Below, in pieces: positions 1 through 64,000 of a stretch of 64,000 bases of DNA. Both the position numbers and the translations under genes were made by a program. The notes beneath the pieces are model-generated. The model had not been told where the DNA came from. It did no database searches and saw only the letters and a list, made by a program, of their open reading frames with translations. Position 1 is the stretch's first letter; each line of letters begins with the position of its first letter. The stretch is from Alphaproteobacteria bacterium (GTDB lineage: Bacteria; Pseudomonadota; Alphaproteobacteria; Micavibrionales; Micavibrionaceae). The DNA lies in contig JAGRKA010000001.1 in the NCBI GenBank assembly GCA_020442475.1, forward strand, positions 1 through 64,000. Reading direction: 5' to 3'.

Positions 1-239
1 TGTCCGGGGCAGTCCACGTGCGCGTAGTGGCGCTTGGCCGTCTCATACTCAACGTGCGCCGTTGAAATCGTGATCCCACGCGCTTTCTCTTCAGGCGCCT
101 TGTCAATCTGATCAACGCTCTCGCCCTTTCCGTATTTCTTCGCTATCGCCGCCGTCAGCGTCGTCTTACCATGGTCCACGTGACCAATCGTCCCAATGTT
201 ACAATGCGGCTTATTCCGCTCGAATTTTTCCTTAGACAT
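1..239 (-). CDS. tuf: Elongation factor Tu, N-terminal part (runs off the left edge)
   Basis: EF-Tu is the GTPase that delivers aminoacyl-tRNA to the ribosomal A site in the cytoplasm. Only the first 79 or so codons lie in the window. Reading leftward from the ATG at 239 gives [20 protein letters not shown], the invariant EF-Tu start, followed by the P-loop segment GHVDHGKTT, the switch I region [14 protein letters not shown] and HVDCPG, the start of the G3 box. The match to the family is nearly residue for residue. The rest of the GTPase domain and domains 2 and 3 lie left of base 1. A possible ribosome site (AGGGAA) lies about 12 bases before the start. The gene follows a bidirectional hairpin terminator at 320-353, so it probably has its own promoter in 240-319, although no convincing -35/-10 pair was seen there. 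Confidence 0.97.
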
Positions 240-319
240 GTTTTTCGTCCGTTCCCTAATGTAAAGATCATAACAAAACAGGCTCTCAGGCCCGACGCCG
301 AAAACCAGTCTCCTCATGT

Positions 320-353
320 AAAAAACCCGCCGACCGATGTCAACGGGTTTTTT
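320..353 (-). terminator. Hairpin terminator between the small ORF and tuf
   Basis: The two arms AAAAAACCCG (320-329) and CGGGTTTTTT (344-353) are exact complements around a 14-base loop. Both strands therefore read a GC stem followed by six T. Read leftward it follows the 57-codon ORF at 403-576, which it would terminate, and it separates that ORF from tuf. The GC stem is only four pairs, so efficiency is uncertain. Confidence 0.6.
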
Positions 354-402
354 GAGAGTGTTAAAATATTTACTGGTACGTTTTGGTTTAACCCTTCGTC
401 TT

Positions 403-576
403 TCAAAGACTGTTTATGAGGTCCATAACCTTGTTATGTGATACGGGTTCATCCATTTCGTTCAAAGGATTAGCATCCTGCCCTGTATACACCTGTTCCA
501 GAGCGCTATTCCAAACATTTCCCAACGTATCTGGGGTCGGCCATAATTCGTCCTGATCAATAATACTCTCTGCCAT
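403..576 (-). CDS. Small acidic protein of unknown function (57 aa)
   Basis: An unrecognised 57-codon ORF. It starts [20 protein letters not shown] and ends [12 protein letters not shown]. It is rich in Asp, Glu and Asn, with no signal peptide or membrane segment. A GGAG seven bases before the ATG at 576 makes that a better start than the in-frame ATG at 582, which overlaps the same GGAG too closely. Codon use looks like a real protein, with no runs of rare or low-complexity codons, and a hairpin terminator follows at 320-353. It lies upstream of tuf in the same direction. No function can be assigned; a conserved hit in related genomes would be needed to settle that it is a gene. Confidence 0.45.
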
Positions 577-731
577 TTCCATACTCCATTAATTCGTTAC
601 AAAATTACCAAAAATCATCATGAGAGGATTTTTTCTAATACGATCCATATTCCAAAAGCAATAGAATTATTCCGGAAAATGAAAGATTTTTTCAAAAGTG
701 GCTGTCAGTAAAGATTTTCGCTGTTAAAAAT

Positions 732-759
732 TTTACACCGGACAAAAAGCCAATATTAT
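732..759 (+). promoter_or_regulatory. Likely sigma-70-type promoter for tag
   Basis: TTTACA (732-737) and TATTAT (754-759) are spaced by 16 bases and point rightward at tag, whose start lies about 60 bases further on. The surrounding 600-760 region is AT-rich. This is a consensus match by eye only. Confidence 0.4.
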
Positions 760-819
760 TGCTATGGTTGCACCGGAGAGCCAAACTGTCCCGCTCTCTA
801 CCGGAACGTGAAGGGTAAC

Positions 820-1443
820 ATGACCGATACAGCCTTACTGACAGGCGCAGACGGGAAAGACCGCTGCTGGTGGGCCGGGAGCGATCCAGACTATCTCCGC
901 TATCATGATGAGGAGTGGGGGCGGCCCTGCCGGGACGATATCCGCCTGTATGAAAAAATCTGCCTCGAAGGGTTTCAGGCCGGGCTGTCATGGCTGACGA
1001 TCCTCCGGAAACGGGAGAATTTCCGCCGCGCCTTTGCCGGATTCACCTTCGAAAAGGTCGCGCGCTTTACGGATCAAGACGTAGAGCGCCTGTTACGCGA
1101 TGAGGGGATTATCCGTCATCGCGGTAAGATCGAAGCGGCGATCAATAATGCGCAGCGCACATGCGACCTGGTCGACGAATGCGGCTCACTTTACGCTTAT
1201 TTCGAGCGCTTTCGCCCTCGGCCTGAAAATCGTCCGGTGCGTGTGACGCTGGATTTTCTCAAAAACAACCCGCAAACGCCTGAATCTGCGGCCCTGTCCA
1301 AAGACCTCAAAAAACGGGGTTTTCAATTTGTCGGGCCAACAACCATGTACGCCCATATGCAGGCCATGGGGCTGGTCAATGATCACCTGCACGGATGCTG
1401 CGTCCGGAAAGCCGTTGAAGACGCGCAAAAAAATACTGTTTAA
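820..1443 (+). CDS. tag: DNA-3-methyladenine glycosylase I
   Basis: Removes 3-methyladenine from alkylated DNA, the first step of base excision repair. The 207-residue protein matches the Tag family along its length: the N-terminal RCWWAG carrying the first zinc-ligand cysteine, YHDEEWGRP with a zinc-ligand histidine, the substrate-pocket block EGFQAGLSWLTILRKRENF, then GIIRHRGKIEA and, near the C-terminus, LVNDHLHGCC with the remaining His and Cys ligands. Family proteins are 185-210 residues, so it is complete. The ATG at 820 follows GAAGGG at a short distance; the GTG at 808 in the same frame is a less likely start. It stands alone upstream of serA with an 80-base gap. Confidence 0.93.
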   Translation: MTDTALLTGADGKDRCWWAGSDPDYLRYHDEEWGRPCRDDIRLYEKICLEGFQAGLSWLTILRKRENFRRAFAGFTFEKVARFTDQDVERLLRDEGIIRHRGKIEAAINNAQRTCDLVDECGSLYAYFERFRPRPENRPVRVTLDFLKNNPQTPESAALSKDLKKRGFQFVGPTTMYAHMQAMGLVNDHLHGCCVRKAVEDAQKNTV

Positions 1444-1525
1444 AATCCCTCTTTACTTCCTTCACCAAGAGGCGTAGAGCTGGAGGCCTGTTTACCTAAA
1501 CAAGACAAAATTAGGAGTATATATC

Positions 1526-3118
1526 ATGGCCCCCAAAGTTCTCATCAGCGATAAACTGGACCCCCTTGCTATAGAAATTTTCAAGACAAAAGGCGTCGAG
1601 ATTGATTTTAAACCCGGCCTTTCCCCCGAAGAGCAAATAAAGATTATCGGTGAGTATGACGGGCTGGCGATTCGCTCGGCCACGAAGGTTACGGCTGAGA
1701 TGATCGAGGCCGGGAAAAACCTCAAAGTAATAGGCCGCGCGGGAATCGGCGTGGATAACGTGGATATTCCGGCGGCGACGAATGCCGGGATGGTTGTGAT
1801 GAACACGCCCTTTGGCAACGCGATTACGACAGCCGAGCACGCAATTGCGATGATGTTCGCGCTGGCGCGCCAGATTCCGCAGGCTAACGAATCGACTCAT
1901 GCCGGAAAATGGGAAAAGAAAAAATTCATGGGAGTCGAGCTGACCGCCAAGACGCTGGGCGTCATCGGCTGCGGGAATATCGGCTCCATCGCGGCGGCGC
2001 GCGGTGTAGGGCTGAAAATGCATGTGATCGCTTATGATCCGTTCCTCACCAAAGAGCGCGCTGTCGAGATCGGCGTTGAGAAGGTCGAGCTGGATGATTT
2101 GCTAGCGCGTTCGGACTTCATCACGATCCATGTCCCGAAAAACGAGCATACAACGGGTCTGATCAATAAAAAGACGATCGCGCAGATGAAAGACGGCGTA
2201 CGGATCATCAATTGCGCGCGCGGCGGGATCGTCGTAGAAGCGGATCTGAAAGAAGCGCTGGATTCAGGCAAGGTCGCAGGCGCAGCTCTGGACGTATTTG
2301 AAAAAGAACCGGCGACGGAAAATATTCTTTTCGGACATGAAAATGTCGTCTGCACGCCGCATTTGGGCGCCTCAACAACCGAAGCACAGGTGAATGTGGC
2401 CTTACAGGTCGCTGAACAGATGGCCGATTACCTCATGAACGGCGCCATCACGAATGCCCTCAACATGCCCTCCATCTCGGCAGAGGATGCGCCGCGCCTT
2501 AAACCCTACCTCAAACTGGCCGAACAGATGGGCAGCTTCGCCGGGCAGATCACGGAACATGCGATCGAAAAAATTGAGATCGAATATGAAGGCACGATCA
2601 CGGAGGTCAACACCGACCCTGTAACATCCGTTCTGATTGCCAATTTGCTTGGAAGGCAGACAGATTCCGTCAATATGGTTAACGCCCTTCAGGTTGCGCA
2701 GGCGCGCGGCATTGAGATCAAGCAAAGCTATAGCTCGGCAGCCAAAGAATGGCGCTCCATCATTAATGTCACCGTTAAAACCAGCGAGCGGGAACGTAAC
2801 GTCACCGGAACGCTCTTTACCGGTAAGGAACCACGTATCGTCAATATTGAAGGCGTCCCGGTAGAAGCGGCCCTGTCCGCGCATATGCTGTTCGTCCGTA
2901 ACGACGATACGCCGGGTCTGATCGGCAAGCTGGGGAGCCTTCTGGGCGATGCAGGCCAGAATATCGCTGATTTCCGGCTTGGCCGGAAAGAGGGCGCGAA
3001 CGAAGCCGTTTGCCTGATTTCTCTGGATGCTGCACTGCCCGATTCGCTTTTTGCCCAGATTTCCGATCTTCCGCAGGTTAAAAGCGCGATCCGGCTGAGT
3101 TTCCCGAAACAGGCCTAA
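1526..3118 (+). CDS. serA: D-3-phosphoglycerate dehydrogenase, long form
   Basis: Oxidises 3-phosphoglycerate to 3-phosphohydroxypyruvate with NAD, the entry step of serine synthesis. The 530 residues show the long SerA layout. First comes a split catalytic domain (residues 1-100 and about 285-315). It holds a Rossmann domain with GVIGCGNIGSIAAARG near residue 145, the active-site Arg region NCARGGIV, and the CTPHLGAST block with the catalytic His. An intervening allosteric-substrate-binding domain (about 320-455) follows, then a C-terminal ACT domain (VRNDDTPGLIGKLGSLLGDA onward) that would bind serine for feedback inhibition. AGGAG lies nine bases before the ATG. In many alphaproteobacteria serA is next to serC; here serC lies 57 kb away at the other end of the window. 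Confidence 0.97.
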   Translation: MAPKVLISDKLDPLAIEIFKTKGVEIDFKPGLSPEEQIKIIGEYDGLAIRSATKVTAEMIEAGKNLKVIGRAGIGVDNVDIPAATNAGMVVMNTPFGNAITTAEHAIAMMFALARQIPQANESTHAGKWEKKKFMGVELTAKTLGVIGCGNIGSIAAARGVGLKMHVIAYDPFLTKERAVEIGVEKVELDDLLARSDFITIHVPKNEHTTGLINKKTIAQMKDGVRIINCARGGIVVEADLKEALDSGKVAGAALDVFEKEPATENILFGHENVVCTPHLGASTTEAQVNVALQVAEQMADYLMNGAITNALNMPSISAEDAPRLKPYLKLAEQMGSFAGQITEHAIEKIEIEYEGTITEVNTDPVTSVLIANLLGRQTDSVNMVNALQVAQARGIEIKQSYSSAAKEWRSIINVTVKTSERERNVTGTLFTGKEPRIVNIEGVPVEAALSAHMLFVRNDDTPGLIGKLGSLLGDAGQNIADFRLGRKEGANEAVCLISLDAALPDSLFAQISDLPQVKSAIRLSFPKQA

Positions 3119-3172
3119 GCTTATTTAAAGGGATACGGCCAGGGCGTAGATCCGCCTTATATCAGGAGATTG

Positions 3173-3246
3173 TGGAGCGGGCGACCGGGATCGAACCGGC
3201 ATATTCAGCTTGGAAGGCTGACGTTCTACCATTGAACTACGCCCGC
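3173..3246 (-). tRNA. tRNA-Gly (anticodon TCC)
   Basis: Folds as a 74-nt cloverleaf on the minus strand: acceptor stem GCGGGCG/CGCCCGC, D arm GTTC/GAAC, anticodon arm TCAGC-CTTCCAA-GCTGA with anticodon TCC, T arm with TTCGATC, and an encoded CCA end. It would read GGA and GGG codons. It is transcribed leftward and lies 56 bases from the second Gly tRNA. Confidence 0.95.
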
Positions 3247-3302
3247 ATATCACTGTCTCTACCGTAAAAATGTGCAGAGAAACAGCTTTATCTGGTTTTT
3301 TC

Positions 3303-3377
3303 TGGAGCGGGTGATGGGGATCGAACCCACGGCCCTCAGCTTGGGAAGCTGATGCTCTACCACTGAGCTACACCCGC
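3303..3377 (-). tRNA. tRNA-Gly (anticodon CCC)
   Basis: A 75-nt cloverleaf on the minus strand: acceptor GCGGGTG/CACCCGC, D arm GCTC/GAGC, anticodon arm CAGC-TTCCCAA-GCTG giving anticodon CCC, T loop TTCGATC and an encoded CCA. It reads GGG. It is paired with tRNA-Gly(TCC), probably in one transcript. The usual GCC isoacceptor is not in this window. Confidence 0.94.
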
Positions 3378-3449
3378 GCGGAAAAAAACCGCCCCTATAT
3401 AGGCCCGCCTTGCTGGAAAAATCAAGATCAAAACCGCCGGGGCTAAAGA

Positions 3450-3478
3450 TTGACCTGCGTATAGACGCGCCCTATATT
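3450..3478 (+). promoter_or_regulatory. Strong promoter for greA
   Basis: TTGACC (3450-3455) and TATATT (3473-3478) are spaced exactly 17 bases, close to the sigma-70 consensus. It points rightward to greA. Transcription would begin near 3485, so the leader includes the terminator hairpin at 3510-3538. Confidence 0.7.
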
Positions 3479-3509
3479 AGAAACTGTGAGCTTCGAAAGA
3501 CCGAACCGC

Positions 3510-3538
3510 CCCGCCTTTTTAAAGGCGGGTTGTTTTTT
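3510..3538 (+). terminator. Intrinsic terminator inside the greA leader
   Basis: CCCGCCTTT (3510-3518) pairs with AAAGGCGGG (3521-3529), followed by TTGTTTTTT: a textbook rightward terminator. The T-tract lies only on the plus strand. No gene precedes it in that direction: the neighbouring tRNAs read leftward and serA ended 400 bases earlier. It sits between the greA promoter and the greA start, so it can act only as an attenuator or as the end of a short leader RNA of about 55 nt. Confidence 0.72.
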
Positions 3539-3561
3539 AACAGCTGTAAGGACGAGATAAA

Positions 3562-4041
3562 ATGGATAAGGTTCCTATGACCGCGCAAGGCTATAAGGCT
3601 CTGGAAGAGGAGTTGAAAACGCTGAAGAGCGTAGAGCGCCCTGCCGTGATAGCCGCGATTGCCGAGGCGCGCGAGCATGGCGATTTGTCCGAGAATGCAG
3701 AATATCATGCCGCCCGCGAACAGCAGAGTTTTATCGAAGGGCGTATTCAGGAGCTGGAATTCGTAATCGGCAAGGCGCAGATCATCGACCTGTCGACATT
3801 GAGCGGCAATACGGTCAAATTTGGTGCAACTGTCCTGATCGTCGATGAAGACACGGACGAAGAGCTGCGCTACCAGATCGTCGGCGATTACGAAGCCGAC
3901 ACCGGGCAAGGAAAAATCTCGATCAGTGCGCCAATCGCACGGGCCCTGATTGGGAAATCCCTTGGAGATTCTGTGAACGTTCGGACACCCAAAGGTTTAC
4001 GAACCTATGAAATTCTCGAGGTGATTTATAAGGCCGACTGA
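3562..4041 (+). CDS. greA: Transcription elongation factor GreA
   Basis: GreA enters the RNA polymerase secondary channel and stimulates cleavage of the transcript in backtracked complexes. The 159 residues show the N-terminal coiled coil (residues 5-75), with the tip acidic motif [14 protein letters not shown] that carries the Asp and Glu needed for cleavage. The C-terminal FKBP-like domain follows, with SPIGRALIG-like [15 protein letters not shown]. Length equals the family norm of about 158. AAGGACGAG precedes the ATG at 3562 by five bases; the internal ATG at 3577 lacks a site. The promoter and leader terminator upstream suggest the gene is controlled by attenuation, as has been described for E. 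coli greA. It converges on tRNA-Ser. Confidence 0.96.
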
Positions 4042-4072
4042 AATCGTTAATGAATGGTGATGAAAGGGAAAA

Positions 4073-4165
4073 TGGCGGAGACTGAGGGATTCGAACCCTC
4101 GATGAGGCTTTTGACCCCATACTCCCTTAGCAGGGGAGCGCCTTCAGCCACTCGGCCAAGTCTCC
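4073..4165 (-). tRNA. tRNA-Ser (anticodon GCT)
   Basis: A 93-nt class II tRNA on the minus strand: acceptor GGAGACT/AGTCTCC, anticodon arm CTCCC-CTGCTAA-GGGAG with anticodon GCT, a long variable arm (TATGGGGTCAAAAGCCTCAT) as expected for serine, T arm GAGGG-TTCGAAT-CCCTC and discriminator G followed by CCA. It reads AGC and AGU. Confidence 0.95.
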
Positions 4166-4208
4166 TGAAATTCAGTCTGAGGGTAAAATACCGAATTTGC
4201 GGCATTGA

Positions 4209-5327
4209 TCAAGGCGTTTTATCGTTTTGCCTGTTTTTCTTTGCTTCAGGCCCGTTTGCCCACTCAGGTTGGCGGCCTTCTTTAGCACGGATATCACGAT
4301 ACCAGGCCAGATAATTATTCACACAGCGCTCTTTCGTAAATTCACCTTCGTAACGCTTCAGGCCGTTTTCCGCGATTTTTTTCATTAAGGCCGGGTCCGC
4401 GTTTAAGCGCCGAACAGCCTCCACGATGGCCTGTTCGTCATCAACGGGAACGAGCAGCCCGTCCTCTCCGTCACGGACGAATTGCCGGGGACCGTCGCAC
4501 GCGGAGGCGAGCAATGGCGTACCTTGCGCCCAAGCCTGTACGAATACCGTACCGAATCCTTCGTCCCGCGATATAAAGGTGCAGATATCGCAAGCCTGAA
4601 ACAGGGCTGTACGGTCGTTACGCCAGCCGAGCAGTTTAACACGGTCCTCAAGACCCAGAGCCGTGATCAGGGCTTCCAGCTCACCCCTCTTATTGCCCTC
4701 TCCGGCGATCCACAGATAAACGCCCTCAAGCTGTGATACCGCCTTGATCAGCGTATCAAAGGCCTTATCCCAGTGCAGCCGTCCCATACCCAGCAAAAGG
4801 AGCGCGTCCTCCGGTACGCCGTAATCGGCGCGGTTAATCGGCGTAAAATCCTTTTCGGTTTCGGCAAAATTATTGATCTGGCAGACATGGTCGGTCGCCA
4901 CCCCGTTTTCGATCAGATAGTCCTTAATATCCGGGGTGATCGCGACAAAATAATCCGTGTTTTTGAAATATTTAAGCTTGTAGGGTGTGCCCAGCCTTGA
5001 AACGGTCAGATAGCGTGGGATGCCCATCGAAGCGCTCCAGCGCGGCATCACCGAACTCGCACGGCTCATCCAGCCCTGAACGATGTCGGGCTGGAAATCA
5101 CGGATAATGCCGCGAATGCGGCGCGGTGTGGCCAGATCGAATTTGCCGCCAAAACGTAAAGAATGAACCTTGATCCCGGCTTTCTCGAGGCGGGGGACAC
5201 GAATATCGCTGGGACGGGTCACGGCCTCGACCGTATGCCCGGCCTCATGCAGGGCAATCGACATATCCACGAAGGCTGTCTCTGCGCCGCCATGGGCCGC
5301 CCCAGCCATAATTTGAAGAAGTCTCAT
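4209..5327 (-). CDS. Family 4 glycosyltransferase
   Basis: A 372-residue GT-B glycosyltransferase, likely acting in the cytoplasm on a lipid-linked or lipopolysaccharide sugar. The N-terminal domain has the Gly-rich GAAHGGAETAF acceptor-side loop; the C-terminal domain has LLGMGRLHWDKAFDTLI and the donor-binding block FISRDEGFGTVFVQAWAQGTP. In GT4 enzymes this block carries E-x7-E; here the second position is Gln (E-GFGTVFV-Q), a change from the canonical motif. Substrates cannot be predicted. It is flanked by tRNA-Ser and an unknown secreted protein, and is not in a visible polysaccharide operon, although a second GT4 gene lies at 16042. Confidence 0.85.
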   Translation of the reverse strand: MRLLQIMAGAAHGGAETAFVDMSIALHEAGHTVEAVTRPSDIRVPRLEKAGIKVHSLRFGGKFDLATPRRIRGIIRDFQPDIVQGWMSRASSVMPRWSASMGIPRYLTVSRLGTPYKLKYFKNTDYFVAITPDIKDYLIENGVATDHVCQINNFAETEKDFTPINRADYGVPEDALLLLGMGRLHWDKAFDTLIKAVSQLEGVYLWIAGEGNKRGELEALITALGLEDRVKLLGWRNDRTALFQACDICTFISRDEGFGTVFVQAWAQGTPLLASACDGPRQFVRDGEDGLLVPVDDEQAIVEAVRRLNADPALMKKIAENGLKRYEGEFTKERCVNNYLAWYRDIRAKEGRQPEWANGPEAKKNRQNDKTP

Positions 5328-5357
5328 GAGGCTGTTGTATCCTAGAGGCGCACAGGC

Positions 5358-6038
5358 TTAAAGCTCTTGGTCAGCCGGAGCGCTTTTCTGTGCGTCTCCT
5401 TCTCCGGTGTCGTCATTGACTGCACCTTCCGGCGGTTCCTCATCAAGCGCTTGCATCGCCTGCGGCAAACCTACAAGCGTTTTTTCCAACAAGCCGGTCA
5501 TGGTTTCCTGCGTCTCATCCATCTTGTTGCGCAGATATTCGCAGGCTTCCGGTGTCGTCACCGGAACCTTCTTAATCTCACTCTGATATTGGGTCCGGTT
5601 ATCGTCGATCAGTTGAAAAACCTCCCTTATATCCTTAGGGTCCGCATAATCCTGAGCAAACAGCATATTATTGATCATCGCATCCGCTTCGGCCATCACG
5701 GGATCAATGGCCCCATCCCATTTTTTATAACGCTCATTCAGGGCATCCGCCATGTCCGGGTTATTCGCAGAGCATTGTTCGATCGCGTTGGCGACATCTG
5801 CACGGACCATTTTGACAACGCCCGCAATATTATAATTGGCGTAGAGAATATTGAAATGCTGCTTATCGCGGGGAGAGAGGCCTTTTTGAAATTCAACAAG
5901 GTTAATGGCCTTTTTCGGAGCGACAACCGCCTCCCCCGCAGAAGCATCGGTCTGCGTGCTTTCCTCCGCAAAAGCCGGGGAGACTGCGCCGCCGGATAGC
6001 AAGGCAAGCGTAACGATCAGTGCAAAAAGGTGTTTCAT
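5358..6038 (-). CDS. Secreted protein of unknown function
   Basis: A 226-residue protein starting MKHLFALIVTLALLSGG, with a clear signal peptide that should be cleaved after the Ala-Phe-Ala near residue 24. The mature part is mainly helical and charged. Two Cys (in EQCSANN and PEACEYL) may form a disulfide in the periplasm. The tail is Asp/Glu/Gly/Pro-rich and probably disordered. The ATG at 6038 has AAAGG six bases upstream; an in-frame ATG at 6083 would add 15 residues before the signal peptide and is unlikely. No family is recognised. It lies downstream of a strong leftward terminator (6107-6180), so either it has a promoter in 6040-6106 or the terminator regulates it. Confidence 0.75.
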   Translation of the reverse strand: MKHLFALIVTLALLSGGAVSPAFAEESTQTDASAGEAVVAPKKAINLVEFQKGLSPRDKQHFNILYANYNIAGVVKMVRADVANAIEQCSANNPDMADALNERYKKWDGAIDPVMAEADAMINNMLFAQDYADPKDIREVFQLIDDNRTQYQSEIKKVPVTTPEACEYLRNKMDETQETMTGLLEKTLVGLPQAMQALDEEPPEGAVNDDTGEGDAQKSAPADQEL

Positions 6039-6106
6039 GGTAAGCCTTTCCCGAATGTGAATCGCGCGATATCCGTCTACCACATGAAAATAGCGTGTAA
6101 TCAGGC

Positions 6107-6180
6107 AAAAAAAAAGCCTGTATGGTGTTATTCAGACAAACTTTACGGGGCAACATCGTTTGTCCAAAGACCATACAGGC
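6107..6180 (-). terminator. Large leftward hairpin terminator with T9 tail
   Basis: Arms 6116-6126 (GCCTGTATGGT) and 6170-6180 (ACCATACAGGC) are perfect 11-bp complements. Inside, GACAAAC (6135-6141) pairs with GTTTGTC (6158-6164). Reading leftward the stem is followed by nine T (6107-6115). The foot of the stem, GCCTG at 6116-6120, can instead pair with CAGGC at 6102-6106 across the A9/T9 run, giving a second, mutually exclusive hairpin. No clear gene precedes it on this strand, so it ends either an unannotated small RNA or an attenuated leader of the secreted-protein gene. Confidence 0.65.
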
Positions 6181-6526
6181 CAGTGCGCATGATTCAGTCA
6201 TGTTGAAAGCCGAAAAAAAGCCAAAAACACCCTTAAAAAATTCGAAGAGTCAGACCTTTCTGCGGCGTGCTTGTTCTTCTGTGGATTCCCCTTATTTATT
6301 CTTTTTTTCCAACTTTAAGCGGAGGGCGAATTTGTATACTCCTTACCGGGATATATACATAACCTCTATATATTTAACATAACTCATAAAGAGTGAATAT
6401 AAAGTAAATAAAATTCAAAATGTATTTAGGCAAATTTGCGGTGTATGAGAGCCCATAGCCTTCTCGTACAAACCCTTTTCCTTGTGCGGGAGGGGGGATT
6501 AATACCCCGGCACATGCGACCGTACT
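6181..6526. other. AT-rich intergenic stretch, no gene supported
   Basis: About 350 bases between the leftward terminator and the mreC promoter. It is strongly AT-rich at 6340-6420. ORFs here have no ribosome site in a sensible position; a good AAGGAG on the minus strand near 6340 is followed only by non-start codons. It could hold the promoter and body of a leftward small RNA ending at 6107. Nothing firmer can be said. Confidence 0.4.
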
Positions 6527-6554
6527 TTGAATCCCCATTTTTTTGCTGTAGAAT
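6527..6554 (+). promoter_or_regulatory. Possible mreC promoter
   Basis: TTGAAT (6527-6532) and TAGAAT (6549-6554) with a 16-base spacer lie about 85 bases before the mreC start. The -10 region overlaps a small inverted repeat, GCTGTA-N7-TACAGC. This is a by-eye consensus match. Confidence 0.4.
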
Positions 6555-6636
6555 TTATACAGCTTGTTGTGCTTCCCTCCACTTTTATCTAAAAGTTAAA
6601 GAATCATGATCATCTTGAGTTTGGAAGGATAGACCG

Positions 6637-7533
6637 TTGAGGCGCCGCTCCGCTCCGCACAGTTTTAGCAGATCGAAAGGGTGGGCTCGCGCTTTGCCTG
6701 CACCTTTGACAGGCGGGAGCGGTTCCAGCTTCTTTTTTATCCTGCTGGCGTTAGGGCTTTTATTTCTGTCGACCATCAATCCGGGTTTAATGAGCGGTGC
6801 GCGCTCGTCTGCCGCAGATGCGCTAGCCCCGGCACTCAGCGTGGTAACGCAACCTTTCCGAAAAGCGGTTCTGGTTTTGCAGGACGTTTCCGGCCTTGCG
6901 GAACTGCAAGCAGAGAATACTCGCCTGTCACAGGAAAACGCACGTTTACGCGAATGGTATCAGGCCGCCTTGCTGCTGGAGGCGGAAAACAAATCGCTTC
7001 AAGCCTTGTTGAACGTGAAGATCGAGCCGCAGCACAGCTATGTGACAGCACGTATTCTGGCTGATTCTGGGAACCGCTTCGTTAAAAGCCTTCTGACACA
7101 GGCCGGGCGTGAAGACGGCGTTGAAAAAGGGCAGGCTGTGCTGTCCGGAGATGGTCTGATCGGTCGGATTATTGAAGCAGGACAGAAAACCTCCCGTATT
7201 CTCTTGCTAACGGACATTAACTCCCGCGTACCTGTTCTCGTCGAAAATACCAGCCAACATGCGATTCTGGCAGGCGATAACGGGCCATACGCAAAGCTAT
7301 TGCTTATCTCCACAGACAGCGAAATCACAGAAGGGTCGCGGATTGTTACGTCAGGCCATGGCGGCTTATTTCCGCAAGGCCTGCCCGTTGGATTGGCCGT
7401 AAAAATACCGGATGGGAGAATTGTCGTACGGCCCTATGCGGATTTCAACAGGATCGTCCATGTCCGGATCATAGACCGGCCGGATGATCCGAATTTACGG
7501 CGCGGCAGCCTTTCCGATACAGATCTTTATTAG
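6637..7533 (+). CDS. mreC: Rod-shape-determining protein MreC
   Basis: MreC is a bitopic inner-membrane protein of the elongasome that links MreB/RodZ to the periplasmic cell-wall synthases PBP2 and RodA. The 298 residues show a cytoplasmic N-terminus, one membrane segment (about residues 31-46, SFFFILLALGLLFLST), a periplasmic coiled coil (about 85-125, LQAENTRLSQENARLREW), and the two beta-barrel domains with ILADSGNRFVKSLLTQAGREDGV and LLTDINSRVPVLVE. The start is a TTG, chosen because GGAAGGAT lies seven bases upstream and no in-frame ATG precedes the membrane segment. Neither mreB nor mreD is adjacent, whereas mreBCD is the usual order. Confidence 0.9.
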   Translation: MRRRSAPHSFSRSKGWARALPAPLTGGSGSSFFFILLALGLLFLSTINPGLMSGARSSAADALAPALSVVTQPFRKAVLVLQDVSGLAELQAENTRLSQENARLREWYQAALLLEAENKSLQALLNVKIEPQHSYVTARILADSGNRFVKSLLTQAGREDGVEKGQAVLSGDGLIGRIIEAGQKTSRILLLTDINSRVPVLVENTSQHAILAGDNGPYAKLLLISTDSEITEGSRIVTSGHGGLFPQGLPVGLAVKIPDGRIVVRPYADFNRIVHVRIIDRPDDPNLRRGSLSDTDLY

Positions 7534-7609
7534 GGTTTTTTCTGTTTTAAATGGAAATGCATAGCCTGGCCACTTGCAGGTATTTCGCTCCACGAATCTT
7601 GAAAATCGT

Positions 7610-8620
7610 CTATTCCCCAATTTTAACCTGTACACTCTTCCGGCGCTCAACGGGCGGCGTACCCGGCCTTGTGAAAAAGACCGTGCCCGTATAGGTCCCC
7701 GGCGGCAGAGAAGCGGAGAGTTTACGGCCCGTATAAATAAATTTGCGGGCCTTGATCTCGTCTTGTGTGAAAGACTGCGCTGCGAAGCTTCGCCCATCCG
7801 GCATACGAATATCCAGCCGGACCTGATCGTCCGGCATAACGCCATAAAGCTCGACCCAAAATGTCAAAGCTTTCACATCCACCTTCAAGCTCTTTGGATT
7901 TTGCTGCGCTTTTTTAATAGCTGAAAAATCCGGAACTGAATCCCGAAAGCCCATTCTGTGTAACAAAACGGGCTGGTAGGGTATCTGGTCTTTCCAGAGA
8001 TTTTGCCCCATCTGACCGCAGCCATTCTCAATCGGCTTGCCTGTGAACGGGTCGGTATGCGCCCCCTCCCATAAAACCGACAGATGGAGATGCGGCAACT
8101 CCGCATTACCGGAACGCCCGACTTGCGCGATTTTTTGCCCTTCTTGCACATGATCGCCGGGCTTAACCAGCAGACTGTCTTCCTTCAGATGGCAATATTG
8201 CGTGAAAAACCCGGCGCCATGATCGATCAGAATACCATTTCCGCAATCTTTCTTTTGCGCACTTAGCGTCTCAAACTCTTCCGGCGTCTTAGGCGTGTCG
8301 TTTTCCGTATCCCGGATACGCAGCACATCGCCCTCGGCGGCGGCCAGCACATCCACCCCCACTGCAAACGCGTCTTCCGTAACTGCAAAATCCGTGCCCT
8401 TATGACCTATATAGCTGCGCGCGCTACACATATAATCACGGTAGGTTTCCGCTTTTGGATCGCTGTCCGGATAGGCGGAAATCCAGCAATCCGTATCCAG
8501 CGTACAGGCAAGCGGAAAAGACAGTTTGACGGGTGGCTCACCCGCCTGTGCAGGTACCGGCCCTATAAAGAATAAGAGAAGTAACGTGCAAAAAATGCTG
8601 CGCAATATGCGGCGTTCCAT
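7610..8620 (-). CDS. Secreted M23-family metallopeptidase
   Basis: A 336-residue exported peptidase of the LytM/M23 family. It has a signal peptide (MERRILRSIFCTLLLLFFIG to about residue 26, APAQAG-like end). The lysostaphin-type fold carries its zinc ligands in HKGTD (His and Asp, near residue 95) and HLHLS (near residue 178), so all metal-binding residues are present and it should be active on peptidoglycan cross-links, or as an envelope peptidase. Beyond it is a beta-rich domain of about 120 residues containing PDDQVRLDIRMPDG. It lies 9 bases after hslU in the same direction and may be cotranscribed, although no functional link is known. Confidence 0.85.
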   Translation of the reverse strand: MERRILRSIFCTLLLLFFIGPVPAQAGEPPVKLSFPLACTLDTDCWISAYPDSDPKAETYRDYMCSARSYIGHKGTDFAVTEDAFAVGVDVLAAAEGDVLRIRDTENDTPKTPEEFETLSAQKKDCGNGILIDHGAGFFTQYCHLKEDSLLVKPGDHVQEGQKIAQVGRSGNAELPHLHLSVLWEGAHTDPFTGKPIENGCGQMGQNLWKDQIPYQPVLLHRMGFRDSVPDFSAIKKAQQNPKSLKVDVKALTFWVELYGVMPDDQVRLDIRMPDGRSFAAQSFTQDEIKARKFIYTGRKLSASLPPGTYTGTVFFTRPGTPPVERRKSVQVKIGE

Positions 8621-8629
8621 GGGGGAGCC

Positions 8630-9988
8630 TTAAAGAATGAATTTGCTCAGATCAGCCGATTTCACAAGTTCTTCGACATGTTCGCGGACGTAATCTGCCG
8701 TGATCGTGACTGTCTCTCCACCCCTATCCGAAGCTGTGAAAGAGATTTCTTCAAGGAGTTTTTCCATGACGGTATGCAAACGCCGCGCCCCGATATTTTC
8801 AACCTTTTCATTGACCTCGAAGGCCAGACGCGCAATCTCATTGATGGCTTCATCCTCGAAATCGAGTGTGACGTTTTCGGTACCTATCAGAGCCTTGTAT
8901 TGCTTGATGAGGCACGCATCCGTTTCGGTAAGAATGCGGCGGAAATCTTCCTGCGTCAGCGGGCGCAGCTCCACCCGAATCGGCAGGCGGCCCTGAAGCT
9001 CCGCCAGAAGGTCTGAAGGCTTGGCCGCATGGAATGCACCCGAAGCGATAAAGAGAATGTGATCTGTGCGGACCTGACCGTGTTTCGTTGTAACGGTCGT
9101 GCCCTCAATCAGTGGCAAAAGGTCGCGCTGCACGCCTTCACGGCTAATATCTCCGCCGCGTACATCCTGCCGCGCTGCGATTTTATCGATTTCATCGATA
9201 AAGACGATCCCGTTTTGCTGCACCAGATCAAGAGCGCTTGCTACGATTTTATCCTCGTCCAGCAGCTTATCGGATTCCTCAGCAACCAGAACATCATAAC
9301 TTTCACCGACACTCATTTTCTTTTTCTTCGTGCGCTCCCCGAACGCCTTGCCGAAAATATCGTTCATGTTGATCATGCCCATTGAGGCGCCCGGCATGCC
9401 GGGAATATCCATCATGCTGCCCAGCGGATTCGCATTGTCGGAAATCTCAATCTCGATCTCGCGGTCATTCAACTCACCCGCGCGCAGCTTTTCTCGGAAA
9501 TTTTTGCGGGTCCCTTCGCCAGCCGTTTCCCCGACCAGTGCGTCGAGCACCCGCTCCTCGGCGTAAATCTCAGCTTGCGCAACAACAGTTTTGCGCATGG
9601 ATTCGCGGGTCATGTGAATGGCCATTTCTGTCAGGTCGCGAATGATGGATTCCACGTCTTTCCCGACATAGCCGACCTCCGTGAATTTAGTCGCCTCAAC
9701 CTTGATAAAGGGGGCGTTTGCAAGCTTGGCCAACCTGCGCGCGATTTCCGTCTTCCCGATCCCGGTTTGTCCAATCATCAGGATGTTCTTGGGATAGACC
9801 TCTTCTTGCATCTCCGTATCAAGCTGCATCCGGCGCCAGCGATTTCGCAGAGCAATTGCAACGGCCTTTTTGGCATCACCCTGCCCGATAATATAGCGGT
9901 CCAGTTCACTAACGATCTCACGCGGGGAGAAGGCAGCGATATCTGTTTTGGAAGCGGGCACGCTTTGATTGTTGGTTGTTTCGTCCAT
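8630..9988 (-). CDS. hslU: ATP-dependent protease ATPase subunit HslU
   Basis: HslU (ClpY) is the AAA+ unfoldase that feeds proteins into the HslV peptidase. The 452-residue protein has Walker A GQTGIGKT near residue 73, the substrate-gripping pore loop GYVGKD, a variable I-domain (about 145-250, Met/Gly-rich in the middle), Walker B VFIDEIDK, the sensor/arginine-finger region, and the C-terminal LSKFIL that docks into HslV. Length is slightly above the 443 residues of E. coli. No convincing ribosome site precedes the ATG. Unusually it is separated from hslV by an SGNH-hydrolase-like gene. Confidence 0.97.
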
Positions 9989-10050
9989 AGAGCAAAGAAC
10001 TAGAGGGTTCCTTTTTTTAAATCAAGAGGCATTTCTGATAAAAAGAGCCC

Positions 10051-10854
10051 TTAAAAAGAGGTCGCAACGATTTTTTGCAAAAGATACGCTTCGGAAGGGT
10101 TAACATTTTGTGGAACGAGCTGTGCGTTTTCAAGAGGCTTACCAGTAAAATATTTGTAGAAAACAAGGGCACATAGATAACTCCCGGCAGGAGAGGGATG
10201 GCTCCCGTCGGGATGGTATAATCCCACATTTCCGCCGCTTTTAAGCGCAGCTGCCCAGTAAGTGTTAACAGGCACGGTATCGCCGCCTATATCACGTGCC
10301 AGCTTCTCGGAGTAATGGTTTAGGCTTGCATAGCTGGCCCCAAAGTTTTTAAGATATGGAAATTGTTTATACGAGGTGCTGCCCGGTTCCTTAGGCCATG
10401 TAATAAAAACAAGCGGAACCGCGCCCGCCGCTGTAATGGCCTGGTTAAATTTATGCGCATAAATCAGGGCATTTTTTCTGAAATCAGGATGAGAGGCCCA
10501 GTTGCTCTGATTTTGCAAGACGACATAATGCCAGTCTTTGCGCTGATTAATAGCCTTCAACGCTCTTCCTTGCTCCCAGTGATCTGCGAAATCCGCACCG
10601 CCTTGCGTAACAGCCTCGGTATGGAGGCGTACCGGACTCTCTGAGCTTGAGTTAACAAGCTTTTCAAGCAATGTGGGGAAATCATTGTAGAAAGTATAGC
10701 TGTTTCCGATAAAAAGAACATTGAGCGTTGGCTTCTGAGCGGCATAGGCATCAGAATTTTGCTGATTAAGCGACAGGGCAGGGCAAAAAACAAGGACGGC
10801 CAGAACAATAAGAGAAATGCTGCGTTTCAAAAAACTTGCTGCGCCGTGTCTCAT
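10051..10854 (-). CDS. Exported SGNH/GDSL-hydrolase-like protein
   Basis: A 267-residue protein with a basic N-terminus and a signal peptide ([20 protein letters not shown]), likely cleaved near DAYAA. After it comes [14 protein letters not shown], which fits block I of SGNH hydrolases with Ser in GNSYT. Then come TQGGADF (Gly block), VVLQNQS (Asn block) and, near the C-terminus, [15 protein letters not shown], with the D-x-x-H pair of block V. All four catalytic positions thus appear present, so it is probably an esterase, lipase or acetyl-hydrolase of the envelope; the substrate is unknown. Its ATG overlaps the hslV stop (ATGA), so it is translationally coupled to hslV. It splits the otherwise conserved hslV-hslU pair. 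Confidence 0.78.
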
Positions 10855-11420
10855 AAAGTTTCTATTGTGAGATTGTCATTCGTATAGACGCAAATATCCG
10901 CAGCGATGGCCATGGCCTTACAGGCGATCTCTTCGGCACCCAAACCGTCCTGATCGTACAGTGCGCGCGCGGCGGCCAGCGCGTAATTCCCGCCAGAGCC
11001 GATCCCGATAATACCGTCCTGCGGCTCTACCACGTCGCCGGTTCCGGTCAGGATGAGGGAGGTTTCCGCATCGCACACAGCCATCAGCGCTTCGAGGCGG
11101 CGCAGATATTTATCCGTGCGCCAGTCCTTCGCCAGTTCGACACAGGCGCGGGTGAGCTGTCCCGGATGGGCTTCCAGCTTGGCCTCCAGCCGCTCGAACA
11201 GGGTAAAGGCGTCGGCAGTCGCGCCTGCGAACCCGGCGATAATCTGTTCGTCCCTTCCCAGCCTGCGGACCTTGCGGGCATTGTGCTTGAGAACGGTCGC
11301 GCCCATAGAGACCTGTCCGTCCCCGGCAATGACGACCTTGCCGCCCTTGCGGACCGAGAGGATCGTCGTTCCGCGCCAGTTTTGGGCCCGCGCGTAATCA
11401 TGGTGATCTGCATATATCAT
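10851..11420 (-). CDS. hslV: ATP-dependent protease proteolytic subunit HslV
   Basis: HslV (ClpQ) forms the double-hexameric threonine-protease core that works with HslU. The 189-residue protein has an N-terminal extension of about 17 residues before [20 protein letters not shown]; in this family the propeptide is removed to expose the catalytic Thr, followed here by the conserved [18 protein letters not shown] and [19 protein letters not shown]. Such extensions, often ending W-[RH]-G-T-T, are typical of alphaproteobacterial HslV. The gene is complete and ends in the conserved [11 protein letters not shown]. It is upstream of and overlaps the SGNH gene, with hslU following. Confidence 0.96.
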
Positions 11421-11453
11421 AGGAAAGGATATGGCCCCTTATGGAGGCCGCCG

Positions 11454-12944
11454 TCAAGGGGCTTCCGACATTTTCGACGTATCCTGCGGTTCCGCATTAG
11501 TTTCCGGCGCGATGGATAAAGGCCGGAAGTTTTTATTCAGGGCCGGTTTTTCATGCTCGCCGTCTATGCCGCCGATCCCGATACCGAGCTTGTCCAACGC
11601 ATCCCTGATCGGGATAAACCAGTTCAGCCCGCCCAGTATATCATCGCTCCCAACCATGAAACCCTCGACGCTAAGCCCGATCAGATTGCCGTTTTCATCC
11701 AGCAAAGGCCCCCCGGAATTGCCTTCGTAAATATCGACATCGGCCTGAATGTAATATTGCTTTTTCTGCTTGTGATAGCGGTGCGCGCTCACGATCCCCT
11801 TTGTGACCGTATCTTGCAGTTTTGTCAGCCGCGGCGCGCCGATCGCATAAACATCTTCACCGACGACCGGCTCGTCAAGCCGCACGGGCAGGGTCTGGAT
11901 ATCCAGATCGCTAGGCACCCCCTCCAGCCGAAGCAAGGCGACATCCCGCTTACGCCGCACGCGCAGCACCTCGGCCACTAGCTTTTCTTTCTTGCCGGAC
12001 GTGACTACCCGCACACGCGAGGCGTTCCCGACCACATGCGCATTAGTCAGAATATGACCCTGCTCAGTGATAAAAAAGCCGGAGCCGTGGGAATGGCCGG
12101 CCTGAATCAAAACGGCGCTTTTGACGATATCCTCCAGCCGCCCTTGCACAGGGCTGCTCGAAACAGGCATGGCGGGCAGGCTTACGCTTTCCTGCGGATC
12201 GAAAAGCGGGTCCGGCGTCTCATCCGGATCCGGGAAGCTTTCCGGCGTGTTTTTGGGTATTTCGCCATAGAATACAAGATCGTGGAACCGCTCATCTGCC
12301 CCCAGATTATGAATGGAGGAAGCCAGCGCGTCCTCGAAAAGGAGCTGTATCCCTTCGTAATTGGGGGAACGCAAGGAGCTGTACCCCTTAGTCGTGACTT
12401 TTAAAGCCGTTTTACGGGTAAGGAGATCGAAAACGCTCCATTCCACCTCCACATAGCTTTCCCCCGTCTGGCCAAGCGGAATGCCCAGCCAGAAGCTCCG
12501 GCGGCTGCACGTATCCATCTTGATATCGGTAATGCGGCCTCCGACCGAATAGAGTGTGCGCTGCATGTCCTCGACTTCATCGAACAGGCGTCCCGGATCG
12601 CCCGCCACATCATAGCCTTGCGATTCCATCGTGCTCTGGAAGATTTCCCGCCACGCATCGGACGGAAAAAGCCGCCCGCGCTTTGCACCGGATTCCCGCA
12701 GGCCATAAGGAATATCACAGGTAAAAATACCGAGCACGCCCTTCGCGCTCCGGGACAGGGTGGGCGTGCCGGTCGGGATGGCAAAGCGGATCTTGTTGAA
12801 CCCGATCGGGCTGGGTTGCGAATCTTCAGGGGCAAGAGGCGGGTCCTGAAGCGGCACTTTCTCGACAGGCAAACCGCAGGCGGCCAAAGCCAGAGAAAGG
12901 CACAGCAGGGCAGCCGGGAAAAAAGTTTTGACGTGTAACGGCAT
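11454..12944 (-). CDS. Trypsin-like serine protease lipoprotein
   Basis: A 496-residue predicted lipoprotein. The start MPLHVKTFFPAALLCLSLAL leads to the lipobox LAAC. The ATG at 12944 is preferred to the upstream in-frame start at 13052 because only it places the signal peptide at the N-terminus. Residues about 40-260 are an uncharacterised domain; the C-terminal half is a trypsin-fold protease with the full triad: His in TNAHVV, Asp in RDVALLRLEG and Ser in EGNSGGPLLDENGN. It has no PDZ domain, unlike DegP. It probably acts in the periplasm, anchored to a membrane. It lies 33 bases upstream of hslV in the same direction and is divergent from hisB. Confidence 0.85.
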   Translation of the reverse strand: MPLHVKTFFPAALLCLSLALAACGLPVEKVPLQDPPLAPEDSQPSPIGFNKIRFAIPTGTPTLSRSAKGVLGIFTCDIPYGLRESGAKRGRLFPSDAWREIFQSTMESQGYDVAGDPGRLFDEVEDMQRTLYSVGGRITDIKMDTCSRRSFWLGIPLGQTGESYVEVEWSVFDLLTRKTALKVTTKGYSSLRSPNYEGIQLLFEDALASSIHNLGADERFHDLVFYGEIPKNTPESFPDPDETPDPLFDPQESVSLPAMPVSSSPVQGRLEDIVKSAVLIQAGHSHGSGFFITEQGHILTNAHVVGNASRVRVVTSGKKEKLVAEVLRVRRKRDVALLRLEGVPSDLDIQTLPVRLDEPVVGEDVYAIGAPRLTKLQDTVTKGIVSAHRYHKQKKQYYIQADVDIYEGNSGGPLLDENGNLIGLSVEGFMVGSDDILGGLNWFIPIRDALDKLGIGIGGIDGEHEKPALNKNFRPLSIAPETNAEPQDTSKMSEAP

Positions 12945-13019
12945 CGGCTCTTGTGTTATGTTGGCGGGGTTATGCGTTATATGCGCATCTCTAAGAATAC
13001 GAGAGTAACCGAATAAGGA

Positions 13020-13637
13020 ATGTGTGAAAAGATGAGCCGTGGAACAGTGCACAGAACCGGTAAAGTCAGCCGTAAGACAAAAGAGACGGATATCAGCGTT
13101 TCCCTTGATCTTGACGGATCAGGTAAGGCTGAGATCGTCACGGGAATCGGCTTTTTCGACCATATGCTGGAGCAGCTCGCCAAACATGCCCTGATCGACA
13201 TCACGGTCAAAGCCAAAGGCGACCTGCATATTGACGGACACCACACGGCGGAAGATACGGGGATTGCGCTCGGCAAGGCTTTGAAAGAGGCGATCGGGGA
13301 CAAAAAGGGCATTCGCCGCTACGGGCATTTCGATCTGGTTATGGATGAGGCCCGCTCCTCAGTTGCGCTGGATTTATCAAACCGGTCTTATCTGGTCTGG
13401 AACGCTGCTTTTACGGCAGACCGGCTTGGTGAGATGGATACGGAGCTGTTTCAGGAATTTTTCCACGCCTTCGCCCAAAGCGGCGGAATCACGCTGCATG
13501 TCGAAAACCGCTGCGGCCAGAATAACCACCATATCATTGAGAGCATCTTTAAAGCCTGCGCGAAGGCCTTGCGCATGGCTGTCGAGATCGACCCGCGCGC
13601 GCCGGATCAGCTCCCCAGTACAAAGGGCGCGCTCTAG
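13020..13637 (+). CDS. hisB: Imidazoleglycerol-phosphate dehydratase
   Basis: Catalyses the sixth step of histidine synthesis, the dehydration of imidazole glycerol phosphate. The roughly 200-residue monofunctional form shows both metal-binding His clusters of the duplicated fold: [13 protein letters not shown] and [15 protein letters not shown] in the first half, and [16 protein letters not shown] with [17 protein letters not shown] in the second. Start is uncertain: AAGGA directly abuts the ATG at 13020, while the ATG at 13032 (MSRGTVH) lies 12 bases beyond it; the family usually begins close to the latter. In most relatives hisH, hisA and hisF follow; here a mechanosensitive channel gene follows after 14 bases. 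Confidence 0.95.
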
Positions 13638-13651
13638 TATCAGGTTTATAA

Positions 13652-14959
13652 ATGCTTGAAACAATTGAAAAAATAGATGTTTTAGCGCTCTGGAAAGAGA
13701 TCGCACACTGGTTTGGCAGCTATTTTTTCTCAGCGGACACGTTCTGGCAGATTTCCGTGATCGCCGGGGCTTCGGTGATTGGCTCCATCGTTTACCGGCT
13801 CACGCGGCCACCGCTGATCGCAAAAATAGACGCTTTAAAAATTCCGTTCACGGCCAAACGGGTTCTGCGCAATCTGTGCAAGCTGATTTTACCCATTACG
13901 GCTATGCTCCTCATTTTCGGCTTTACGCGCGCAGCGTCCATTGAGCCAATCGGGATGGATGTAACGCTTTCCGAAGCGGTGCTGAAGCTACTGGCAGCAT
14001 GGATATTCATCCGTGCAGCCATGCAGTTTATCGGGAATAATCTGGTCCGAAACTTTTTCGCACTCTCGATCTGGGTTATCGCGGCGCTCAGTATTTTTGG
14101 CGTTCTGGATGAGACGACGGCTACGCTTGACGCAATCGGCTTTAATGTCGGCGGCGGGCGGCTTTCGGCGCTGGCGGTGATCAAGGGGCTGTTTTCGATT
14201 TTCGCCCTGCTCTATCTGGCGATGTTTGTCTCGACCTTTGCCGAGCGGCACGTCCTCGAAGCCAAGAGCCTGAACCGCTCCTCTCAGGTTCTTGTCGCCA
14301 AAATCGTCCGCATTACGTTGGTCGTCATCGCCTTATTGCTGGGGGTCACAAGCGCGGGGATCGATCTATCGCTCTTTGCGGTCTTTGGCGGTGCGATCGG
14401 CCTTGGGATCGGTTTCGGTCTTCAAAAGGGCGTCTCGAATCTGTTTTCAGGGATGCTCCTCCTGATGGACCGCTCAATCGAACCGGGCGACGTGCTGGAG
14501 ATGAAGGACGGGACGTTCGGCTGGGTCCAGCATATGGGTGCACGCTATACGGAGGTTGTGACGCGGGATAATAAATCCTTCCTGATCCCGAACGAGGATT
14601 TTATCACCCAACAGGTCGTCAACTGGTCGCATGGCAATACGCTGATCCGCGTCGAAGTCCAGTTCGGCGTCGATTACGCACATAATCCGCACGAGATTAT
14701 CGCCATGGCGATCGAGGGTGCTGCCAATGCACATGAACGGATATGTGCTGAGCCTGCACCGGTTTGCCACTTTGTAGAGTTTGGTGATAGCTCGCTGAAT
14801 TTCAAACTGCGCTTCTGGATCAAGGACGCGGAAAAAGGCGTTACCAATATGCGTGCCGCCGTGATGCTTAAACTTTGGGATGTGTTTCAGGAGCACGATA
14901 TCAAGATCCCTTATCCGCACCGCGAAGTTCTTATCCGCAGCGACTCTCAGGCAGCCTGA
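13652..14959 (+). CDS. MscS-family mechanosensitive ion channel
   Basis: A 435-residue inner-membrane channel that would release solutes on osmotic downshock. It has about six or seven membrane segments, for example IAGASVIGSIVYR (about 36-50), LCKLILPITAMLLIFGF, IWVIAALSIFGVL and IVRITLVVIALLLGV. The pore-lining helix is GGAIGLGIGFGLQKGVSNLF, with the Gly/Ala packing typical of MscS TM3. The beta domain (SIEPGDVLEM, then the FLIPNEDFITQQVVNWSH block) and a mixed C-terminal domain follow. It is longer than E. coli MscS (286), like many alphaproteobacterial homologues with extra N-terminal helices. It starts 14 bases after hisB and may be cotranscribed with it. Confidence 0.93.
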   Translation: MLETIEKIDVLALWKEIAHWFGSYFFSADTFWQISVIAGASVIGSIVYRLTRPPLIAKIDALKIPFTAKRVLRNLCKLILPITAMLLIFGFTRAASIEPIGMDVTLSEAVLKLLAAWIFIRAAMQFIGNNLVRNFFALSIWVIAALSIFGVLDETTATLDAIGFNVGGGRLSALAVIKGLFSIFALLYLAMFVSTFAERHVLEAKSLNRSSQVLVAKIVRITLVVIALLLGVTSAGIDLSLFAVFGGAIGLGIGFGLQKGVSNLFSGMLLLMDRSIEPGDVLEMKDGTFGWVQHMGARYTEVVTRDNKSFLIPNEDFITQQVVNWSHGNTLIRVEVQFGVDYAHNPHEIIAMAIEGAANAHERICAEPAPVCHFVEFGDSSLNFKLRFWIKDAEKGVTNMRAAVMLKLWDVFQEHDIKIPYPHREVLIRSDSQAA

Positions 14960-14961
14960 GC

Positions 14962-14977
14962 TTAGAGCATGCTCTAA
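14962..14977. repeat. Perfect 16-bp palindrome after mscS
   Basis: TTAGAGCATGCTCTAA is a perfect palindrome starting two bases after the mscS stop codon and 67 bases before the epimerase start. It is followed by A5 rather than T on the plus strand, so it is not a rightward terminator. It could be an operator or a 3'-end stem. Confidence 0.4.
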
Positions 14978-15043
14978 AAAAGATACGGAAGCACGCAAAG
15001 CGCCTCTGTCCAAACGGAAAACAAGAGGCTATAGTGTGGCGCT

Positions 15044-16042
15044 ATGAAGATTGCAATCACAGGCGGGGCAGGATTTATCGGGACGCAGCTTGCAGCGCTC
15101 CTCAAAGCACAAGGGCATGAGCCTGTCCTGATCGATATCAAACCTTCAGAGCGCTTTCCGGAACATTCCGTTATTGCCAATGTCACGGATGCAGAGGCGC
15201 TCAAGGCCGCTTTAGCCGGTGTCGATGCAATCTATCATCTGGCCGCCGAGCATCGCGACGATGTCAGCCCCATTCAAAAATATTACGACGTGAATGTCGG
15301 CGGCGGCGAAAATGTGATCGCAGCGGCAAAAGCACACGATATTCGCACGATCATTTTCACAAGCTCTGTTGCGGTCTATCCGCTGGAGCCAGCCAATCCA
15401 CAGACAGGGTCCATCGAAACGGATGCGCCCGCCCCCTTTAACGATTACGGGCATTCAAAACTGCAAAGCGAAAAAACATTCGAAGATTGGGCGGCGCAGG
15501 ATTCGAGCCGTACACTTGTAACGGTCCGGCTTGTCGCGACGTTCGGTCCCGGCAATCGTGGGAATATCTATACGCTGATCAATCAGATCGCCTCCGGGAA
15601 ATTTATGATGATCGGGCACGGGGACAACCGCAAATCCATCGCCTATATCGGCAATGTCGCAGCGTTTCTGGTGCATTGCCTGACGCTGGGCAAAACACGC
15701 GGGGCCGGGGCGTATCTGTATAATTATGCCGATAAGCCCGATCTTCGGGCTGATGAAATGGTGAAGGCTATTCGCGGCGCACTGGGGCTTATGGGGACAG
15801 GTCCACGCATTCCCTACGCTATCGGGCTGGCTGGCGGATGCGCCTTCGATCTGGCGGCAAAGCTGACGGGGAAGACCTTCCCGATCAGCACGATCCGCGT
15901 CCGGAAATTCTGCGCCAACACGATCGTGAGCGCGGATAAGATGAAAGAAACAGGCTTTGAAGCGCCCTACAGCCTGCAAACCGGGCTGGCCGAGATGATT
16001 AAAAGCGAATTCGCCGCACGCAGGCGCAAGAAAGCGGCGTAA
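15044..16042 (+). CDS. NAD-dependent epimerase/dehydratase (extended SDR)
   Basis: A 332-residue extended short-chain dehydrogenase acting on a nucleotide sugar. It shows the N-terminal NAD site GGAGFIG, the acidic Asp-Ile-Lys end of beta-2, the HLAAEH segment, TSSVAVYP with the active-site Ser/Thr, and YGHSK, the Y-x3-K catalytic pair. VATFGPGNRG is the substrate-loop segment. The C-terminal part (about 235-330) is less typical and ends in a basic RRRKK run. Its stop codon overlaps the start of the following glycosyltransferase, so the two probably modify and transfer one sugar for a surface glycan. The exact activity (4-epimerase, dehydratase or reductase) cannot be told. Confidence 0.87.
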   Translation: MKIAITGGAGFIGTQLAALLKAQGHEPVLIDIKPSERFPEHSVIANVTDAEALKAALAGVDAIYHLAAEHRDDVSPIQKYYDVNVGGGENVIAAAKAHDIRTIIFTSSVAVYPLEPANPQTGSIETDAPAPFNDYGHSKLQSEKTFEDWAAQDSSRTLVTVRLVATFGPGNRGNIYTLINQIASGKFMMIGHGDNRKSIAYIGNVAAFLVHCLTLGKTRGAGAYLYNYADKPDLRADEMVKAIRGALGLMGTGPRIPYAIGLAGGCAFDLAAKLTGKTFPISTIRVRKFCANTIVSADKMKETGFEAPYSLQTGLAEMIKSEFAARRRKKAA

Positions 16043-17205
16043 TGCCTGAGACGGTTTCCTCCGGCGCGAAGCCGAAACTCCTTTATATCATCAACCATAT
16101 AGACTGGTTCTGGTCGCACCGCTTACCGCTGGCTGCCGGTGCACGGGATGCGGGCTGGGATGTGGTTGTCTGTGTCGAGGGTGCCTCGAAAGATCCGAAA
16201 CTGACCGAGAACGGCTTTACGGGGCGGGAGCTTCCGCCAGCGGATAAAGGGTTCGCTCCTTTTGCGGTGCTAAATATCATTCTGGCTATCCACCGCCTGA
16301 TTAAAGAAGAACAACCCATCCTGCTCCATGCCATCACGCTTAAATATGCGTTTATGGCCGGGTTGGCTGCGCGCTTCCATAAGGATATACGGGTTGTTCA
16401 CACGCTGGCCGGGCTGGGATACCTCTTCTCCGGGGAGGGCATAAAGCCGAAAATCCTCCGCGCGCTGGTAGGGCCGTTTTTAAAGCTCGCCCTTAAGCAT
16501 AAAAATGCGCAGATCATTTTTCAAAACCCCGATGATCTGGAGATCATGCTCTCGCGCGGCTTTGTCCGGAAAGAGCAAACGTACCTGATTCGCGGCTCGG
16601 GGGTTGATACGGAGGCCTTCCGATATATGCCTGAGGGGGAGAAATCCTCCGCTGAAAATGATACGCCGATTGTCGTTATGCCCACGCGGCTTGTCCATGA
16701 TAAGGGGGTCGCCGTTTTTGTTGAGGCCGCGCGTCTCCTTAAAAAACGGCGCTCCGCAGCGCGTTTTCAGATTGCGGGCGGGCTGGTGACCAATAACCCG
16801 CTGGCCATTTCAAAAGAGGAAATGGACAAATTCTGCGAAGGCGGCGCGGTGGAGTGGCTAGGGAAAGTCTCCGATATGCCGGGTCTTCTGGCCCGTGCGA
16901 CCTTAATCGTCTACCCGTCTTATTACCGGGAGGGTATCCCGAAGGTCCTGCTGGAATCCTGCGCGACCGGGCGGGCGATTGTCACAACCGATCATCCCGG
17001 ATGCCGCGAAGCCGTCACGGACGGGGATAACGGCCTGCTCGTTCCGGTGAAAGATCCGCAGGCGACGGCAGCGGCGATCGAAAAGCTTCTGGCTGATACG
17101 CAAACACGCAAAACCATGGGTGCCCGCAGCCGCGCCCGCGCAGAAGACGAGTTCGACGTTCGAAAAATCGTCAAAGCAACACTCGATGTTTACGGACAAG
17201 CCTGA
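16042..17205 (+). CDS. Family 4 glycosyltransferase
   Basis: A 387-residue GT-B enzyme of the group that includes bacterial capsule and undecaprenyl-linked sugar transferases. The N-terminal LYIINHIDWFWSHRLPLA and the C-terminal donor site YREGIPKVLLESCATGRAIV with the complete E-x7-E motif are visible, together with THPGCRE-like TDHPGCREAV and the terminal DGDNGLLVP loop typical of the family. HTLAGLGYLF matches the acceptor-side segment of galactosyl/bacillosaminyl transferases. Its ATG overlaps the epimerase stop by one base, so coupling is tight. Probably cytoplasmic, at the inner face of the membrane. Confidence 0.87.
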   Translation: MPETVSSGAKPKLLYIINHIDWFWSHRLPLAAGARDAGWDVVVCVEGASKDPKLTENGFTGRELPPADKGFAPFAVLNIILAIHRLIKEEQPILLHAITLKYAFMAGLAARFHKDIRVVHTLAGLGYLFSGEGIKPKILRALVGPFLKLALKHKNAQIIFQNPDDLEIMLSRGFVRKEQTYLIRGSGVDTEAFRYMPEGEKSSAENDTPIVVMPTRLVHDKGVAVFVEAARLLKKRRSAARFQIAGGLVTNNPLAISKEEMDKFCEGGAVEWLGKVSDMPGLLARATLIVYPSYYREGIPKVLLESCATGRAIVTTDHPGCREAVTDGDNGLLVPVKDPQATAAAIEKLLADTQTRKTMGARSRARAEDEFDVRKIVKATLDVYGQA

Positions 17206-17223
17206 AACGCGGGGGAGTGCATC

Positions 17224-18063
17224 CTAGAAAACCTGTTCTCTTTCGACCGCGGCGTTCCCGGCGACCAGTGTTAAAGACAACGTTTTTCCGGTTAGAAAAT
17301 CTGTCAGGTTTTCGATGTCGTCAGGTTTTGGGAGCGTGATCATAGCCTTGCGGGTATCGGTTTCGTCGATCTGAATGACAGGCGGGGCCGTGAAGCCAAA
17401 CCCATCAATAGCGGCAAAAATATCAGCCTGTTCAAACCCGTTTGCGGCATAGGCGGATACGGCCAGAGCTTGGGGACCGGCTACAATCGTTTCGATCCCG
17501 ATAGTAGGCGTGTTCTCTTGTGAAGGCAACTTATCCATTGCTGCCCCGACAATCCGCTTCATACCGGAGTCTTTGCCCTCTCCGGCCTCAAGCGCTACGG
17601 ACACGTCCAGCGTTTGCGGAATGCAGATATGTTCACACACCATGATATCCAAACGCAGCGCGGCCTGCACGGGCTTGCCCGGTTCCTTGAGCGTCAGGCG
17701 CACAGGGAAGGACACGGCGTCTTTATAGCCGAATATCTGAAAATCCAGCTCGGCCATCCGGTGCGGCGTCGGCCAGAAAATATCCACTTTTTCAATATTG
17801 TCGGAGCCGCTCCAGTCAAAACGGGGCGGTAGGCCTGCATCCCCGGACACTTTCCAGTAGCTGTGCCAGCCTTCGCTCATCTGTACTTCCAGCAGCAGAT
17901 CGACCGAGGCCGTCTGCGGCCCGATATCACGGGAGGCGCTTAAAAGCCGAGCACGCACCTCGTCGGTCATGCTCCACGAACCCTGAACAGCTAAGGCCGG
18001 TTTTATAAAGGCTCCGCTCAGAAACAGAGCTGTCAATAAAGCGGTAATAAATTTTGACATCAA
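17224..18063 (-). CDS. Periplasmic DsbD alpha-domain-like protein
   Basis: A 279-residue exported protein. A signal peptide (FITALLTALFLSGAFIKPAL, ending Ala-Val-Gln) precedes a region like the N-terminal domain of DsbD/ScsB-type thiol:disulfide reductases: EGWHSYWKVSGDAGLPPRFD, WPTPHRM, FPVRLTLK and the redox motif MVCEHICIPQT (Cys-x3-Cys). In DsbD this domain receives electrons from the membrane core and passes them to periplasmic partners. Here no membrane domain or C-terminal thioredoxin domain follows, so it is a stand-alone alpha domain that must pair with another protein. GGAGGGGG before the ATG is a strong ribosome site. It is divergent from yqgE. Confidence 0.8.
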   Translation of the reverse strand: MMSKFITALLTALFLSGAFIKPALAVQGSWSMTDEVRARLLSASRDIGPQTASVDLLLEVQMSEGWHSYWKVSGDAGLPPRFDWSGSDNIEKVDIFWPTPHRMAELDFQIFGYKDAVSFPVRLTLKEPGKPVQAALRLDIMVCEHICIPQTLDVSVALEAGEGKDSGMKRIVGAAMDKLPSQENTPTIGIETIVAGPQALAVSAYAANGFEQADIFAAIDGFGFTAPPVIQIDETDTRKAMITLPKPDDIENLTDFLTGKTLSLTLVAGNAAVEREQVF

Positions 18064-18137
18064 CCCCCTCCTATCCTTTATTATAGTCTATATGTGACGT
18101 TCGAAGAGATCAATTTTTCAAAAGGACCCTATCGACC

Positions 18138-18740
18138 ATGGCGAGCATTGAACCCGGTATAGCGAATCCAGACAGCTATTTAACAGGCAAACTCCTAATC
18201 GCCATGCCCCGAATGGGTGATCCCCGCTTTCACAAAGCTGTCATTTTCGTATGTACGCACGATGAAAACGGCGCGATGGGGCTTGTGATTAATCAGGTTT
18301 CTCCCCGGCTGGAGTTCAAAAGCCTGCTTGAGCAGCTTAAAATCACTTCCGATATTGAGTTCGACCCGGCGGCTTTCCCGGATATCCCGGTCATGAATGG
18401 TGGTCCCGTAGAGCAGGTGCGCGGCTTTTTGCTTCATTCCAGCGATTTTGCGCAAAAAGATACCGTCCCGGTCGACGGGGATTATGGCGTGACCGGTACG
18501 CTCGACGCGCTGAAGGCCGTTGTAACCGGCAAGCGTCCGGATCATATGCTCTTTGCGTTGGGCTATGCAGGCTGGGAACCCGGCCAGCTTGAGGACGAGT
18601 TACGCCAGAATGTGTGGCTTGTCGTTTCTCCTGATACGGACATCGTTTTTGACGCGCCTGCGAGTGAAAAATGGCTGATGGCGGTCCGCAAGCTCGGTTT
18701 CGACCCTGCTATGCTCTCCGGTGAAGTAGGTCGGGCTTAA
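18138..18740 (+). CDS. yqgE: YqgE/AlgH family protein (UPF0301)
   Basis: A 200-residue cytoplasmic protein of the conserved AlgH/YqgE family, whose biochemical role is unsettled. Family hallmarks: LIAMPRMGDPRFHKAVIFVC near residue 22, ENGAMGLVINQ, the NGGPVEQVRGFLLHS block, and the C-terminal LFALGYAGWEPGQLEDEL. AAAGGA lies upstream of the ATG. It is preceded by a divergent DsbD-like gene and converges on era. In many proteobacteria it is next to ruvX/yqgF, which is absent here. Confidence 0.9.
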   Translation: MASIEPGIANPDSYLTGKLLIAMPRMGDPRFHKAVIFVCTHDENGAMGLVINQVSPRLEFKSLLEQLKITSDIEFDPAAFPDIPVMNGGPVEQVRGFLLHSSDFAQKDTVPVDGDYGVTGTLDALKAVVTGKRPDHMLFALGYAGWEPGQLEDELRQNVWLVVSPDTDIVFDAPASEKWLMAVRKLGFDPAMLSGEVGRA

Positions 18741-18764
18741 GAGTTAAGACTCTGGACCCAGTCA

Positions 18765-19676
18765 TTACTCTTGCAGGCGCAAGAGGTCCGGGCGTTCCAT
18801 CCAGTTCGGCTCAACCTTGACGAAAAGCTTCAGGTGAACGCGGGTCTCCAGCAGCTTTTCCAGCTCAAGCCGTGAGGCCGCACCGATCTGTTTGATCCGG
18901 CTGCCGCCTTTGCCCAGTACGATGGCCTTTTGAGAGTCGCGCTGGACAATCACGGCCTGTGAGATTTTGATATCGCCGTTATCGAATGTTTCCCAGCTTT
19001 CCGTCTCGACCAGCGCTGCGTGTGGCAATTCCCGGTAAAGCTGTTCGAAGATTTTCTCCCGCGTAATTTCCGCCGCCATCAGGCGTAGCGGCATATCCGT
19101 GATTTGGTCTTCTTCATACAGGAAAGGCCCCGGTTTCATCCGGCGCGCCAGATCGCTCAGCAAATCCTGCGTTCCGGCCTGTTTCAGCGCGGAGATCATG
19201 AAAGTCGCCTCATAAGGATACGCCGCGTTGAAGGCTGCGGCCAAAGCGAGTAAATCCGGCTTTTGGATCTTGTCCGTCTTGTTCAGCACGAGCAGGCAAG
19301 GCTTGGAGTCTGCGCGGAGCTTATCGATGATCATTTGATTTTGAGCCAACGCTCCCTTTTGTCCCGCATCGACGAGGTGAATTGTCAGTTCCGCCTCATC
19401 CAGTGCCTCGAAAGCCGCGCCGACCATGAATTGCTCGAAGCTTTTGCGTGCGGCGAAAATCCCCGGCGTATCCAGCAGAATGATCTGGGCGTTCTCATGC
19501 ATTGCGATACCCAGAACACGTGTACGGGTCGTTTGCGCTCTTTTGGAAACGATTGAGACCTTTGCGCCGACGAGCGCGTTCATCAGCGTGGATTTCCCGG
19601 CATTGGGCAAGCCGATAATGCTGGCAAAGCCGCAGCATGTCTGCCCGGCCTGCATTTTATCAGGATTTTTACTCAC
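18765..19676 (-). CDS. era: GTPase Era
   Basis: Era binds 16S rRNA near its 3' end and assists 30S subunit maturation. The 303 residues show G1 GLPNAGKST, the G2 Thr region RAQTTRTRVLG, G3 DTPGIF and G4 NKTDK. The C-terminal KH domain has VLGKGGSRIKQIG (GxxG) and the RVHLKLFVKV segment. The start codon overlaps the rnc stop by four bases. The operon order acpS-lepB-rnc-era is the standard alphaproteobacterial one; recO, which often follows, is absent, and yqgE converges from the other side. Confidence 0.97.
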   Translation of the reverse strand: MSKNPDKMQAGQTCCGFASIIGLPNAGKSTLMNALVGAKVSIVSKRAQTTRTRVLGIAMHENAQIILLDTPGIFAARKSFEQFMVGAAFEALDEAELTIHLVDAGQKGALAQNQMIIDKLRADSKPCLLVLNKTDKIQKPDLLALAAAFNAAYPYEATFMISALKQAGTQDLLSDLARRMKPGPFLYEEDQITDMPLRLMAAEITREKIFEQLYRELPHAALVETESWETFDNGDIKISQAVIVQRDSQKAIVLGKGGSRIKQIGAASRLELEKLLETRVHLKLFVKVEPNWMERPDLLRLQE

Positions 19677-20356
19677 GATTCGCCCTCTATACAGAATTTT
19701 TCGACAAAGGCCGCTGCCGCCTGTTTCTCAGCGGCTTGCCGTGAAGAGCCTTGCGCTGTTACATCCTCATAGCCCTTAACGCTCACAGCGATCTCGAAAA
19801 GAGGCGCATGATCCGGACCGCTCTGGCTTATAATCCGGTAAGCGGGTAAGGGCAGGCTCTGGCTTTGCGCCCATTCTTGAAGTCGCGTCTTCGGATGTTG
19901 CGGCGGGCGCTTCATATTTTCAAGCCGCCCGGACCATAGGCTTGTGATGAAAGTCTGGCATGTTTCAAAATCACTATCCAGATAGATCGCACCGATCATG
20001 GCTTCAAAAACGTCAGCCAGAATATGCGCATTCTCCGCGCCACCCGCTTGGGCCTCCGAGTCAGAAAAATCGACATAAGCGCCCAGCTCAATCTCACGGG
20101 CAATTTCGGCCAGAAACTCGCCCTGAACCAACGCAGCCAGACGGCGGGCCATATCGCCTTCGCGTTCCTGCGGGAATGTCCTGTATAAAAGTTCGGCGAC
20201 GGCCAGCCCTAAAACCCGGTCGCCCAAAAATTCGAGCCGCTCGTAATTCGTATCCGCGCCGGTGCTGGAATGCGTGAAGGCATCACGGGCAAGTTGCTCA
20301 TTCGTAAAATTGTAACCGATACGTTTTTGAAGAGTATCAAGCGCTTCAGGGGTCAT
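19673..20356 (-). CDS. rnc: Ribonuclease III
   Basis: Cleaves double-stranded RNA, including the pre-rRNA stems. The 227-residue form starts MTPEALDTLQKRIGYNF; this ATG has AAGGAAG upstream, while the open frame extending 87 codons further lies inside lepB in another frame and is not coding. The signature ERLEFLGDRVLGLAVAE with catalytic Glu/Asp, the second metal site DVFEAMIGAIYLD, and a C-terminal dsRNA-binding domain (KTRLQEWAQS to SRQAAEKQAAAAFVEKF) are all present. Adjacent to lepB (16-base gap) and overlapping era. Confidence 0.97.
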   Translation of the reverse strand: MTPEALDTLQKRIGYNFTNEQLARDAFTHSSTGADTNYERLEFLGDRVLGLAVAELLYRTFPQEREGDMARRLAALVQGEFLAEIAREIELGAYVDFSDSEAQAGGAENAHILADVFEAMIGAIYLDSDFETCQTFITSLWSGRLENMKRPPQHPKTRLQEWAQSQSLPLPAYRIISQSGPDHAPLFEIAVSVKGYEDVTAQGSSRQAAEKQAAAAFVEKFCIEGES

Positions 20357-20372
20357 GGCTTCCTTTTTCCGC

Positions 20373-21269
20373 CTATTGCGCTGCCGTATCACCGGACTCG
20401 GCGTGGCTCTGCCTGTCTTCGTCCAGATGTACAGGCTCGATTTTGTCGAAAAGCCGGTCGTAACGGATCGCCCAAGGCCACTTCCAAAATTCAACCATGC
20501 TTGCAGACCCGTTCGTCGAGAAGAAAATAAAGTCTGCGCGCCCCACGATATTTTCAAAAGGGACAAAACCGACAACGTGGCTGACACGGCTGTCCTGAGA
20601 GTTATCGCGGTTGTCACCCATCATGAAATAATGGCCCTGCGGAATCGTATAAAGAGGCGTATCGTCCAGCGGACCCTCATCGGATTCTTCATAAATTCTG
20701 TGCACGATCCCGCCGGGCAGCGTTTCAAGATATTCATGCATGGTCACTGTTCCCTCATAGGGGGACTCAACCTTTTTCAGCCCGACCGACTCGCGCTCGA
20801 CACGTTCGCCGTTGATATAAAGCCGCCCGCTGCGGACCTGTATCGTTTCACCCGGTAAGCCGACCACGCGCTTGATATAGTTTGTGCTGGTATCGGAAGG
20901 CAGTTTGAAGACAATAACATCCCCGCGTTTCGGTTCCGCCGCCCAGACCCGTCCCTCCAAAGGCGCAAGGCCGAAGGGGAAGGAGTAACGGCTATAGCCG
21001 TAAGAGGGTTTGTAAACGAATAAATAGTCCCCGACCTCCAGTGTCGGCTTCATAGAGCCGGAAGGGATGTTGAAAGGCTCGTATAAAAAGGTCCGGATAA
21101 GCACAGCAAGGAGGACCGCGATCAGGGCCGTCTTAAAGAATTCGGTCAGCTCTTCCCGCGCATTCATCGGCGGCTCGGCGGCTCCCTCTTCCACAGGAGA
21201 ACCGGCTTCCTGAGACGAAGACTCGTCTTCGATATCCGCCGTCACGCTAATGTCGTTATTTTTGCCCAT
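20373..21269 (-). CDS. lepB: Signal peptidase I
   Basis: Inner-membrane Ser/Lys peptidase that removes Sec signal peptides. The 298 residues begin with a disordered acidic cytoplasmic tail of about 45 residues. One membrane segment follows (TALIAVLLAVLIRTFLYEP), then the catalytic Ser in NIPSGSMKPTLEVGDYLFV, the general-base Lys region NYIKRVVGLPGE and GDNRDNSQDSR. AAAGGC precedes the ATG at 21269, so the in-frame start at 21314 is rejected. Second gene of acpS-lepB-rnc-era. Confidence 0.96.
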   Translation of the reverse strand: MGKNNDISVTADIEDESSSQEAGSPVEEGAAEPPMNAREELTEFFKTALIAVLLAVLIRTFLYEPFNIPSGSMKPTLEVGDYLFVYKPSYGYSRYSFPFGLAPLEGRVWAAEPKRGDVIVFKLPSDTSTNYIKRVVGLPGETIQVRSGRLYINGERVERESVGLKKVESPYEGTVTMHEYLETLPGGIVHRIYEESDEGPLDDTPLYTIPQGHYFMMGDNRDNSQDSRVSHVVGFVPFENIVGRADFIFFSTNGSASMVEFWKWPWAIRYDRLFDKIEPVHLDEDRQSHAESGDTAAQ

Positions 21270-21389
21270 GATTTTGCCTTTTACAACAAAGAGAAGCCGA
21301 TGACCAGAAATCATTATCGCTCTTTTGCTTTTTCTATCGTCTTTCTCTTTGGCTTTTAATATTGCTGTAAAAGGACAATATTACCAACT

Positions 21390-21791
21390 CTAAACCGCCT
21401 CAATAATTACAAAGGCCTGAACGATCGGCGGTTCGTCAGTCAAAGTCAGATGGATCTTCGGCTTTGTACCCTCAGGCATCAGAGCTTCGAGCCGTGCGAG
21501 TGCACCACCGGTCAAGGCCAGAGACGGTGCACCTGATTCATCGTTCACGACACCGATATCCTTCATGAACACGCCGTGGTTAAAGCCCGTCCCCAGCGCC
21601 TTCGAGCAGGCCTCCTTAGCCGCAAAGCGCTTGGCATAGGTCGCAATATGTGTCCCTGCCGCGCGGCGGCGCTCAGCTTTAGCCCGCTCAACCGGCGTAA
21701 AACAGCGGGCGATAAAACGCGCCTCGAACCGGCCCATGACTTTCTCAACCCGGCGTACATCCAAAAGATCGCTGCCTATGCCGATAATCAT
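21390..21791 (-). CDS. acpS: Holo-[acyl-carrier-protein] synthase
   Basis: Transfers 4'-phosphopantetheine from CoA to acyl carrier protein. The 133-residue trimeric-type enzyme shows [17 protein letters not shown] with the metal-binding Asp and [15 protein letters not shown] with the second metal ligand Glu. RCFTPVERA is also typical. It lies 21 bases from the DUF2062 gene and 120 bases before lepB; pdxJ, commonly just upstream in this class, is missing. Confidence 0.95.
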
Positions 21792-21812
21792 ATGAGCGCC
21801 TTTCCTTCTTAT

Positions 21813-22397
21813 TTACTTCTTTTGTCCTGTGATCTCTATCGCCGCTTTGCGGACTTTGCGCAGGCGGGCTTTCGTCCGGGCCTTTTTGGCCGTGCGCACC
21901 AGCCTGTAGAACATGGGATAGGTCACAATCAGGGATGTAAAGCAAATCAGGTATCCGCCCAGCGCCCAGGGTAAGAAAATCCGTACCGGCTCATTCCTGA
22001 AAATCTCCCAGAGAGTCGAAAAATCAACATGTTCGGGCAAGGTCGCACTTGCGGAGACGCCGAACAACCCCAAAAGATAGGAACCAAGGCTGATCGCCGC
22101 CCACCACATAAAGGGAAATGTCCACGGATTGCCGACGAATGTGCCGATCAGGGCGGAGATGAAATTTGCCCGGAGCATATAAGCCAGCGCGCCGGCTTGA
22201 ATAAAATGGGTCCCTAAAAGCGGCGTAAAGGAAATGCCAGCTCCCAGTGCAAGGCCCAACGCAATCTTGTGCGTTGTATCGGAGAGCCTGACAACCCGGT
22301 GGCGGGTATAGTGAAAAGCACGGATCCATCCCATAGATGGCCAGAACATTTCCCGGGTATTCTGGAGGATGGTACGGGGTTTATTACGCTTGAACAT
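21813..22397 (-). CDS. DUF2062 membrane protein
   Basis: A 194-residue protein of the DUF2062 family, function unknown. It has a basic N-terminus, then three or four membrane segments, including IALGLALGAGISFTPLLG, FISALIGTFVGNPWTFPFMW and ICFTSLIVTYPMFY. The T-P-L-x-G-x-H and N-P-x-T patterns are characteristic of the family. The cytoplasmic C-terminus is strongly basic. It heads the leftward acpS-lepB-rnc-era block and is divergent from apt. Confidence 0.83.
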   Translation of the reverse strand: MFKRNKPRTILQNTREMFWPSMGWIRAFHYTRHRVVRLSDTTHKIALGLALGAGISFTPLLGTHFIQAGALAYMLRANFISALIGTFVGNPWTFPFMWWAAISLGSYLLGLFGVSASATLPEHVDFSTLWEIFRNEPVRIFLPWALGGYLICFTSLIVTYPMFYRLVRTAKKARTKARLRKVRKAAIEITGQKK

Positions 22398-22499
22398 CAG
22401 TAGGCCGGACCGTTTGCAGTCGAGTTATCCTGTTACTTATAACAGCTTGTTTCAAAGAATATATGAATTTAAAGCCGCTTCTATGATAAAAAAGCTCTT

Positions 22500-23015
22500 A
22501 TGAACATTCGAGAGCACATTCGCATTATTCCGGACTTCCCGAAACAGGGAATCAATTTCTACGATATCGCAACGCTTTTGGCACATCCGGCGGCATGGCG
22601 GGAAACGGTAGGTCTCCTTCAGGCTACCATCGAATCGTACGAGCCGGATATGTTGATGGGAATCGAATCACGGGGTTTTCTAGTTGCGGCCCCTCTTGCA
22701 ATTGAGATGGGAATCGGCTTTGGCATGGTTCGCAAGAAGGGCAAGCTGCCCGGACAAACACTTTCCTATGCCTATGATCTCGAATACGGGTCGGATGAGA
22801 TCGAGATTCAGCCCGACCTGATTGAAAAGGGGGCAAAAATCGTTCTGATTGACGATCTGCTCGCTACGGGCGGCACGATGGGTGCAGCCATATCGCTACT
22901 TGAGAAGGCTGGAGCACAGGTTGCGGCCTGCGCCTGCATTATTGAGCTGGAAGGGTTGGGCGGGCGCGAGAAGCTTTCCTGCCCGTTTGAAACTCTTATG
23001 CAGTGCCCAGCTTAA
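22500..23015 (+). CDS. apt: Adenine phosphoribosyltransferase
   Basis: Salvages adenine with PRPP to give AMP. The 171 residues are the family length. IRIIPDFPKQGINFYDIATL is the usual N-terminal block, GIESRGFL follows, and the PRPP-binding loop is VLIDDLLATGGTM, with the two Asp flanking the pyrophosphate site. The ribosome site is weak (GCTCTT directly before ATG). It is a single gene between two leftward units. Confidence 0.95.
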   Translation: MNIREHIRIIPDFPKQGINFYDIATLLAHPAAWRETVGLLQATIESYEPDMLMGIESRGFLVAAPLAIEMGIGFGMVRKKGKLPGQTLSYAYDLEYGSDEIEIQPDLIEKGAKIVLIDDLLATGGTMGAAISLLEKAGAQVAACACIIELEGLGGREKLSCPFETLMQCPA

Positions 23016-23066
23016 CTGCCTCTCCCGTTCGTTCCCTGCCCTGATCCAGAAACCATAACGCCTTTA

Positions 23067-23306
23067 TCATTCACCCGTACCAGATTCCAGCAAGCGCTGA
23101 ATCTTTAACAGAGTCTGCGCAACTTTCCAGTGCCCATCTATCATGTCTTCGATACAAGCATGAAGAAATCTACGTTCTTCCTCACTCATCTTTTTCTGTT
23201 CCTCCGAAATGAAAAGCCACCAGCCGGGTCGGGCTGGTGGCCGGGAGTTAAGAAATCGCTGTAACACGATCGCGACGATCTTTGGCCGCGAGGCTTGGAC
23301 ATACAT
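23067..23306 (-). CDS. Small ORF (79 aa, or 40 aa from an internal start)
   Basis: Unrecognised. From the ATG at 23306 (GGGAGG four to five bases upstream) it encodes 79 residues. From the ATG at 23189 (GGAGGA about ten bases upstream) it gives a 40-residue helical, charged protein, MSEEERRFLHACIEDMIDGH onward, which looks more natural. The first 39 codons run through a 10-bp hairpin (23216-23241) and other inverted repeats, and encode the odd stretch RPPARPGWWLF with tandem Trp. They may therefore be a leader peptide fused in frame rather than part of the mature protein. It lies 180 bases downstream of rsh in the same direction. Two starts with good sites suggest a regulated arrangement, but that is inference. 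Confidence 0.5.
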   Translation of the reverse strand: MYVQASRPKIVAIVLQRFLNSRPPARPGWWLFISEEQKKMSEEERRFLHACIEDMIDGHWKVAQTLLKIQRLLESGTGE

Positions 23307-23398
23307 CGCCGCCTCCCGGACATAAACCGAGAAGCGACGTGCTGACGGACACGCCACCGGTTACAGCAAGGTTCTTAAGCCTCGACCGGAAAGCACGT
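23216..23398 (-). ncRNA. Structured leader with interleaved inverted repeats
   Basis: Between rsh and the small ORF lie one 10-bp hairpin (23216-23225 with 23232-23241, six-base loop) and four further perfect inverted repeats: 23241-23247 with 23313-23319 (7 bp), 23258-23265 with 23360-23367 (8 bp), 23289-23296 with 23377-23384 (8 bp), and 23337-23343 with 23392-23398 (7 bp). Most of the long pairs cross one another, so they can form only as pseudoknots or as alternatives. Read leftward, the 10-bp hairpin is followed by CTTTTCATTT and then the GGAGGA ribosome site. It suggests a regulatory RNA or leader; no known riboswitch class was recognised. Confidence 0.4.
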
Positions 23399-23489
23399 AT
23401 CCGGTGTGTACAGCTATAACAGATATACCGGGATTTGGGAAGAAAAGGCCCAGAGTCTTAGGCTCATAAACGATCAACTGTGAAAACGG

Positions 23490-25679
23490 TTAACTACCGC
23501 CGCGGGCCCGGTCCACGGACGTAACCGAGGGCGTGGCGCGCAGGGCTGCTATAATATGGTTCAAATGCCGCGTATCGTTCACGTAAATATCCATCAGAAT
23601 TTCCCAGAAATCAACGGAGCGGTTTGTGAGTTTGAGGTTTGTAATATTGCCGCCGTTGGCGCCGATCACGGTCGAGAGCGTCCCCAGCGCGCCCGGCTCA
23701 TTCTGGATGATGACGTGAATCCGTCCGACATGGGCTTCCGGTGAGTCCGGGCCTTCGCCCCATGACACGTCCAGCCAGCGCTCCGGCGTATCGGCGAAGG
23801 TTTCCAGCGTGTCACAATCGATCGTGTGGATACTCACCCCTTTGCCGGTAATGACGATCCCAACGATCCGGTCGCCCGGTAGAGGGTGACAGCAGCGCGC
23901 AAAATGCACGGCCATGCCGGGAATAAGGCCCTTAATCGGAACCGGCGCATCTCGCCCGTCCAAAGGCTTGACCATGACGGCCTGATCCATATCGCGGGAG
24001 GGGCGTTTGACCATCTCCGTCTTGTGCGCCGGGAAAATCGCCTTGAATACGTCCCGTGCGGGCGTCAGCCCCGATCCGATCCGAGCGTAGAGATCGTCAT
24101 TTTCCTCAAGCTGGAACTGTTTGAGCACCCCGGTTACGGCTTTTTCCGTGAAATCGTAATGTTCCTGCCGGAAAATCTTTTGCAGCATCGCCCGGCCCAA
24201 AGTCGCATATTCGTCACGCTGCTGCGCCCGGATGAATTTGCGGATATGAGAACGCGCCTTGCCTGTGACGACGAAGCGCTCCCATGTCGGGGACGGGTTT
24301 TGCGTTTTGGACGTGATAATCTCGACCTGATCACCGTTCGACAGCTTGGTGTTAAGCGGCGCGATTGAGCCGTTGATCTTTGCACCAACGCACTTATCAC
24401 CAATATCAGAGTGAATGGCATAGGCGAAATCCACAGGCGTTGCCCCGCTGGGCAGTTCAATCAAGTCGCCTTTGGGTGAAAAGGCGAACACATGATCCTG
24501 AAACAGCTCCAGCTTCGTATTTTCCCAAAAATCCTCCGGGCGCTGCTCCTGTTCAAGAATTTCAAGCAATTCGCGCAGCCAGCGGTATTTTTTTACGTCT
24601 TTTAGGCTGGGAACCTTGCCTTCCTTATAGGCCCAGTGCGCAGCAACCCCCAGCTCAGCCTGCGAATGCTGTTCGTGCGTCCGGATCTGGACCTCAATCC
24701 GGTGGCGGGCGGGCCCCATCACAGTCGTATGGATTGAGCGATATCCGTTCGGCTTGGGGGTGGAAATATAGTCTTTAAAACGGCCTGGAATGCTGTGATA
24801 GCGCCCGTGGATCAACCCTAAAACGGTGTAGCAATCCTCAATACTGTCCACGACGATCCGGAACGCCATAATGTCGGAAAGCTGTTCGAAGGCAACGTTT
24901 TTGCGCTGCATCTTCTTCCAGATGGAATAGCCTGTTTTCTCCCGGCCCGTGATCTCAGCCTTTATCCCTGAGGTTTCAAGTAAAGCCGCCAGCTCGTTAA
25001 TGATGGTTTCAACGACGCCAGAGCCTTCCTTGCGCAGGAAAGACAAGCGGTTTGAGATACTTTCCCGCGCTTCAGGATTAAGAACCCCAAAAGCGAGATC
25101 TTCCAGCTCGGTCTTGATCGTGTGAACCCCGACCCGCTCCGCCAATGGCACATAGATTTCGAGCGTTTCCAGTGCAATCCGCTGGCGCTTTTCGGGCTTT
25201 TTGATCGCATCCAGCGTCCGCATGTTATGCAGCCGGTCCGCAAGCTTCACCAGCAGGACGCGGATATCTTCGGACATGGCTAGCAAGAGTTTCCGGAAAT
25301 TTTCAGCCTGCTTGCCTTCGACCGTCTGGCTTTCGATCCGCGTCAGCTTACTGACCCCGTTGACGAGATCGGCTACATCTTTTCCGAATTTATTTTTTAG
25401 ATCGTCATAGCTGGCCGCCGTGTCTTCCAGCGTATCGTGCAAAATGGCCGTGATCAGCGTGCCGGTATCCATCTTCATACCGGCCAGAATCTGGGCGACC
25501 TCGAGCGGATGGGTGTAGTAGGGTTCACCGGAGGCCCGTACTTGCCCCTCATGCATCTTTTTGGCGTACTCATAAGCTGCCGTGATCTCTCCGGCTTTCA
25601 CATCCGGGTTATAGGCTTTCACCTTGGCGATCAACGCCTCCGGTGCGGCAGTCATGGTCTGTGTTTCAAGCTCGGGCAT
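23490..25679 (-). CDS. Bifunctional (p)ppGpp synthetase/hydrolase (Rel/Spo)
   Basis: The single Rsh-type enzyme of most alphaproteobacteria, controlling the stringent response by making and degrading (p)ppGpp. The 729 residues carry, in order: an HD hydrolase domain with ILHDTLEDTAAS (HDxxED) near residue 80 and RLHNMRTLDA; a synthetase domain with SDIMAFRIVVDS and FKDYISTPKPNGYRSIHTTV; a TGS domain (HVFAFSPKGDLIELPSGATP); and a C-terminal ACT domain (HVIIQNEPGALGTLSTVIGA). Because the hydrolase motif is intact it should be bifunctional. It lies downstream of rpoZ, as in many proteobacteria, but is separated from it by a terminator. Confidence 0.95.
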   Translation of the reverse strand: MPELETQTMTAAPEALIAKVKAYNPDVKAGEITAAYEYAKKMHEGQVRASGEPYYTHPLEVAQILAGMKMDTGTLITAILHDTLEDTAASYDDLKNKFGKDVADLVNGVSKLTRIESQTVEGKQAENFRKLLLAMSEDIRVLLVKLADRLHNMRTLDAIKKPEKRQRIALETLEIYVPLAERVGVHTIKTELEDLAFGVLNPEARESISNRLSFLRKEGSGVVETIINELAALLETSGIKAEITGREKTGYSIWKKMQRKNVAFEQLSDIMAFRIVVDSIEDCYTVLGLIHGRYHSIPGRFKDYISTPKPNGYRSIHTTVMGPARHRIEVQIRTHEQHSQAELGVAAHWAYKEGKVPSLKDVKKYRWLRELLEILEQEQRPEDFWENTKLELFQDHVFAFSPKGDLIELPSGATPVDFAYAIHSDIGDKCVGAKINGSIAPLNTKLSNGDQVEIITSKTQNPSPTWERFVVTGKARSHIRKFIRAQQRDEYATLGRAMLQKIFRQEHYDFTEKAVTGVLKQFQLEENDDLYARIGSGLTPARDVFKAIFPAHKTEMVKRPSRDMDQAVMVKPLDGRDAPVPIKGLIPGMAVHFARCCHPLPGDRIVGIVITGKGVSIHTIDCDTLETFADTPERWLDVSWGEGPDSPEAHVGRIHVIIQNEPGALGTLSTVIGANGGNITNLKLTNRSVDFWEILMDIYVNDTRHLNHIIAALRATPSVTSVDRARGGS

Positions 25680-25805
25680 GGTCCAGATTAATACCGGTCA
25701 GTTAAAAATTCAGATTATCATGAAAAAACCGCCCGTGCATTAGAGCGTGTGATCAATTAAAGGGTTTTGCGGCAAAAATAGAGATTTTCCCTTTTGCAGC
25801 CTATG

Positions 25806-25827
25806 AAAAAGCCGGGAAATCCCGGCT
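25806..25827 (-). terminator. rpoZ terminator
   Basis: Read leftward, AGCCGGG-ATTT-CCCGGCT forms a 7-bp stem with a four-base loop followed by TTTT. It lies about 40 bases after the rpoZ stop codon and 130 bases before rsh, so the two genes should be separate transcripts. On the other strand the same stem is followed by CTTTTG and could also act weakly. Confidence 0.75.
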
Positions 25828-25869
25828 CTTTTGAAGAAATAGATAATGTTCCTCAGACAAGCTGTCCGG

Positions 25870-26289
25870 CTAGAAAGACTCGTCGTCGCCTGCCGCGCCG
25901 CCAGCCAGATCTTCGAGAGAGGGTTCGCCCTCTTCGTCATCGTCGGCGATTTCTTCATCGGCGTACAGGCCGCCGCTTTGTGCCGCAGCCGCTTGTCCGG
26001 CGAGTATTTCCCACTCTTCTTCGCCGTCCATCAGGTCGATTTGCTCTTCGTCCTCTTCGAAAGAGGCCATACGCTGATGAGAGCGTACAAGCGATTCTCT
26101 CAGATTTTCCGTCTCGACCGTTTCATCGGCAATCTCGCGCAAGGCGACAACCGGGTTCTTGTCGTTGTCGCGCTCAATCGTCAGAGGCGCGCCGGAGCCG
26201 ATCTTGCGGGCGCGCTGTGCGGCCAGCATGACGAGCTGAAAGCGGTTTGGAACTTTTTCAATACAATCTTCAACGGTTACGCGTGCCAT
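25870..26289 (-). CDS. rpoZ: RNA polymerase omega subunit
   Basis: Omega assists assembly of the RNA polymerase beta' subunit. The 139-residue form begins [20 protein letters not shown], followed by [13 protein letters not shown] and [11 protein letters not shown], the conserved core. The C-terminal half is a long acidic, low-complexity tail ([24 protein letters not shown]), as in other alphaproteobacteria; E. coli omega is only 91 residues. It is the first gene of a leftward pair with rsh, with a terminator between. Confidence 0.95.
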
Positions 26290-26397
26290 TTCTTCTTCCG
26301 TTCCGTAAGGTTTCCAATCAACCGTACCTTATAGAGGGTTCACTGCATGAAAGCAAGCCTCTTGACGCAGCGATTTTTCCTGTAATCATAAGGCCCC

Positions 26398-27063
26398 ATG
26401 AACATGCCTTCGATCCCATCCTCTGATTGCGCCCTTTGCCCCCGTCTTGCAGCCTTCCGCACGGAGAACAGGGCCGCGTTTCCGGATAAGTTTAACGCGC
26501 CCGTACCTTCTTTCGGCCCTGCGGATGCACGCCTCCTCATTGTCGGGTTGGCGCCGGGTCTGCGGGGGGCAAATTTCTCCGGACGACCCTTTACCGGGGA
26601 TTATGCGGGGGATTTGCTGTACGCGACCTTGCTGAAATTCGGCTTTGCGAAGGGCACGTACAGGGCGGTTAAGGATGATGGGCTGGAACTGACCGGTACA
26701 CGGATTACAAATGCCGTGCGCTGTGTTCCCCCTGAAAACAAGCCGACAACGGCGGAGATGAATACGTGCCGCCCCTTCCTGAAAGAAGAAATCGAGTCCA
26801 TGCCGAATTTACGCGTGATCGTTTCGCTGGGCTTGATATCGCACAATGCCGTTTTGAAGAGTTTGGGACAAAAAATTTCAGCCTTTCCCTTTGGTCACGG
26901 CGTACAGCACGATATGGGCGGCGAGCTAAGCCTGATTGATTCGTATCATTGCTCCCGCTACAATACGAATACGGGACGGTTGACGACGGAAATGTTTGAA
27001 GACGTTTTCCAGCGCGTTATGCAGATTTTGACAAATGCCCCGGCCAGTCTTCGCGGTGCGTAA
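26398..27063 (+). CDS. Family 5 uracil-DNA glycosylase (UdgB-like)
   Basis: Removes uracil (and probably other deaminated bases) from DNA. The 221 residues show GLAPGLRGANFSGRPFTGDY near residue 49 (the G-L-A-P-G motif of family 5, lacking the Asp/Asn water activator of families 1 and 4) and SYHCSRYNTNTGRLT near residue 180, the H-C-S-R-Y-N motif diagnostic for this family. Cys in DCALCPRL, in AVRCVPPEN and in MNTCRPF are placed like the iron-sulfur ligands of families 4 and 5. AAGG lies just before the ATG. Its 3' end overlaps folB by 47 bases in a convergent arrangement. Confidence 0.9.
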   Translation: MNMPSIPSSDCALCPRLAAFRTENRAAFPDKFNAPVPSFGPADARLLIVGLAPGLRGANFSGRPFTGDYAGDLLYATLLKFGFAKGTYRAVKDDGLELTGTRITNAVRCVPPENKPTTAEMNTCRPFLKEEIESMPNLRVIVSLGLISHNAVLKSLGQKISAFPFGHGVQHDMGGELSLIDSYHCSRYNTNTGRLTTEMFEDVFQRVMQILTNAPASLRGA

Positions 27064-27415
27064 ACACCTCGATCCCTGCGCCTTGATTTTCACCGAAAAT
27101 ATCCGCTTTTTTGATAGAAAGTCGTGCCGCTGTAACGGATGCGCTGCTGAAACATAAATCCAGAAGCTCTTTAAGATAATCCTCAATGAGCTGCGCGTGA
27201 GGCCGATCCGCCCAGGATGTGATTCCCTTATAAAGCACGGCGTAATCGATAATCGTCTCCGGACTGACCTCTTGCAGATAGGTTGAAGGGTCGGCATAAA
27301 CTTCGGCAGTAACCAGAACGCGCTGGGGCTTGTTGTGCTCGTGCGGTAACAGGCCCAGCTTCAGGGGTACCTCGATGGAATCGAGAAAAATTTTGATATG
27401 ACTGTCCTTTTCCAT
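27017..27415 (-). CDS. folB: Dihydroneopterin aldolase family protein
   Basis: The 132 residues match FolB, which converts dihydroneopterin to 6-hydroxymethyl-dihydropterin in folate synthesis. Visible are IFLDSIEVPLKLGLLPHEHN (N-terminal substrate-side segment, G-x-x-P-H-E), PQRVLVTAEVYAD, IDYAVLYKGITSW, and QLIEDYLKELLDLCF with the conserved Glu. The C-terminal KKADIFGENQGAGIEVFTHR is the usual [VK]-x-K-P-x-A-like block without the exact consensus Lys-Pro, so activity is probable but not certain. Adjacent to folA (divergent) in a small folate locus. Confidence 0.85.
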   Translation of the reverse strand: MEKDSHIKIFLDSIEVPLKLGLLPHEHNKPQRVLVTAEVYADPSTYLQEVSPETIIDYAVLYKGITSWADRPHAQLIEDYLKELLDLCFSSASVTAARLSIKKADIFGENQGAGIEVFTHREDWPGHLSKSA

Positions 27416-27459
27416 GAGTCCGCCTTATATAAGTGGAAGCTGTGAATAGAAAGATAAAA

Positions 27460-28053
27460 ATGACGACACCCCCTAAGCTCTCTTCTATAGTTGCCATGGC
27501 GCAAAACCGCATAATAGGCCGGAATAACGCACTGATCTGGCATATTCCCGAAGATTTGAAACATTTCAAACGCACCACGATGGGAAAGCCGATCATCATG
27601 GGCCGAAAATCCTATGAGGCGCTCGGCAAGCCGTTGCCGGGGCGCGCGAATATTGTGATCTCCCGCAAAAAGGCGGCTTTACCGGACGATACTCCGACGG
27701 CGACCTTTGACGATATGGAATCGGTCGAGTCGCCTGCCGCATCGGGGACAGCGCTTTATGTCGTAACCTCCATAGAGGCCGCCATAGACAAAGCGAAAGA
27801 CATCGCAAGCGCGCAAGGGTTGGACGAAATTTTCATCACGGGCGGTGGTGAGATTTACAAACAGACCCTTCCCATCACGCAGAGACTCTATCTGACGCTC
27901 CTGCATCGCGATTATGACGGCGATACCTTTTTTCCCGCATTTGACTGGGAAGAGTGGACGGTCGCAGAAGAACGCTCAAGCCCGGCTGATGAGGAAAAAG
28001 ACCGCCCGGCCCTGACTTTTTATACGCTTGAACGCAAAAATTCCGGAGCTTAA
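27460..28053 (+). CDS. folA: Dihydrofolate reductase
   Basis: Reduces dihydrofolate to tetrahydrofolate with NADPH; the trimethoprim target. The 197 residues include SSIVAMAQNRIIGRNNALIW with the Met20-loop region, IPEDLKHFKRTTMGKPIIMG, GRKSYEALGKPLPGRANIV, ITGGGEIYKQTLP and LTLLHRDYDGDTFFP. Glu replaces the catalytic Asp27 of E. coli (IPEDL). It is longer than the 159 residues of E. coli because of an insert near residues 80-100 and a C-terminal tail. The ATG at 27460 is preferred; an in-frame GTG at 27433 would add nine residues outside the fold. Confidence 0.94.
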   Translation: MTTPPKLSSIVAMAQNRIIGRNNALIWHIPEDLKHFKRTTMGKPIIMGRKSYEALGKPLPGRANIVISRKKAALPDDTPTATFDDMESVESPAASGTALYVVTSIEAAIDKAKDIASAQGLDEIFITGGGEIYKQTLPITQRLYLTLLHRDYDGDTFFPAFDWEEWTVAEERSSPADEEKDRPALTFYTLERKNSGA

Positions 28054-28099
28054 AAGCTGAAAAATCACCATTGAAACAGACTGCCCCTTCCTATAAGCC

Positions 28100-29221
28100 A
28101 TGGCCATGTCCCGTCCGTTACACAAAACGAAAACGCTTCTTTTAGCCCTCGCACGGGCAGATACCGCCTTCTTTATTCTGCCTGCCCTGATGACGATTTT
28201 AATCGTGGGAACAGTCGCGCAACGCTGGATGGGGCTTTACGATTCGCAGCATCTGTTCTTCATGTCCTTTATCTTCTGGGCGGGCCCTGTGCCGCTTCCC
28301 GGAGGTGCGTTACTAATCGGTATCCTCACACTGGGATTAAGCCTGAAATTTATCTTTAAAAGCCGCTGGAACCGTATGAAGGCCGGGATCAACCTGACAC
28401 ATCTGGGCGTGTTGATCTTGCTGGCAGGCGGGTTTTTGACAGCCCTGTGGGCGGAAGAGAGCTATATGCTAATCGGGGAAGGCCAATCCTCCCCCTATAT
28501 CTATGATTATTTCCGGCAAGAAGCCATTATCACGAAAAATGACGCTCCAATCGGGCGTGTTCCCTTTGACAAGCTTAAGGAGGGCCGTGCATGGCCGCCT
28601 TTACCTTTTCATGTGGAGACGCTTCAAACCTGCCGAAATTGTGAAATCCTTAAACGCGGAGAAATCACGGAAGATGAGGATGGAAACGCTTATCAGGGCA
28701 TGGCCCGTTTTATGGGGCTGCGCGCCAAGCGGCCCGATCCGGTCGCAGAGAATAATCTCAGCGGTTTCACCCTCAAAATAACGGGGTTGGATGAGACACA
28801 GGACGGAATTTACATCGCCTTCGACCCGATGCCCAAACCGATTATCGTGACGTACAGGGAAGACACGTACAAACTTGTTTTCGGCAAACGTCAGACCATG
28901 CTACCTTTTTCCCTTGAACTCGTTGATTTTAAAAAAGAAACCTATCCCGGCATGGATATGGCCAAAGCGTACAGCTCCGCGCTGATTGTCCATGATGGCG
29001 AGGTAAGCTGGCCTGTTACGATTGAGATGAACAAGCCGCTGCGTTACAAAGGCTATACATTCTTTCAATCCTCGTTCGAACAGACCCCGGAGACGGAGCG
29101 GACCGTTCTGGCTGTTGTGAAGAACAGGGCGCGCCTGTTCCCCTATATCGGCACGCTGATCGTCGCGCTGGGGCTTATCCTGCATCTCGCAACCCTGTTC
29201 GGACGGAGGGCGGGCATATGA
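28100..29221 (+). CDS. resB: Cytochrome c biogenesis protein ResB
   Basis: A subunit of the System II (Ccs) cytochrome c synthase, which carries heme across the inner membrane and attaches it to CxxCH motifs. The 373 residues have membrane segments near the N-terminus (FFILPALMTILIVGTVAQRW, then GALLIGILTLGLSLKF and LTHLGVLILLAGGFL) and one at the C-terminus (YIGTLIVALGLILHLATLF). Between these lies a periplasmic domain with MNKPLRYKGYTFFQSSFEQT, the best ResB hallmark. Its TGA overlaps the ccsA ATG, then tlpA overlaps ccsA: one operon immediately upstream of the cbb3 oxidase genes, whose cytochromes c need this machinery. Confidence 0.85.
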   Translation: MAMSRPLHKTKTLLLALARADTAFFILPALMTILIVGTVAQRWMGLYDSQHLFFMSFIFWAGPVPLPGGALLIGILTLGLSLKFIFKSRWNRMKAGINLTHLGVLILLAGGFLTALWAEESYMLIGEGQSSPYIYDYFRQEAIITKNDAPIGRVPFDKLKEGRAWPPLPFHVETLQTCRNCEILKRGEITEDEDGNAYQGMARFMGLRAKRPDPVAENNLSGFTLKITGLDETQDGIYIAFDPMPKPIIVTYREDTYKLVFGKRQTMLPFSLELVDFKKETYPGMDMAKAYSSALIVHDGEVSWPVTIEMNKPLRYKGYTFFQSSFEQTPETERTVLAVVKNRARLFPYIGTLIVALGLILHLATLFGRRAGI

Positions 29222-31167
29222 CGATAAGACGGTTTATATCCTTGTTACTGCTTGCGGCATTTCTATCGCTGGGCGCAGGGATATGCCTCCCGGCCATTGG
29301 TATAGCAGCGGATTCCAATGAGGCGGGCAGCGCTGAAAAAGCCGATTACGCCACGTTTAACCTGCTCCCTATACTTGATGAAGGGCGGCTTAAACCGCTG
29401 GGGAGTTTCGCGCAGATTACCCTCCAGCATTTTTCTGGCCAAAATCGGCTAAGCTCTTCAAATGCTTCGCAATGGCTGGCAGAGACCCTCTTCGATCCGG
29501 CCTCCGCAATCGATATTCCTGTTTTTCTGGTTGAGAACAGCTTCGTCCGTGAATCCATGGGGCTGACAGGGCCAAGACGTACACTTTATTCCCTGCACGA
29601 TCTTCAAGACGGGCTGGAGGCAACGGCGCCGCAAGTCGGGGCTTTACTGCAACGGCAGGACTCTGCGTTGTCTGAGGATGAAAAGGCTCTGATCCAACTC
29701 CATGACAATGTGATCGCCCATAACAATCTGCTGCGAAGCCTTTCGCTTCTCCTACCGCTTCAGGTCGATGTCCCAGCGCGTTATCAGAGCGGCCTGCCTG
29801 AGGGAGATGTAACCTTCCTGCATCTTGCTGGCTATGAGCAGCGCATCCTTCAGGATCTAAAATCCATTATTGCCGCGAAAGGAGAAGACCCACGCCTGTA
29901 TACACCGGAGGAACAAAAAATCGCTGCGCTGGCTTTTCAGATGCAGCAGATCCGTGCGGGCGGTGCGCATAGCGAGTCTTTACGGATTTTGCCCCTTCAA
30001 TGGGAAAACCGTAAAGGCGAATGGATCAGCCCGTGGGCCGTGATTACAGGTGATGGCGGGGGCGGGCCGGACATGGCTGCTTATCTTGCCTTATGGGGTA
30101 AAATGGCCGACAGCTGGAGAGCGGGAGATGCTGCCGGTTTCGAAGCGGCGGCGCAAGAAACATTCGCATACATACAGGCGCATACGCCGGATGCGTTCAG
30201 CCTTGCCCGTTTCAGGGCTGAAAATCTAAGCCGTACGCTTAAGCCTTTTAACATCGCGCTGAGCCTGTACGGCTTGTCTTTATTCCTTTTAAGCGCTCTT
30301 CTGTTCGGCTCTTTCTTCACCGGAAGCCGCCCATGGATATTGGCGGCAGCCTGTATCCTGACGGGTGTAGCGCTCTTTTTACACGCAAGCGGTATCGCAA
30401 CCCGGATTTATATCCTCGCCCGTCCGCCCGTCGGCACGCTCTATGAATCCGCCTTGTTTGTCAGCTTGATCTGCGCCGCTTCGGGGCTGATTGTCACGCT
30501 TCGCTCCCGGCAGGCACTAAGTCTTTTGACCGGGACGGCCTGCGCAGCGCTTATTTTAGGGATTGCGCCGACTCTTTTGCAAAAGGCGGACAGCCTCGAA
30601 TTGCTCGTGGCTGTGCTGAATACGAATTTCTGGCTGGCAACCCATGTCATTTGCATCACAGCCGGGTACGGCGTATGTGTCCTTACAGCGGCACTTGCGC
30701 ATATATGGCTTGCGCTCAAAATCCGGAAACCGGAACATGAGGCTCTTCAGAGTTTGCCGCGCATCTTGCACAGCCTCTCCCTTGTCGCACTGCTTCTGAC
30801 GGCAGTGGGCACGGTACTGGGTGGAATCTGGGCGGACCAGTCATGGGGGCGTTTCTGGGGCTGGGACCCAAAAGAGAACGGCGCGCTTTTGATTGTGCTC
30901 TGGCTGGTCTGGCTCCAGCACGGGCGTATGTCAGGGCGGCTCCGGGCGCCGGCTTTTACAGCCGGGCTGGCTGCACTCAACGTGATTGTCGCGCTCGCAT
31001 GGTTCGGGGTGAATTTGCTCAGCATCGGCTTGCATTCCTACGGTTTTATCAGCGGTATCGCCGAAGGGCTGGCCGCATTCTGTACGGCAGAACTTACCCT
31101 GATCGGTGCTCTGTGGTGGGGCGTCCAGTGTAAAGAACGCCAAAAAAGAAAGGAAAAAACCGCATGA
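29218..31167 (+). CDS. ccsA: Cytochrome c biogenesis protein CcsA (ResC)
   Basis: The catalytic heme-handling partner of ResB. The 649 residues divide into a signal or anchor segment (about 5-25), a periplasmic region of about 310 residues, and eight or so membrane segments. The C-terminal part carries the WWD heme-binding motif, WADQSWGRFWGWDPKENGAL, and flanking His in ATHVICITAGYG and SIGLHSYGF, the likely heme ligands. Fragments of other proteins with this motif (CcmC, CcmF) are System I parts, but the pairing with ResB makes this System II. The long periplasmic N-terminus is of the ResB/CcsA-associated type seen in Bacteroidetes and Deltaproteobacteria rather than plastid-type CcsA. The start overlaps the resB stop. 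Confidence 0.88.
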   Translation: MTIRRFISLLLLAAFLSLGAGICLPAIGIAADSNEAGSAEKADYATFNLLPILDEGRLKPLGSFAQITLQHFSGQNRLSSSNASQWLAETLFDPASAIDIPVFLVENSFVRESMGLTGPRRTLYSLHDLQDGLEATAPQVGALLQRQDSALSEDEKALIQLHDNVIAHNNLLRSLSLLLPLQVDVPARYQSGLPEGDVTFLHLAGYEQRILQDLKSIIAAKGEDPRLYTPEEQKIAALAFQMQQIRAGGAHSESLRILPLQWENRKGEWISPWAVITGDGGGGPDMAAYLALWGKMADSWRAGDAAGFEAAAQETFAYIQAHTPDAFSLARFRAENLSRTLKPFNIALSLYGLSLFLLSALLFGSFFTGSRPWILAAACILTGVALFLHASGIATRIYILARPPVGTLYESALFVSLICAASGLIVTLRSRQALSLLTGTACAALILGIAPTLLQKADSLELLVAVLNTNFWLATHVICITAGYGVCVLTAALAHIWLALKIRKPEHEALQSLPRILHSLSLVALLLTAVGTVLGGIWADQSWGRFWGWDPKENGALLIVLWLVWLQHGRMSGRLRAPAFTAGLAALNVIVALAWFGVNLLSIGLHSYGFISGIAEGLAAFCTAELTLIGALWWGVQCKERQKRKEKTA

Positions 31168-31754
31168 AGCTCAATCTTGCGATTATTCTGGTCGTCGGCC
31201 TCTTGACCTACGGGATCACGGTCTATTTTGATCATCCAGCCCCGAAATCCGATAAGATACAAGCTGCAACGGCGGAATTGGCGTCTTCGCCTGCAAGCGC
31301 GGAAACAGGGGAGCGCGTCCCGGATTTTTCTTTTACGACACTGGACGGGCGGCGCGTGAATATCGGCGATTTTGAAGACAAAACGGTCATGCTTAATTTC
31401 TGGGCGACATGGTGCGCGCCCTGTGTGAAGGAGTTCCCGATCCTGATCGGCATTGCGGAAGAGTATAAGGATGATGTGGTCTTCATCGCCCTGTCCTCGG
31501 ACCTTGAGCAAAACGCCATCGACAGATTTCTGGCCAAGCTCGAAAAAGACTCAGGCGTAAGTGTTAAAGCGGAGAACATTCTGATCGCTCTTGATGAAAA
31601 TCAGGCCGTAACGCAGAAAATTTTCCAGACATACCGTTTGCCTGAAACGATCCTGATCGACAAACATCAAAAGCTGCGGCAGAAAATTGCAGGCGCGGAT
31701 TGGCGGCGTGAAGACATCACTTCAGTGATTGAAACGTTTAATCAAGAACCGTAA
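31164..31754 (+). CDS. TlpA/ResA-type thioredoxin, periplasmic
   Basis: A 196-residue membrane-anchored thioredoxin. An N-terminal hydrophobic segment (LAIILVVGLLTYGITVYF) is followed by VPDFSFTTLDGRRV and the active site WATWCAPCVKEFP (CAPC), then the cis-Pro region ending LPETILID. In System II maturation this protein keeps the apocytochrome CxxCH cysteines reduced before heme attachment. The start overlaps the ccsA stop, so it completes the resB-ccsA-tlpA operon. A small gene reads back toward it from 31988. Confidence 0.88.
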   Translation: MKLNLAIILVVGLLTYGITVYFDHPAPKSDKIQAATAELASSPASAETGERVPDFSFTTLDGRRVNIGDFEDKTVMLNFWATWCAPCVKEFPILIGIAEEYKDDVVFIALSSDLEQNAIDRFLAKLEKDSGVSVKAENILIALDENQAVTQKIFQTYRLPETILIDKHQKLRQKIAGADWRREDITSVIETFNQEP

Positions 31755-31757
31755 AGC

Positions 31758-31988
31758 TTACTGGTGGTGCAACCATGCATAAAGAAGCGGGAACCAGATA
31801 AGCGAGGTTGTTAAAGACCCCTTAACCGCTTGATAAGCAATCCATGCCCAAAACAGGTTTTTACCCGGTTTCTTGAGCATGCGGAAAATTCTCTTTTTCT
31901 CAGGCTGCTTGTTTTCTTCTGAAAAAGTTTCCTCTGATAACGCTTGGTCAGCGCCTGTTTCATTGATTTTGTCTATAGCGTTTTTCAT
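31758..31988 (-). CDS. Small membrane protein of unknown function (76 aa)
   Basis: Unrecognised. It has a charged, Glu/Lys-rich first half (KKRIFRMLKKPGKNLF) and a hydrophobic second half (about residues 45-73, WIAYQAVKGSLTTSLIWFPL), so it is probably a small inner-membrane protein with one or two spans and an acidic cytoplasmic tail. It lies between tlpA and the SafE gene on the opposite strand, ending four bases from the tlpA stop. No good ribosome site is seen near the ATG. The protein-like composition supports a real gene, but this is not certain. Confidence 0.5.
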   Translation of the reverse strand: MKNAIDKINETGADQALSEETFSEENKQPEKKRIFRMLKKPGKNLFWAWIAYQAVKGSLTTSLIWFPLLYAWLHHQ

Positions 31989-32107
31989 TGGGGTACTTTT
32001 TGAGTCCTCTTTTTTTACGATTGGGGGTTGGTTTCCCCACTATTTTATGCAAGAGATATGCGCATGAAGTTTCGGGCTTGTCCAGCCTAAAATTCAGGAC
32101 GTGTTAA

Positions 32108-32824
32108 ATGACTATCGTACAATGTATCCATGATATTACAACGACTTACGGCCTTGTTTTGAGTCTGTTCTTGGCTGGCCTCGTCGGTGGCTTTACACAT
32201 TGCACGGGCATGTGCGGTCCGCTGGTTTTGGCGCAAACGAAAGCAGCAAATACCCACCGAAAAATGAGTTTTCTGCTTCTACCCTACCATCTCGGACGAA
32301 TGACGACCTATGTCGCTCTGGCCGTACTGGTCAGCGGTTTTATCAATCTGGCCTTTATTTTTTCAGACCTGAAAATGCTGGTCAGTGCGCCGCTCTTAAC
32401 GCTAGCCGGTATCATCTTTCTGGTCAGCGCCTTCCCGGCTTTGCGCACTCTTTTCCCATGGGCCGTTCATCTTCGGATCGGTTTACCTGCACGCTGGATT
32501 CAAAGGCTTCAAAAGGCGCTTCCTTATAAAAGCAACCGCCCTAACCCCTTAAAACGCTATATGCTCGGGGTTTTACTGGGTTTTATGCCGTGCGGCCTCG
32601 TCATCTCTGCGCTTTTGGCTTCCGCATCGGCTGTAAATACGATACAAGCAGCAGCAGCGATGGCTGCTTTCGCTATCGGCACGATGCCTGCACTCATGTT
32701 AACCGCGCTGGGTGGGCAAGCCCTACAGAGCCGATATCCCGGCGCAGCCAGCCGTTTGTCCCAAGGCGCAATGATCGTGAGCGGCCTTTGGCTCTTCGCG
32801 CTCGCCGGCTCTATGTTTTTGTGA
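32108..32824 (+). CDS. SafE/UreH-type membrane protein linked to cbb3 oxidase
   Basis: A 238-residue inner-membrane protein of the sulfite exporter TauE/SafE-like, UreH-related group (cytochrome c biogenesis transmembrane family). It has six or so membrane segments. The first carries GGFTHCTGMCGPLVL, a conserved H-C-x-G-M-C that may bind metal; the fourth has GFMPCGLV. Such genes commonly sit beside cbb3 oxidase loci, where a role in copper or thiol handling is suspected but not proven. It lies 37 bases before ccoN in the same direction. Confidence 0.8.
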   Translation: MTIVQCIHDITTTYGLVLSLFLAGLVGGFTHCTGMCGPLVLAQTKAANTHRKMSFLLLPYHLGRMTTYVALAVLVSGFINLAFIFSDLKMLVSAPLLTLAGIIFLVSAFPALRTLFPWAVHLRIGLPARWIQRLQKALPYKSNRPNPLKRYMLGVLLGFMPCGLVISALLASASAVNTIQAAAAMAAFAIGTMPALMLTALGGQALQSRYPGAASRLSQGAMIVSGLWLFALAGSMFL

Positions 32825-32861
32825 TGATTTGATAAGGTGACTTTGTAAAGGACGTACGAAC

Positions 32862-34331
32862 ATGACAACAATCGCCTCCACTGCCTCTGGAACCGCTTCG
32901 GCGAGTCCCGATTACAATTATAAAGTTGTCAGACTTTTTACACTGGCGACGGTCTTCTGGGGTATTACGGGTTTTCTCGTCGGTATCGTTATTGCCGCAC
33001 AAATGGCGTTTCCGGATCTGAATATCGAGCCATATCTGTCCTTTGGGCGGCTGCGTCCTCTTCATACATCAGCTGTTATCTTTGCGTTCTGCGGTAATGG
33101 GCTCTTCGCGACAAGCTATTATGTGGTCCAGCGGACCTGCGGCGTTCGGCTGTGGAGCGACGCGCTATCCTCTTTCACCTTCTGGGGATATCAGATTTTC
33201 ATCATCATCGCCGGGCTGGGCTATGTGATGGGCGTAACGCAAACCAAGGAATATGCAGAGCCGGAATGGTATGCCGATTTGTGGCTGACTATCGTCTGGG
33301 TAGCATATTTGCTGGTTTACATGATGACGATCGTCAAACGCAAAGAGCCGCATCTATATGTTGCCAACTGGTTCTATCTGGCTTTTATCATCACAATCGC
33401 CGTTTTGCACCTAGGCAACAACATATCCTTGCCTATTGATCTGGCGAGCGCGAAAAGCTACTCAGCGTTTTCCGGCGTTCAAAGCGCTCTGATTCAGTGG
33501 TGGTACGGCCATAATGCCGTGGGCTTTTTCCTGACCTCGGGCTTTTTGGGGATGATGTATTATTTCATTCCGAAACAGGCCGGGCGGCCGATCTATTCCT
33601 ACCGGCTGTCGATCCTCCATTTTTGGTCGCTGATTTTCATTTATATCTGGGCCGGGCCGCACCATCTGCATTACACGGCTTTGCCTATGTGGGTTCAGAC
33701 GCTGGGTATGACCTTTTCGATCATGCTCTGGATGCCGTCCTGGGGCGGAATGATCAACGGGCTGATGACGCTTTCGGGTGCATGGCATAAACTTCGTGAA
33801 GACCCGATCCTCCAGTTCATGGCGATCGCTCTGGCTTTCTACGGCATGGCAACCTTTGAAGGGCCGCTCCTGTCGATCCGCTCCGTTAACGCTCTGTCAC
33901 ACTATACGGACTGGACAATTGGTCACGTCCATGCGGGTGCGCTCGGCTGGAACGGCTTTATCACTTTCGGCGCGCTTTATTACCTCGTACCGAGACTCTG
34001 GGGCCGTGAGCGGATTTATTCCGTGAAGCTGATCAGTCTTCATTTGTGGATCGCTTCTTTGGGGATCGTCTTCTATATCGCCTCAATGTGGGTTGCCGGG
34101 ATTATGCAGGGCCTGATGTGGCGCTCCTACGATGATATGGGCTTCCTCGAATATTCATTTGTCGAGAGCGTGATGGCGCTTAAGCCTTTCTATATTCTGC
34201 GCGTGACGGGTGGTGTGCTGTATCTTAGCGGCGCGCTAATCATGGCCTATAATTTCTGGCGAACAATCCGGGGAGAAGTCAGCGCCAAAGAACAACCTCA
34301 AATACGGAATGCACAAGGAGTTGCAGCATGA
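32862..34331 (+). CDS. ccoN: cbb3-type cytochrome c oxidase subunit I
   Basis: The catalytic heme-copper subunit of the high-affinity terminal oxidase, in the inner membrane. The 489 residues have about 12 membrane segments. Conserved His: [15 protein letters not shown] (low-spin heme ligand), [20 protein letters not shown] with its adjacent WWYGHNA (copper-B His and the cbb3-specific helix VI Tyr), [11 protein letters not shown] (two His for copper-B), and [17 protein letters not shown] (heme ligands). AAAGGA precedes the ATG. No clear FNR box (TTGAT-N4-ATCAA) was seen upstream. First structural gene of ccoNOQPGHIS; overlaps ccoO by four bases. Confidence 0.97.
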
Positions 34332-35071
34332 GTCTGGTCGAAAAACATCAAAAGCTGGAACGTAATTCGGTTATCCTGCTCATTGCCACGACGATTGCTG
34401 TACTGATCGGCGGTGTTGTCGAGATCATTCCGCTTTTCCGGACCGAAACGCAAATCAAGCCGGTTGGGGACATACGCCCCTATACGCCGCTGGAGCTGGC
34501 GGGACAAAATATCTATGTCCGCGAAGGGTGCCATACCTGCCATTCCCAGCAAATCCGCTCTTTGCGGGATGAGGTTGTCCGCTACGGCCATTACTCAATC
34601 CCGGCAGAAAGTATGTACGACCATCCTTTCCTGTGGGGCTCCAAGCGGACCGGACCGGATCTTGCGCGGGTCGGCGGCAAGTATTCGGATGATTGGCATG
34701 TCGCTCACCTGAAAGAGCCGCGCGACCTCGTGCCTGAGTCGGTTATGCCCTCCTACAGCTTTTTGATGAAAAAAGGCGCAAAAATCGATGATCTGGGGAG
34801 CCACCTCAAAGCCCTGCAATCTTTAGGAGTCCCTTATACTGATGAGATGGTTGAGCTGGCGCAGCAAGACGCGATAGCACAGGCTACGGGGGAGGCGCGT
34901 ACAGATACGAGCGGCCTTGCGGAGCGTTACGGCGAGAAGGTCAATGCCCGCGATTTTGACGGCCAGCCGCACATTGTCTCGGAAATGGATGCGCTAGTCG
35001 CCTATTTACAGGTGCTGGGTACGTTCGTCGATTTTGACGCGATTAAAGATGTTGAAGACGAGGCGCCGTAA
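34328..35071 (+). CDS. ccoO: cbb3 oxidase subunit II (monoheme cytochrome c)
   Basis: Membrane-anchored monoheme cytochrome c that passes electrons to CcoN. The 247 residues have an N-terminal membrane helix ([20 protein letters not shown]), the heme site [15 protein letters not shown] (CHTCH) near residue 66, and the Met axial ligand region [12 protein letters not shown]. Length is typical. The ATG overlaps the ccoN stop; its stop codon overlaps the ccoQ ATG by one base. Confidence 0.97.
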
Positions 35072-35235
35072 TGGGAGCAATTCTAGATTTTCTGGCCGCT
35101 CATGCGGGTGTGATCGGCATAATCTTCTTTTTCACATTTTTTTGCCTCGTGACCCTGTGGACGTTCAGGCCGGGTGCAGGGGCCGTTTACCGGAAATATG
35201 CGCAGCTTCCCCTTGAGGAGGAAAATAAGGAATGA
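35071..35235 (+). CDS. ccoQ: cbb3 oxidase accessory subunit CcoQ
   Basis: A 54-residue small subunit. A single membrane helix (VIGIIFFFTFFCLVTLWTF, residues 14-32) is followed by RPGAGAVYRKYAQLPLEEE, the typical CcoQ/FixQ pattern of one span plus a short cytoplasmic tail. In other species CcoQ stabilises the assembled oxidase. The ATG overlaps the ccoO stop (TAATG) and the stop overlaps the ccoP start (ATGA), so its place in the operon is certain although the protein is very short. Confidence 0.93.
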   Translation: MGAILDFLAAHAGVIGIIFFFTFFCLVTLWTFRPGAGAVYRKYAQLPLEEENKE

Positions 35236-36197
35236 GCGATAAAAATAACCAGAACCATACAGGCAAGGGCAAAGGCAAAGATATTGACCATGCCACAGGT
35301 ATCGAGACAACCGGCCATGAATGGGACGGGATTAAGGAGCTGAACAACCCGATGCCGCGCTGGTGGCTGTGGGTGTTTTTTATCACGATTATCTGGTCCG
35401 TATGGTATTGGGTCGTTTATCCGTCATGGCCTGTGCCGGGCGGAGCGACGCTTGGGACCAAGGGCTATACGCAAGAAGGCGCGCTGAAGGAAAGCCAGCA
35501 GGAAATCTTTGCCCGTCAGCAGGTCTATCTTGATAAATTCCAGCAAGCCTCATTTGACGAGATTTTGAACGATCAGGAGCTTTACCGCTTTGCGATGACA
35601 GGTGGTGCGGCGGCCTTTAAGGATAATTGCGCAACCTGTCACGGTGCGGGCGGCGCAGGGCAAACGGGCTATCCGAACCTGAATGACGATGACTGGCTCT
35701 GGGGCGGACGGCTGAGCGATATCAGCCAGACGCTTCATTATGGGATCAGGGCGGGCAATATGGATACGCACCTGTCCCAGATGCCTGCCTTTGGTAAGGA
35801 CAAGCTGCTTAGCCGCGAAGAGATCGAGGCCGTTGTAGATCATGTGATGTTTATCTCCGGGCAGGTCAAAGCCGATAGTGAGCACGGGGCACAAATCTTT
35901 GCACAGCAGTGCGCAGCCTGTCATGGCGAGAATGGTCAGGGGGACCGCGAATTCGGTGCGCCGAACCTGACTGACAAAATCTGGCTTTACGGCGGGGATC
36001 GTCATACGGTTTATGAAACGGTCTATAATGCCAGAGCGGGTGTCATGCCTGCATGGAAAGACCGCCTTGATGAAAACACAATCAGACAGTTGACCATCTA
36101 TATTCATCAGCTTGGCGGCGGTGAACAGGACGATATGGCCATGGAAGAGGAGGCCGGAGATGTCCGGGAACGGGAAGACAACGCAGGGCAACTCTGA
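35232..36197 (+). CDS. ccoP: cbb3 oxidase subunit III (diheme cytochrome c)
   Basis: Diheme cytochrome c that receives electrons from the bc1 complex or soluble cytochromes. The 321 residues: a hydrophilic N-terminus, ELNNPMPRWWLWVFFITI leading into a membrane segment, then two cytochrome c domains with DNCATCHGAGGAG (about residue 134) and QQCAACHGENGQGD (about residue 228), each followed by a Met ligand (LSQMPAF and AGVMPAW). The ccoG start lies inside its 3' end. Confidence 0.97.
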   Translation: MSDKNNQNHTGKGKGKDIDHATGIETTGHEWDGIKELNNPMPRWWLWVFFITIIWSVWYWVVYPSWPVPGGATLGTKGYTQEGALKESQQEIFARQQVYLDKFQQASFDEILNDQELYRFAMTGGAAAFKDNCATCHGAGGAGQTGYPNLNDDDWLWGGRLSDISQTLHYGIRAGNMDTHLSQMPAFGKDKLLSREEIEAVVDHVMFISGQVKADSEHGAQIFAQQCAACHGENGQGDREFGAPNLTDKIWLYGGDRHTVYETVYNARAGVMPAWKDRLDENTIRQLTIYIHQLGGGEQDDMAMEEEAGDVREREDNAGQL

Positions 36198-37659
36198 TAC
36201 GGCTGAGCCTGATACGGCCCCTTCTGATACAACTCACAGGGCCGCCGGAGCGCCCCCTCAGTATTTTGTCCAGCAGGAGCGCATCTACCCGAAACGAGTC
36301 TGGGGCAAATACCGCAAACTCAAATGGGTTGCGATGATTGTGACGCTGGGGATTTATTACCTCACCCCCTTCCTGCGTTGGGACCGCGGCCCCCATGCAC
36401 CGGACCAAGCCGTTCTGATCGATCTTCAAAATACCAGAGCCTACTGGTTCTGGATCGAAATCTGGCCGCAGGAAGTCTACATCATTGCGGGTATTCTAAT
36501 TCTGGCTGCCGTCGCGCTGTTTTTCGCTACAAGTCTGTTCGGGCGGGTCTGGTGCGGCTATTTCTGCCCGCAAACAGTCTGGACGGATTTGTTTATCTGG
36601 GTCGAAAGGATCGTCCAAGGCGACCGTAATGCTCGGAAAAAGCTCCACGAAGCGCCGTGGAGCTTTGAAAAGCTGTGGAAGCTGGCCTTGACGCATTCCA
36701 TATGGCTTATCATTGCCTGGTGTACCGCCGGTTCATTTGTTCTGTATTTCAATGATGCGCCTACGCTTGTACACAGCTTCTTCACATTCGACGTCTCGCC
36801 CACCGTGCTGGCTTTCATCGCAGGGCTGACCTTTAGCACCTACCTGATGGCCGGTTTTGCGCGGGAGCAGGTCTGTACCTATATGTGTCCGTACGCGCGT
36901 TTTCAATCCGCTATGTTCGACCGTGATACGCTGATTATCGGTTACGACGAACAGCGCGGCGAGCCGAGAGGCAAACATAAAAAAGGCGAAAGCTGGGACG
37001 GGCGGGGCGATTGTATAGATTGTACGGCCTGCGTACAGGTCTGCCCAATGGGTATCGATATTCGCAACGGGCTACAGATGGAGTGTATTGCCTGCGGGTT
37101 GTGCGTGGATGCCTGTAACGACGTGATGGATAAAGTCGGCCTGCCGCAAGGCCTCATTCGCTACGATACGATTAACCGGATTGAAGCGGCGCCCGGTACG
37201 CCGGAAAAAGAAGCGCCTTTCCAGTTTATCCGCCCACGTACAATCTATTACGCCGTCATCCTCGCTATTGTTGGCGGAACGATGCTGGGTGCCTTGATTC
37301 TACGCAAACCGCTGGAGCTGCACGTTCTGCGTGACCGTACGCCTCTCTTCGTACAGCTTTCAAGCGGTGATATCCGCAACGGTTATGTTGTCAAAATCCT
37401 GAATAAAACGCACCAGCACCGCACATATGCCCTCTCCGTTGAGGGGCTTGAAAACCCGTCGATCGAGGTGAAGGCTGCCGGTGGCGCCGAATCAGGGTCT
37501 TTGTACGTGCCTGCGGACAGTGTGGGAACCTATCATGTTTTTGTCAGCGCGCCGGTCGTTCCTGATGCCCCCCGCTCGATCAGCCTGATTTTGACCGATT
37601 CCCATACGGGCGCTTCGGATAAAACCTCGTCAACTTTCATCAGCAGGAGAGAACAATGA
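36160..37659 (+). CDS. ccoG: Cytochrome c oxidase accessory protein CcoG (ferredoxin-type)
   Basis: Membrane iron-sulfur protein (FixG/RdxA) thought to reduce Cu(II) for delivery to the cbb3 oxidase. The 499 residues include several membrane segments (MIVTLGIYYLTPFLRW, VYIIAGILILAAVALFFATS), the conserved WCGYFCPQTVWTDLF, two 4Fe-4S motifs (DCIDCTACVQVCPMGID and ECIACGLCVDACNDVM), and a periplasmic C-terminal immunoglobulin-like domain. GAGGAGG before the ATG at 36160 decides the start, 38 bases before the end of ccoP. The longer frame from 36112 is not needed. Confidence 0.95.
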   Translation: MSGNGKTTQGNSDTAEPDTAPSDTTHRAAGAPPQYFVQQERIYPKRVWGKYRKLKWVAMIVTLGIYYLTPFLRWDRGPHAPDQAVLIDLQNTRAYWFWIEIWPQEVYIIAGILILAAVALFFATSLFGRVWCGYFCPQTVWTDLFIWVERIVQGDRNARKKLHEAPWSFEKLWKLALTHSIWLIIAWCTAGSFVLYFNDAPTLVHSFFTFDVSPTVLAFIAGLTFSTYLMAGFAREQVCTYMCPYARFQSAMFDRDTLIIGYDEQRGEPRGKHKKGESWDGRGDCIDCTACVQVCPMGIDIRNGLQMECIACGLCVDACNDVMDKVGLPQGLIRYDTINRIEAAPGTPEKEAPFQFIRPRTIYYAVILAIVGGTMLGALILRKPLELHVLRDRTPLFVQLSSGDIRNGYVVKILNKTHQHRTYALSVEGLENPSIEVKAAGGAESGSLYVPADSVGTYHVFVSAPVVPDAPRSISLILTDSHTGASDKTSSTFISRREQ

Positions 37660-38147
37660 CGCAAGGACATACAGCGCAGCAGGCTATGCCGCGTCCCAGC
37701 GACAAGTGGATTCCATGGTATTTCGTCCTGTTTTTTGTTGTGGTCGCACTTTTGGACGGTATTTTCGTGTCCGTCGCGATGCGGACCTATCCGGGGACCG
37801 TCTCCGAACATGCCTATGAAAAGGGTCTGGCTTATGACGGCACCTTGGAAGAAGCACGCAGCCAGCCGCTTATCATACAATCCGCCTCTTTCAAGGACGG
37901 TGTCTTGCGCTGGTCTTTGGCCGATCAGGATGGTACGCCCCTGATGCAGGCCGACGTCAAAGCAAAATTTGTACGGCCTGTTCAAAGCGGGCACGATTTT
38001 ACGCTGGCTCTCTCCCATAAGGGCGGCGGCATTTATGAAGCGAAACCGGAGCTTCCTTTACGCGGTGTATGGGTAGCAGAACTGAGTGGATCATGGGACG
38101 AGAACAGGCAGCATTATCAGACAGCCTACAGATTTCTGGCCCCCTAA
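37656..38147 (+). CDS. ccoH: cbb3 oxidase assembly protein CcoH (FixH)
   Basis: A 163-residue inner-membrane protein needed for assembly of the oxidase, in several species in contact with CcoN. One N-terminal span (WYFVLFFVVVALLDGIFVSV, about 22-42), then a periplasmic FixH domain with PGTVSEHAYEKGLAYD near residue 48, the family's best conserved stretch. Starts at the ccoG stop (ATGA). The 3' end overlaps the ccoI start region. Confidence 0.92.
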   Translation: MTQGHTAQQAMPRPSDKWIPWYFVLFFVVVALLDGIFVSVAMRTYPGTVSEHAYEKGLAYDGTLEEARSQPLIIQSASFKDGVLRWSLADQDGTPLMQADVKAKFVRPVQSGHDFTLALSHKGGGIYEAKPELPLRGVWVAELSGSWDENRQHYQTAYRFLAP

Positions 38148-40396
38148 GCTCTTCCTCAGCCGAAGCGGGCCTGTCCCGGCTCCGGCCTCAAGGGCCTTCG
38201 GAAGAGAGTGGCTATGAGACGCTTGTATGCCGGACGGATGAAGGGCTGTACGCGCTGTCCCTCATGATTGGCGGCGTTCATTGTGCGGGCTGCATCCGAA
38301 AAATCGAATCGGCATTAGCGCAGGATCAAAATGTACGGCGTGCGCGGCTGAATTTTTCAACCGGGCGGCTTTCGATTCTGTGGGATGGTTTTCCTGCGCA
38401 GGCCAATGAGTACGCCCGGATTATCGAGAATCTGGGCTATGAAGCCCTGCCTTACGATCCGGATAAGGACGCAGAACGTACGAAAGCGGAGGAGCGTTTT
38501 CTCCTTTTATGTTTAGGAATCGCCGGATTCGCAGCCGGTAACGTCATGCTCCTGTCCGTCGGGTTATGGACGACCAGCACTGAGACGATGGGGGGCGCAA
38601 CGCGGGATTTCGTCCACTGGATTTCGGCCTTGATTGCTTTGCCCGCGCTCCTGTTCGCAGGCCGTCCGTTCTTTCATTCCGCTGCTAAAGCCCTGTCCGC
38701 AGGCCATACGAATATGGATGTGCCAATATCTTTGGCTCTGATTCTGACTGGCGGTATGAGTTTGTTCGAAACGATCAATCATGGAGAGCATGCCTATTTC
38801 GACTCGGCCATTATGCTGACTTTTTTTCTTCTCACAGGGCGTTATCTCGATTTCAGGGCCAGAAAAAATGCCCGGAGCGCTGCGACGGATCTTTTGGGAA
38901 GCCTGAGCGGCTTTTCCACATTGCTTGATCCTGAAACCGGCCAGAGCCGCAGAATTTTGATCCGTGACCTGCAAGAAGGGATGATCGTACGTGTTGCTGC
39001 CGGAGAAAAATTCCCTGCAGACGGACACGTACGAGACGGCCAAAGCAGCGCCGACACCTCTCTTGTTACCGGGGAAACGCTCCCCCAGCCGCTTGAAACA
39101 GGGACAGCGGTTTATTCGGGAACGCTCAATTTGTCAGCCCCGGTTACGGTGATGATCGCCCGCCGCGCGGAAAGCTCTCTTCTCGCAGATATTTCGCGCC
39201 TGATGGATAAGGCCGGACAGGGGCAGGCCCGCTATATCCGGCTGGCTGATAAGGCTGCACGCCTATATACACCGCTTGTGCATAGCTTTGCGGCGCTGGC
39301 TTTTCTGGGGTGGTGGCTTGGTGGCGGGCTGATGTGGCAGGATTCGCTCCTGATCGCTGTCACCGTCCTTATTATCACATGCCCCTGTGCGCTGGGTCTG
39401 GCTGTGCCGGTTGTACAGGTTCTGGCTGCCGCGCGCCTGATGAAACGTCATATTCTCGTTAAATCCGGCGATGCGCTGGAGCGTCTGGCTGGAATCGACA
39501 CCATCCTGCTCGACAAAACAGGAACCCTCACACTGGGTAAGCCTGTCCTTGAGGATACGGACACGTACGGGCAGGAAACACTTTTGCTGGGGGCGTCTTT
39601 GGCGACACATAGCGCGCACCCGCTCTCCCGCGCCCTTGCTGCTGCCTGTGATGCTCCGCCCTTAGCGTTCGAATCTGTCCGGGAACATCCGGGTCAAGGG
39701 CTGGAAGGGATGTATAAGGGCTGTCATGTCAGGCTGGGCAGCCGGGCATGGTGTAGTGCAGACACATATGCGGCAGGCGATTCGCCTGAATCTGGCGGCG
39801 AAAGGCTGGAGTTGTTTCTGCGGGTTGATGAAGAGGCCCCCGCCGTCTTTTACTTCTCCGACAGGCTGCGTCCGGACGCGCATGAGACGATTGCCGCCCT
39901 TAAAGCCAGAGGTCTTACACCGATTATGCTTTCTGGGGACCGTGTACAGGTTGCGGAACATATCGCAGCACAGGCCGGGATAGAGGAAGTTCACGCCGGG
40001 AAAACGCCGCAGGAAAAATTTGCATTTTTGGAGCAGCTTAAACGCAGTGGACACAAGGTCCTGATGGTAGGGGACGGGTTGAACGATGCGCCTGTTCTGG
40101 CCGGAGCCGATGTCTCAATCGCGCCCGGTACGGCCATAGATATGGCGCAGAATGCTGCGGACATCATTATCATGGGGGAGCGTTTTTCTGCCCTGTGCGC
40201 CGCTTATGACATAGCCGCTTTCAGTCAAAAGCTCGTCCGCCAGAATTTTACGCTCGCCGCACTTTATAACCTGATCGCCATTCCGGTCGCGCTGTGCGGT
40301 CTTGTCACGCCTTTGATTGCGGCGCTGGCTATGTCCGGTTCTTCCTTGGTCGTTATATCCAATTCCTTCCGCCTGCAAAGGAGGCCCCGCCTGTGA
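38093..40396 (+). CDS. ccoI: Copper-translocating P1B-type ATPase CcoI
   Basis: Exports copper to the periplasm for the oxidase (FixI). The 767 residues show an N-terminal heavy-metal domain with GGVHCAGCIRKIE (CxxC), eight membrane segments, the actuator motif LVTGETLPQP, the metal-binding transmembrane ITCPCALGLAVP (CPC), the phosphorylation site LLDKTGTLTLG, the nucleotide-site AHPLSRA (HP) and the hinge MVGDGLNDAPVLAGADVSIA. The start is uncertain: ATG at 38093 or 38069, both inside ccoH. It ends four bases into the ccoS start. Confidence 0.96.
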   Translation: MGREQAALSDSLQISGPLSSSSAEAGLSRLRPQGPSEESGYETLVCRTDEGLYALSLMIGGVHCAGCIRKIESALAQDQNVRRARLNFSTGRLSILWDGFPAQANEYARIIENLGYEALPYDPDKDAERTKAEERFLLLCLGIAGFAAGNVMLLSVGLWTTSTETMGGATRDFVHWISALIALPALLFAGRPFFHSAAKALSAGHTNMDVPISLALILTGGMSLFETINHGEHAYFDSAIMLTFFLLTGRYLDFRARKNARSAATDLLGSLSGFSTLLDPETGQSRRILIRDLQEGMIVRVAAGEKFPADGHVRDGQSSADTSLVTGETLPQPLETGTAVYSGTLNLSAPVTVMIARRAESSLLADISRLMDKAGQGQARYIRLADKAARLYTPLVHSFAALAFLGWWLGGGLMWQDSLLIAVTVLIITCPCALGLAVPVVQVLAAARLMKRHILVKSGDALERLAGIDTILLDKTGTLTLGKPVLEDTDTYGQETLLLGASLATHSAHPLSRALAAACDAPPLAFESVREHPGQGLEGMYKGCHVRLGSRAWCSADTYAAGDSPESGGERLELFLRVDEEAPAVFYFSDRLRPDAHETIAALKARGLTPIMLSGDRVQVAEHIAAQAGIEEVHAGKTPQEKFAFLEQLKRSGHKVLMVGDGLNDAPVLAGADVSIAPGTAIDMAQNAADIIIMGERFSALCAAYDIAAFSQKLVRQNFTLAALYNLIAIPVALCGLVTPLIAALAMSGSSLVVISNSFRLQRRPRL

Positions 40397-40575
40397 GTGC
40401 ATTGATCTATCTTATTCCTCTCGCCCTTCTGCTTGGCCTTACGGGCCTTTCCGCCTTTGTCTGGAGCCTGAAATCAGGCCAGTATGATGATATTGAGGGG
40501 GCTTCGCGCCGGATTTTGCTGGATGACGACGATCCGGATGATGATGACGATGATGACGACGAAGATCGCGATTAA
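40393..40575 (+). CDS. ccoS: cbb3 oxidase assembly protein CcoS
   Basis: A 60-residue protein with one membrane span (ALIYLIPLALLLGLTGLSAF, residues 3-22), then FVWSLKSGQYDDIEGASRRI, the diagnostic CcoS motif. It ends in a strikingly acidic tail of 11 Asp in a run broken by one Pro. CcoS is needed for heme and copper insertion into CcoN. It starts at a GTG overlapping the ccoI stop (GTGA). Last gene of the operon; ftsK follows after its own promoter. Confidence 0.93.
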   Translation: MSALIYLIPLALLLGLTGLSAFVWSLKSGQYDDIEGASRRILLDDDDPDDDDDDDDEDRD

Positions 40576-40595
40576 GCTAAAACGCGCTTGTCTGC

Positions 40596-40624
40596 TTGTC
40601 TTTATGTCCACAGGCTTGTAATAT
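40596..40624 (+). promoter_or_regulatory. Likely ftsK promoter
   Basis: TTGTCT (40596-40601) and TAATAT (40619-40624) are spaced 17 bases, just after the ccoS stop and about 92 bases before the ftsK start. The 140-base gap contains no other gene. Confidence 0.5.
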
Positions 40625-40715
40625 GAGGAAGGTGCGGAGTTTTCGCTGCGTCTTTTCTGTTGGTCTTCTTCCAGACCTTTGACCCTCTTATTAACCTTCT
40701 TGTGATATCCATCCC

Positions 40716-43292
40716 ATGGCCAGAACACGTACAGTCCGTAGACCCGTCAAGCGCTCTAAAGCCAAAAAGTCACGTTTTGGCTTTTTGCCGCAACCAATGC
40801 AAGCCTTTTTGGCCCGGCGCTTTGTCGATATTTTCGCGCTTGTTTTTGCGCTTTCCGGGCTGTTCGTACTGTCTGCACTCCTGAGTTATACAAACGAAGA
40901 TCCCTCATGGAACACGGCCGGAGGAGATCAGGGCGATGTCATTCAAAACTGGATGGGCGCGCCCGGCGCATGGGTTTCAGATATATTGCTGCAAACGATC
41001 GGGCTAGGCAGTTTTGCCTTCGCGCTTGTATTGCTTGTGTGGGGCGTCCGGACCTTCAACCGGCAGTCCCTTTCTCCGTTATGGCTGAGAATTGTCGCTC
41101 TGATCGCAGCCGCTGTCGTCCTGTCGGTGGCCGGGGCCCGTATTCCCTCTGGAGGGTGGACCGTTCATCCTTATCTGGGCAGTGCCGCCGGAACGCTTAT
41201 CTTCGAAAAAACCGTACGGATCGGCGATTATACCGCCTTTTGGCCAGGGCCGGGATTGATTTCAGCCCTATCCGGCGTCCTGGGTCTTACGATCCTGCTC
41301 TTTGCTGCCGCCGTCCGGAAAGAGGAACTGTCCGGCGTATGGCGCTTGGCGATGACCGTCACAATAGGCACACTGGCCCTGATCATCGAGCTGTCCTCCG
41401 CCTTCCGGGGATGGATTCGCGCTCATAACGATCCTGCGGACGGGGCAGGCGTCAATATATGGCCCAATGCTAGCCTGCTGGAGCGTTTTAGAGATATGCG
41501 CGCCCGTATTCATAACCGTGTCGAAACGTCTTTACCTGTGCGGGAAGCCCCTAAAATCGGCGCTGGTAAGCCTGCACAGCCCCCCGCCACTCCCAATGTG
41601 GCTTCTCTGCCCGTATCCACTCCAATATCTGCCCCTTCCATAGCGCAACAGCCGCAAAACGGTGCCGGTCATATTCCGGTCGTTACGCCACAACTTGCAA
41701 GTACGGAGCGTAATGCCGCTTCGGCGCAGCAACGTTTTAACCTTTCAGACACGAAAGACTGGGAATTCCCGCCCTTGTCTCTTTTGCAAGCACCGCTGCA
41801 AAATGACGAGGCGTACACACACAATGAGGCTGCTTTGCGCAGGAATGCGGAGCTTTTACAAAATGTTCTGGCTGATTTCAATATTCAGGGTGAGATAACA
41901 AGCATCCATCCCGGCCCGGTCGTCACACTCTACGAGTTGGAGCCTGCGCCGGGCACAAAGAGCGCCCGTGTGATCTCGCTCAGCGACGATATCGCCCGCT
42001 CCATGTCTGCTGTATCTGTACGCGTCGCCGTTGTGCCGGGACGGAATGTGATCGGAATCGAACTGCCGAATAAGACCCGCCAGATCGTCTATATGCAGGA
42101 ATTGCTGGCCTCTCGGCTTTTTGAGAAAACATCGGCGAAACTCCCGCTGATCCTGGGGAAAGATATTGGTGGACAGCCAATTTTAGCCGATTTGGCGAAG
42201 ATGCCGCACCTTCTGGTCGCCGGAACGACAGGCTCGGGGAAATCGGTCGCGGTCAATACGATGATTCTCTCGCTGCTCTTTTGTCTGTCCCCAGAAAAAT
42301 GCCGCTTCATCATGATCGACCCCAAAATGCTGGAGCTGTCCGTTTATGACGGTATTCCGCATTTGCTCTCTCCGGTCGTCACGGAGCCGGGTAAGGCTGT
42401 TGTTGCGCTGAAATGGACGGTGCACGAGATGGAAGAACGCTATCGGGCCATGTCAAAGCTCGGCGTTCGCAATATCGAAGGGTATAACGCCCGGCTGCGT
42501 GATGCCGTTAAAAAGGGCGAGACGCTGATGACGAAGGTACAAACCGGTTTTGATCCTGAAAATGGCAGACCCGTCTTTGAAGATCAGCCGATGGATATGA
42601 CGGAGCTGCCTTATATCGTGGTCGTCGTGGACGAATTCGCCGATTTGATGCTGGTAGCCGGGAAAGACGTGGAAAGTGCAGTCCAGCGCCTTGCCCAGAT
42701 GGCGCGGGCAGCAGGGATTCACCTGATCATGGCGACGCAGCGCCCCTCCGTGGATGTGATTACCGGGGTTGTGAAAGCCAACTTCCCAACCCGGATCAGT
42801 TTTCAGGTAACCTCGAAAATCGACAGCCGGACGATTTTAGGCGAAGGTGGAGCCGAACAACTCCTCGGAATGGGAGATATGCTCTATATGGCCCCCGGAG
42901 GCCGTATTACACGGGTTCACGGGCCGTTCGTATCCGATAACGATGTGGAAAGCGCGGTCGCCTTCCTGAAGGCTCAGGGCGCACCTGCCTATATCGACGG
43001 CATTACAGACGGGGAAGACAGCTTTGGTGACAGCGAACTCATGATGGCGATGTTCGGCGGCGGCAAAGGTGGCAACGGAGATGGCGATCAGGTCGATGAG
43101 CTATACGATCAAGCTGTAGCCATCGTGGCCAGAGAAGGTAAGGCCTCGACCAGTTTCGTCCAGCGTTACCTTCAGATCGGCTATAACCGTGCAGCGCGCA
43201 TTATCGAGGAGATGGAGCGGCAGGGCGTAATTTCCAAAGCCAACGCGACCGGAAAACGTGAAGTCCTCGTCCGCGATCTCAGCGATGCCTAG
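40716..43292 (+). CDS. ftsK: DNA translocase FtsK
   Basis: Septum-located ATP-driven DNA pump that completes chromosome segregation and acts on the dif/Xer site. The 858 residues are typical for the short alphaproteobacterial form: a basic N-terminus, four membrane segments (IFALVFALSGLFVLSALLSY onward to about residue 230), a proline/alanine-rich linker (about 270-365), the motor with Walker A AGTTGSGKSVAV and Walker B IVVVVDEFADLMLV, MATQRPSVDVITG, and the C-terminal winged-helix gamma domain (LYDQAVAIVAREGKASTSFV onward). Followed by an inverted-repeat element at 43300. Confidence 0.97.
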   Translation: MARTRTVRRPVKRSKAKKSRFGFLPQPMQAFLARRFVDIFALVFALSGLFVLSALLSYTNEDPSWNTAGGDQGDVIQNWMGAPGAWVSDILLQTIGLGSFAFALVLLVWGVRTFNRQSLSPLWLRIVALIAAAVVLSVAGARIPSGGWTVHPYLGSAAGTLIFEKTVRIGDYTAFWPGPGLISALSGVLGLTILLFAAAVRKEELSGVWRLAMTVTIGTLALIIELSSAFRGWIRAHNDPADGAGVNIWPNASLLERFRDMRARIHNRVETSLPVREAPKIGAGKPAQPPATPNVASLPVSTPISAPSIAQQPQNGAGHIPVVTPQLASTERNAASAQQRFNLSDTKDWEFPPLSLLQAPLQNDEAYTHNEAALRRNAELLQNVLADFNIQGEITSIHPGPVVTLYELEPAPGTKSARVISLSDDIARSMSAVSVRVAVVPGRNVIGIELPNKTRQIVYMQELLASRLFEKTSAKLPLILGKDIGGQPILADLAKMPHLLVAGTTGSGKSVAVNTMILSLLFCLSPEKCRFIMIDPKMLELSVYDGIPHLLSPVVTEPGKAVVALKWTVHEMEERYRAMSKLGVRNIEGYNARLRDAVKKGETLMTKVQTGFDPENGRPVFEDQPMDMTELPYIVVVVDEFADLMLVAGKDVESAVQRLAQMARAAGIHLIMATQRPSVDVITGVVKANFPTRISFQVTSKIDSRTILGEGGAEQLLGMGDMLYMAPGGRITRVHGPFVSDNDVESAVAFLKAQGAPAYIDGITDGEDSFGDSELMMAMFGGGKGGNGDGDQVDELYDQAVAIVAREGKASTSFVQRYLQIGYNRAARIIEEMERQGVISKANATGKREVLVRDLSDA

Positions 43293-43299
43293 CTTATAT

Positions 43300-43643
43300 A
43301 GCCCTTCCGGTTAAAAATTGAACATATAGCCTAACCGTTTTAAAATGATTGTGCCTCCCCCGCGAAAGCGGGGGCCTTAAGTATATGATTTCAAAAGATC
43401 CCCGCTTACGCGGGGAAAGCAAAAAGGCATGAATTTTGAATCAATTTATTTTGGGCAGGCTATATCTCCCAAACGTCATCCCGTTGGCGCTTTCGCGAAA
43501 GCGAAAGCTTGCACGAACGGGATCCAGATAAGGTCAGCCGCGAAATGCGGCTGGCATTAAACAGATCCCCGCTGTTTTAGCACGCCACAGGCGTGCCGCG
43601 GGGATGACAGTATAAGGATGTTCAATTTTTAACAGGAAGGGCT
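43300..43643. mobile_element. 344-bp inverted-repeat element (MITE-like), no coding capacity
   Basis: A 26-bp left end (43300-43325) and right end (43618-43643) are inverted copies matching at 25 of 26 positions; both read AGCCCTTCC inward from the tip. Inside are six compact hairpins, for example CCCCCGC/GCGGGGG (43357-43374), CCCCGC/GCGGGG (43400-43415), ATCCCGTT/AACGGGAT (43478-43523), CAGCCGC/GCGGCTG (43535-43553) and ATCCCCGC/GCGGGGAT (43565-43605). The GTCATCCC...GGGATCC style resembles the intergenic palindromes common in Rickettsiales and other alphaproteobacteria. It fills the gap between convergent ftsK and smr. No target-site duplication is clear. Confidence 0.6.
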
Positions 43644-43654
43644 CTAGATTCGCT

Positions 43655-44281
43655 TTAACGCACCGGACGCTTCCGGCGCAACAAAATATAGAATGCACCG
43701 TCGCCTCCGTGCTGAGGCCTTGCGGGCACCGTTCGTACGACCATGCCCGCTATCTCCGGCTTTTCGGCGATCCAGTCCGGCATTTTCCGACGTAAAACAC
43801 CCGGCGCAGGGGACCACCATTCATCTCCCTGCCCGCGGGCGCGCCCTTTACCGGTAATCACCAAAATACAGCGCTTTCCCGCGCTGTAATTTCCAGTGAT
43901 AAAGGATAAAAGTGCCTCTCTGGCCTGCGCCTGATTAAGACCATGCAGATCAAGGCGGGCCTCAATCTCCATCTGTCCACGCTCAAGGCGTTGGAGCGTG
44001 CGGCGATCTATCCCGCCTCCCCCGCCACCGCGTCCGCTTTGCCCGGCACTTCTTTCAGACAAGCTGCTCTCCCGTGGAACAGATAAAGACCGACCAGTTG
44101 GTTTTATTTGTTCCCTCGCATGATCGATAGGGCCGGTTGCAGGCTTTGATTTTAATATGCGGCCCTGCCGATAGTGCTTCCCCGGCAGCGGCTGAACGTC
44201 GCGTGTTGCCGCCTTCCACAAAGAGGTTTCATCCTCATGGTCTTCTGCGTCCTCGTTACGATCATCGTCTTTATTACTCAT
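43655..44281 (-). CDS. Smr-domain protein
   Basis: A 208-residue protein with a disordered, charged first half, a glycine run near residue 85 (GRGGGGGG), and a C-terminal Smr domain. The latter shows EARLDLHGLNQAQAREAL (the L-D-L-H-G signature) and ILVITGKGRARGQGDEWWSP, with TGKG typical of the nuclease-like fold, and TVPARPQHGGDGAFYI, the G-G-x-G-A block. Stand-alone Smr proteins are thought to nick DNA or RNA or to act on stalled or collided ribosomes; the precise role here is unknown. Start by the ATG at 44281. Divergent from the next gene. Confidence 0.87.
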   Translation of the reverse strand: MSNKDDDRNEDAEDHEDETSLWKAATRDVQPLPGKHYRQGRILKSKPATGPIDHAREQIKPTGRSLSVPRESSLSERSAGQSGRGGGGGGIDRRTLQRLERGQMEIEARLDLHGLNQAQAREALLSFITGNYSAGKRCILVITGKGRARGQGDEWWSPAPGVLRRKMPDWIAEKPEIAGMVVRTVPARPQHGGDGAFYILLRRKRPVR

Positions 44282-44358
44282 CTAGTCCCATTTCTGGCAT
44301 TATTCGCGCGTTTTTGCTATAGTGGTGTCATAGGCAACCACCATAATGGGGCCAAGTG

Positions 44359-44985
44359 ATGTTTTCAAATATTGGAAATATCTTCGCAGGAAGCGAGCCG
44401 CGCCGTACCGAAAGCACCGATACACGGCAGGCCATACAGCGCCACGACCCGGATTTTGAAAAGCGGCGCTCCAAGAAAGATTCCCGAAATCACGAACATG
44501 CGCAAGAAGAAGATATGGCGACCGTCTCGGTCGAGTCTTTGCATTTGTTCCTGGATAACCTTTTGCGGGTTCAAAATGCGCCTCTAGCCCCGGAAAGCAG
44601 TCCGGAAAACGCTCCTGAAGATAATGAGGAGATGGCAGCCTCTGAAGAATCAGGGACGGTTCAAGAGCAGGAAACACCCGAACACCATTCCCCCCCGAAC
44701 GGCCCAGCGGCCCATGCGGCGCAAGCCTACGCCCAGCAGGCTCACCATCAGGGGCAAAGCTGGGAAGACGTTTCCTCGGATCCGCATACGCCGCCACCAT
44801 CCGGTCATGAGCATGCTCCCTTGCTGAGTGCCGAGCAAATTCGAACAATTCACACGCTTTTGGATGATTTGCGTATCCTTTCGGAGCGCAAGATTCCCTA
44901 TATCCGTATTGAACGCGGGGAAAGCTTTCTCGATAGTCTTGTAATCGCGATTACAAAGGCAGTCGAAGCGTCATCACGCCCCTGA
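44359..44985 (+). CDS. Unknown protein with a disordered Pro/His/Glu-rich centre (208 aa)
   Basis: Not recognised. Residues 1-50 are charged (RRTESTDTRQAIQRHDPDFE). A long central stretch (about 70-150) is rich in Glu, Pro, Ala and His and probably disordered. The C-terminal 50 residues look folded and helical (LSAEQIRTIHTLLDDLRILS, then IPYIRIERGESFLDSLVIAI). No signal peptide or membrane span. The ATG follows an in-frame GTG; the ribosome site is weak. It is divergent from smr, with 77 bases between the starts, and its last 12 bases overlap the convergent aat gene. Confidence 0.65.
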   Translation: MFSNIGNIFAGSEPRRTESTDTRQAIQRHDPDFEKRRSKKDSRNHEHAQEEDMATVSVESLHLFLDNLLRVQNAPLAPESSPENAPEDNEEMAASEESGTVQEQETPEHHSPPNGPAAHAAQAYAQQAHHQGQSWEDVSSDPHTPPPSGHEHAPLLSAEQIRTIHTLLDDLRILSERKIPYIRIERGESFLDSLVIAITKAVEASSRP

Positions 44986-45630
44986 GTTTTTGCGCCAGTA
45001 GGCTTCCAGCAAGGAGTCTTCGCCCCGCCCCTTCAGCTTGAAATCCGCCTTATGTTCCAGAGCGGCAATAAGCTGTTTTTTGTAGGTCTCGTGCGGCACC
45101 TCATAGACACCGAACTGCTCCAGATGATCGTTGACGAATTGCGTATCGAGGAGGGTAAAGCCTCCGGCTGATAAACGCGCCGCCAAATGAACCAGCGCGA
45201 TCTTGCTGGCATCGCGCGCGCGGGAGAACATGCTTTCTCCAAAAAAGGCACCACCGATCGCCAGTCCGTAAAGCCCGCCTACAAGCTCAGAGCCGCGCCA
45301 GCATTCAACGCTATGGGCGTAGCCGCGCGCATAAAGCCCGATAAAGGCGTTTTCAATCTGCCTGTTGATCCATGTCTCAGGCCGTGTCTCGGTTGCCGTA
45401 GCGCAAGCCCCGATAACTTGCTCGAAAGCTGTGTCGATCCTGACTTCATACGGCGAGGAGCGGACGGTTTTTTTAAGGCGGCGCGGCACGTGCAGCTTTT
45501 CGATTGAAAGCTGCCCGCGCATTTCCGGACAGACCCAATGTATGTAGGGACTGTCCGCACTGTAAGACATGGGAAAGAGGCCTTGCCTGTAGGCCTCCAG
45601 CAGTAATTCGGGGGTTAGGACAAGTTGCAT
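44974..45630 (-). CDS. aat: Leucyl/phenylalanyl-tRNA-protein transferase
   Basis: Adds Leu or Phe to proteins with N-terminal Arg or Lys, marking them for ClpAPS by the N-end rule. The 218 residues include YRQGLFPMSY, IHWVCPEMRGQL, WINRQIENAFIGLYARGYAH, VECWRGSELVGGLYGLAIGG and FFGESMFSRARDASKIAL, the active-site region. ARLSAGGFTLLDTQFVNDHL completes the family pattern. It is complete. Orientation is leftward, downstream of hpf. Confidence 0.96.
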   Translation of the reverse strand: MQLVLTPELLLEAYRQGLFPMSYSADSPYIHWVCPEMRGQLSIEKLHVPRRLKKTVRSSPYEVRIDTAFEQVIGACATATETRPETWINRQIENAFIGLYARGYAHSVECWRGSELVGGLYGLAIGGAFFGESMFSRARDASKIALVHLAARLSAGGFTLLDTQFVNDHLEQFGVYEVPHETYKKQLIAALEHKADFKLKGRGEDSLLEAYWRKNSGA

Positions 45631-45698
45631 GAATCCTCTCCTTCCGTTACCGGAGTAGCTCCACTAAGCAACACAGCCCGAATTAAACGATGAAAGCC

Positions 45699-46310
45699 CT
45701 ATTCGCCCTCAGGGTCAATCCAGCCGATATTGCCATCCGGGCGACGCCGGACAAGGTTCAGATGCCCGTGGCTGGCATTACGGAATAACAAAGCCGACTC
45801 GCCGGACAAATCCAAGCGCATAACAGCCTCGGAAACACTCATCGTTTCGATATCGGTCGTCATTTCGGCAACAACGACCGGATCACCGGAAGCATTTCCT
45901 TGCGCATCGTCCTGTTCCGCCGCTTTTTCGTCCTGCTCAGGTTCAAGGGCGAGCACATAATCGCGGGCTTTGCTAATTTCACTCTCCGGTGTCTGTTCCA
46001 TACGTTCGTGATGGTCACGCAGCTTTTTCTTATAACGACGAAGCTGTTTTCCAACCTTAGTCGCAGCGATCTCAAAAGAGACATAAGGGTCGTTTTCAAC
46101 CCCGTCGGCTACAACCATGATATTTTTACCGAGCTGAATCGAGATATGCGCTTTTGTCTTCAAATGCCCATGCCCTTCGCGTGAAAAGGTCACGGTCGCA
46201 AAGGTTGCATGGTTGAAATATTTCTGGTTCAGGTCCTCAAGCTTTCCTGCGACATGGCCGCGCAGTGAATCGCCAACATCAATTTGTTTTCCATGAACGG
46301 TGAGTTCCAT
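45699..46310 (-). CDS. hpf: Long-form ribosome hibernation promoting factor
   Basis: Dimerises and silences 70S ribosomes in stationary phase. The 203 residues have an N-terminal S30AE domain (VHGKQIDVGDSLRGHVAGKL, HISIQLGKNIMVVADG, YVSFEIAATKVGKQLRRYKK) and, after an acidic linker, the C-terminal dimerisation domain of the long form (MSVSEAVMRLDLSGESALLF to GNIGWIDPEGE). It follows rpoN, the usual neighbour in proteobacteria, after 72 bases. A perfect TATAAT lies upstream. Confidence 0.94.
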   Translation of the reverse strand: MELTVHGKQIDVGDSLRGHVAGKLEDLNQKYFNHATFATVTFSREGHGHLKTKAHISIQLGKNIMVVADGVENDPYVSFEIAATKVGKQLRRYKKKLRDHHERMEQTPESEISKARDYVLALEPEQDEKAAEQDDAQGNASGDPVVVAEMTTDIETMSVSEAVMRLDLSGESALLFRNASHGHLNLVRRRPDGNIGWIDPEGE

Positions 46311-46348
46311 TGTCTTTGTCCTATCTTCTAGAATATACCTGAATTCGA

Positions 46349-46354
46349 ATTATA
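46349..46354 (-). promoter_or_regulatory. TATAAT box upstream of hpf
   Basis: Read leftward the rpoN-hpf gap contains a perfect TATAAT about 40 bases before the hpf start. The matching -35 region is weak, so hpf may have a promoter of its own with an activator, or be read from rpoN. Confidence 0.35.
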
Positions 46355-46382
46355 GCACGGATCGGGGGAAAAGAGCAGAGGC

Positions 46383-47858
46383 TCAGGCAAGATTTTTTTT
46401 GGCTTTCCGCCGCTGTACAGACGATCCGATATGCAGAGATTCCCTGTATTTTGCGACCGTTCGGCGTGCCAGATCGATCCCTTCATCTTTCAAGATCGAG
46501 ACAATCCGATCATCCGAGAGGATTTTCTTTGGATCTTCCGCATCGATTAAGCTTTTGATCCGGGCTTTGACGGATTCCGCACTGTGCGCCGTCCCATCTG
46601 CGCTGACGAGCGCAGTTGAGAAAAAATACTTCAATTCAAAAATCCCACGCGGTGTGCCGATATATTTATTCGTTGTTACCCGGGAGACGGTGCTTTCATG
46701 CATCCCGATTTCTTCTGCAATATCCTTAAGCGTTAAAGGTTTAAGAAATTCAATACCGTAGTTAAAGAATGCGTCCTGCTGCTCCACGATGGAGGCCGCC
46801 GTTTTGAGGATGGTCTGCGCCCGTTGATCCAGCGCCTTGATCAGCCAGTTGGCCGAATTAATCTGGCTTGTCAGATAGTCTTTATCTTTCTTTTGTACGG
46901 CGCTTCCGGCAACTTGCGTGTAATAGTCCTGATTGATGAGAACCTTCGGCAAGGTTTCATGATTCAGTTCAACCCGCCAGCCACCCCCCAGTGTCTTTGG
47001 CAAGCGCTTCATCAGGATATCCGGAATGGCCGTCTGTACGACCAGATGATCAAAATCGGCTGCGGGTTTTGGATTAAGCGCCTTGATCTCGGCGATCATA
47101 TCGCTCAGATATGTTTCATTGACGCCGCAAATATCGGATAAAGCCGTAAAATCACGATTTCCCAATAGCTCGAGATGTTCCAGCAGGCGCTTCATCGGCG
47201 CATCGAGCTGCCCCCGCTCTTCAAGTTGCAAGGCCAAGCACTCTGGAAGGTTCGCAGCAAAAACCCCTGTCGGATCAAAACCTTTCAGAACGCTCAGAAG
47301 CCGCTCGACCCGTTCCAGCGAGCAGCCTAGGCGGTCTGCAAGGTCTGTGTGATCGTCACGCATATAGCCGGCCTCGTCGATCCGGTCGATTAAAAGGGCG
47401 CCGATCATGCGGTCACGTGGGTCCTCGCAAGCCATATGGAGTTGATCCGAGAGATGCTCGCGAAGTGTTTTCGGCGCTTCCATCCGGTTTTCGAAAGACT
47501 CCTCCGGATCTTCAAATTTAAGGCTTCCACCACTGCCTATAGAGGCCATAGAGGCGCCGGGATCGAAATCCGAGCCATCTGAGAAATTCCCGGAATCAAA
47601 GGCTTCTGCGATTTCATCGCGCGCTTTGGCCTCTTCGCTTCCTTGATCCTCTCGTCCGTCCGCGCCCCCATCGGCGGTATCCTGCCCCTGATCACGCTCA
47701 TCTTTTTCCAATAGCGGATTTTTTTCGATCTCACTTTCCACATATTCGGCCAGCTCGATATTGCTCAACTGCAACAGCTTGATCGCCTGTTGCAACTGGG
47801 GTGTCATAGTGAGCGTTTGAGATTGCCCGATATGCAGGCCTTGGGACATCTTATTCAT
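46383..47858 (-). CDS. rpoN: RNA polymerase sigma-54 factor
   Basis: Directs RNA polymerase to -24/-12 promoters and needs an AAA+ activator. The 491 residues show the N-terminal activator-interaction region (SQTLTMTPQLQQAIKLLQLS), an acidic region II, the core-binding domain, an HTH (LKDIAEEIGMHESTVSRVTT) and the C-terminal RpoN box ARRTVAKYRESL. Complete. lptB, usual upstream, is absent; hpf follows; ptsN, which often comes next, is missing. Confidence 0.97.
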   Translation of the reverse strand: MNKMSQGLHIGQSQTLTMTPQLQQAIKLLQLSNIELAEYVESEIEKNPLLEKDERDQGQDTADGGADGREDQGSEEAKARDEIAEAFDSGNFSDGSDFDPGASMASIGSGGSLKFEDPEESFENRMEAPKTLREHLSDQLHMACEDPRDRMIGALLIDRIDEAGYMRDDHTDLADRLGCSLERVERLLSVLKGFDPTGVFAANLPECLALQLEERGQLDAPMKRLLEHLELLGNRDFTALSDICGVNETYLSDMIAEIKALNPKPAADFDHLVVQTAIPDILMKRLPKTLGGGWRVELNHETLPKVLINQDYYTQVAGSAVQKKDKDYLTSQINSANWLIKALDQRAQTILKTAASIVEQQDAFFNYGIEFLKPLTLKDIAEEIGMHESTVSRVTTNKYIGTPRGIFELKYFFSTALVSADGTAHSAESVKARIKSLIDAEDPKKILSDDRIVSILKDEGIDLARRTVAKYRESLHIGSSVQRRKAKKNLA

Positions 47859-48126
47859 GGGCAGTATTCTAGCATGAAGCTATCGAAATGACAGAGCCTT
47901 CCTGCGGCGTACCCTTGTATATGTTTAGAGTGGCTTACATACAGATGTACGCTTAAGGTTCAGGCTATAAACCCTTTAATTTCAATATATTATAAAAAAT
48001 CACGATTTGGGCACGATCCGTCCTTTTTTCTGCCACATTTGGCCTGCATCATTAGATTATAGACAGATTGGATTTACGGATTTCAAATTCGACTCTACCG
48101 TGTCTAGCTCGCTCACTACCGTTTCA
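47859..48126. other. Intergenic stretch, no gene seen
   Basis: About 270 bases between the rpoN start and the terminator of the response-regulator gene. AT-rich near 47980-48000. It must contain the rpoN promoter, read leftward, but no confident -35/-10 or -24/-12 pair was found. ORFs here are short and lack ribosome sites. Confidence 0.4.
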
Positions 48127-48155
48127 AACCGCTGCTCCCTACCAGAGCAGCGGTT
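48127..48155 (-). terminator. Bidirectional-looking terminator after the response regulator
   Basis: AACCGCTGCTC (48127-48137) and GAGCAGCGGTT (48145-48155) form an 11-bp perfect stem with a seven-base loop. Read leftward it ends in GGTTTGAAAC, read rightward in GGTTTTGCTTT. It follows the stop of the regulator gene by 17 bases. Confidence 0.7.
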
Positions 48156-48172
48156 TTGCTTTGAGGCCGCCC

Positions 48173-48787
48173 TCAGTTCAGCCGGTACCCCTGACCATCT
48201 GTAAGAAGAATCTCCGGCGCTGCAGGGTTTTGCTCAATTTTTTGCCGGAGTCGGTAAATATGCGTCTCCAGCGTGTGCGTCTCGACAGTATCCACATAAG
48301 CCCAGATCTGATCCAAAAGGCTTTGGCGATCTATGCTTTCACCCTTGTTCTCATAGAGGAGCATTAAGATACGGCTTTCCTTTTCGGTTAAACGAATAAT
48401 TTGCTCTGGCGTTTTACCCTTTTGGGGCAGGATAAGCCTGTCATGAGCAGCATCAAGCCGGTATGGCCCAATAGCAGGCATATCCACCGGTTCGGAAGAG
48501 GAATATCCACCCTTTACCGCCCGGATATGAACGCCAATACGGTCCAGCAAAACACCTGCCCGAAGCGGCTTACCAAAAATATCATCAGGTTGAAGACCGG
48601 GGATATCAGGCAACGGATCACCTCTGGACATAATCCATAAAACGGGCGAGCCAGCCTCTTGAGAGGAAGGAAGTCGGGCGGCAACGTGGCAGAAACCGGC
48701 CACCCCGTGATCCAGCAAAAGTTTCTCAAGCCAAACTCTTCCCGTTTCGTCCGGTTCGATAATCAAGATCGCATTCTGATCACTCAT
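48173..48787 (-). CDS. OmpR/PhoB-type regulator with a truncated, phospho-acceptor-less receiver
   Basis: A 204-residue transcription regulator. The C-terminal winged helix (about 110-204) is typical of OmpR/PhoB: LTEKESRILMLLYENKGESI, RQSLLDQIWAYVDTVETHTL, then ETHIYRLRQKIEQNP and DGQGYRLN. The N-terminal domain is a shortened receiver: ILIIEPD is beta-1 with its acidic pair, and PVLWIMSRGD to FGKPL resembles beta-4 to beta-5 with the conserved Lys-Pro. The intervening beta-3/alpha-3 part, which would carry the phospho-acceptor Asp, is absent, so it is probably not controlled by a kinase. No partner kinase is adjacent. Start chosen at the ATG beginning MSDQN; upstream ribosome sites are weak. 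Confidence 0.8.
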   Translation of the reverse strand: MSDQNAILIIEPDETGRVWLEKLLLDHGVAGFCHVAARLPSSQEAGSPVLWIMSRGDPLPDIPGLQPDDIFGKPLRAGVLLDRIGVHIRAVKGGYSSSEPVDMPAIGPYRLDAAHDRLILPQKGKTPEQIIRLTEKESRILMLLYENKGESIDRQSLLDQIWAYVDTVETHTLETHIYRLRQKIEQNPAAPEILLTDGQGYRLN

Positions 48788-48858
48788 AAACCAGATCATA
48801 GCGTCTGGCACAAAGCTTGCAAGTTTTCTGGGTTAAAAGAAGAGGAGATGTAAGCGCT

Positions 48859-49428
48859 ATGATCATCCAAAATGGCTTGCCGCCACCCCATGCCGTGGCC
48901 ACGTCTGGGCAAGAAGGCCTTCAGCCGGGCGGCGCCTTTTTCAAAATGGTCGAAAACCCCCGTACGGCAGGGCTCATCCCCGTATGGGACAGCCGCCCCC
49001 AACCTGTAACAGCACTCCCTCTTGCAGATGACGCGGGCAATGCTCACGGCGCATGGGCGAACGGTTTACAGATCGGAATAGACGATAATGCCAAAGCCCC
49101 GGAACCCTTCGGTTTTGGGGATTTTATCGACATGATTAACCCGCTCCAGCATATCCCGTTGATCAACCATATTTACCGCGAATTGACGGGCGACCGGATT
49201 AAGCCGATCAGCCAGATCATTGGTGGCGCTCTGTTCGGTGGCCCCATAGGCGCAGCCGGTGGCTTGGCGAATGCCGTTGTCGAGGCTGAAACGGGCAGGG
49301 ACCTGACGGAGAATGTAGTTGATATGCTCACGAAGAGTCCACATAAGCAGGCAAGAGATGCCGGGAAACGGGGGGAAGAATCTGCCGCGGGCGCCATGCT
49401 TGCCTTTTCCGACTTGCGCAGACCGTAG
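48859..49428 (+). CDS. Alphaproteobacterial protein of unknown function (189 aa)
   Basis: No function known. The first 90 residues are probably disordered and Pro/Ala/Gly-rich. The core (about 90-155) has NPLQHIPLINHIYRELTGD, KPISQIIGGALFGGPIGAAG and NAVVEAETGRDLTENV, a glycine-rich amphipathic helix arrangement seen in hypothetical proteins of several alphaproteobacteria. It could associate with membranes but has no classical span or signal peptide. GAGGAG lies about 11 bases before the ATG at 48859. Divergent from the regulator gene 71 bases away; an 11-bp stem terminator follows. Confidence 0.68.
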   Translation: MIIQNGLPPPHAVATSGQEGLQPGGAFFKMVENPRTAGLIPVWDSRPQPVTALPLADDAGNAHGAWANGLQIGIDDNAKAPEPFGFGDFIDMINPLQHIPLINHIYRELTGDRIKPISQIIGGALFGGPIGAAGGLANAVVEAETGRDLTENVVDMLTKSPHKQARDAGKRGEESAAGAMLAFSDLRRP

Positions 49429-49459
49429 AAGTTCCTTGTATCCAGCCTTTTTCAAGTTT

Positions 49460-49492
49460 AACAGCTCCGCCGCTGCCTATAGCGGAGCTGTT
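49460..49492. terminator. Shared hairpin between the unknown gene and degP
   Basis: AACAGCTCCGC (49460-49470) pairs with GCGGAGCTGTT (49482-49492), 11 bp perfect, 11-base loop. It sits between two convergent genes and can serve both; downstream T content is modest on each side (CGGGTATTT rightward, AAACTTG leftward). Confidence 0.55.
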
Positions 49493-49500
49493 CGGGTATT

Positions 49501-50994
49501 TCACTCACCGAGTTTTAGGGCAACGAAACGTACGTCCCCTTCCCGGTTCACGAGAAGAAGTACGGAGGAACGCCCATTCTTCGCAGCCCTGTCGATCAGA
49601 TCGCGGGCTTTCTCGGGATCGTTAACGGCTTGCTGGTTGATTTCAACAATCACATCACCTTCCAAAAGCCCTTTCTTGGCCGCTTCAGACATATCCTTCA
49701 CAGAGCGAATAATAATGCCCTGCACCTCCTGACCGATCCCGTAATGCTCACGTACGGCTTCGGACAACGAACCGACCGTAATGCCGACACGGTCGATATC
49801 CGTACCCGATTCAGGGCCGTGCGGAACCTCACCGGGAACAGAGGCCACCAACCCGTCTTCTTCAGCTTTTTCCAGTTCTCCGATTGTTACTTTCGAGCTT
49901 TTACGCTTTCCATCACGCCAAAACTCGACGCTGGCTTTCGATCCAATATCCGTTTCGGCAACAAGGCGCGGAAGCTCCCGCATTTCATGGATCGGACGGT
50001 CATTGAAGCGCAGGATAATATCTCCCGCTTTCAAGCCTGCTTTTTGCGCCGGACCATCTTTATTGACGCTGGCGACAAGCGCGCCTTCTGTCTTTTCAAG
50101 GCCCAGACTTTCCGCAATTTCCTCTGTCACTTGCTGGATACGTACACCCAGCCAGCCCCGGCGCGTACGGCCATATTGGATAATCTGCTTAATGACCGGC
50201 TCGGCCAATGCGGACGGAATAGCGAAGCCGATCCCGACAGAGCCGCCGGAAGGAGAGAAGATCGCCGTATTAATCCCGATCACTTTACCGTTCAGGTCGA
50301 ACATAGGGCCACCTGAATTCCCGCGATTGATCGACGCATCTGTCTGAATAAAATCGTCATAAGGCCCGGAATTAATATCCCGTTGGCGCGCCGATACGAT
50401 CCCGGCTGTCACCGTACCACCTAACCCGAACGGGTTCCCGATGGCAACAACCCAGTCTCCCACGCGCAGAACACTGCTATCGCCGAATTCAACAGCTGTC
50501 AGCTTCTTCTCCGTATCCACCTTCAGAACGGCCAGATCGGTTTTTTCGTCCCGGCCGATCACGTCGGCTTCAAGCGTTTCATCGTCGTGAAAAGTTACCC
50601 GGACCTCTTCTGCGTCGCGAATAACATGGTTGTTTGTGATAATCAGCCCTTTTTCAGCATCAATCACAAAGCCGGACCCTAAAGATGTTTCAGGCACAGC
50701 CGGAACACCCATGCCTCTGCGATCCATAAATTCTTCAAAAAAATCTTCAAACGGCGAGCCGGGAGGAAATTGCGGCAGCTCCGGAAAATCCTGCGGATTG
50801 TCTATTGTCTGCGTTGAGGAAATATTGACAACGGCGGGTAAAAGCTTGTCAACAAGATCTGCGAAGCTTCCCGGTGTACTCCCCCGTGTGCCCGGCAGCG
50901 GTGTGTCTTGTGCCTGAACGGCAGGTGCTAAAGGAATGAATACGGATACGCAAAAGACCAGAGCCAGAAAAACGCTCGATAGAATTACTCTCAT
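49501..50994 (-). CDS. Periplasmic serine protease, DegP/HtrA (Do) family
   Basis: Envelope quality-control protease and chaperone. The 497 residues begin with a signal peptide (VILSSVFLALVFCVSVFIPL, ending VQAQ), followed by the trypsin-like domain with His in ITNNHVIRDA, Asp in KTDLAVLKVD and Ser in RGNSGGPMF, and two PDZ domains (GWLGVRIQQVTEEIAESL and the MSEAAKKGLLEGDVIVEINQ region). GGAAGGA before the ATG at 50994 fixes the start. It lies downstream of DUF2065, hflC and hflK, a common alphaproteobacterial order; cotranscription is likely. Confidence 0.94.
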   Translation of the reverse strand: MRVILSSVFLALVFCVSVFIPLAPAVQAQDTPLPGTRGSTPGSFADLVDKLLPAVVNISSTQTIDNPQDFPELPQFPPGSPFEDFFEEFMDRRGMGVPAVPETSLGSGFVIDAEKGLIITNNHVIRDAEEVRVTFHDDETLEADVIGRDEKTDLAVLKVDTEKKLTAVEFGDSSVLRVGDWVVAIGNPFGLGGTVTAGIVSARQRDINSGPYDDFIQTDASINRGNSGGPMFDLNGKVIGINTAIFSPSGGSVGIGFAIPSALAEPVIKQIIQYGRTRRGWLGVRIQQVTEEIAESLGLEKTEGALVASVNKDGPAQKAGLKAGDIILRFNDRPIHEMRELPRLVAETDIGSKASVEFWRDGKRKSSKVTIGELEKAEEDGLVASVPGEVPHGPESGTDIDRVGITVGSLSEAVREHYGIGQEVQGIIIRSVKDMSEAAKKGLLEGDVIVEINQQAVNDPEKARDLIDRAAKNGRSSVLLLVNREGDVRFVALKLGE

Positions 50995-51093
50995 TTTTTG
51001 AAGTCCTTCCCTAAGATTTCCATCCAACAATAAATGGGCGGTCTGAAAAATCCGGGCCGCGAAGGCCTAAAATAGAACCATCCCGGAAAGGGG

Positions 51094-51300
51094 TCAACCG
51101 GTGAAAAAACGAATCAACAACAGACATAAAAATCCGGTGCTGACAGCCGAAATTCCGAAGAGACGCAATTGCGATACGGGTAGCGAGAGGGCCAAAGTCA
51201 TCATTTTGCGGAGCTGGTCCGGAAAGAGCGCATAAAACAAGCCTTCAATCACGAAGACCAGTGCAAAAGCTGTTAGAATATAGGTCGAAAAGGATAGCAC
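51094..51300 (-). CDS. DUF2065 small membrane protein
   Basis: A 68-residue protein with two membrane segments (YILTAFALVFVIEGLFYALF and LFGISAVSTGFLCLLLIRFF) joined by a short basic loop, FPDQLRKMM, the DUF2065 hallmark. The family is widespread between hflKC and degP or purA in proteobacteria; function unknown. It starts 15 bases after hflC and belongs to the same leftward group. Confidence 0.88.
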   Translation of the reverse strand: MLSFSTYILTAFALVFVIEGLFYALFPDQLRKMMTLALSLPVSQLRLFGISAVSTGFLCLLLIRFFTG

Positions 51301-51315
51301 TGCCCGTGCGCTCCC

Positions 51316-52299
51316 TTACTGTGGCCGTGATTCGAAATAGCGGAAAAACTTACTATCCGGTGAAAGAATCAAGCGTGTATCCGGGGTCGCAAGCGTATTT
51401 TCGTACGCCTCCATGGAGCGGATAAAGGCGTAAAACTCCCTGTCCCTGTTAAAGGCGTCCGCGTAGATTTTAATTGCTTGCCGATCACCTTCCCCACGAA
51501 TTTTTTGTGCGTCTCTCTGGGCCTCGGCAATGATAACCGTCCGCTCTTTTTCAGCTTTCGAACGGATCTCCAACGCCCGCTCTTCCCCTTTTGCGCGCGT
51601 TTCCGTCGCCCGCTCTTTTAGCTCGGAGATCATCCGGCGCACCGTGGAGGTCCGCAGGTCGGAGGTCAAATCGGCACGGACAATCCGTACGTCTACGATC
51701 TGTACGCCGAGCTCGTCATGCTGAATGTTCGCGTTCACCCGATCGCGAATCTCGGCCATCACATTTGTTCGCTCTTCGGAAAGAAGGTCGTGCAAGGTTG
51801 TTTTTCCGAGAACAGTTTTGGTGACGCTCGAGAGAATGTTCTGAATTCTTGAGTTTGCATTCGTCTTCGTACCCAGTGTTTTCAGGAATTGAAGCGGATC
51901 CGTGATTCTGTAACGAGCGAATGTATCGACAATAATCGGCTCCCCGCTGACATTTTCAATCTTCGGTGCGGCAAGTGGATTACCGTTTTCACTCTGTATA
52001 TCGCTCCCGTCTTCCTCGGCAGGGAGCGACTGCGGCAAATTCCGGGTGCTGCCTGTCGCGCTGGAAATCACGACCTGCTCCGGTTCAGGATCGACGGAAA
52101 GCACCCGCCCGTCGAAATAACGGACCTGCTGGATAAAGGGAATCTTAATATGCAGGCCGGGCGTACGTGGATCACCCTTGGGCTGACCAAGCTGTAAAAC
52201 AATGGCTTGTTCCGTCTGGTCAACAGTAAAAAGCGCCTGAGAAATTCCGATCAGAGTAATCGCAATGACGGCCAGCGCGGTGAGAAAAATCTTGTTCAT
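51316..52299 (-). CDS. hflC: Protease modulator HflC
   Basis: SPFH/band-7 protein that, with HflK, forms a membrane cage around the FtsH protease. The 327 residues have an N-terminal anchor (FLTALAVIAITLIGISQALF), a band-7 core (QAIVLQLGQPKGDPRTPGLH, FARYRITDPLQFLKTLG, NSRIQNILSSVTKTVLGKTT, GVQIVDVRIVRADL) and a long coiled coil (SELKERATETRAKGEERALE). Between beta strands near residues 80-115 lies a polar insert of about 35 residues (from SSATGSTRN to PKIENVSG) that ordinary HflC lacks. The start overlaps the hflK stop (ATGA). Confidence 0.94.
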   Translation of the reverse strand: MNKIFLTALAVIAITLIGISQALFTVDQTEQAIVLQLGQPKGDPRTPGLHIKIPFIQQVRYFDGRVLSVDPEPEQVVISSATGSTRNLPQSLPAEEDGSDIQSENGNPLAAPKIENVSGEPIIVDTFARYRITDPLQFLKTLGTKTNANSRIQNILSSVTKTVLGKTTLHDLLSEERTNVMAEIRDRVNANIQHDELGVQIVDVRIVRADLTSDLRTSTVRRMISELKERATETRAKGEERALEIRSKAEKERTVIIAEAQRDAQKIRGEGDRQAIKIYADAFNRDREFYAFIRSMEAYENTLATPDTRLILSPDSKFFRYFESRPQ

Positions 52300-53450
52300 G
52301 GTCGAACCCCCTGCTGCTGTCCCGTTACTGTTCCAGCGCTCTGATTGTTACCGGCTGCCGGTTTCAACTGGTCAAGGGGTAAATAGGGTACAACACCTTG
52401 CGCGTTTTCGCTGTCGACGATGATTTTCTGCGCGTTTCCTAAAACTTTTTCCATCGTTTCAATGAAAATCCGCTCTTTCGTCACGTCTTTTCCATTAAGA
52501 TAGGCCTCGTAAACGGCGTTAAACCGATCGGCATCCCCTCGTGATTTTGCAACCTGCGCTTCCTTGTACGCTTCAGCCTCTTGAACGGTCTGGATCGCCA
52601 AACCGCGCGCCTTAGGTAAAATGTCATTCCTATGCTGATTTGCCCGGTTCTGGGTATCCTCAGCATCCTGTTTCGCGGACTGTACGTCCTGAAACGCACC
52701 CTGCACCTCCGGGTGGACCTCCGCCTTTTCGATCAGAACCTGCGTGATATTGACCCCTGAATGATATTCATCAAGATTTTGCTGAATGATCGCCTTCGTT
52801 TTATCAGCAACCGTTTCACGCCCCTTCGTAATGATCGGGAACATGTCCGTCTGGCCTGCAACTTCACGAATAGCGCTCTCAGCAACTTTTTTGACCGTAT
52901 TTTCCTGATCTTCAATCTCGAAAAGGTAATCTTCCGCGGATTTAATATTCCACTGAATAACGAGATACAAATCGACAATATTCCGGTCGGATGTAAGCAT
53001 CAGGCTTTCTTCTGGAATCTCCTGCTTTTGAGAAGCGCCGCCCCGTGAAGCATGCTCTATAAAACCGATATTCATCCGGCGGATCGCATTGACATCCACC
53101 TTGGATATTTTTTCAATGGGTGTCGGCAAACGATAGCCCAGACCTTCCGTTGTCTGCGTCCGGGACCATGCGCCGAATCGCTGGACAACTGCGTGTTCCC
53201 CCGGATTGACGATATAGAAACCGCTCGCCAGCCATAGCGCCACCACGGCAAGTAAAAACAACCCGATCGCCGCGCCACCGCCGAGATTCCCCGGCATAAC
53301 CTCGCGGAAATTCTCCTGCGCCCGGCGGAGCATCTCATCCAAATCCGGCGGCTCCTGTCTGTTGCCACCGCCACCTTGGCCACCGCGTGGCCCGTAATGG
53401 CGGTCATCATTCCCAGGCTTGCCCCATGGGTTTTTAGTATCTTTGCTCAT
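52296..53450 (-). CDS. hflK: Protease modulator HflK
   Basis: Partner of HflC in the FtsH-holding complex. The 384 residues have a Gly/Asn-rich cytoplasmic N-terminus with PPDLDEMLRRAQENF, one membrane span (GGAAIGLFLLAVVALWLASGF), the band-7 domain (YIVNPGEHAVVQRFGAWSRT, GLGYRLPTPIEKISKVDV, LVIQWNIKSAEDYLFEIED) and a C-terminal helical region ending in a Gln-rich tail. First gene of the leftward hflK-hflC-DUF2065-degP group; divergent from mrp with 92 bases for promoters. Confidence 0.95.
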   Translation of the reverse strand: MSKDTKNPWGKPGNDDRHYGPRGGQGGGGNRQEPPDLDEMLRRAQENFREVMPGNLGGGAAIGLFLLAVVALWLASGFYIVNPGEHAVVQRFGAWSRTQTTEGLGYRLPTPIEKISKVDVNAIRRMNIGFIEHASRGGASQKQEIPEESLMLTSDRNIVDLYLVIQWNIKSAEDYLFEIEDQENTVKKVAESAIREVAGQTDMFPIITKGRETVADKTKAIIQQNLDEYHSGVNITQVLIEKAEVHPEVQGAFQDVQSAKQDAEDTQNRANQHRNDILPKARGLAIQTVQEAEAYKEAQVAKSRGDADRFNAVYEAYLNGKDVTKERIFIETMEKVLGNAQKIIVDSENAQGVVPYLPLDQLKPAAGNNQSAGTVTGQQQGVRP

Positions 53451-53542
53451 TGTCCTCTAATAAATCCGGATTCATATCTTGACTTGTCGCTTCCTCATAA
53501 CAATATCTGTTTTCCATTGGAAAGCAAGAGGCTTGGGCAAGA

Positions 53543-54601
53543 ATGGGCAAACTCGACAAAGAAACCATCCTGTCGGCATTAAGAGTCGTCAAGGATCCTC
53601 TGGACCGTAAAGATATCGTTACAAACGGCATGGTCTCAGGCCTCCAGATCGGCCCGCGCGGGGACGTTCTGTTTATGATTGAGGTCGACCCGCAGCGCGG
53701 CCCAGCGCTGGAGCCTCTCCGCGCCGAAGCCGAGCGTACAGTCTCCGCCCTGCCGGGTGTTGCAAAGGTTACAGCCGTTCTGACCGCGCAAAGGCCGGCA
53801 CAACCTACAAGGCCGCCGCAGCCACACAGCCATGCAGACCCGCACGGTATGGGTAAAAATCCGAAACTGAATTTACCGATCCGGCGTATTATCGCGGTGG
53901 CCTCCGGAAAAGGGGGAGTTGGAAAATCAACGGTCGCAGCCAATTTAGCGGCACTTTTGGCACAAAATGGCCACAAAACAGGTCTTCTTGATGCGGATAT
54001 TTACGGCCCGTCCGTTCCTAAAATGACCGGGCTGGAAGGCCAAAAACCGGAACAGAAAAACGATAAAATCATCCCGCTGGAGGCGTACGGGCTGAAAATC
54101 ATGTCGATTGGCTTCATGATGGAGGAACAAGGTGCACCGTTGATCTGGCGTGGCCCTATGGTTCAAACAGCCCTTTATCAGATGCTCCGGGATGTAGCCT
54201 GGGGAACACCAGAGGAGCCGCTGGACATCCTGATCGTCGATATGCCCCCCGGTACGGGGGATGCGCAGCTTACCATGGCGCAAAAGGTTCCGCTTTCCGG
54301 TGCGATCATCGTTTCAACCCCGCAGGATATCGCGCTCATCGATGCGCGCAAAGCGGCGGAGATGTTCAAAAGGGTGAATGTGCCGGTGCTTGGATTGATC
54401 GAAAATATGAGCATGTATATATGCCCCTCTTGCGGTCATGAAGACCCTATATTCGGCCATGGCGGGGCAAAGGCGGAGGCCGAAAAACGTGACCTGCCCT
54501 TCCTCGGTGAAATCCCGCTTAGCGCCTTGATCCGGACAGCCTCGGATGCGGGGAAAATTGTGGATCTCAGTGCCTATATTAATCCAGAGTTGATTCTCTA
54601 A
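53543..54601 (+). CDS. mrp: Iron-sulfur cluster carrier Mrp (ApbC)
   Basis: P-loop ATPase that carries and transfers 4Fe-4S clusters. The 352 residues show an N-terminal MIP18-like domain (VVKDPLDRKDIVTNGMVSGL), a His/Pro-rich linker, and the ATPase part: deviant Walker A ASGKGGVGKSTVAANLA, DADIYGPSVPKMTG, IVDMPPGTGDAQLT and ENMSMYICPSCGHEDPIFGH, with the CxxC cluster-bridging cysteines. No terminator was seen before convergent pstB. Confidence 0.95.
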   Translation: MGKLDKETILSALRVVKDPLDRKDIVTNGMVSGLQIGPRGDVLFMIEVDPQRGPALEPLRAEAERTVSALPGVAKVTAVLTAQRPAQPTRPPQPHSHADPHGMGKNPKLNLPIRRIIAVASGKGGVGKSTVAANLAALLAQNGHKTGLLDADIYGPSVPKMTGLEGQKPEQKNDKIIPLEAYGLKIMSIGFMMEEQGAPLIWRGPMVQTALYQMLRDVAWGTPEEPLDILIVDMPPGTGDAQLTMAQKVPLSGAIIVSTPQDIALIDARKAAEMFKRVNVPVLGLIENMSMYICPSCGHEDPIFGHGGAKAEAEKRDLPFLGEIPLSALIRTASDAGKIVDLSAYINPELIL

Positions 54602-54655
54602 AATACTATTTTTACCGGTCGGTATGATCAATACATACTCTTAGGAAACAGCCTT

Positions 54656-55456
54656 TTACCCAAACTTCCCACCGATATAATCCCGGGTTCTTTGATCTTC
54701 AGGCGCGGTAAATATCTGTGTTGTCGGGCCGGATTCGACGATGTGCCCCATATGGAAGAAGGCCGTCTGGTCCGAAACGCGCTGCGCCTGCTGCATAGAA
54801 TGTGTGACAATCACGATCGTAAATTTACGGGCCAGCTCCTTGATCAATTCTTCGACCTTAGCCGTTGCAATCGGATCAAGTGCTGAGCACGGCTCATCCA
54901 TCAGCACAACTTCGGGGCGTGTCGCGATCGCCCGTGCGATGCACAAACGTTGTTGTTGCCCACCGGATAGCGAGGTTCCCGGAGAGGACAGGCGGTCCGC
55001 CACCTCGTCCCAAAGCCCGACACGCCGAAGTGTTTTTTCCACCAGCGCATCCATATCCTGCGGCGTTTTTACAAGCCGGTGAATCCGCGGACCGTAGGCG
55101 ACATTTTCGTAGATCGATTTTGGGAAAGGGTTCGGTTTTTGGAAGACCATGCCGACTTTCTGGCGCAGCAGGATCGTATCAACATTGTTCTTATAGATGT
55201 TAAACCCGTCGAGCCGGACTTTCCCTGTAACACGGCAGCCTTCCACATAATCATTCATCCGGTTCAAACAGCGCATGAAGGTTGATTTCCCGCAACCGGA
55301 AGGGCCGATAAGCGCCGTAACCTGATTGGTATAGATGTCGAGATTAACCTCGAACAGAGCCTGTTGATCACCATAGAAAACACTCAAATCCTGAGACTTC
55401 ATACGAACAACCGGTTGGTCGGTTTCTTGTTTTTCTTTTTGTGTAGCCTGTGTCAT
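54656..55456 (-). CDS. pstB: Phosphate ABC transporter ATP-binding protein PstB
   Basis: Energises phosphate uptake at the cytoplasmic face. The 266 residues have Walker [10 protein letters not shown], signature [16 protein letters not shown], Walker [14 protein letters not shown] and the H-loop [27 protein letters not shown] matches PstB specifically. Last gene of the leftward pst set; phoU, which usually follows, is not in the window. Confidence 0.97.
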
Positions 55457-55468
55457 AGAGCGTTTCTC

Positions 55469-56785
55469 CTACCATTTAATCTCGAAGCGCTGGCGGATAT
55501 AGATCGCCAGCAGGTTAATCAGCGCCATAAAGGCCAGCAGAACCATAATGGCCGCAGCCGTTTTTTCGACAAAACCAAGCTCCGGGTTGTTCGACCAGAG
55601 GTAAACCTGTACGGGCAGGGTTGTTGCGGGGTCTGTAAAGATTTTCGGAACATCCACGACAAAAGCGACCATACCGATCATCAGAAGTGGCGCAGTTTCG
55701 CCAAAGGCCCGCGCGATACTAAGGATAACTCCGGTCATAATTCCCGGCAGGGCATAAATCAAAGTGTGGTGAAACACGACCTGCGTCGGTGTTGCCCCCA
55801 ACGCAGCCGCCGCAAAACGGATCGAGCGCGGAACCGCCTGAAGCGCGTTACGTGTAGCGATCACGATAACCGGCAAAATCAAGAGCGCCAGTACCATCCC
55901 GCCAACAAGTGAAGAAGAACGCGGCAGACCGAACATGTTCAGATACACCGCAAGCCCCAGAAGACCAAAAATAATAGAAGGGACAGCCGCCAGATTATTA
56001 ATGTTGATCTCGACAAAATCCGTAAACCAGTTCTTAGGGGCGAACTCCTCCAGATAAATCGCCGTTGCGACCCCCAACGGAAAAGCCATCAACACGCAAA
56101 CAATAATGGTCAGCAAAGACCCGGCAGTACTGGCTAAAATACCTGCACGTTCAGCTTCCCGGGAATCGCCGTTTGTGAAAAAGGCCGCGTTAAAAGACAG
56201 TCTCATCCTTTTGCTCTGTGCCAGCGCCGTAATCCAGGCAGCTTCAGTTGGTGATACGCTTCCACCGCGCTCCCCCTGCCTGTAAAGTTCTTGCTTGTAA
56301 AAAATGCTGATTTGGCTGGAAACAGGCAACCAAACCTCATGGCGCTCCCCTACGAGGGAGGGGTTGTTTTGAACCTCTTTCTGGAGAATGTAAGGCGCGT
56401 TACGGCTGATCAAACCAAACAGCGCCCTTTTTTCCGACCGGTTTTCAACATTCGGAAACAGCTCGGTCAAGGATTTTTGGATGATTGTTCTGTACGCCTC
56501 TTTCTCAATCAGCCCCTGTTCGTACGTTACAGGAATCCGGACCTGTACTTGTGTAAAGGCTGAGTATCCGCTGGCCACAATATTCCAGATCAGGCTGACA
56601 AGAAACAAGGAGGCCAGCACGATGGCCGCAAGCCCCGTACGTCTGAAACGCTGCTCCTGTGCTTTACGTTTTCTGAGCAGACGGTGCTTCGGCTTTTTGC
56701 TGTAGGATTTATAAATGAACGGGCTTTTTTTCCTTTGAACCCGGCGTACGGCAATCCGCGTATGTCTTTGGAATAATCTAGTCAT
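55469..56785 (-). CDS. pstA: Phosphate ABC transporter permease PstA (long form)
   Basis: Inner-membrane permease of the high-affinity phosphate transporter. The 438 residues are longer than the roughly 300 of E. coli PstA: an N-terminal basic region, a first span (LAAIVLASLFLVSLIWNIVA), then about 150 periplasmic residues as in the alphaproteobacterial DUF3333-containing type. Last come six spans with SLLTIIVCVLMAFPLGVATA and the coupling-helix segment PRSIRFAAAALGATPTQVVF. Overlaps pstC by eight bases and is 12 bases from pstB. Confidence 0.94.
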   Translation of the reverse strand: MTRLFQRHTRIAVRRVQRKKSPFIYKSYSKKPKHRLLRKRKAQEQRFRRTGLAAIVLASLFLVSLIWNIVASGYSAFTQVQVRIPVTYEQGLIEKEAYRTIIQKSLTELFPNVENRSEKRALFGLISRNAPYILQKEVQNNPSLVGERHEVWLPVSSQISIFYKQELYRQGERGGSVSPTEAAWITALAQSKRMRLSFNAAFFTNGDSREAERAGILASTAGSLLTIIVCVLMAFPLGVATAIYLEEFAPKNWFTDFVEININNLAAVPSIIFGLLGLAVYLNMFGLPRSSSLVGGMVLALLILPVIVIATRNALQAVPRSIRFAAAALGATPTQVVFHHTLIYALPGIMTGVILSIARAFGETAPLLMIGMVAFVVDVPKIFTDPATTLPVQVYLWSNNPELGFVEKTAAAIMVLLAFMALINLLAIYIRQRFEIKW

Positions 56786-57689
56786 AGCGTTCCCTGTATC
56801 TTTTAACGATCACAAGTGCGACGATATTCAAAATCAGTGTCATGAAAAAAAGTGAAAACCCAAGTGCAAAGGCTGAAAGCGTCTTGTCGCTGTCAAATTC
56901 GTGATCCCCGACGAGGAGCGTCATGATCTGGACCGTTGCTGTCGTAACCGATTCCAAGGGGTTGAGCGTTAAATTCGCGGCCATCCCTGCGGCCATCACG
57001 ACCACCATCGTTTCCCCGACCCCACGCGATACGCCAAGAAGGAGCGCACTGACAATCCCCGGCAAGGCCGCAGGCAAAACAACTTTTTTAATTGTTTCCG
57101 ACTGGGTTGCGCCCATGGCAAGCGAACCGAAGCTGAGCGATTTTGGCACGGCGCTGATCACGTCTTCGGATAAGGACATGACGAAGGGCGTAATCATAAT
57201 TCCCATGACAAGCCCGGCTGTGAGTGCACTTTCCGAGGCAATTGACAGGCCAAGCATTTCACCTGCGCTCCTCAAAAAGGGCGCAATCGTAATCACGGCA
57301 AAATAGCCATATACGACGGAAGGTACCCCGGCCAAAATTTCAAGGATCGGTTTGGCCCATGCGCGGAATCGGCTCCCCGCGTACACAGACAGATAGATCG
57401 CCGCATACAGCCCCAGCGGCGCGGCAACAGCCATCGCAATCAAGGTCACAAGAAACGTTCCAAGGAAAACCGGTACGGCGCCAAAGCTGCCTGCACTTGC
57501 AGCCTGATCGGCACGAATTGCGGTTTGCGGGCTCCATTCCGTCCCAAAGAAAAACTCGGTCGCGGAGACATGTGAGAAAAAGCGAAATGTCTCGGAGGAA
57601 ACGGATAAAATAATCAGGCCGGTGATCACAATCGAAAGGATTGTACAACCTAAAAGCCCGGCTCTTATATATTTTTCAAACTTGGCCAT
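56778..57689 (-). CDS. pstC: Phosphate ABC transporter permease PstC
   Basis: Second permease subunit, 303 residues, with six spans. First span LLGCTILSIVITGLIILSVS; SAVLVTLIAMAVAAPLGLYA-like segment FLVTLIAMAVAAPLGLYAAI; and the cytoplasmic EAA-like loop VPKSLSFGSLAMGATQSETI, which contacts PstB. VETATVQIMTLLVGDHEFD is part of the characteristic C-terminal periplasmic loop. Separated from the porin gene by 138 bases containing a possible weak stem. Confidence 0.95.
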   Translation of the reverse strand: MAKFEKYIRAGLLGCTILSIVITGLIILSVSSETFRFFSHVSATEFFFGTEWSPQTAIRADQAASAGSFGAVPVFLGTFLVTLIAMAVAAPLGLYAAIYLSVYAGSRFRAWAKPILEILAGVPSVVYGYFAVITIAPFLRSAGEMLGLSIASESALTAGLVMGIMITPFVMSLSEDVISAVPKSLSFGSLAMGATQSETIKKVVLPAALPGIVSALLLGVSRGVGETMVVVMAAGMAANLTLNPLESVTTATVQIMTLLVGDHEFDSDKTLSAFALGFSLFFMTLILNIVALVIVKRYRERYD

Positions 57690-57827
57690 CAGTCTTTTTA
57701 ATACACCTTTACTCTCTTATGCCGAAAAGGCACCCCGAAGAACCTGTACGTCTTAGCGTCAAAACCCCTCGGGAATGCCTGTCTTTATTTTTCGGATTTT
57801 ATAACGGGTTTAAAACCGCTAAGCCTC

Positions 57828-59228
57828 CTAAAAGTCCCATTGCGCCCGGACGTTATAAACGGTCGGATCGTCATCGGCAACAACTGCTTGATCATCCGTG
57901 TCTACAGATGTCACGTTCCCCATCAGGCGAACATGATCAGTCAGATACCAGTTAACGCCGAGTGTCACATTGTCCAGCTCACCGCCGGTAATGCCTGCGC
58001 CCGCATCGTTCAGGTCTGTATTTTCGTAACGGGCCAGAAGCTCCCAAGCACCCCAGCCGCCATTTTTGAGGCTGAAAGGTTCGGAGGGTTTTACCCGACC
58101 GAAATTCCCGGATTTACCCTTATAAGGGCGGCTTTCACCTGTCAGCAACCAACCGGCCTGAGCGTAGTAACCGTCGAAATCCGCATCGGAGTTTCCACCG
58201 CTACGGCTAACATCAGCCTTGAAGTACTCACCCTGGAGGCTGAGCGGTCCGACAACTCCCGCTGCTTCAAGTCCGTAGACGGTGACATCATCGACGGAGG
58301 CAAAATTTCCGGTGTCGATAATATTATCTCCATCGCCTGCAGGTTTTGCGCTAAAGCGTACGTTTCCGGTCGGCTTCCGGTAGCTGACACCCGCACCCAG
58401 ATGAAGCACCGCATCACTTTCACGATCCATTAAGCCCAGAGCATTGATCGAGCCGCGAACATCGTAGGTGATATCCTCGTCTTCGCCCGTATCGTCGTTT
58501 CCGGCATCTTCGTTGAAAATCCCGCCGCCCAGAGACCAGTTATCTCCACCGGCCAGAACATTTAGCCCGATTTCCTCATCCCGTGTAAAGGCGTTGGTCG
58601 GAGCAGAGCGCTCAAGGAACTGGATATAGTTCGAGCTTGTATTTTGCTCCAAACCGAAAACGGGTTTCTGGTGCCCGACTTTGATGTCGGCCCCATCCAG
58701 CCCTGTGTAAATCAGCGTGACTTCCTTGAAATTCACAGCTTCCTCGGCAAAATCGAATTCAGACTTATACTCAAAATCCTCACCCAGATTGCCTTTAAAG
58801 CCTAAGCGCGCGCGGCGAAAATTTGCGTTGCTTGCATGGTCTTTAGCATCATCGTCGAAATGCGTAGCATCCAGATGAACGCGCCCGAAAGGCTGAAAGG
58901 AATATTTCCCGTCCAGCGATTCAATTTTGGGCGACGGCTTCATGCTGATCTTTACGTCACCGCTCACACCGCCGCCAGCAGCAGGTGCCACTTTGGCAAG
59001 GGCCTCGGCGGAAGCCTGTTTTTGTGCCTCTAAAGCAGCCTCTTGTTGGCGGATTACCTGATTTTGTTGTTCAACGACTTCAGACAGTGTCTGGACCTGC
59101 GTAGCAAGCTGGGAAAGCTGTGCCTGAATTTCGGCCATCGACATCTGCTCACCGGCACGGGCCTGCCCCGCCCCGGCGCTGAGCGCCAGAACGGATATCG
59201 CAGAGGTTAGAAGAAACATTTTTTTCAT
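57828..59228 (-). CDS. Phosphate-selective porin (OprO/OprP family)
   Basis: Trimeric outer-membrane beta barrel for anion or phosphate entry. The 466 residues: a signal peptide (KKMFLLTSAISVLALSAGAG, cleavage near ARAG), a coiled-coil N-terminus (MAEIQAQLSQLATQVQTLSE and Gln-rich repeats), then a long barrel with YSFQPFGRVHLDATHFDD, RRARLGFKGNLGEDFEYKSE and the terminal strand YNVRAQWDF ending in Phe, as outer-membrane proteins require. AAAGGA precedes the ATG at 59228. It is placed between pstS and pstC, which ties it to phosphate uptake. Confidence 0.9.
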   Translation of the reverse strand: MKKMFLLTSAISVLALSAGAGQARAGEQMSMAEIQAQLSQLATQVQTLSEVVEQQNQVIRQQEAALEAQKQASAEALAKVAPAAGGGVSGDVKISMKPSPKIESLDGKYSFQPFGRVHLDATHFDDDAKDHASNANFRRARLGFKGNLGEDFEYKSEFDFAEEAVNFKEVTLIYTGLDGADIKVGHQKPVFGLEQNTSSNYIQFLERSAPTNAFTRDEEIGLNVLAGGDNWSLGGGIFNEDAGNDDTGEDEDITYDVRGSINALGLMDRESDAVLHLGAGVSYRKPTGNVRFSAKPAGDGDNIIDTGNFASVDDVTVYGLEAAGVVGPLSLQGEYFKADVSRSGGNSDADFDGYYAQAGWLLTGESRPYKGKSGNFGRVKPSEPFSLKNGGWGAWELLARYENTDLNDAGAGITGGELDNVTLGVNWYLTDHVRLMGNVTSVDTDDQAVVADDDPTVYNVRAQWDF

Positions 59229-59293
59229 GATCTTTGTCCTTTCAAATACGATCAAAAATTAAATATGCAGTGTGTACGTCTAAAAGCGCCGGC

Positions 59294-60322
59294 CTATTCA
59301 GCCGCCGATTCCACAAGGGCGTTAACGCGGCCCTGAACCGTTGCAAGCTCTTCAGCCGGCAGCGGGATTAAACCTTTTTCGGCCAGATAACCAAACTCAC
59401 CGGCGGCTTCATCACTTACAAGCTCTGTTGCAAATTCCACCAGGCCGGGTGTTTTACCGATATGCCCGTCTTTCAGATAGACGTACAGAGAGCGGGAAAC
59501 GCCGTAAGAACCGTCCGAGATATTGCCAAAGGTCGGCTCTTTGCCTTCCACGATACTCCCTTGAACGATGTCCATATTTTCCTCAAGGAAGCTGTATCCG
59601 AAGATGCCCAGCGCGCGCGGATTACTCTGAAGTTTCTGGACGATCAAATTGTCGTTTTCACCCGATTCGATGTATGCGCCGTCTTCACGTAAAAGATGAC
59701 AGGTTTTTCCACGGACTTTTTTGTCCGGGAAGGCCTCTACAAACTCAGGTAAATCCTTGCAAGAAGGCTCCATTACCAGCTCGACGAAAGCATCCCGCGT
59801 ACCGGAAGTCGTCGGCGGGCCGTATACTTCAATTTTGTCATTCGGTAGACTAGGATCAATTTCATTCCAGCTCTGATAGGGATTATCCGCCAAAGCGCCG
59901 TTTACAGGCACTTTTTTGGCCAATGCCTTGAAAATCTGGGTCTTGGAAAGATGGTAACGTTCGGCCTCTTTCGAGTTTGCCAGAACGATCCCGTCAAAAC
60001 CGATTTTGATTTCCGTGATATCCTTCACCCCGTTTTCAGCGCACATATCGCGTTCGCTTTGCTTGATCTCACGGGAGGCGTTCGACATGTCAGGGGACGC
60101 TTCGTCAATCCCGGCACAGAACAGCTTGAAGCCGCCGCCCGTCCCGGTTGATTCAATAATCGGCGTTTTGAAGCCGGTACTGTTCCCGAACTCTTCGGCC
60201 GCGACCGTCACAAAAGGGTAGACCGTGGACGATCCCACGATCTGGATCTGCTCCCCGGCCTGAGCGCAAACCGGAAAAGCCAGCGCCGTAAACGCCGTAA
60301 AGGATAACAGGGTTTTTCTCAT
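59294..60322 (-). CDS. pstS: Phosphate-binding periplasmic protein PstS
   Basis: Captures phosphate for PstCAB. The 342 residues have a signal peptide (KTLLSFTAFTALAFPVCAQA) and the ligand-binding motifs IVGSSTVYPFVTVAAEEFG, ESTGTGGGFKLFCAG, DMSNASREI, GPPTTSGTRDAF and YGVSRSLYVYL. AAAGGAGAG six bases before the ATG is a strong ribosome site. First gene of the leftward pstS-porin-pstC-pstA-pstB set. Two leftward terminators lie upstream; a promoter must lie in 60323-60401, where no clear Pho box was recognised. Confidence 0.95.
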   Translation of the reverse strand: MRKTLLSFTAFTALAFPVCAQAGEQIQIVGSSTVYPFVTVAAEEFGNSTGFKTPIIESTGTGGGFKLFCAGIDEASPDMSNASREIKQSERDMCAENGVKDITEIKIGFDGIVLANSKEAERYHLSKTQIFKALAKKVPVNGALADNPYQSWNEIDPSLPNDKIEVYGPPTTSGTRDAFVELVMEPSCKDLPEFVEAFPDKKVRGKTCHLLREDGAYIESGENDNLIVQKLQSNPRALGIFGYSFLEENMDIVQGSIVEGKEPTFGNISDGSYGVSRSLYVYLKDGHIGKTPGLVEFATELVSDEAAGEFGYLAEKGLIPLPAEELATVQGRVNALVESAAE

Positions 60323-60401
60323 CGTTTCTCTCCTTTGAGAATCAAGTTGTGAGGGATTAAAAGAAGTTTATGAGCGTCGGGGAAGGCTGAATTAGAGGCA
60401 T

Positions 60402-60427
60402 AAAAAAAGCGGTCCAAAAGACCGCTT
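60402..60427 (-). terminator. Leftward terminator upstream of pstS
   Basis: Read leftward, AAGCGGTC pairs with GACCGCTT around TTTTG, followed by a T run (seven A on the plus strand at 60402-60408). Second of two tandem terminators between the small-RNA promoter and pstS. Confidence 0.75.
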
Positions 60428-60465
60428 GATTCATTCAATATGCCCTTAAGACACGGGCTACAACT

Positions 60466-60564
60466 AAAAAAGCCGGACCCGCCCCGGCTAAACGCCGAGA
60501 GGAGACACATACAGATTCCGAAGCACAAACCGGAAAGAGCGTGCGAGTCCCTTATACTCATGAG
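60466..60564 (-). ncRNA. Candidate small RNA, about 99 nt, with its own promoter and terminator
   Basis: A promoter (60571-60598) should start transcription near 60564, and an intrinsic terminator, AGCCGG (60484-60489) paired with CCGGCT (60471-60476) and followed by six T, ends it near 60466. The body contains a small stem, TTCCG/CGGAA, and the stretch UCUCCUCUC (complement of 60493-60507), which can pair with Shine-Dalgarno sequences, including the AAAGGAGAG of pstS downstream. An 80-codon ORF overlaps it from an ATG three bases inside the RNA, but it runs through both terminators and looks non-coding. Confidence 0.55.
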
Positions 60565-60570
60565 GCCAGT

Positions 60571-60598
60571 CTTATAAAGACGCTTCGATCTCAGTCAA
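60571..60598 (-). promoter_or_regulatory. Promoter of the candidate small RNA
   Basis: Read leftward, TTGACT (60593-60598) and TATAAG (60571-60576) are spaced 16 bases. The -35 box lies in the loop of the serC terminator stem. Confidence 0.55.
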
Positions 60599-60606
60599 GC
60601 GTTTTT
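60579..60606 (-). terminator. serC terminator stem
   Basis: ACGCTT and AAGCGT arms enclose an 11-base or so loop 20 bases after the serC stop. Leftward it is followed by CTTTAT (weak tail); rightward it is followed by seven T, so it is a better terminator in the opposite direction, where no gene is known. Confidence 0.45.
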
Positions 60607-60625
60607 TTACTAATTTCGGATTTTA

Positions 60626-61801
60626 TTATGCCGCTTTTTTCTGTATTTCATTTTTAGCCGTTGCATAGGCCCAATCAAGCCACGGAAGAAGCGCCTCAAC
60701 ATCCCCCGCCTGCACCGTCGCCCCGCACCATATCCGCAAACCGGGCGGCGCATCGCGGTAACTGCCAATATCGTAAGCCGCGCCTTCCTTATCCAGATTT
60801 TTGACAACGGCTTTAACGAAAGGCGCCTTTTCCTCTTCCGGCAAGGCATCGAACCACATATCCTTAATCTTCAGGCATACCGATGTCGTAGAGCGTGTTT
60901 CCGGCACTTCCGCAAGAAAATCGGCCCATTCACTTCTGGCCAGCCAGTTCTCCATGGTTTTAAAGTTTTCGGCCGCGCGCGCGATCGTCGTACGCCGCCC
61001 GCCGATATTGGACACCCAATTGAGTGCGTCAAGGCAATCGGCCACGGCAATCATGGAGGGTGTATTGATCGTCTCCCCAACGAAAATCCCTTCGATCAGC
61101 TTTCCTTTTTTCGTCAGTTGGAAAATTTTAGGGAGCGGCCTGTTCTCAGGCGTAAAACTTTCCAGTCGCTGCACAGCGCGGGGAGAAAGAACAAGCATGC
61201 CGTGCGCAGCCTCCCCGCCCAGAATTTTCTGCCAGCTCCATGTTGTCACATCCAGCTTGTCCCATGGCATCTCATAAGCGAAAACGGCAGAGGTCGCGTC
61301 GCAAAATGTCAGCCCTTCACGGTCGGCCGCGATCCAGTCCCCGTTCGGGACACGTACACCCGCCGTCGTGCCGTTCCATGCAAAGACGGTATCCCGCTCA
61401 GGATCAGCCTTTCTTAAGTCCGGAAGCTGCCCGTACGGGGCTTCGTACGCACGTACGTCTTCAATTTTCAGATGGTTCGTAATATCGGTCAGCCAGCCCT
61501 TGCTAAAGCTTTCCCATGCGAACACGTCCACGCCGCGCGGCCCCAGCATGGACCACATCGCCGCCTCGAACGCGCCGGTATCGGAGCCGGGCATGATCCC
61601 GATTTTATAATCCGCAGGGATACCCAAAAGCTCACGGTGCTTTTCGATCACATCCTTGAGCTGCACCTTTGCGGGGCCAGCCCTGTGAGAACGCCCGGTC
61701 AAGGCTCCGGCGAGTACGTCAGGGCTCCAGCCGGGACGCTTTGCGCACGGACCGGAGGAAAAATTCGGATTTTTAGGCTTCCGCTCAGGTTTAGTTATCA
61801 T
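60626..61801 (-). CDS. serC: Phosphoserine aminotransferase (alphaproteobacterial/archaeal type)
   Basis: Converts phosphohydroxypyruvate and glutamate to phosphoserine in serine synthesis, with PLP. The 391 residues are the longer type of alphaproteobacteria: [18 protein letters not shown] at the N-terminus, [54 protein letters not shown] with the PLP-binding Asp, and the Schiff-base Lys in [14 protein letters not shown]. The ATG at 61801 is chosen; an upstream in-frame TTG at 61813 overlaps the TGA of the preceding reading frame. Downstream of the isocitrate dehydrogenase gene by about 98 bases, in the same direction. Confidence 0.96.
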
Positions 61802-61809
61802 TTTCGCTC

Positions 61810-61899
61810 TCAATTCTTGTTCGCCCGCCAGCCGAGCTCCTTCCAGCGATAGGAGATTTCCTGCACCCTGTCCAGAATTTTGTTTGAAGCTTGGGCAGT
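61810..61899 (-). other. In-frame open stretch between the idh stop and serC
   Basis: Directly after the TAA of the isocitrate dehydrogenase gene the same frame stays open for 29 codons to a TGA nine bases before the serC ATG. It reads like protein: [20 protein letters not shown]. It could be a small ORF starting at an internal GTG (18 codons), a leader that couples serC translation, or a readthrough extension. It is not part of the normal family C-terminus. Confidence 0.3.
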
Positions 61900-64000
61900 T
61901 TAAACTGTTACCGATATCTCAGGAAATATCAGGTTGAACGTTGGACTCGGACGCATAACGTTCTTAAGCCCTTCCTCAGTATTCAACATTTTTTGTGGAA
62001 CGGCTTGCCCGTCTCCGGCACTTAATTCTGCAAAAATCACAGCTAAATTCTCCCGTAATAGCTGCGCTTTTTTGCTGAATTCGGCTTTGAGCTCCTGATC
62101 TTCGTCCTGCGCAGCCAATTCTTCAGCCCAATAGAGAGGTAGCCAGACATGAGCTTTTCGCGTATCCAGACCACCATTATTCTTATATTCCTGCTCTTTT
62201 TCGAGAAAACGAACATTCGCTTTGTCCAGCGCATCGGCCATAATCAACGCCTTCACATGCCCGCATGTCTGATTCAGCTTTCTTAAGGCGCCGCTCAGCG
62301 CGATAATCGTGCCTTCCTCGCCCCATGTGAAATGATTTTTCTCAACCAGATTTTCCAGCAAATCACCAGCCGTGCCGCCTGAGCCCGTCTCGAACATCGA
62401 GCCTCCGCTTGGGTAGGAGGTCTCAGATTCCATCTCGTTGCTGTTGCCGATTTGGAGGATCGGATACAGATCCGTCAGGTAATCCCGCAAAACATTTCCG
62501 GTGGCTGTGATCGTATTTTTACCTTCCCGCATCCGGTCGGTCGTATAATGCGCGGCTTCCTTATAGGACATGATTTTGATGCCGGAATGGGGTGTTATGC
62601 CCGTTTTATCCAGATAGGCCTCAACCTTCGCTTTGACTTCCCTATCATGCGCCCGGCCCTCATCCAGCACGAATACAGCCTCGGCTCCCGGAGGCATATC
62701 TGCCATCTTCCGAATCGTCAGATCCACCCAGTTTTTAATCGCCGTATCCCGCGCACGGTTCATCCGCCAGATATCGCCCTTTTGCACTTTATGTTGGTGA
62801 ATCTGGCCGTCTTTCCCGGTGATTGAAATGCTTCCGTTACCCGGCGCCATAAAGGTCACGTTGTGAGAGCCGTACTCCTCAGCTTTGTCCCCCATCAATC
62901 CAACATTATAAACGCTCCCGGCCTTTGCGGGGTCGATCGCGCCCTTTGTCTTCAAATTCTCCGCCACGGCGTCATAAAACGCTCCGTATGTGCGGTCCGG
63001 AACGTTAATCTGAACCTCTTTCAGCGTCTTCCCGTCCGCGCCGGTCGCCTTCCCGCCTTTGAGGAAAATGTAAGGAATAGATGAATCCACGATCACCGCG
63101 CCCGGCGTCCATAAATTATGAACCAGGCCTTTTTTCGTATTAGTCGTGTAAAGCTCCGGGCCGGTTTTGAGGGTGCACTCAATGTCTCTATGAACATCCC
63201 CGAGGTGTAAGGCAAGCCCTACGGTGCGGGATGGATAGTCTGGTAAAAATCCAATATTCTCTTCTACGGCATTCACAAAATCATCACCTTCCAGCTTTTC
63301 GATTTGATCCTTGAGGTCTTCGAGTTTTGGATTGTCTGAAATATCTTTAAGGATATTTTTCTTGAACGTGTTGTAGATTCCCTCTGCGCCGTCATTGGGG
63401 TTAACGCCGAGTCTCTCAAAAACATCTTGATGGTTTTTAAAGACATCCTCAAAAAATGTCTCAACATACACGCCGAAAATCTCCGGGTCCGAGACTTTCA
63501 TCATCGTAGCTTTCAGATGGACGGAGAAGAGAAGATCTTTATCCTTGGCGGCCTGAATACTCTCTTTGACGGAGGCTTTTAGCGCTTCCCGGCTCATAAA
63601 GGTTGCGCCGACAATTTCACCCGCGTGAAGCTGAATATCCTCATCGCTGAGGTCGATAGTTTTCCCGTCTTCGCCTGTAAATCTAACACTGACGGCCTGT
63701 GCAGACTCTACGGTTCCGGAAACCTCGTTCGCATAAAAGTCACCGCAATCCATGCTTGCAACATGTGTTCTGGATTTTTGATTCCACTGATTATCGGGTT
63801 TAAAATATTTCTTGGCCGCATCGGCGACAGGCTGTGTGACCGCGCGCCATGAATTCCCGTCAGCCCGAATAACCGGGTTAACGGCGCTGCCGCCAATTTT
63901 CTTGTCATAGATTTTCTTGATCTTTTTTTCTGTGTCATTGGCCGGATTGTCCGGATAATCCGGGACCATAAACCCTCTGGAATGCAGCTTTTGGATGGCT
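61900..64000 (-). CDS. icd: Isocitrate dehydrogenase [NADP], monomeric type (5' end outside the window)
   Basis: Oxidises isocitrate to 2-oxoglutarate in the TCA cycle. About 700 residues are present. The frame stays open to the right edge ([10 protein letters not shown] before the internal Met at 63969), so the true start lies beyond base 64000. Family motifs: [91 protein letters not shown], the [20 protein letters not shown] block, and [12 protein letters not shown] at the end. This roughly 80-kDa monomeric form is unrelated in length to the 45-kDa dimeric enzyme and is found in a minority of bacteria. Confidence 0.94.

Follow-up and report, generated by a model that had tools for sequence, protein, structure and literature searches.

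A pseudoknotted multicopy RNA behind rsh, very probably homologous to sRNA-Xcc1 and laid out in part like the C4 antisense RNA of phages

In phages P1 and P7, the C4 antisense RNA (RF01695, with c4-a1b1 as RF03163) controls icd-ant. A single transcript carries a1, b1, an RNA that contains segments a and b and an acceptor-like stem, and then a small gene; the order annotated in the P1 record is a1, b1, C4, a2, b2, icd. RNase P cleavage at the acceptor-like stem generates the 5′ end of C4, and RCCA after such a stem is a hallmark of RNase P substrates. The a2 and b2 segments surround the Shine-Dalgarno sequence (SD), and no terminator lies there. Type III toxin-antitoxin systems of the ToxIN type also place an RNA, a terminator and an ORF on one transcript. 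By covariance model, sRNA-Xcc1 (RF02221) and C4 are different families, and the one paper found to name both lists them as separate annotations. SymE_toxin proteins occur behind sRNA-Xcc1 RNAs (PMC12444791; seen here as well), and the RNA is called trans-acting in the title of Chen et al. (2011), as cited in PMC12444791. Literature searches for small RNAs of Micavibrio found none.

The locus compared here with these systems lies in a stretch of 64,000 nucleotides (the window), between rsh and a gene for a phosphoribosyltransferase-like protein. The RNA element is predicted on the minus strand (about 23405-23212), in the order rsh, element, small ORF: rsh ends on this strand at 23490, and promoter-like sequence, repeats, terminator, SD and a 40-codon ORF follow. 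The parts, all on the minus strand, are:

23414-23441, minus: candidate promoter, a consensus match only, with a -35-like TTCCCA (23441-23436), a 16-nt spacer and a -10-like TTATAG (23419-23414)
23385-23405, minus: hairpin P0, ACCGGA...TCCGGT, at the presumed 5′ end
23367-23384, minus: hairpin P1, stem CGAGG/CCTTG with loop cTTAAGAA, which holds a1 (23378-23372); both sides changed in 5 of 5 pairs
23360-23367, minus: strand b1, GCTGTAAC, pairing with b (23265-23258)
23336-23359, minus: second pseudoknot, a hairpin CGG...CCG whose loop GGCGTG pairs with CACGTC
23241-23319, minus: sRNA-Xcc1-like core, closed by P_A (CCGGGAG/CTCCCGG)
23312-23305/23279-23272 (P_B), 23294-23285 (P_C) and the hairpin P_D with b as its loop, minus: helices of the core
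23248-23254, minus: strand a, TTCTTAA, pairing with the a1 loop TTAAGAA (23378-23372)
23235-23240, minus: CCACCA, an RCCA directly after the 3′ strand of P_A, as in RNase P substrates
23212-23241, minus: intrinsic terminator, GCCACCAGCC CGACCC GGCTGGTGGC TTTT, read directly from the sequence
23201-23206, minus: SD of the small ORF, CGGAGG, read directly from the sequence
23067-23189, minus: 40-codon ORF, MSEEERRFLHACIEDMIDGHWKVAQTLLKIQRLLESGTGE, with three paralogues in the genome, each behind its own copy of the RNA

A sequence-only reading had noticed the region by its inverted repeats, all of which are present: 23216-23225/23232-23241 (10 bp), 23241-23247/23313-23319 (7 bp), 23258-23265/23360-23367 (8 bp), 23289-23296/23377-23384 (8 bp) and 23337-23343/23392-23398 (7 bp). 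Their excess over chance is confirmed: at least six perfect repeats of at least 7 bp arise in 0 of 2000 mononucleotide shuffles of the 185 bases (mean 0.83), and three repeats of at least 8 bp have P = 0.001 in these shuffles. The 10-bp hairpin is real, but its role as the intrinsic terminator on the minus strand had been missed, as had an important pair, 23248-23254/23372-23378 (TTCTTAA/TTAAGAA). Four pairs had been described as crossing. Conservation and covariation support two of them, 23241/23319 (P_A) and 23258/23367 (b1:b), whereas 23289/23384 is no better than chance (82.2% of alignment cells paired vs. 81.5% in column shuffles). The fourth, 23337/23398, is apparently also a chance pair, a judgement that comes from the outer arm (23392-23398), which lies upstream of P1 where the sequence differs among copies, and not from a count of its pairs.

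The covariation test proposed in that reading was carried out, and the RNA passed it. The structure put forward here comprises 47 pairs in eight helices, and in an alignment of 30 sequences, which are copies related by descent, 95.9% of cells are paired against 80.2% in shuffles, double-change cells number 239 against 70, and the covariation score is 0.501 against 0.202 (0 of 500 shuffles as high). Pairing falls to 35-45% when the partner is slid by 1-3 columns, a control that somewhat favours the structure because it was first read from the same sequences. A mismatched-copy control is less exposed to reuse of the structure and to shared descent: among 89 window-type and 26 sRNA-Xcc1-type sequences, about 90% show complementary a1:a and b1:b when both segments come from one copy, and complementarity is far lower when segments of different copies are combined. 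These two helices thus combine hypervariable sequence with almost constant pairing.

Individual helices behave similarly. For b1:b, double changes occur in 7 of 7 pairs with 92% of cells paired; for the loop helix of the second pseudoknot, in 5 of 6 pairs with 93% paired; and for a1:a, in 3 pairs (42 cells) with 99% paired. The core helices are paired in 100% (P_A), 99% (P_B), 94% (P_C) and 93% (P_D) of cells, with compensatory changes. A strong hairpin of variable sequence occupies the P0 position in 77% of relatives, compared with 6% of shuffles, and the motif GYATGTCCA...AAAG is nearly invariant in window-type copies. At the two ends, TANNNT motifs cluster 30-37 nt upstream of P1 in 66 relatives, the candidate promoter sequence is kept among the genome's own copies, and most relatives have at the terminator position a stem, different in sequence from one to the next, with T-runs behind it. 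An alternative hairpin P3 (TTCTCGG/CCGGGAG) in place of P_A gains no support over P_A (90.4% of cells paired vs. 89.4% in shuffles), and a conserved leader peptide from GGGAGGCGGCGATG was dropped by inspection, since the reading frames differ among copies.

The tangled repeats are thus identified by covariation as a real pseudoknotted RNA, predicted on the minus strand, conserved and multicopy. That the repeats are mere chance has practically no probability left; one pair of the original reading is unsupported by relatives and a second is apparently unconserved, but the covariation refutes this explanation, as do the repeat shuffles and the wide occurrence of the RNA described below. The earlier choice between a pseudoknot and alternative helices, forming a regulatory leader between rsh and a small ORF, holds in that the RNA is pseudoknotted and probably regulatory; its strand, terminator, multicopy nature and family had not been noticed.

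The unit of RNA and small ORF (about 330 bases) recurs at two further sites of the same genome with 77-78% identity, and a partial copy stands at a fourth. A covariance model built here, R1, gives five matches in this genome; three are strong, the other two weak, and one lies at a contig end. By blastn, 22 of 58 genomes contain the RNA, including the genome of the window. Within the order, R1 detects it in 101 of 142 genomes, or in 79 of the 98 that are of good quality, and each positive genome holds one to nine copies. When the best-conserved segment is turned into a degenerate pattern and searched in one genome per species, 94 stretches are returned; about a dozen appear to be chance matches that lack the fold. 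The remaining copies come from Alphaproteobacteria (including many Micavibrio assemblies), Gammaproteobacteria, Verrucomicrobia, Magnetococcales and one Nitrospiria assembly, the names being assembly labels as deposited. The partial copy in the window's genome (contig C52, 14085-14246; L004/L177) keeps the 5′ half and diverges just after GGAGGCGGCGATG, from where an open frame runs on; it is either a decayed copy or a gene that takes the GGAGGCGGCGATG segment as its SD.

At the curated (gathering) thresholds of Rfam 15, only tRNAs and no known riboswitch class are found in the window, and to that extent the earlier statement that no known class could be recognised stands. Below threshold it does not: RF02221 matches at full length (23321-23231, 33.6 bits; the paralogues score 36.6 and 39.8, the cut-off of 53 not being reached) and is the only sub-threshold Rfam match at the site. 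All three full copies align to positions 1-87 of the model (E 0.00035 to 0.01 in 13 kb) and contain the three-helix core of sRNA-Xcc1 at full length and in the same order, with covarying helices. In the reciprocal direction, R1 finds many sRNA-Xcc1 loci (E 1e-8 to 1e-2). Judged from these model matches, the core of the window RNA is homologous to sRNA-Xcc1, below the Rfam cut-off. Some matches cover only the core, with no recognisable window-type 5′ domain, namely L046 at about 4250-4330 (Pseudaminobacter) and L146 at 1501-1590 (an sRNA-Xcc1 locus from the window's class).

A search with RF02221 of 398 genomes of the phylum gives 58 positives, 39 of them above the cut-off. Most of these loci start with a 5′ domain like that of the window RNA, a hairpin with an a1 loop followed by b1 (complementary to a and b), and both types are often multicopy and mobile. 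At the sRNA-Xcc1 loci (L130-L159; e.g., L159, 1400-1640), sequence resembling a1 and b1 is repeated around the SD of the next gene (a2/b2), a layout of which no statement was found in the accessible literature. A 6-mer of a1 occurs in 10 of 21 such leaders and one of b1 in 9 of 21. In 20 non-redundant loci, the antisense segment pairs with its own leader at a mean of -18.7 kcal/mol, as against -12.4 kcal/mol with other leaders (own-partner test, z = -9.5, 0 of 5000 permutations). The genes behind encode Bro-N, KilA-N, P22_AR_N, Phage_pRha and SymE proteins, and examples of such loci come from a Rac-like prophage of E. coli, a further E. coli phage and a phage of Vibrio. Because P1 has the same order of a1/b1, RNA and a2/b2, and the 5′ domain of its C4 looks like that of the sRNA-Xcc1 loci, sRNA-Xcc1 appears, from this comparison, to work like C4. 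The shared layout would link two families that Rfam holds apart, and the direct target predicted for many sRNA-Xcc1 RNAs is the gene behind, while current papers seek targets elsewhere by trans-target prediction.

The window type shares with sRNA-Xcc1 the fold and length of the core (P_A, P_B, hairpin P_D). In contrast to sRNA-Xcc1, it has a second pseudoknot, an intrinsic terminator and RCCA after P_A, lacks a2/b2 at the SD, and is chromosomal, standing before accessory genes rather than before antirepressors or SymE. Its relation to C4 is similarly mixed. Like C4, it has upstream segments complementary to a and b (TTAAGAA/TTCTTAA and GCTGTAAC/GTTACAGC in the window; about 90% of 89 copies), with the acceptor-like stem and the small gene behind on the predicted transcript, and RCCA directly follows P_A in 82 of 89 relatives, compared with 7% at random positions. 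Unlike in C4, a2/b2 around the SD are absent in the window and at background level in window-type leaders (3 of 81 and 1 of 81), an intrinsic terminator occupies the place where a2 would be expected, and the gene behind is not icd-ant. The locus is also no phage immunity region with an antirepressor, its neighbours being rsh, the phosphoribosyltransferase-like gene and a 40-residue ORF of no known family. The C4 model RF01695 gives no match in the window's copies at E up to 5, whereas the same tool scores C4 of P1 at 68.8 bits. From its predicted parts, the window RNA can be described as a chromosomal variant with a terminator, in which a1/b1 and the RNase P-like acceptor stem with RCCA are retained and a2/b2 are missing. 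Very probably it is a pseudoknotted multicopy RNA homologous to sRNA-Xcc1, with the a1/b1 layout of C4 and a linked gene.

The linked ORF is a real gene, since the differences among its three copies concentrate in third codon positions (7/3/19, 6/4/18 and 8/5/19 by codon position). The 40-residue protein has no Pfam match, and 57 other genomes give weak, unconvincing matches and no clear homologue of it. Genes behind window-type RNAs are mutually unrelated and include HNH, GIY-YIG, Mrr-type and NERD-like nucleases, an HTH regulator, zinc ribbons and many lipoprotein-like ORFs. This diversity bears on whether the RNA restrains a toxic 40-residue protein in a toxin-antitoxin-like pair. The arrangement of RNA, terminator and ORF resembles that of type III systems, and SymE_toxin proteins do stand behind sRNA-Xcc1 RNAs (PMC12444791), but the window type has no tandem RNA repeats, its ORFs include lipoproteins and enzymes, and no toxin family is found downstream, the 40-residue protein belonging to no known family. 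Such a pair is very unlikely.

An SD and ORF start lie 35-66 nt after P_A in 83% of window-type copies, compared with 4.4% at random positions. As they come directly after the terminator, the ORF very probably depends on read-through. The same figures weigh against an independent small RNA that represses other mRNAs in trans through a, b or CUCCC, with the ORF a mere neighbour, because little room is left for another promoter. A scan of the genome for further places where a1 and b1 stand in target order also weighs against it: apart from the RNA itself it gives a single match, at chance level, that does not fall on the start codon of a gene on that strand. Regulation in trans nevertheless has points in its favour: the RNA has its own promoter-like sequence and terminator, window-type leaders lack a2/b2 while CUCCC is a generic anti-SD, and sRNA-Xcc1 carries the term trans-acting in the title cited in PMC12444791 (Chen et al., 2011). 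It is regarded as unlikely. Still less probable is a riboswitch-like attenuator, in which the pseudoknotted 5′ part would sense a ligand or condition and control read-through. The recurrence of pseudoknotted leader, terminator, SD and ORF in about 80 copies, with the nearly invariant motif, would suit it, but the downstream genes (lipoproteins, nucleases, regulators) are unrelated, unlike those of a metabolite riboswitch, no anti-terminator evidently competes with the terminator, and the RNA is homologous to sRNA-Xcc1 loci with an antisense layout.

On balance, the region is probably a C4/sRNA-Xcc1-like antisense RNA leader that would hold a downstream accessory gene at a low, conditional level. 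Because window-type leaders lack a2/b2, the established C4 repression step is not simply transferable, and the route proposed instead, through RNase P processing, attenuation and SD masking, is tentative. The predicted transcript would run from its own promoter-like sequence through P0, the a1 loop, b1, the core with a and b, the acceptor-like stem with RCCA, the terminator and the SD to the small gene. RNase P may trim the 5′ domain, as in C4, and a and b would pair with the RNA's own 5′ domain and not with a second target at the SD. Most transcripts would stop at the intrinsic terminator, the downstream gene would be made only from those that read through, and on these the SD could be masked by CUCC(C) of the P_A 3′ strand. 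Together, these steps would keep the accessory gene low and conditional, and most likely the window RNA does hold that gene down.

Two signals at group level, weak but significant, suggest a modest effect of SD masking by CUCCC in the P_A 3′ strand. GGGAG is over-represented among the GGAG-type SDs of window-type leaders (35 of 62 vs. 22 of 82, p = 0.0005), and in window-type copies a plus the P_A 3′ strand fits its own leader better than others (z = -6; z = 4.7 by longest helix). The copy in the window itself matches CUCCC to its leader only as GGAG/CUCC, and its duplex ranks 31 of 65.

A wider reading is possible, if more loosely held. A phage-type antisense immunity RNA may have become a general leader, present in one to nine copies per genome across the order that includes Micavibrio, ahead of accessory genes of unrelated kinds (nucleases, lipoproteins, regulators) that it would gate by terminator read-through and SD masking after loss of a2/b2; in the same reading, sRNA-Xcc1 is an antisense RNA of the C4 type whose target is the gene that immediately follows it, for SymE, Rha or an antirepressor. 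A bacterial lineage seems to have adopted a phage-like silencing RNA in many copies, each before a different accessory gene. A C4-like RNA is seen here outside phage immunity regions, multiplied before many unrelated bacterial genes, its pairing segments hypervariable yet almost always complementary, and the spread of such leaders and the silencing of new genes become directly testable.

Nucleases or nuclease-like proteins stand behind many window-type RNAs (L008, L009, L015, L020, L038, L061, L066, L085, L102, L109) and could be defence genes. The window RNA as query has no match in plasmid and phage collections; a window-type copy is present on one IMG/VR viral contig (L129, 42-75), as would fit transfer by mobile elements. 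The chromosome CP066681, labelled Micavibrio aeruginosavorus, carries two tandem copies (L090, 3713 and 3991) 278 bases apart that differ in their a and b segments, and one of them combines a P_A strand CACCC with a leader AGGTGG, a possible compensatory change.
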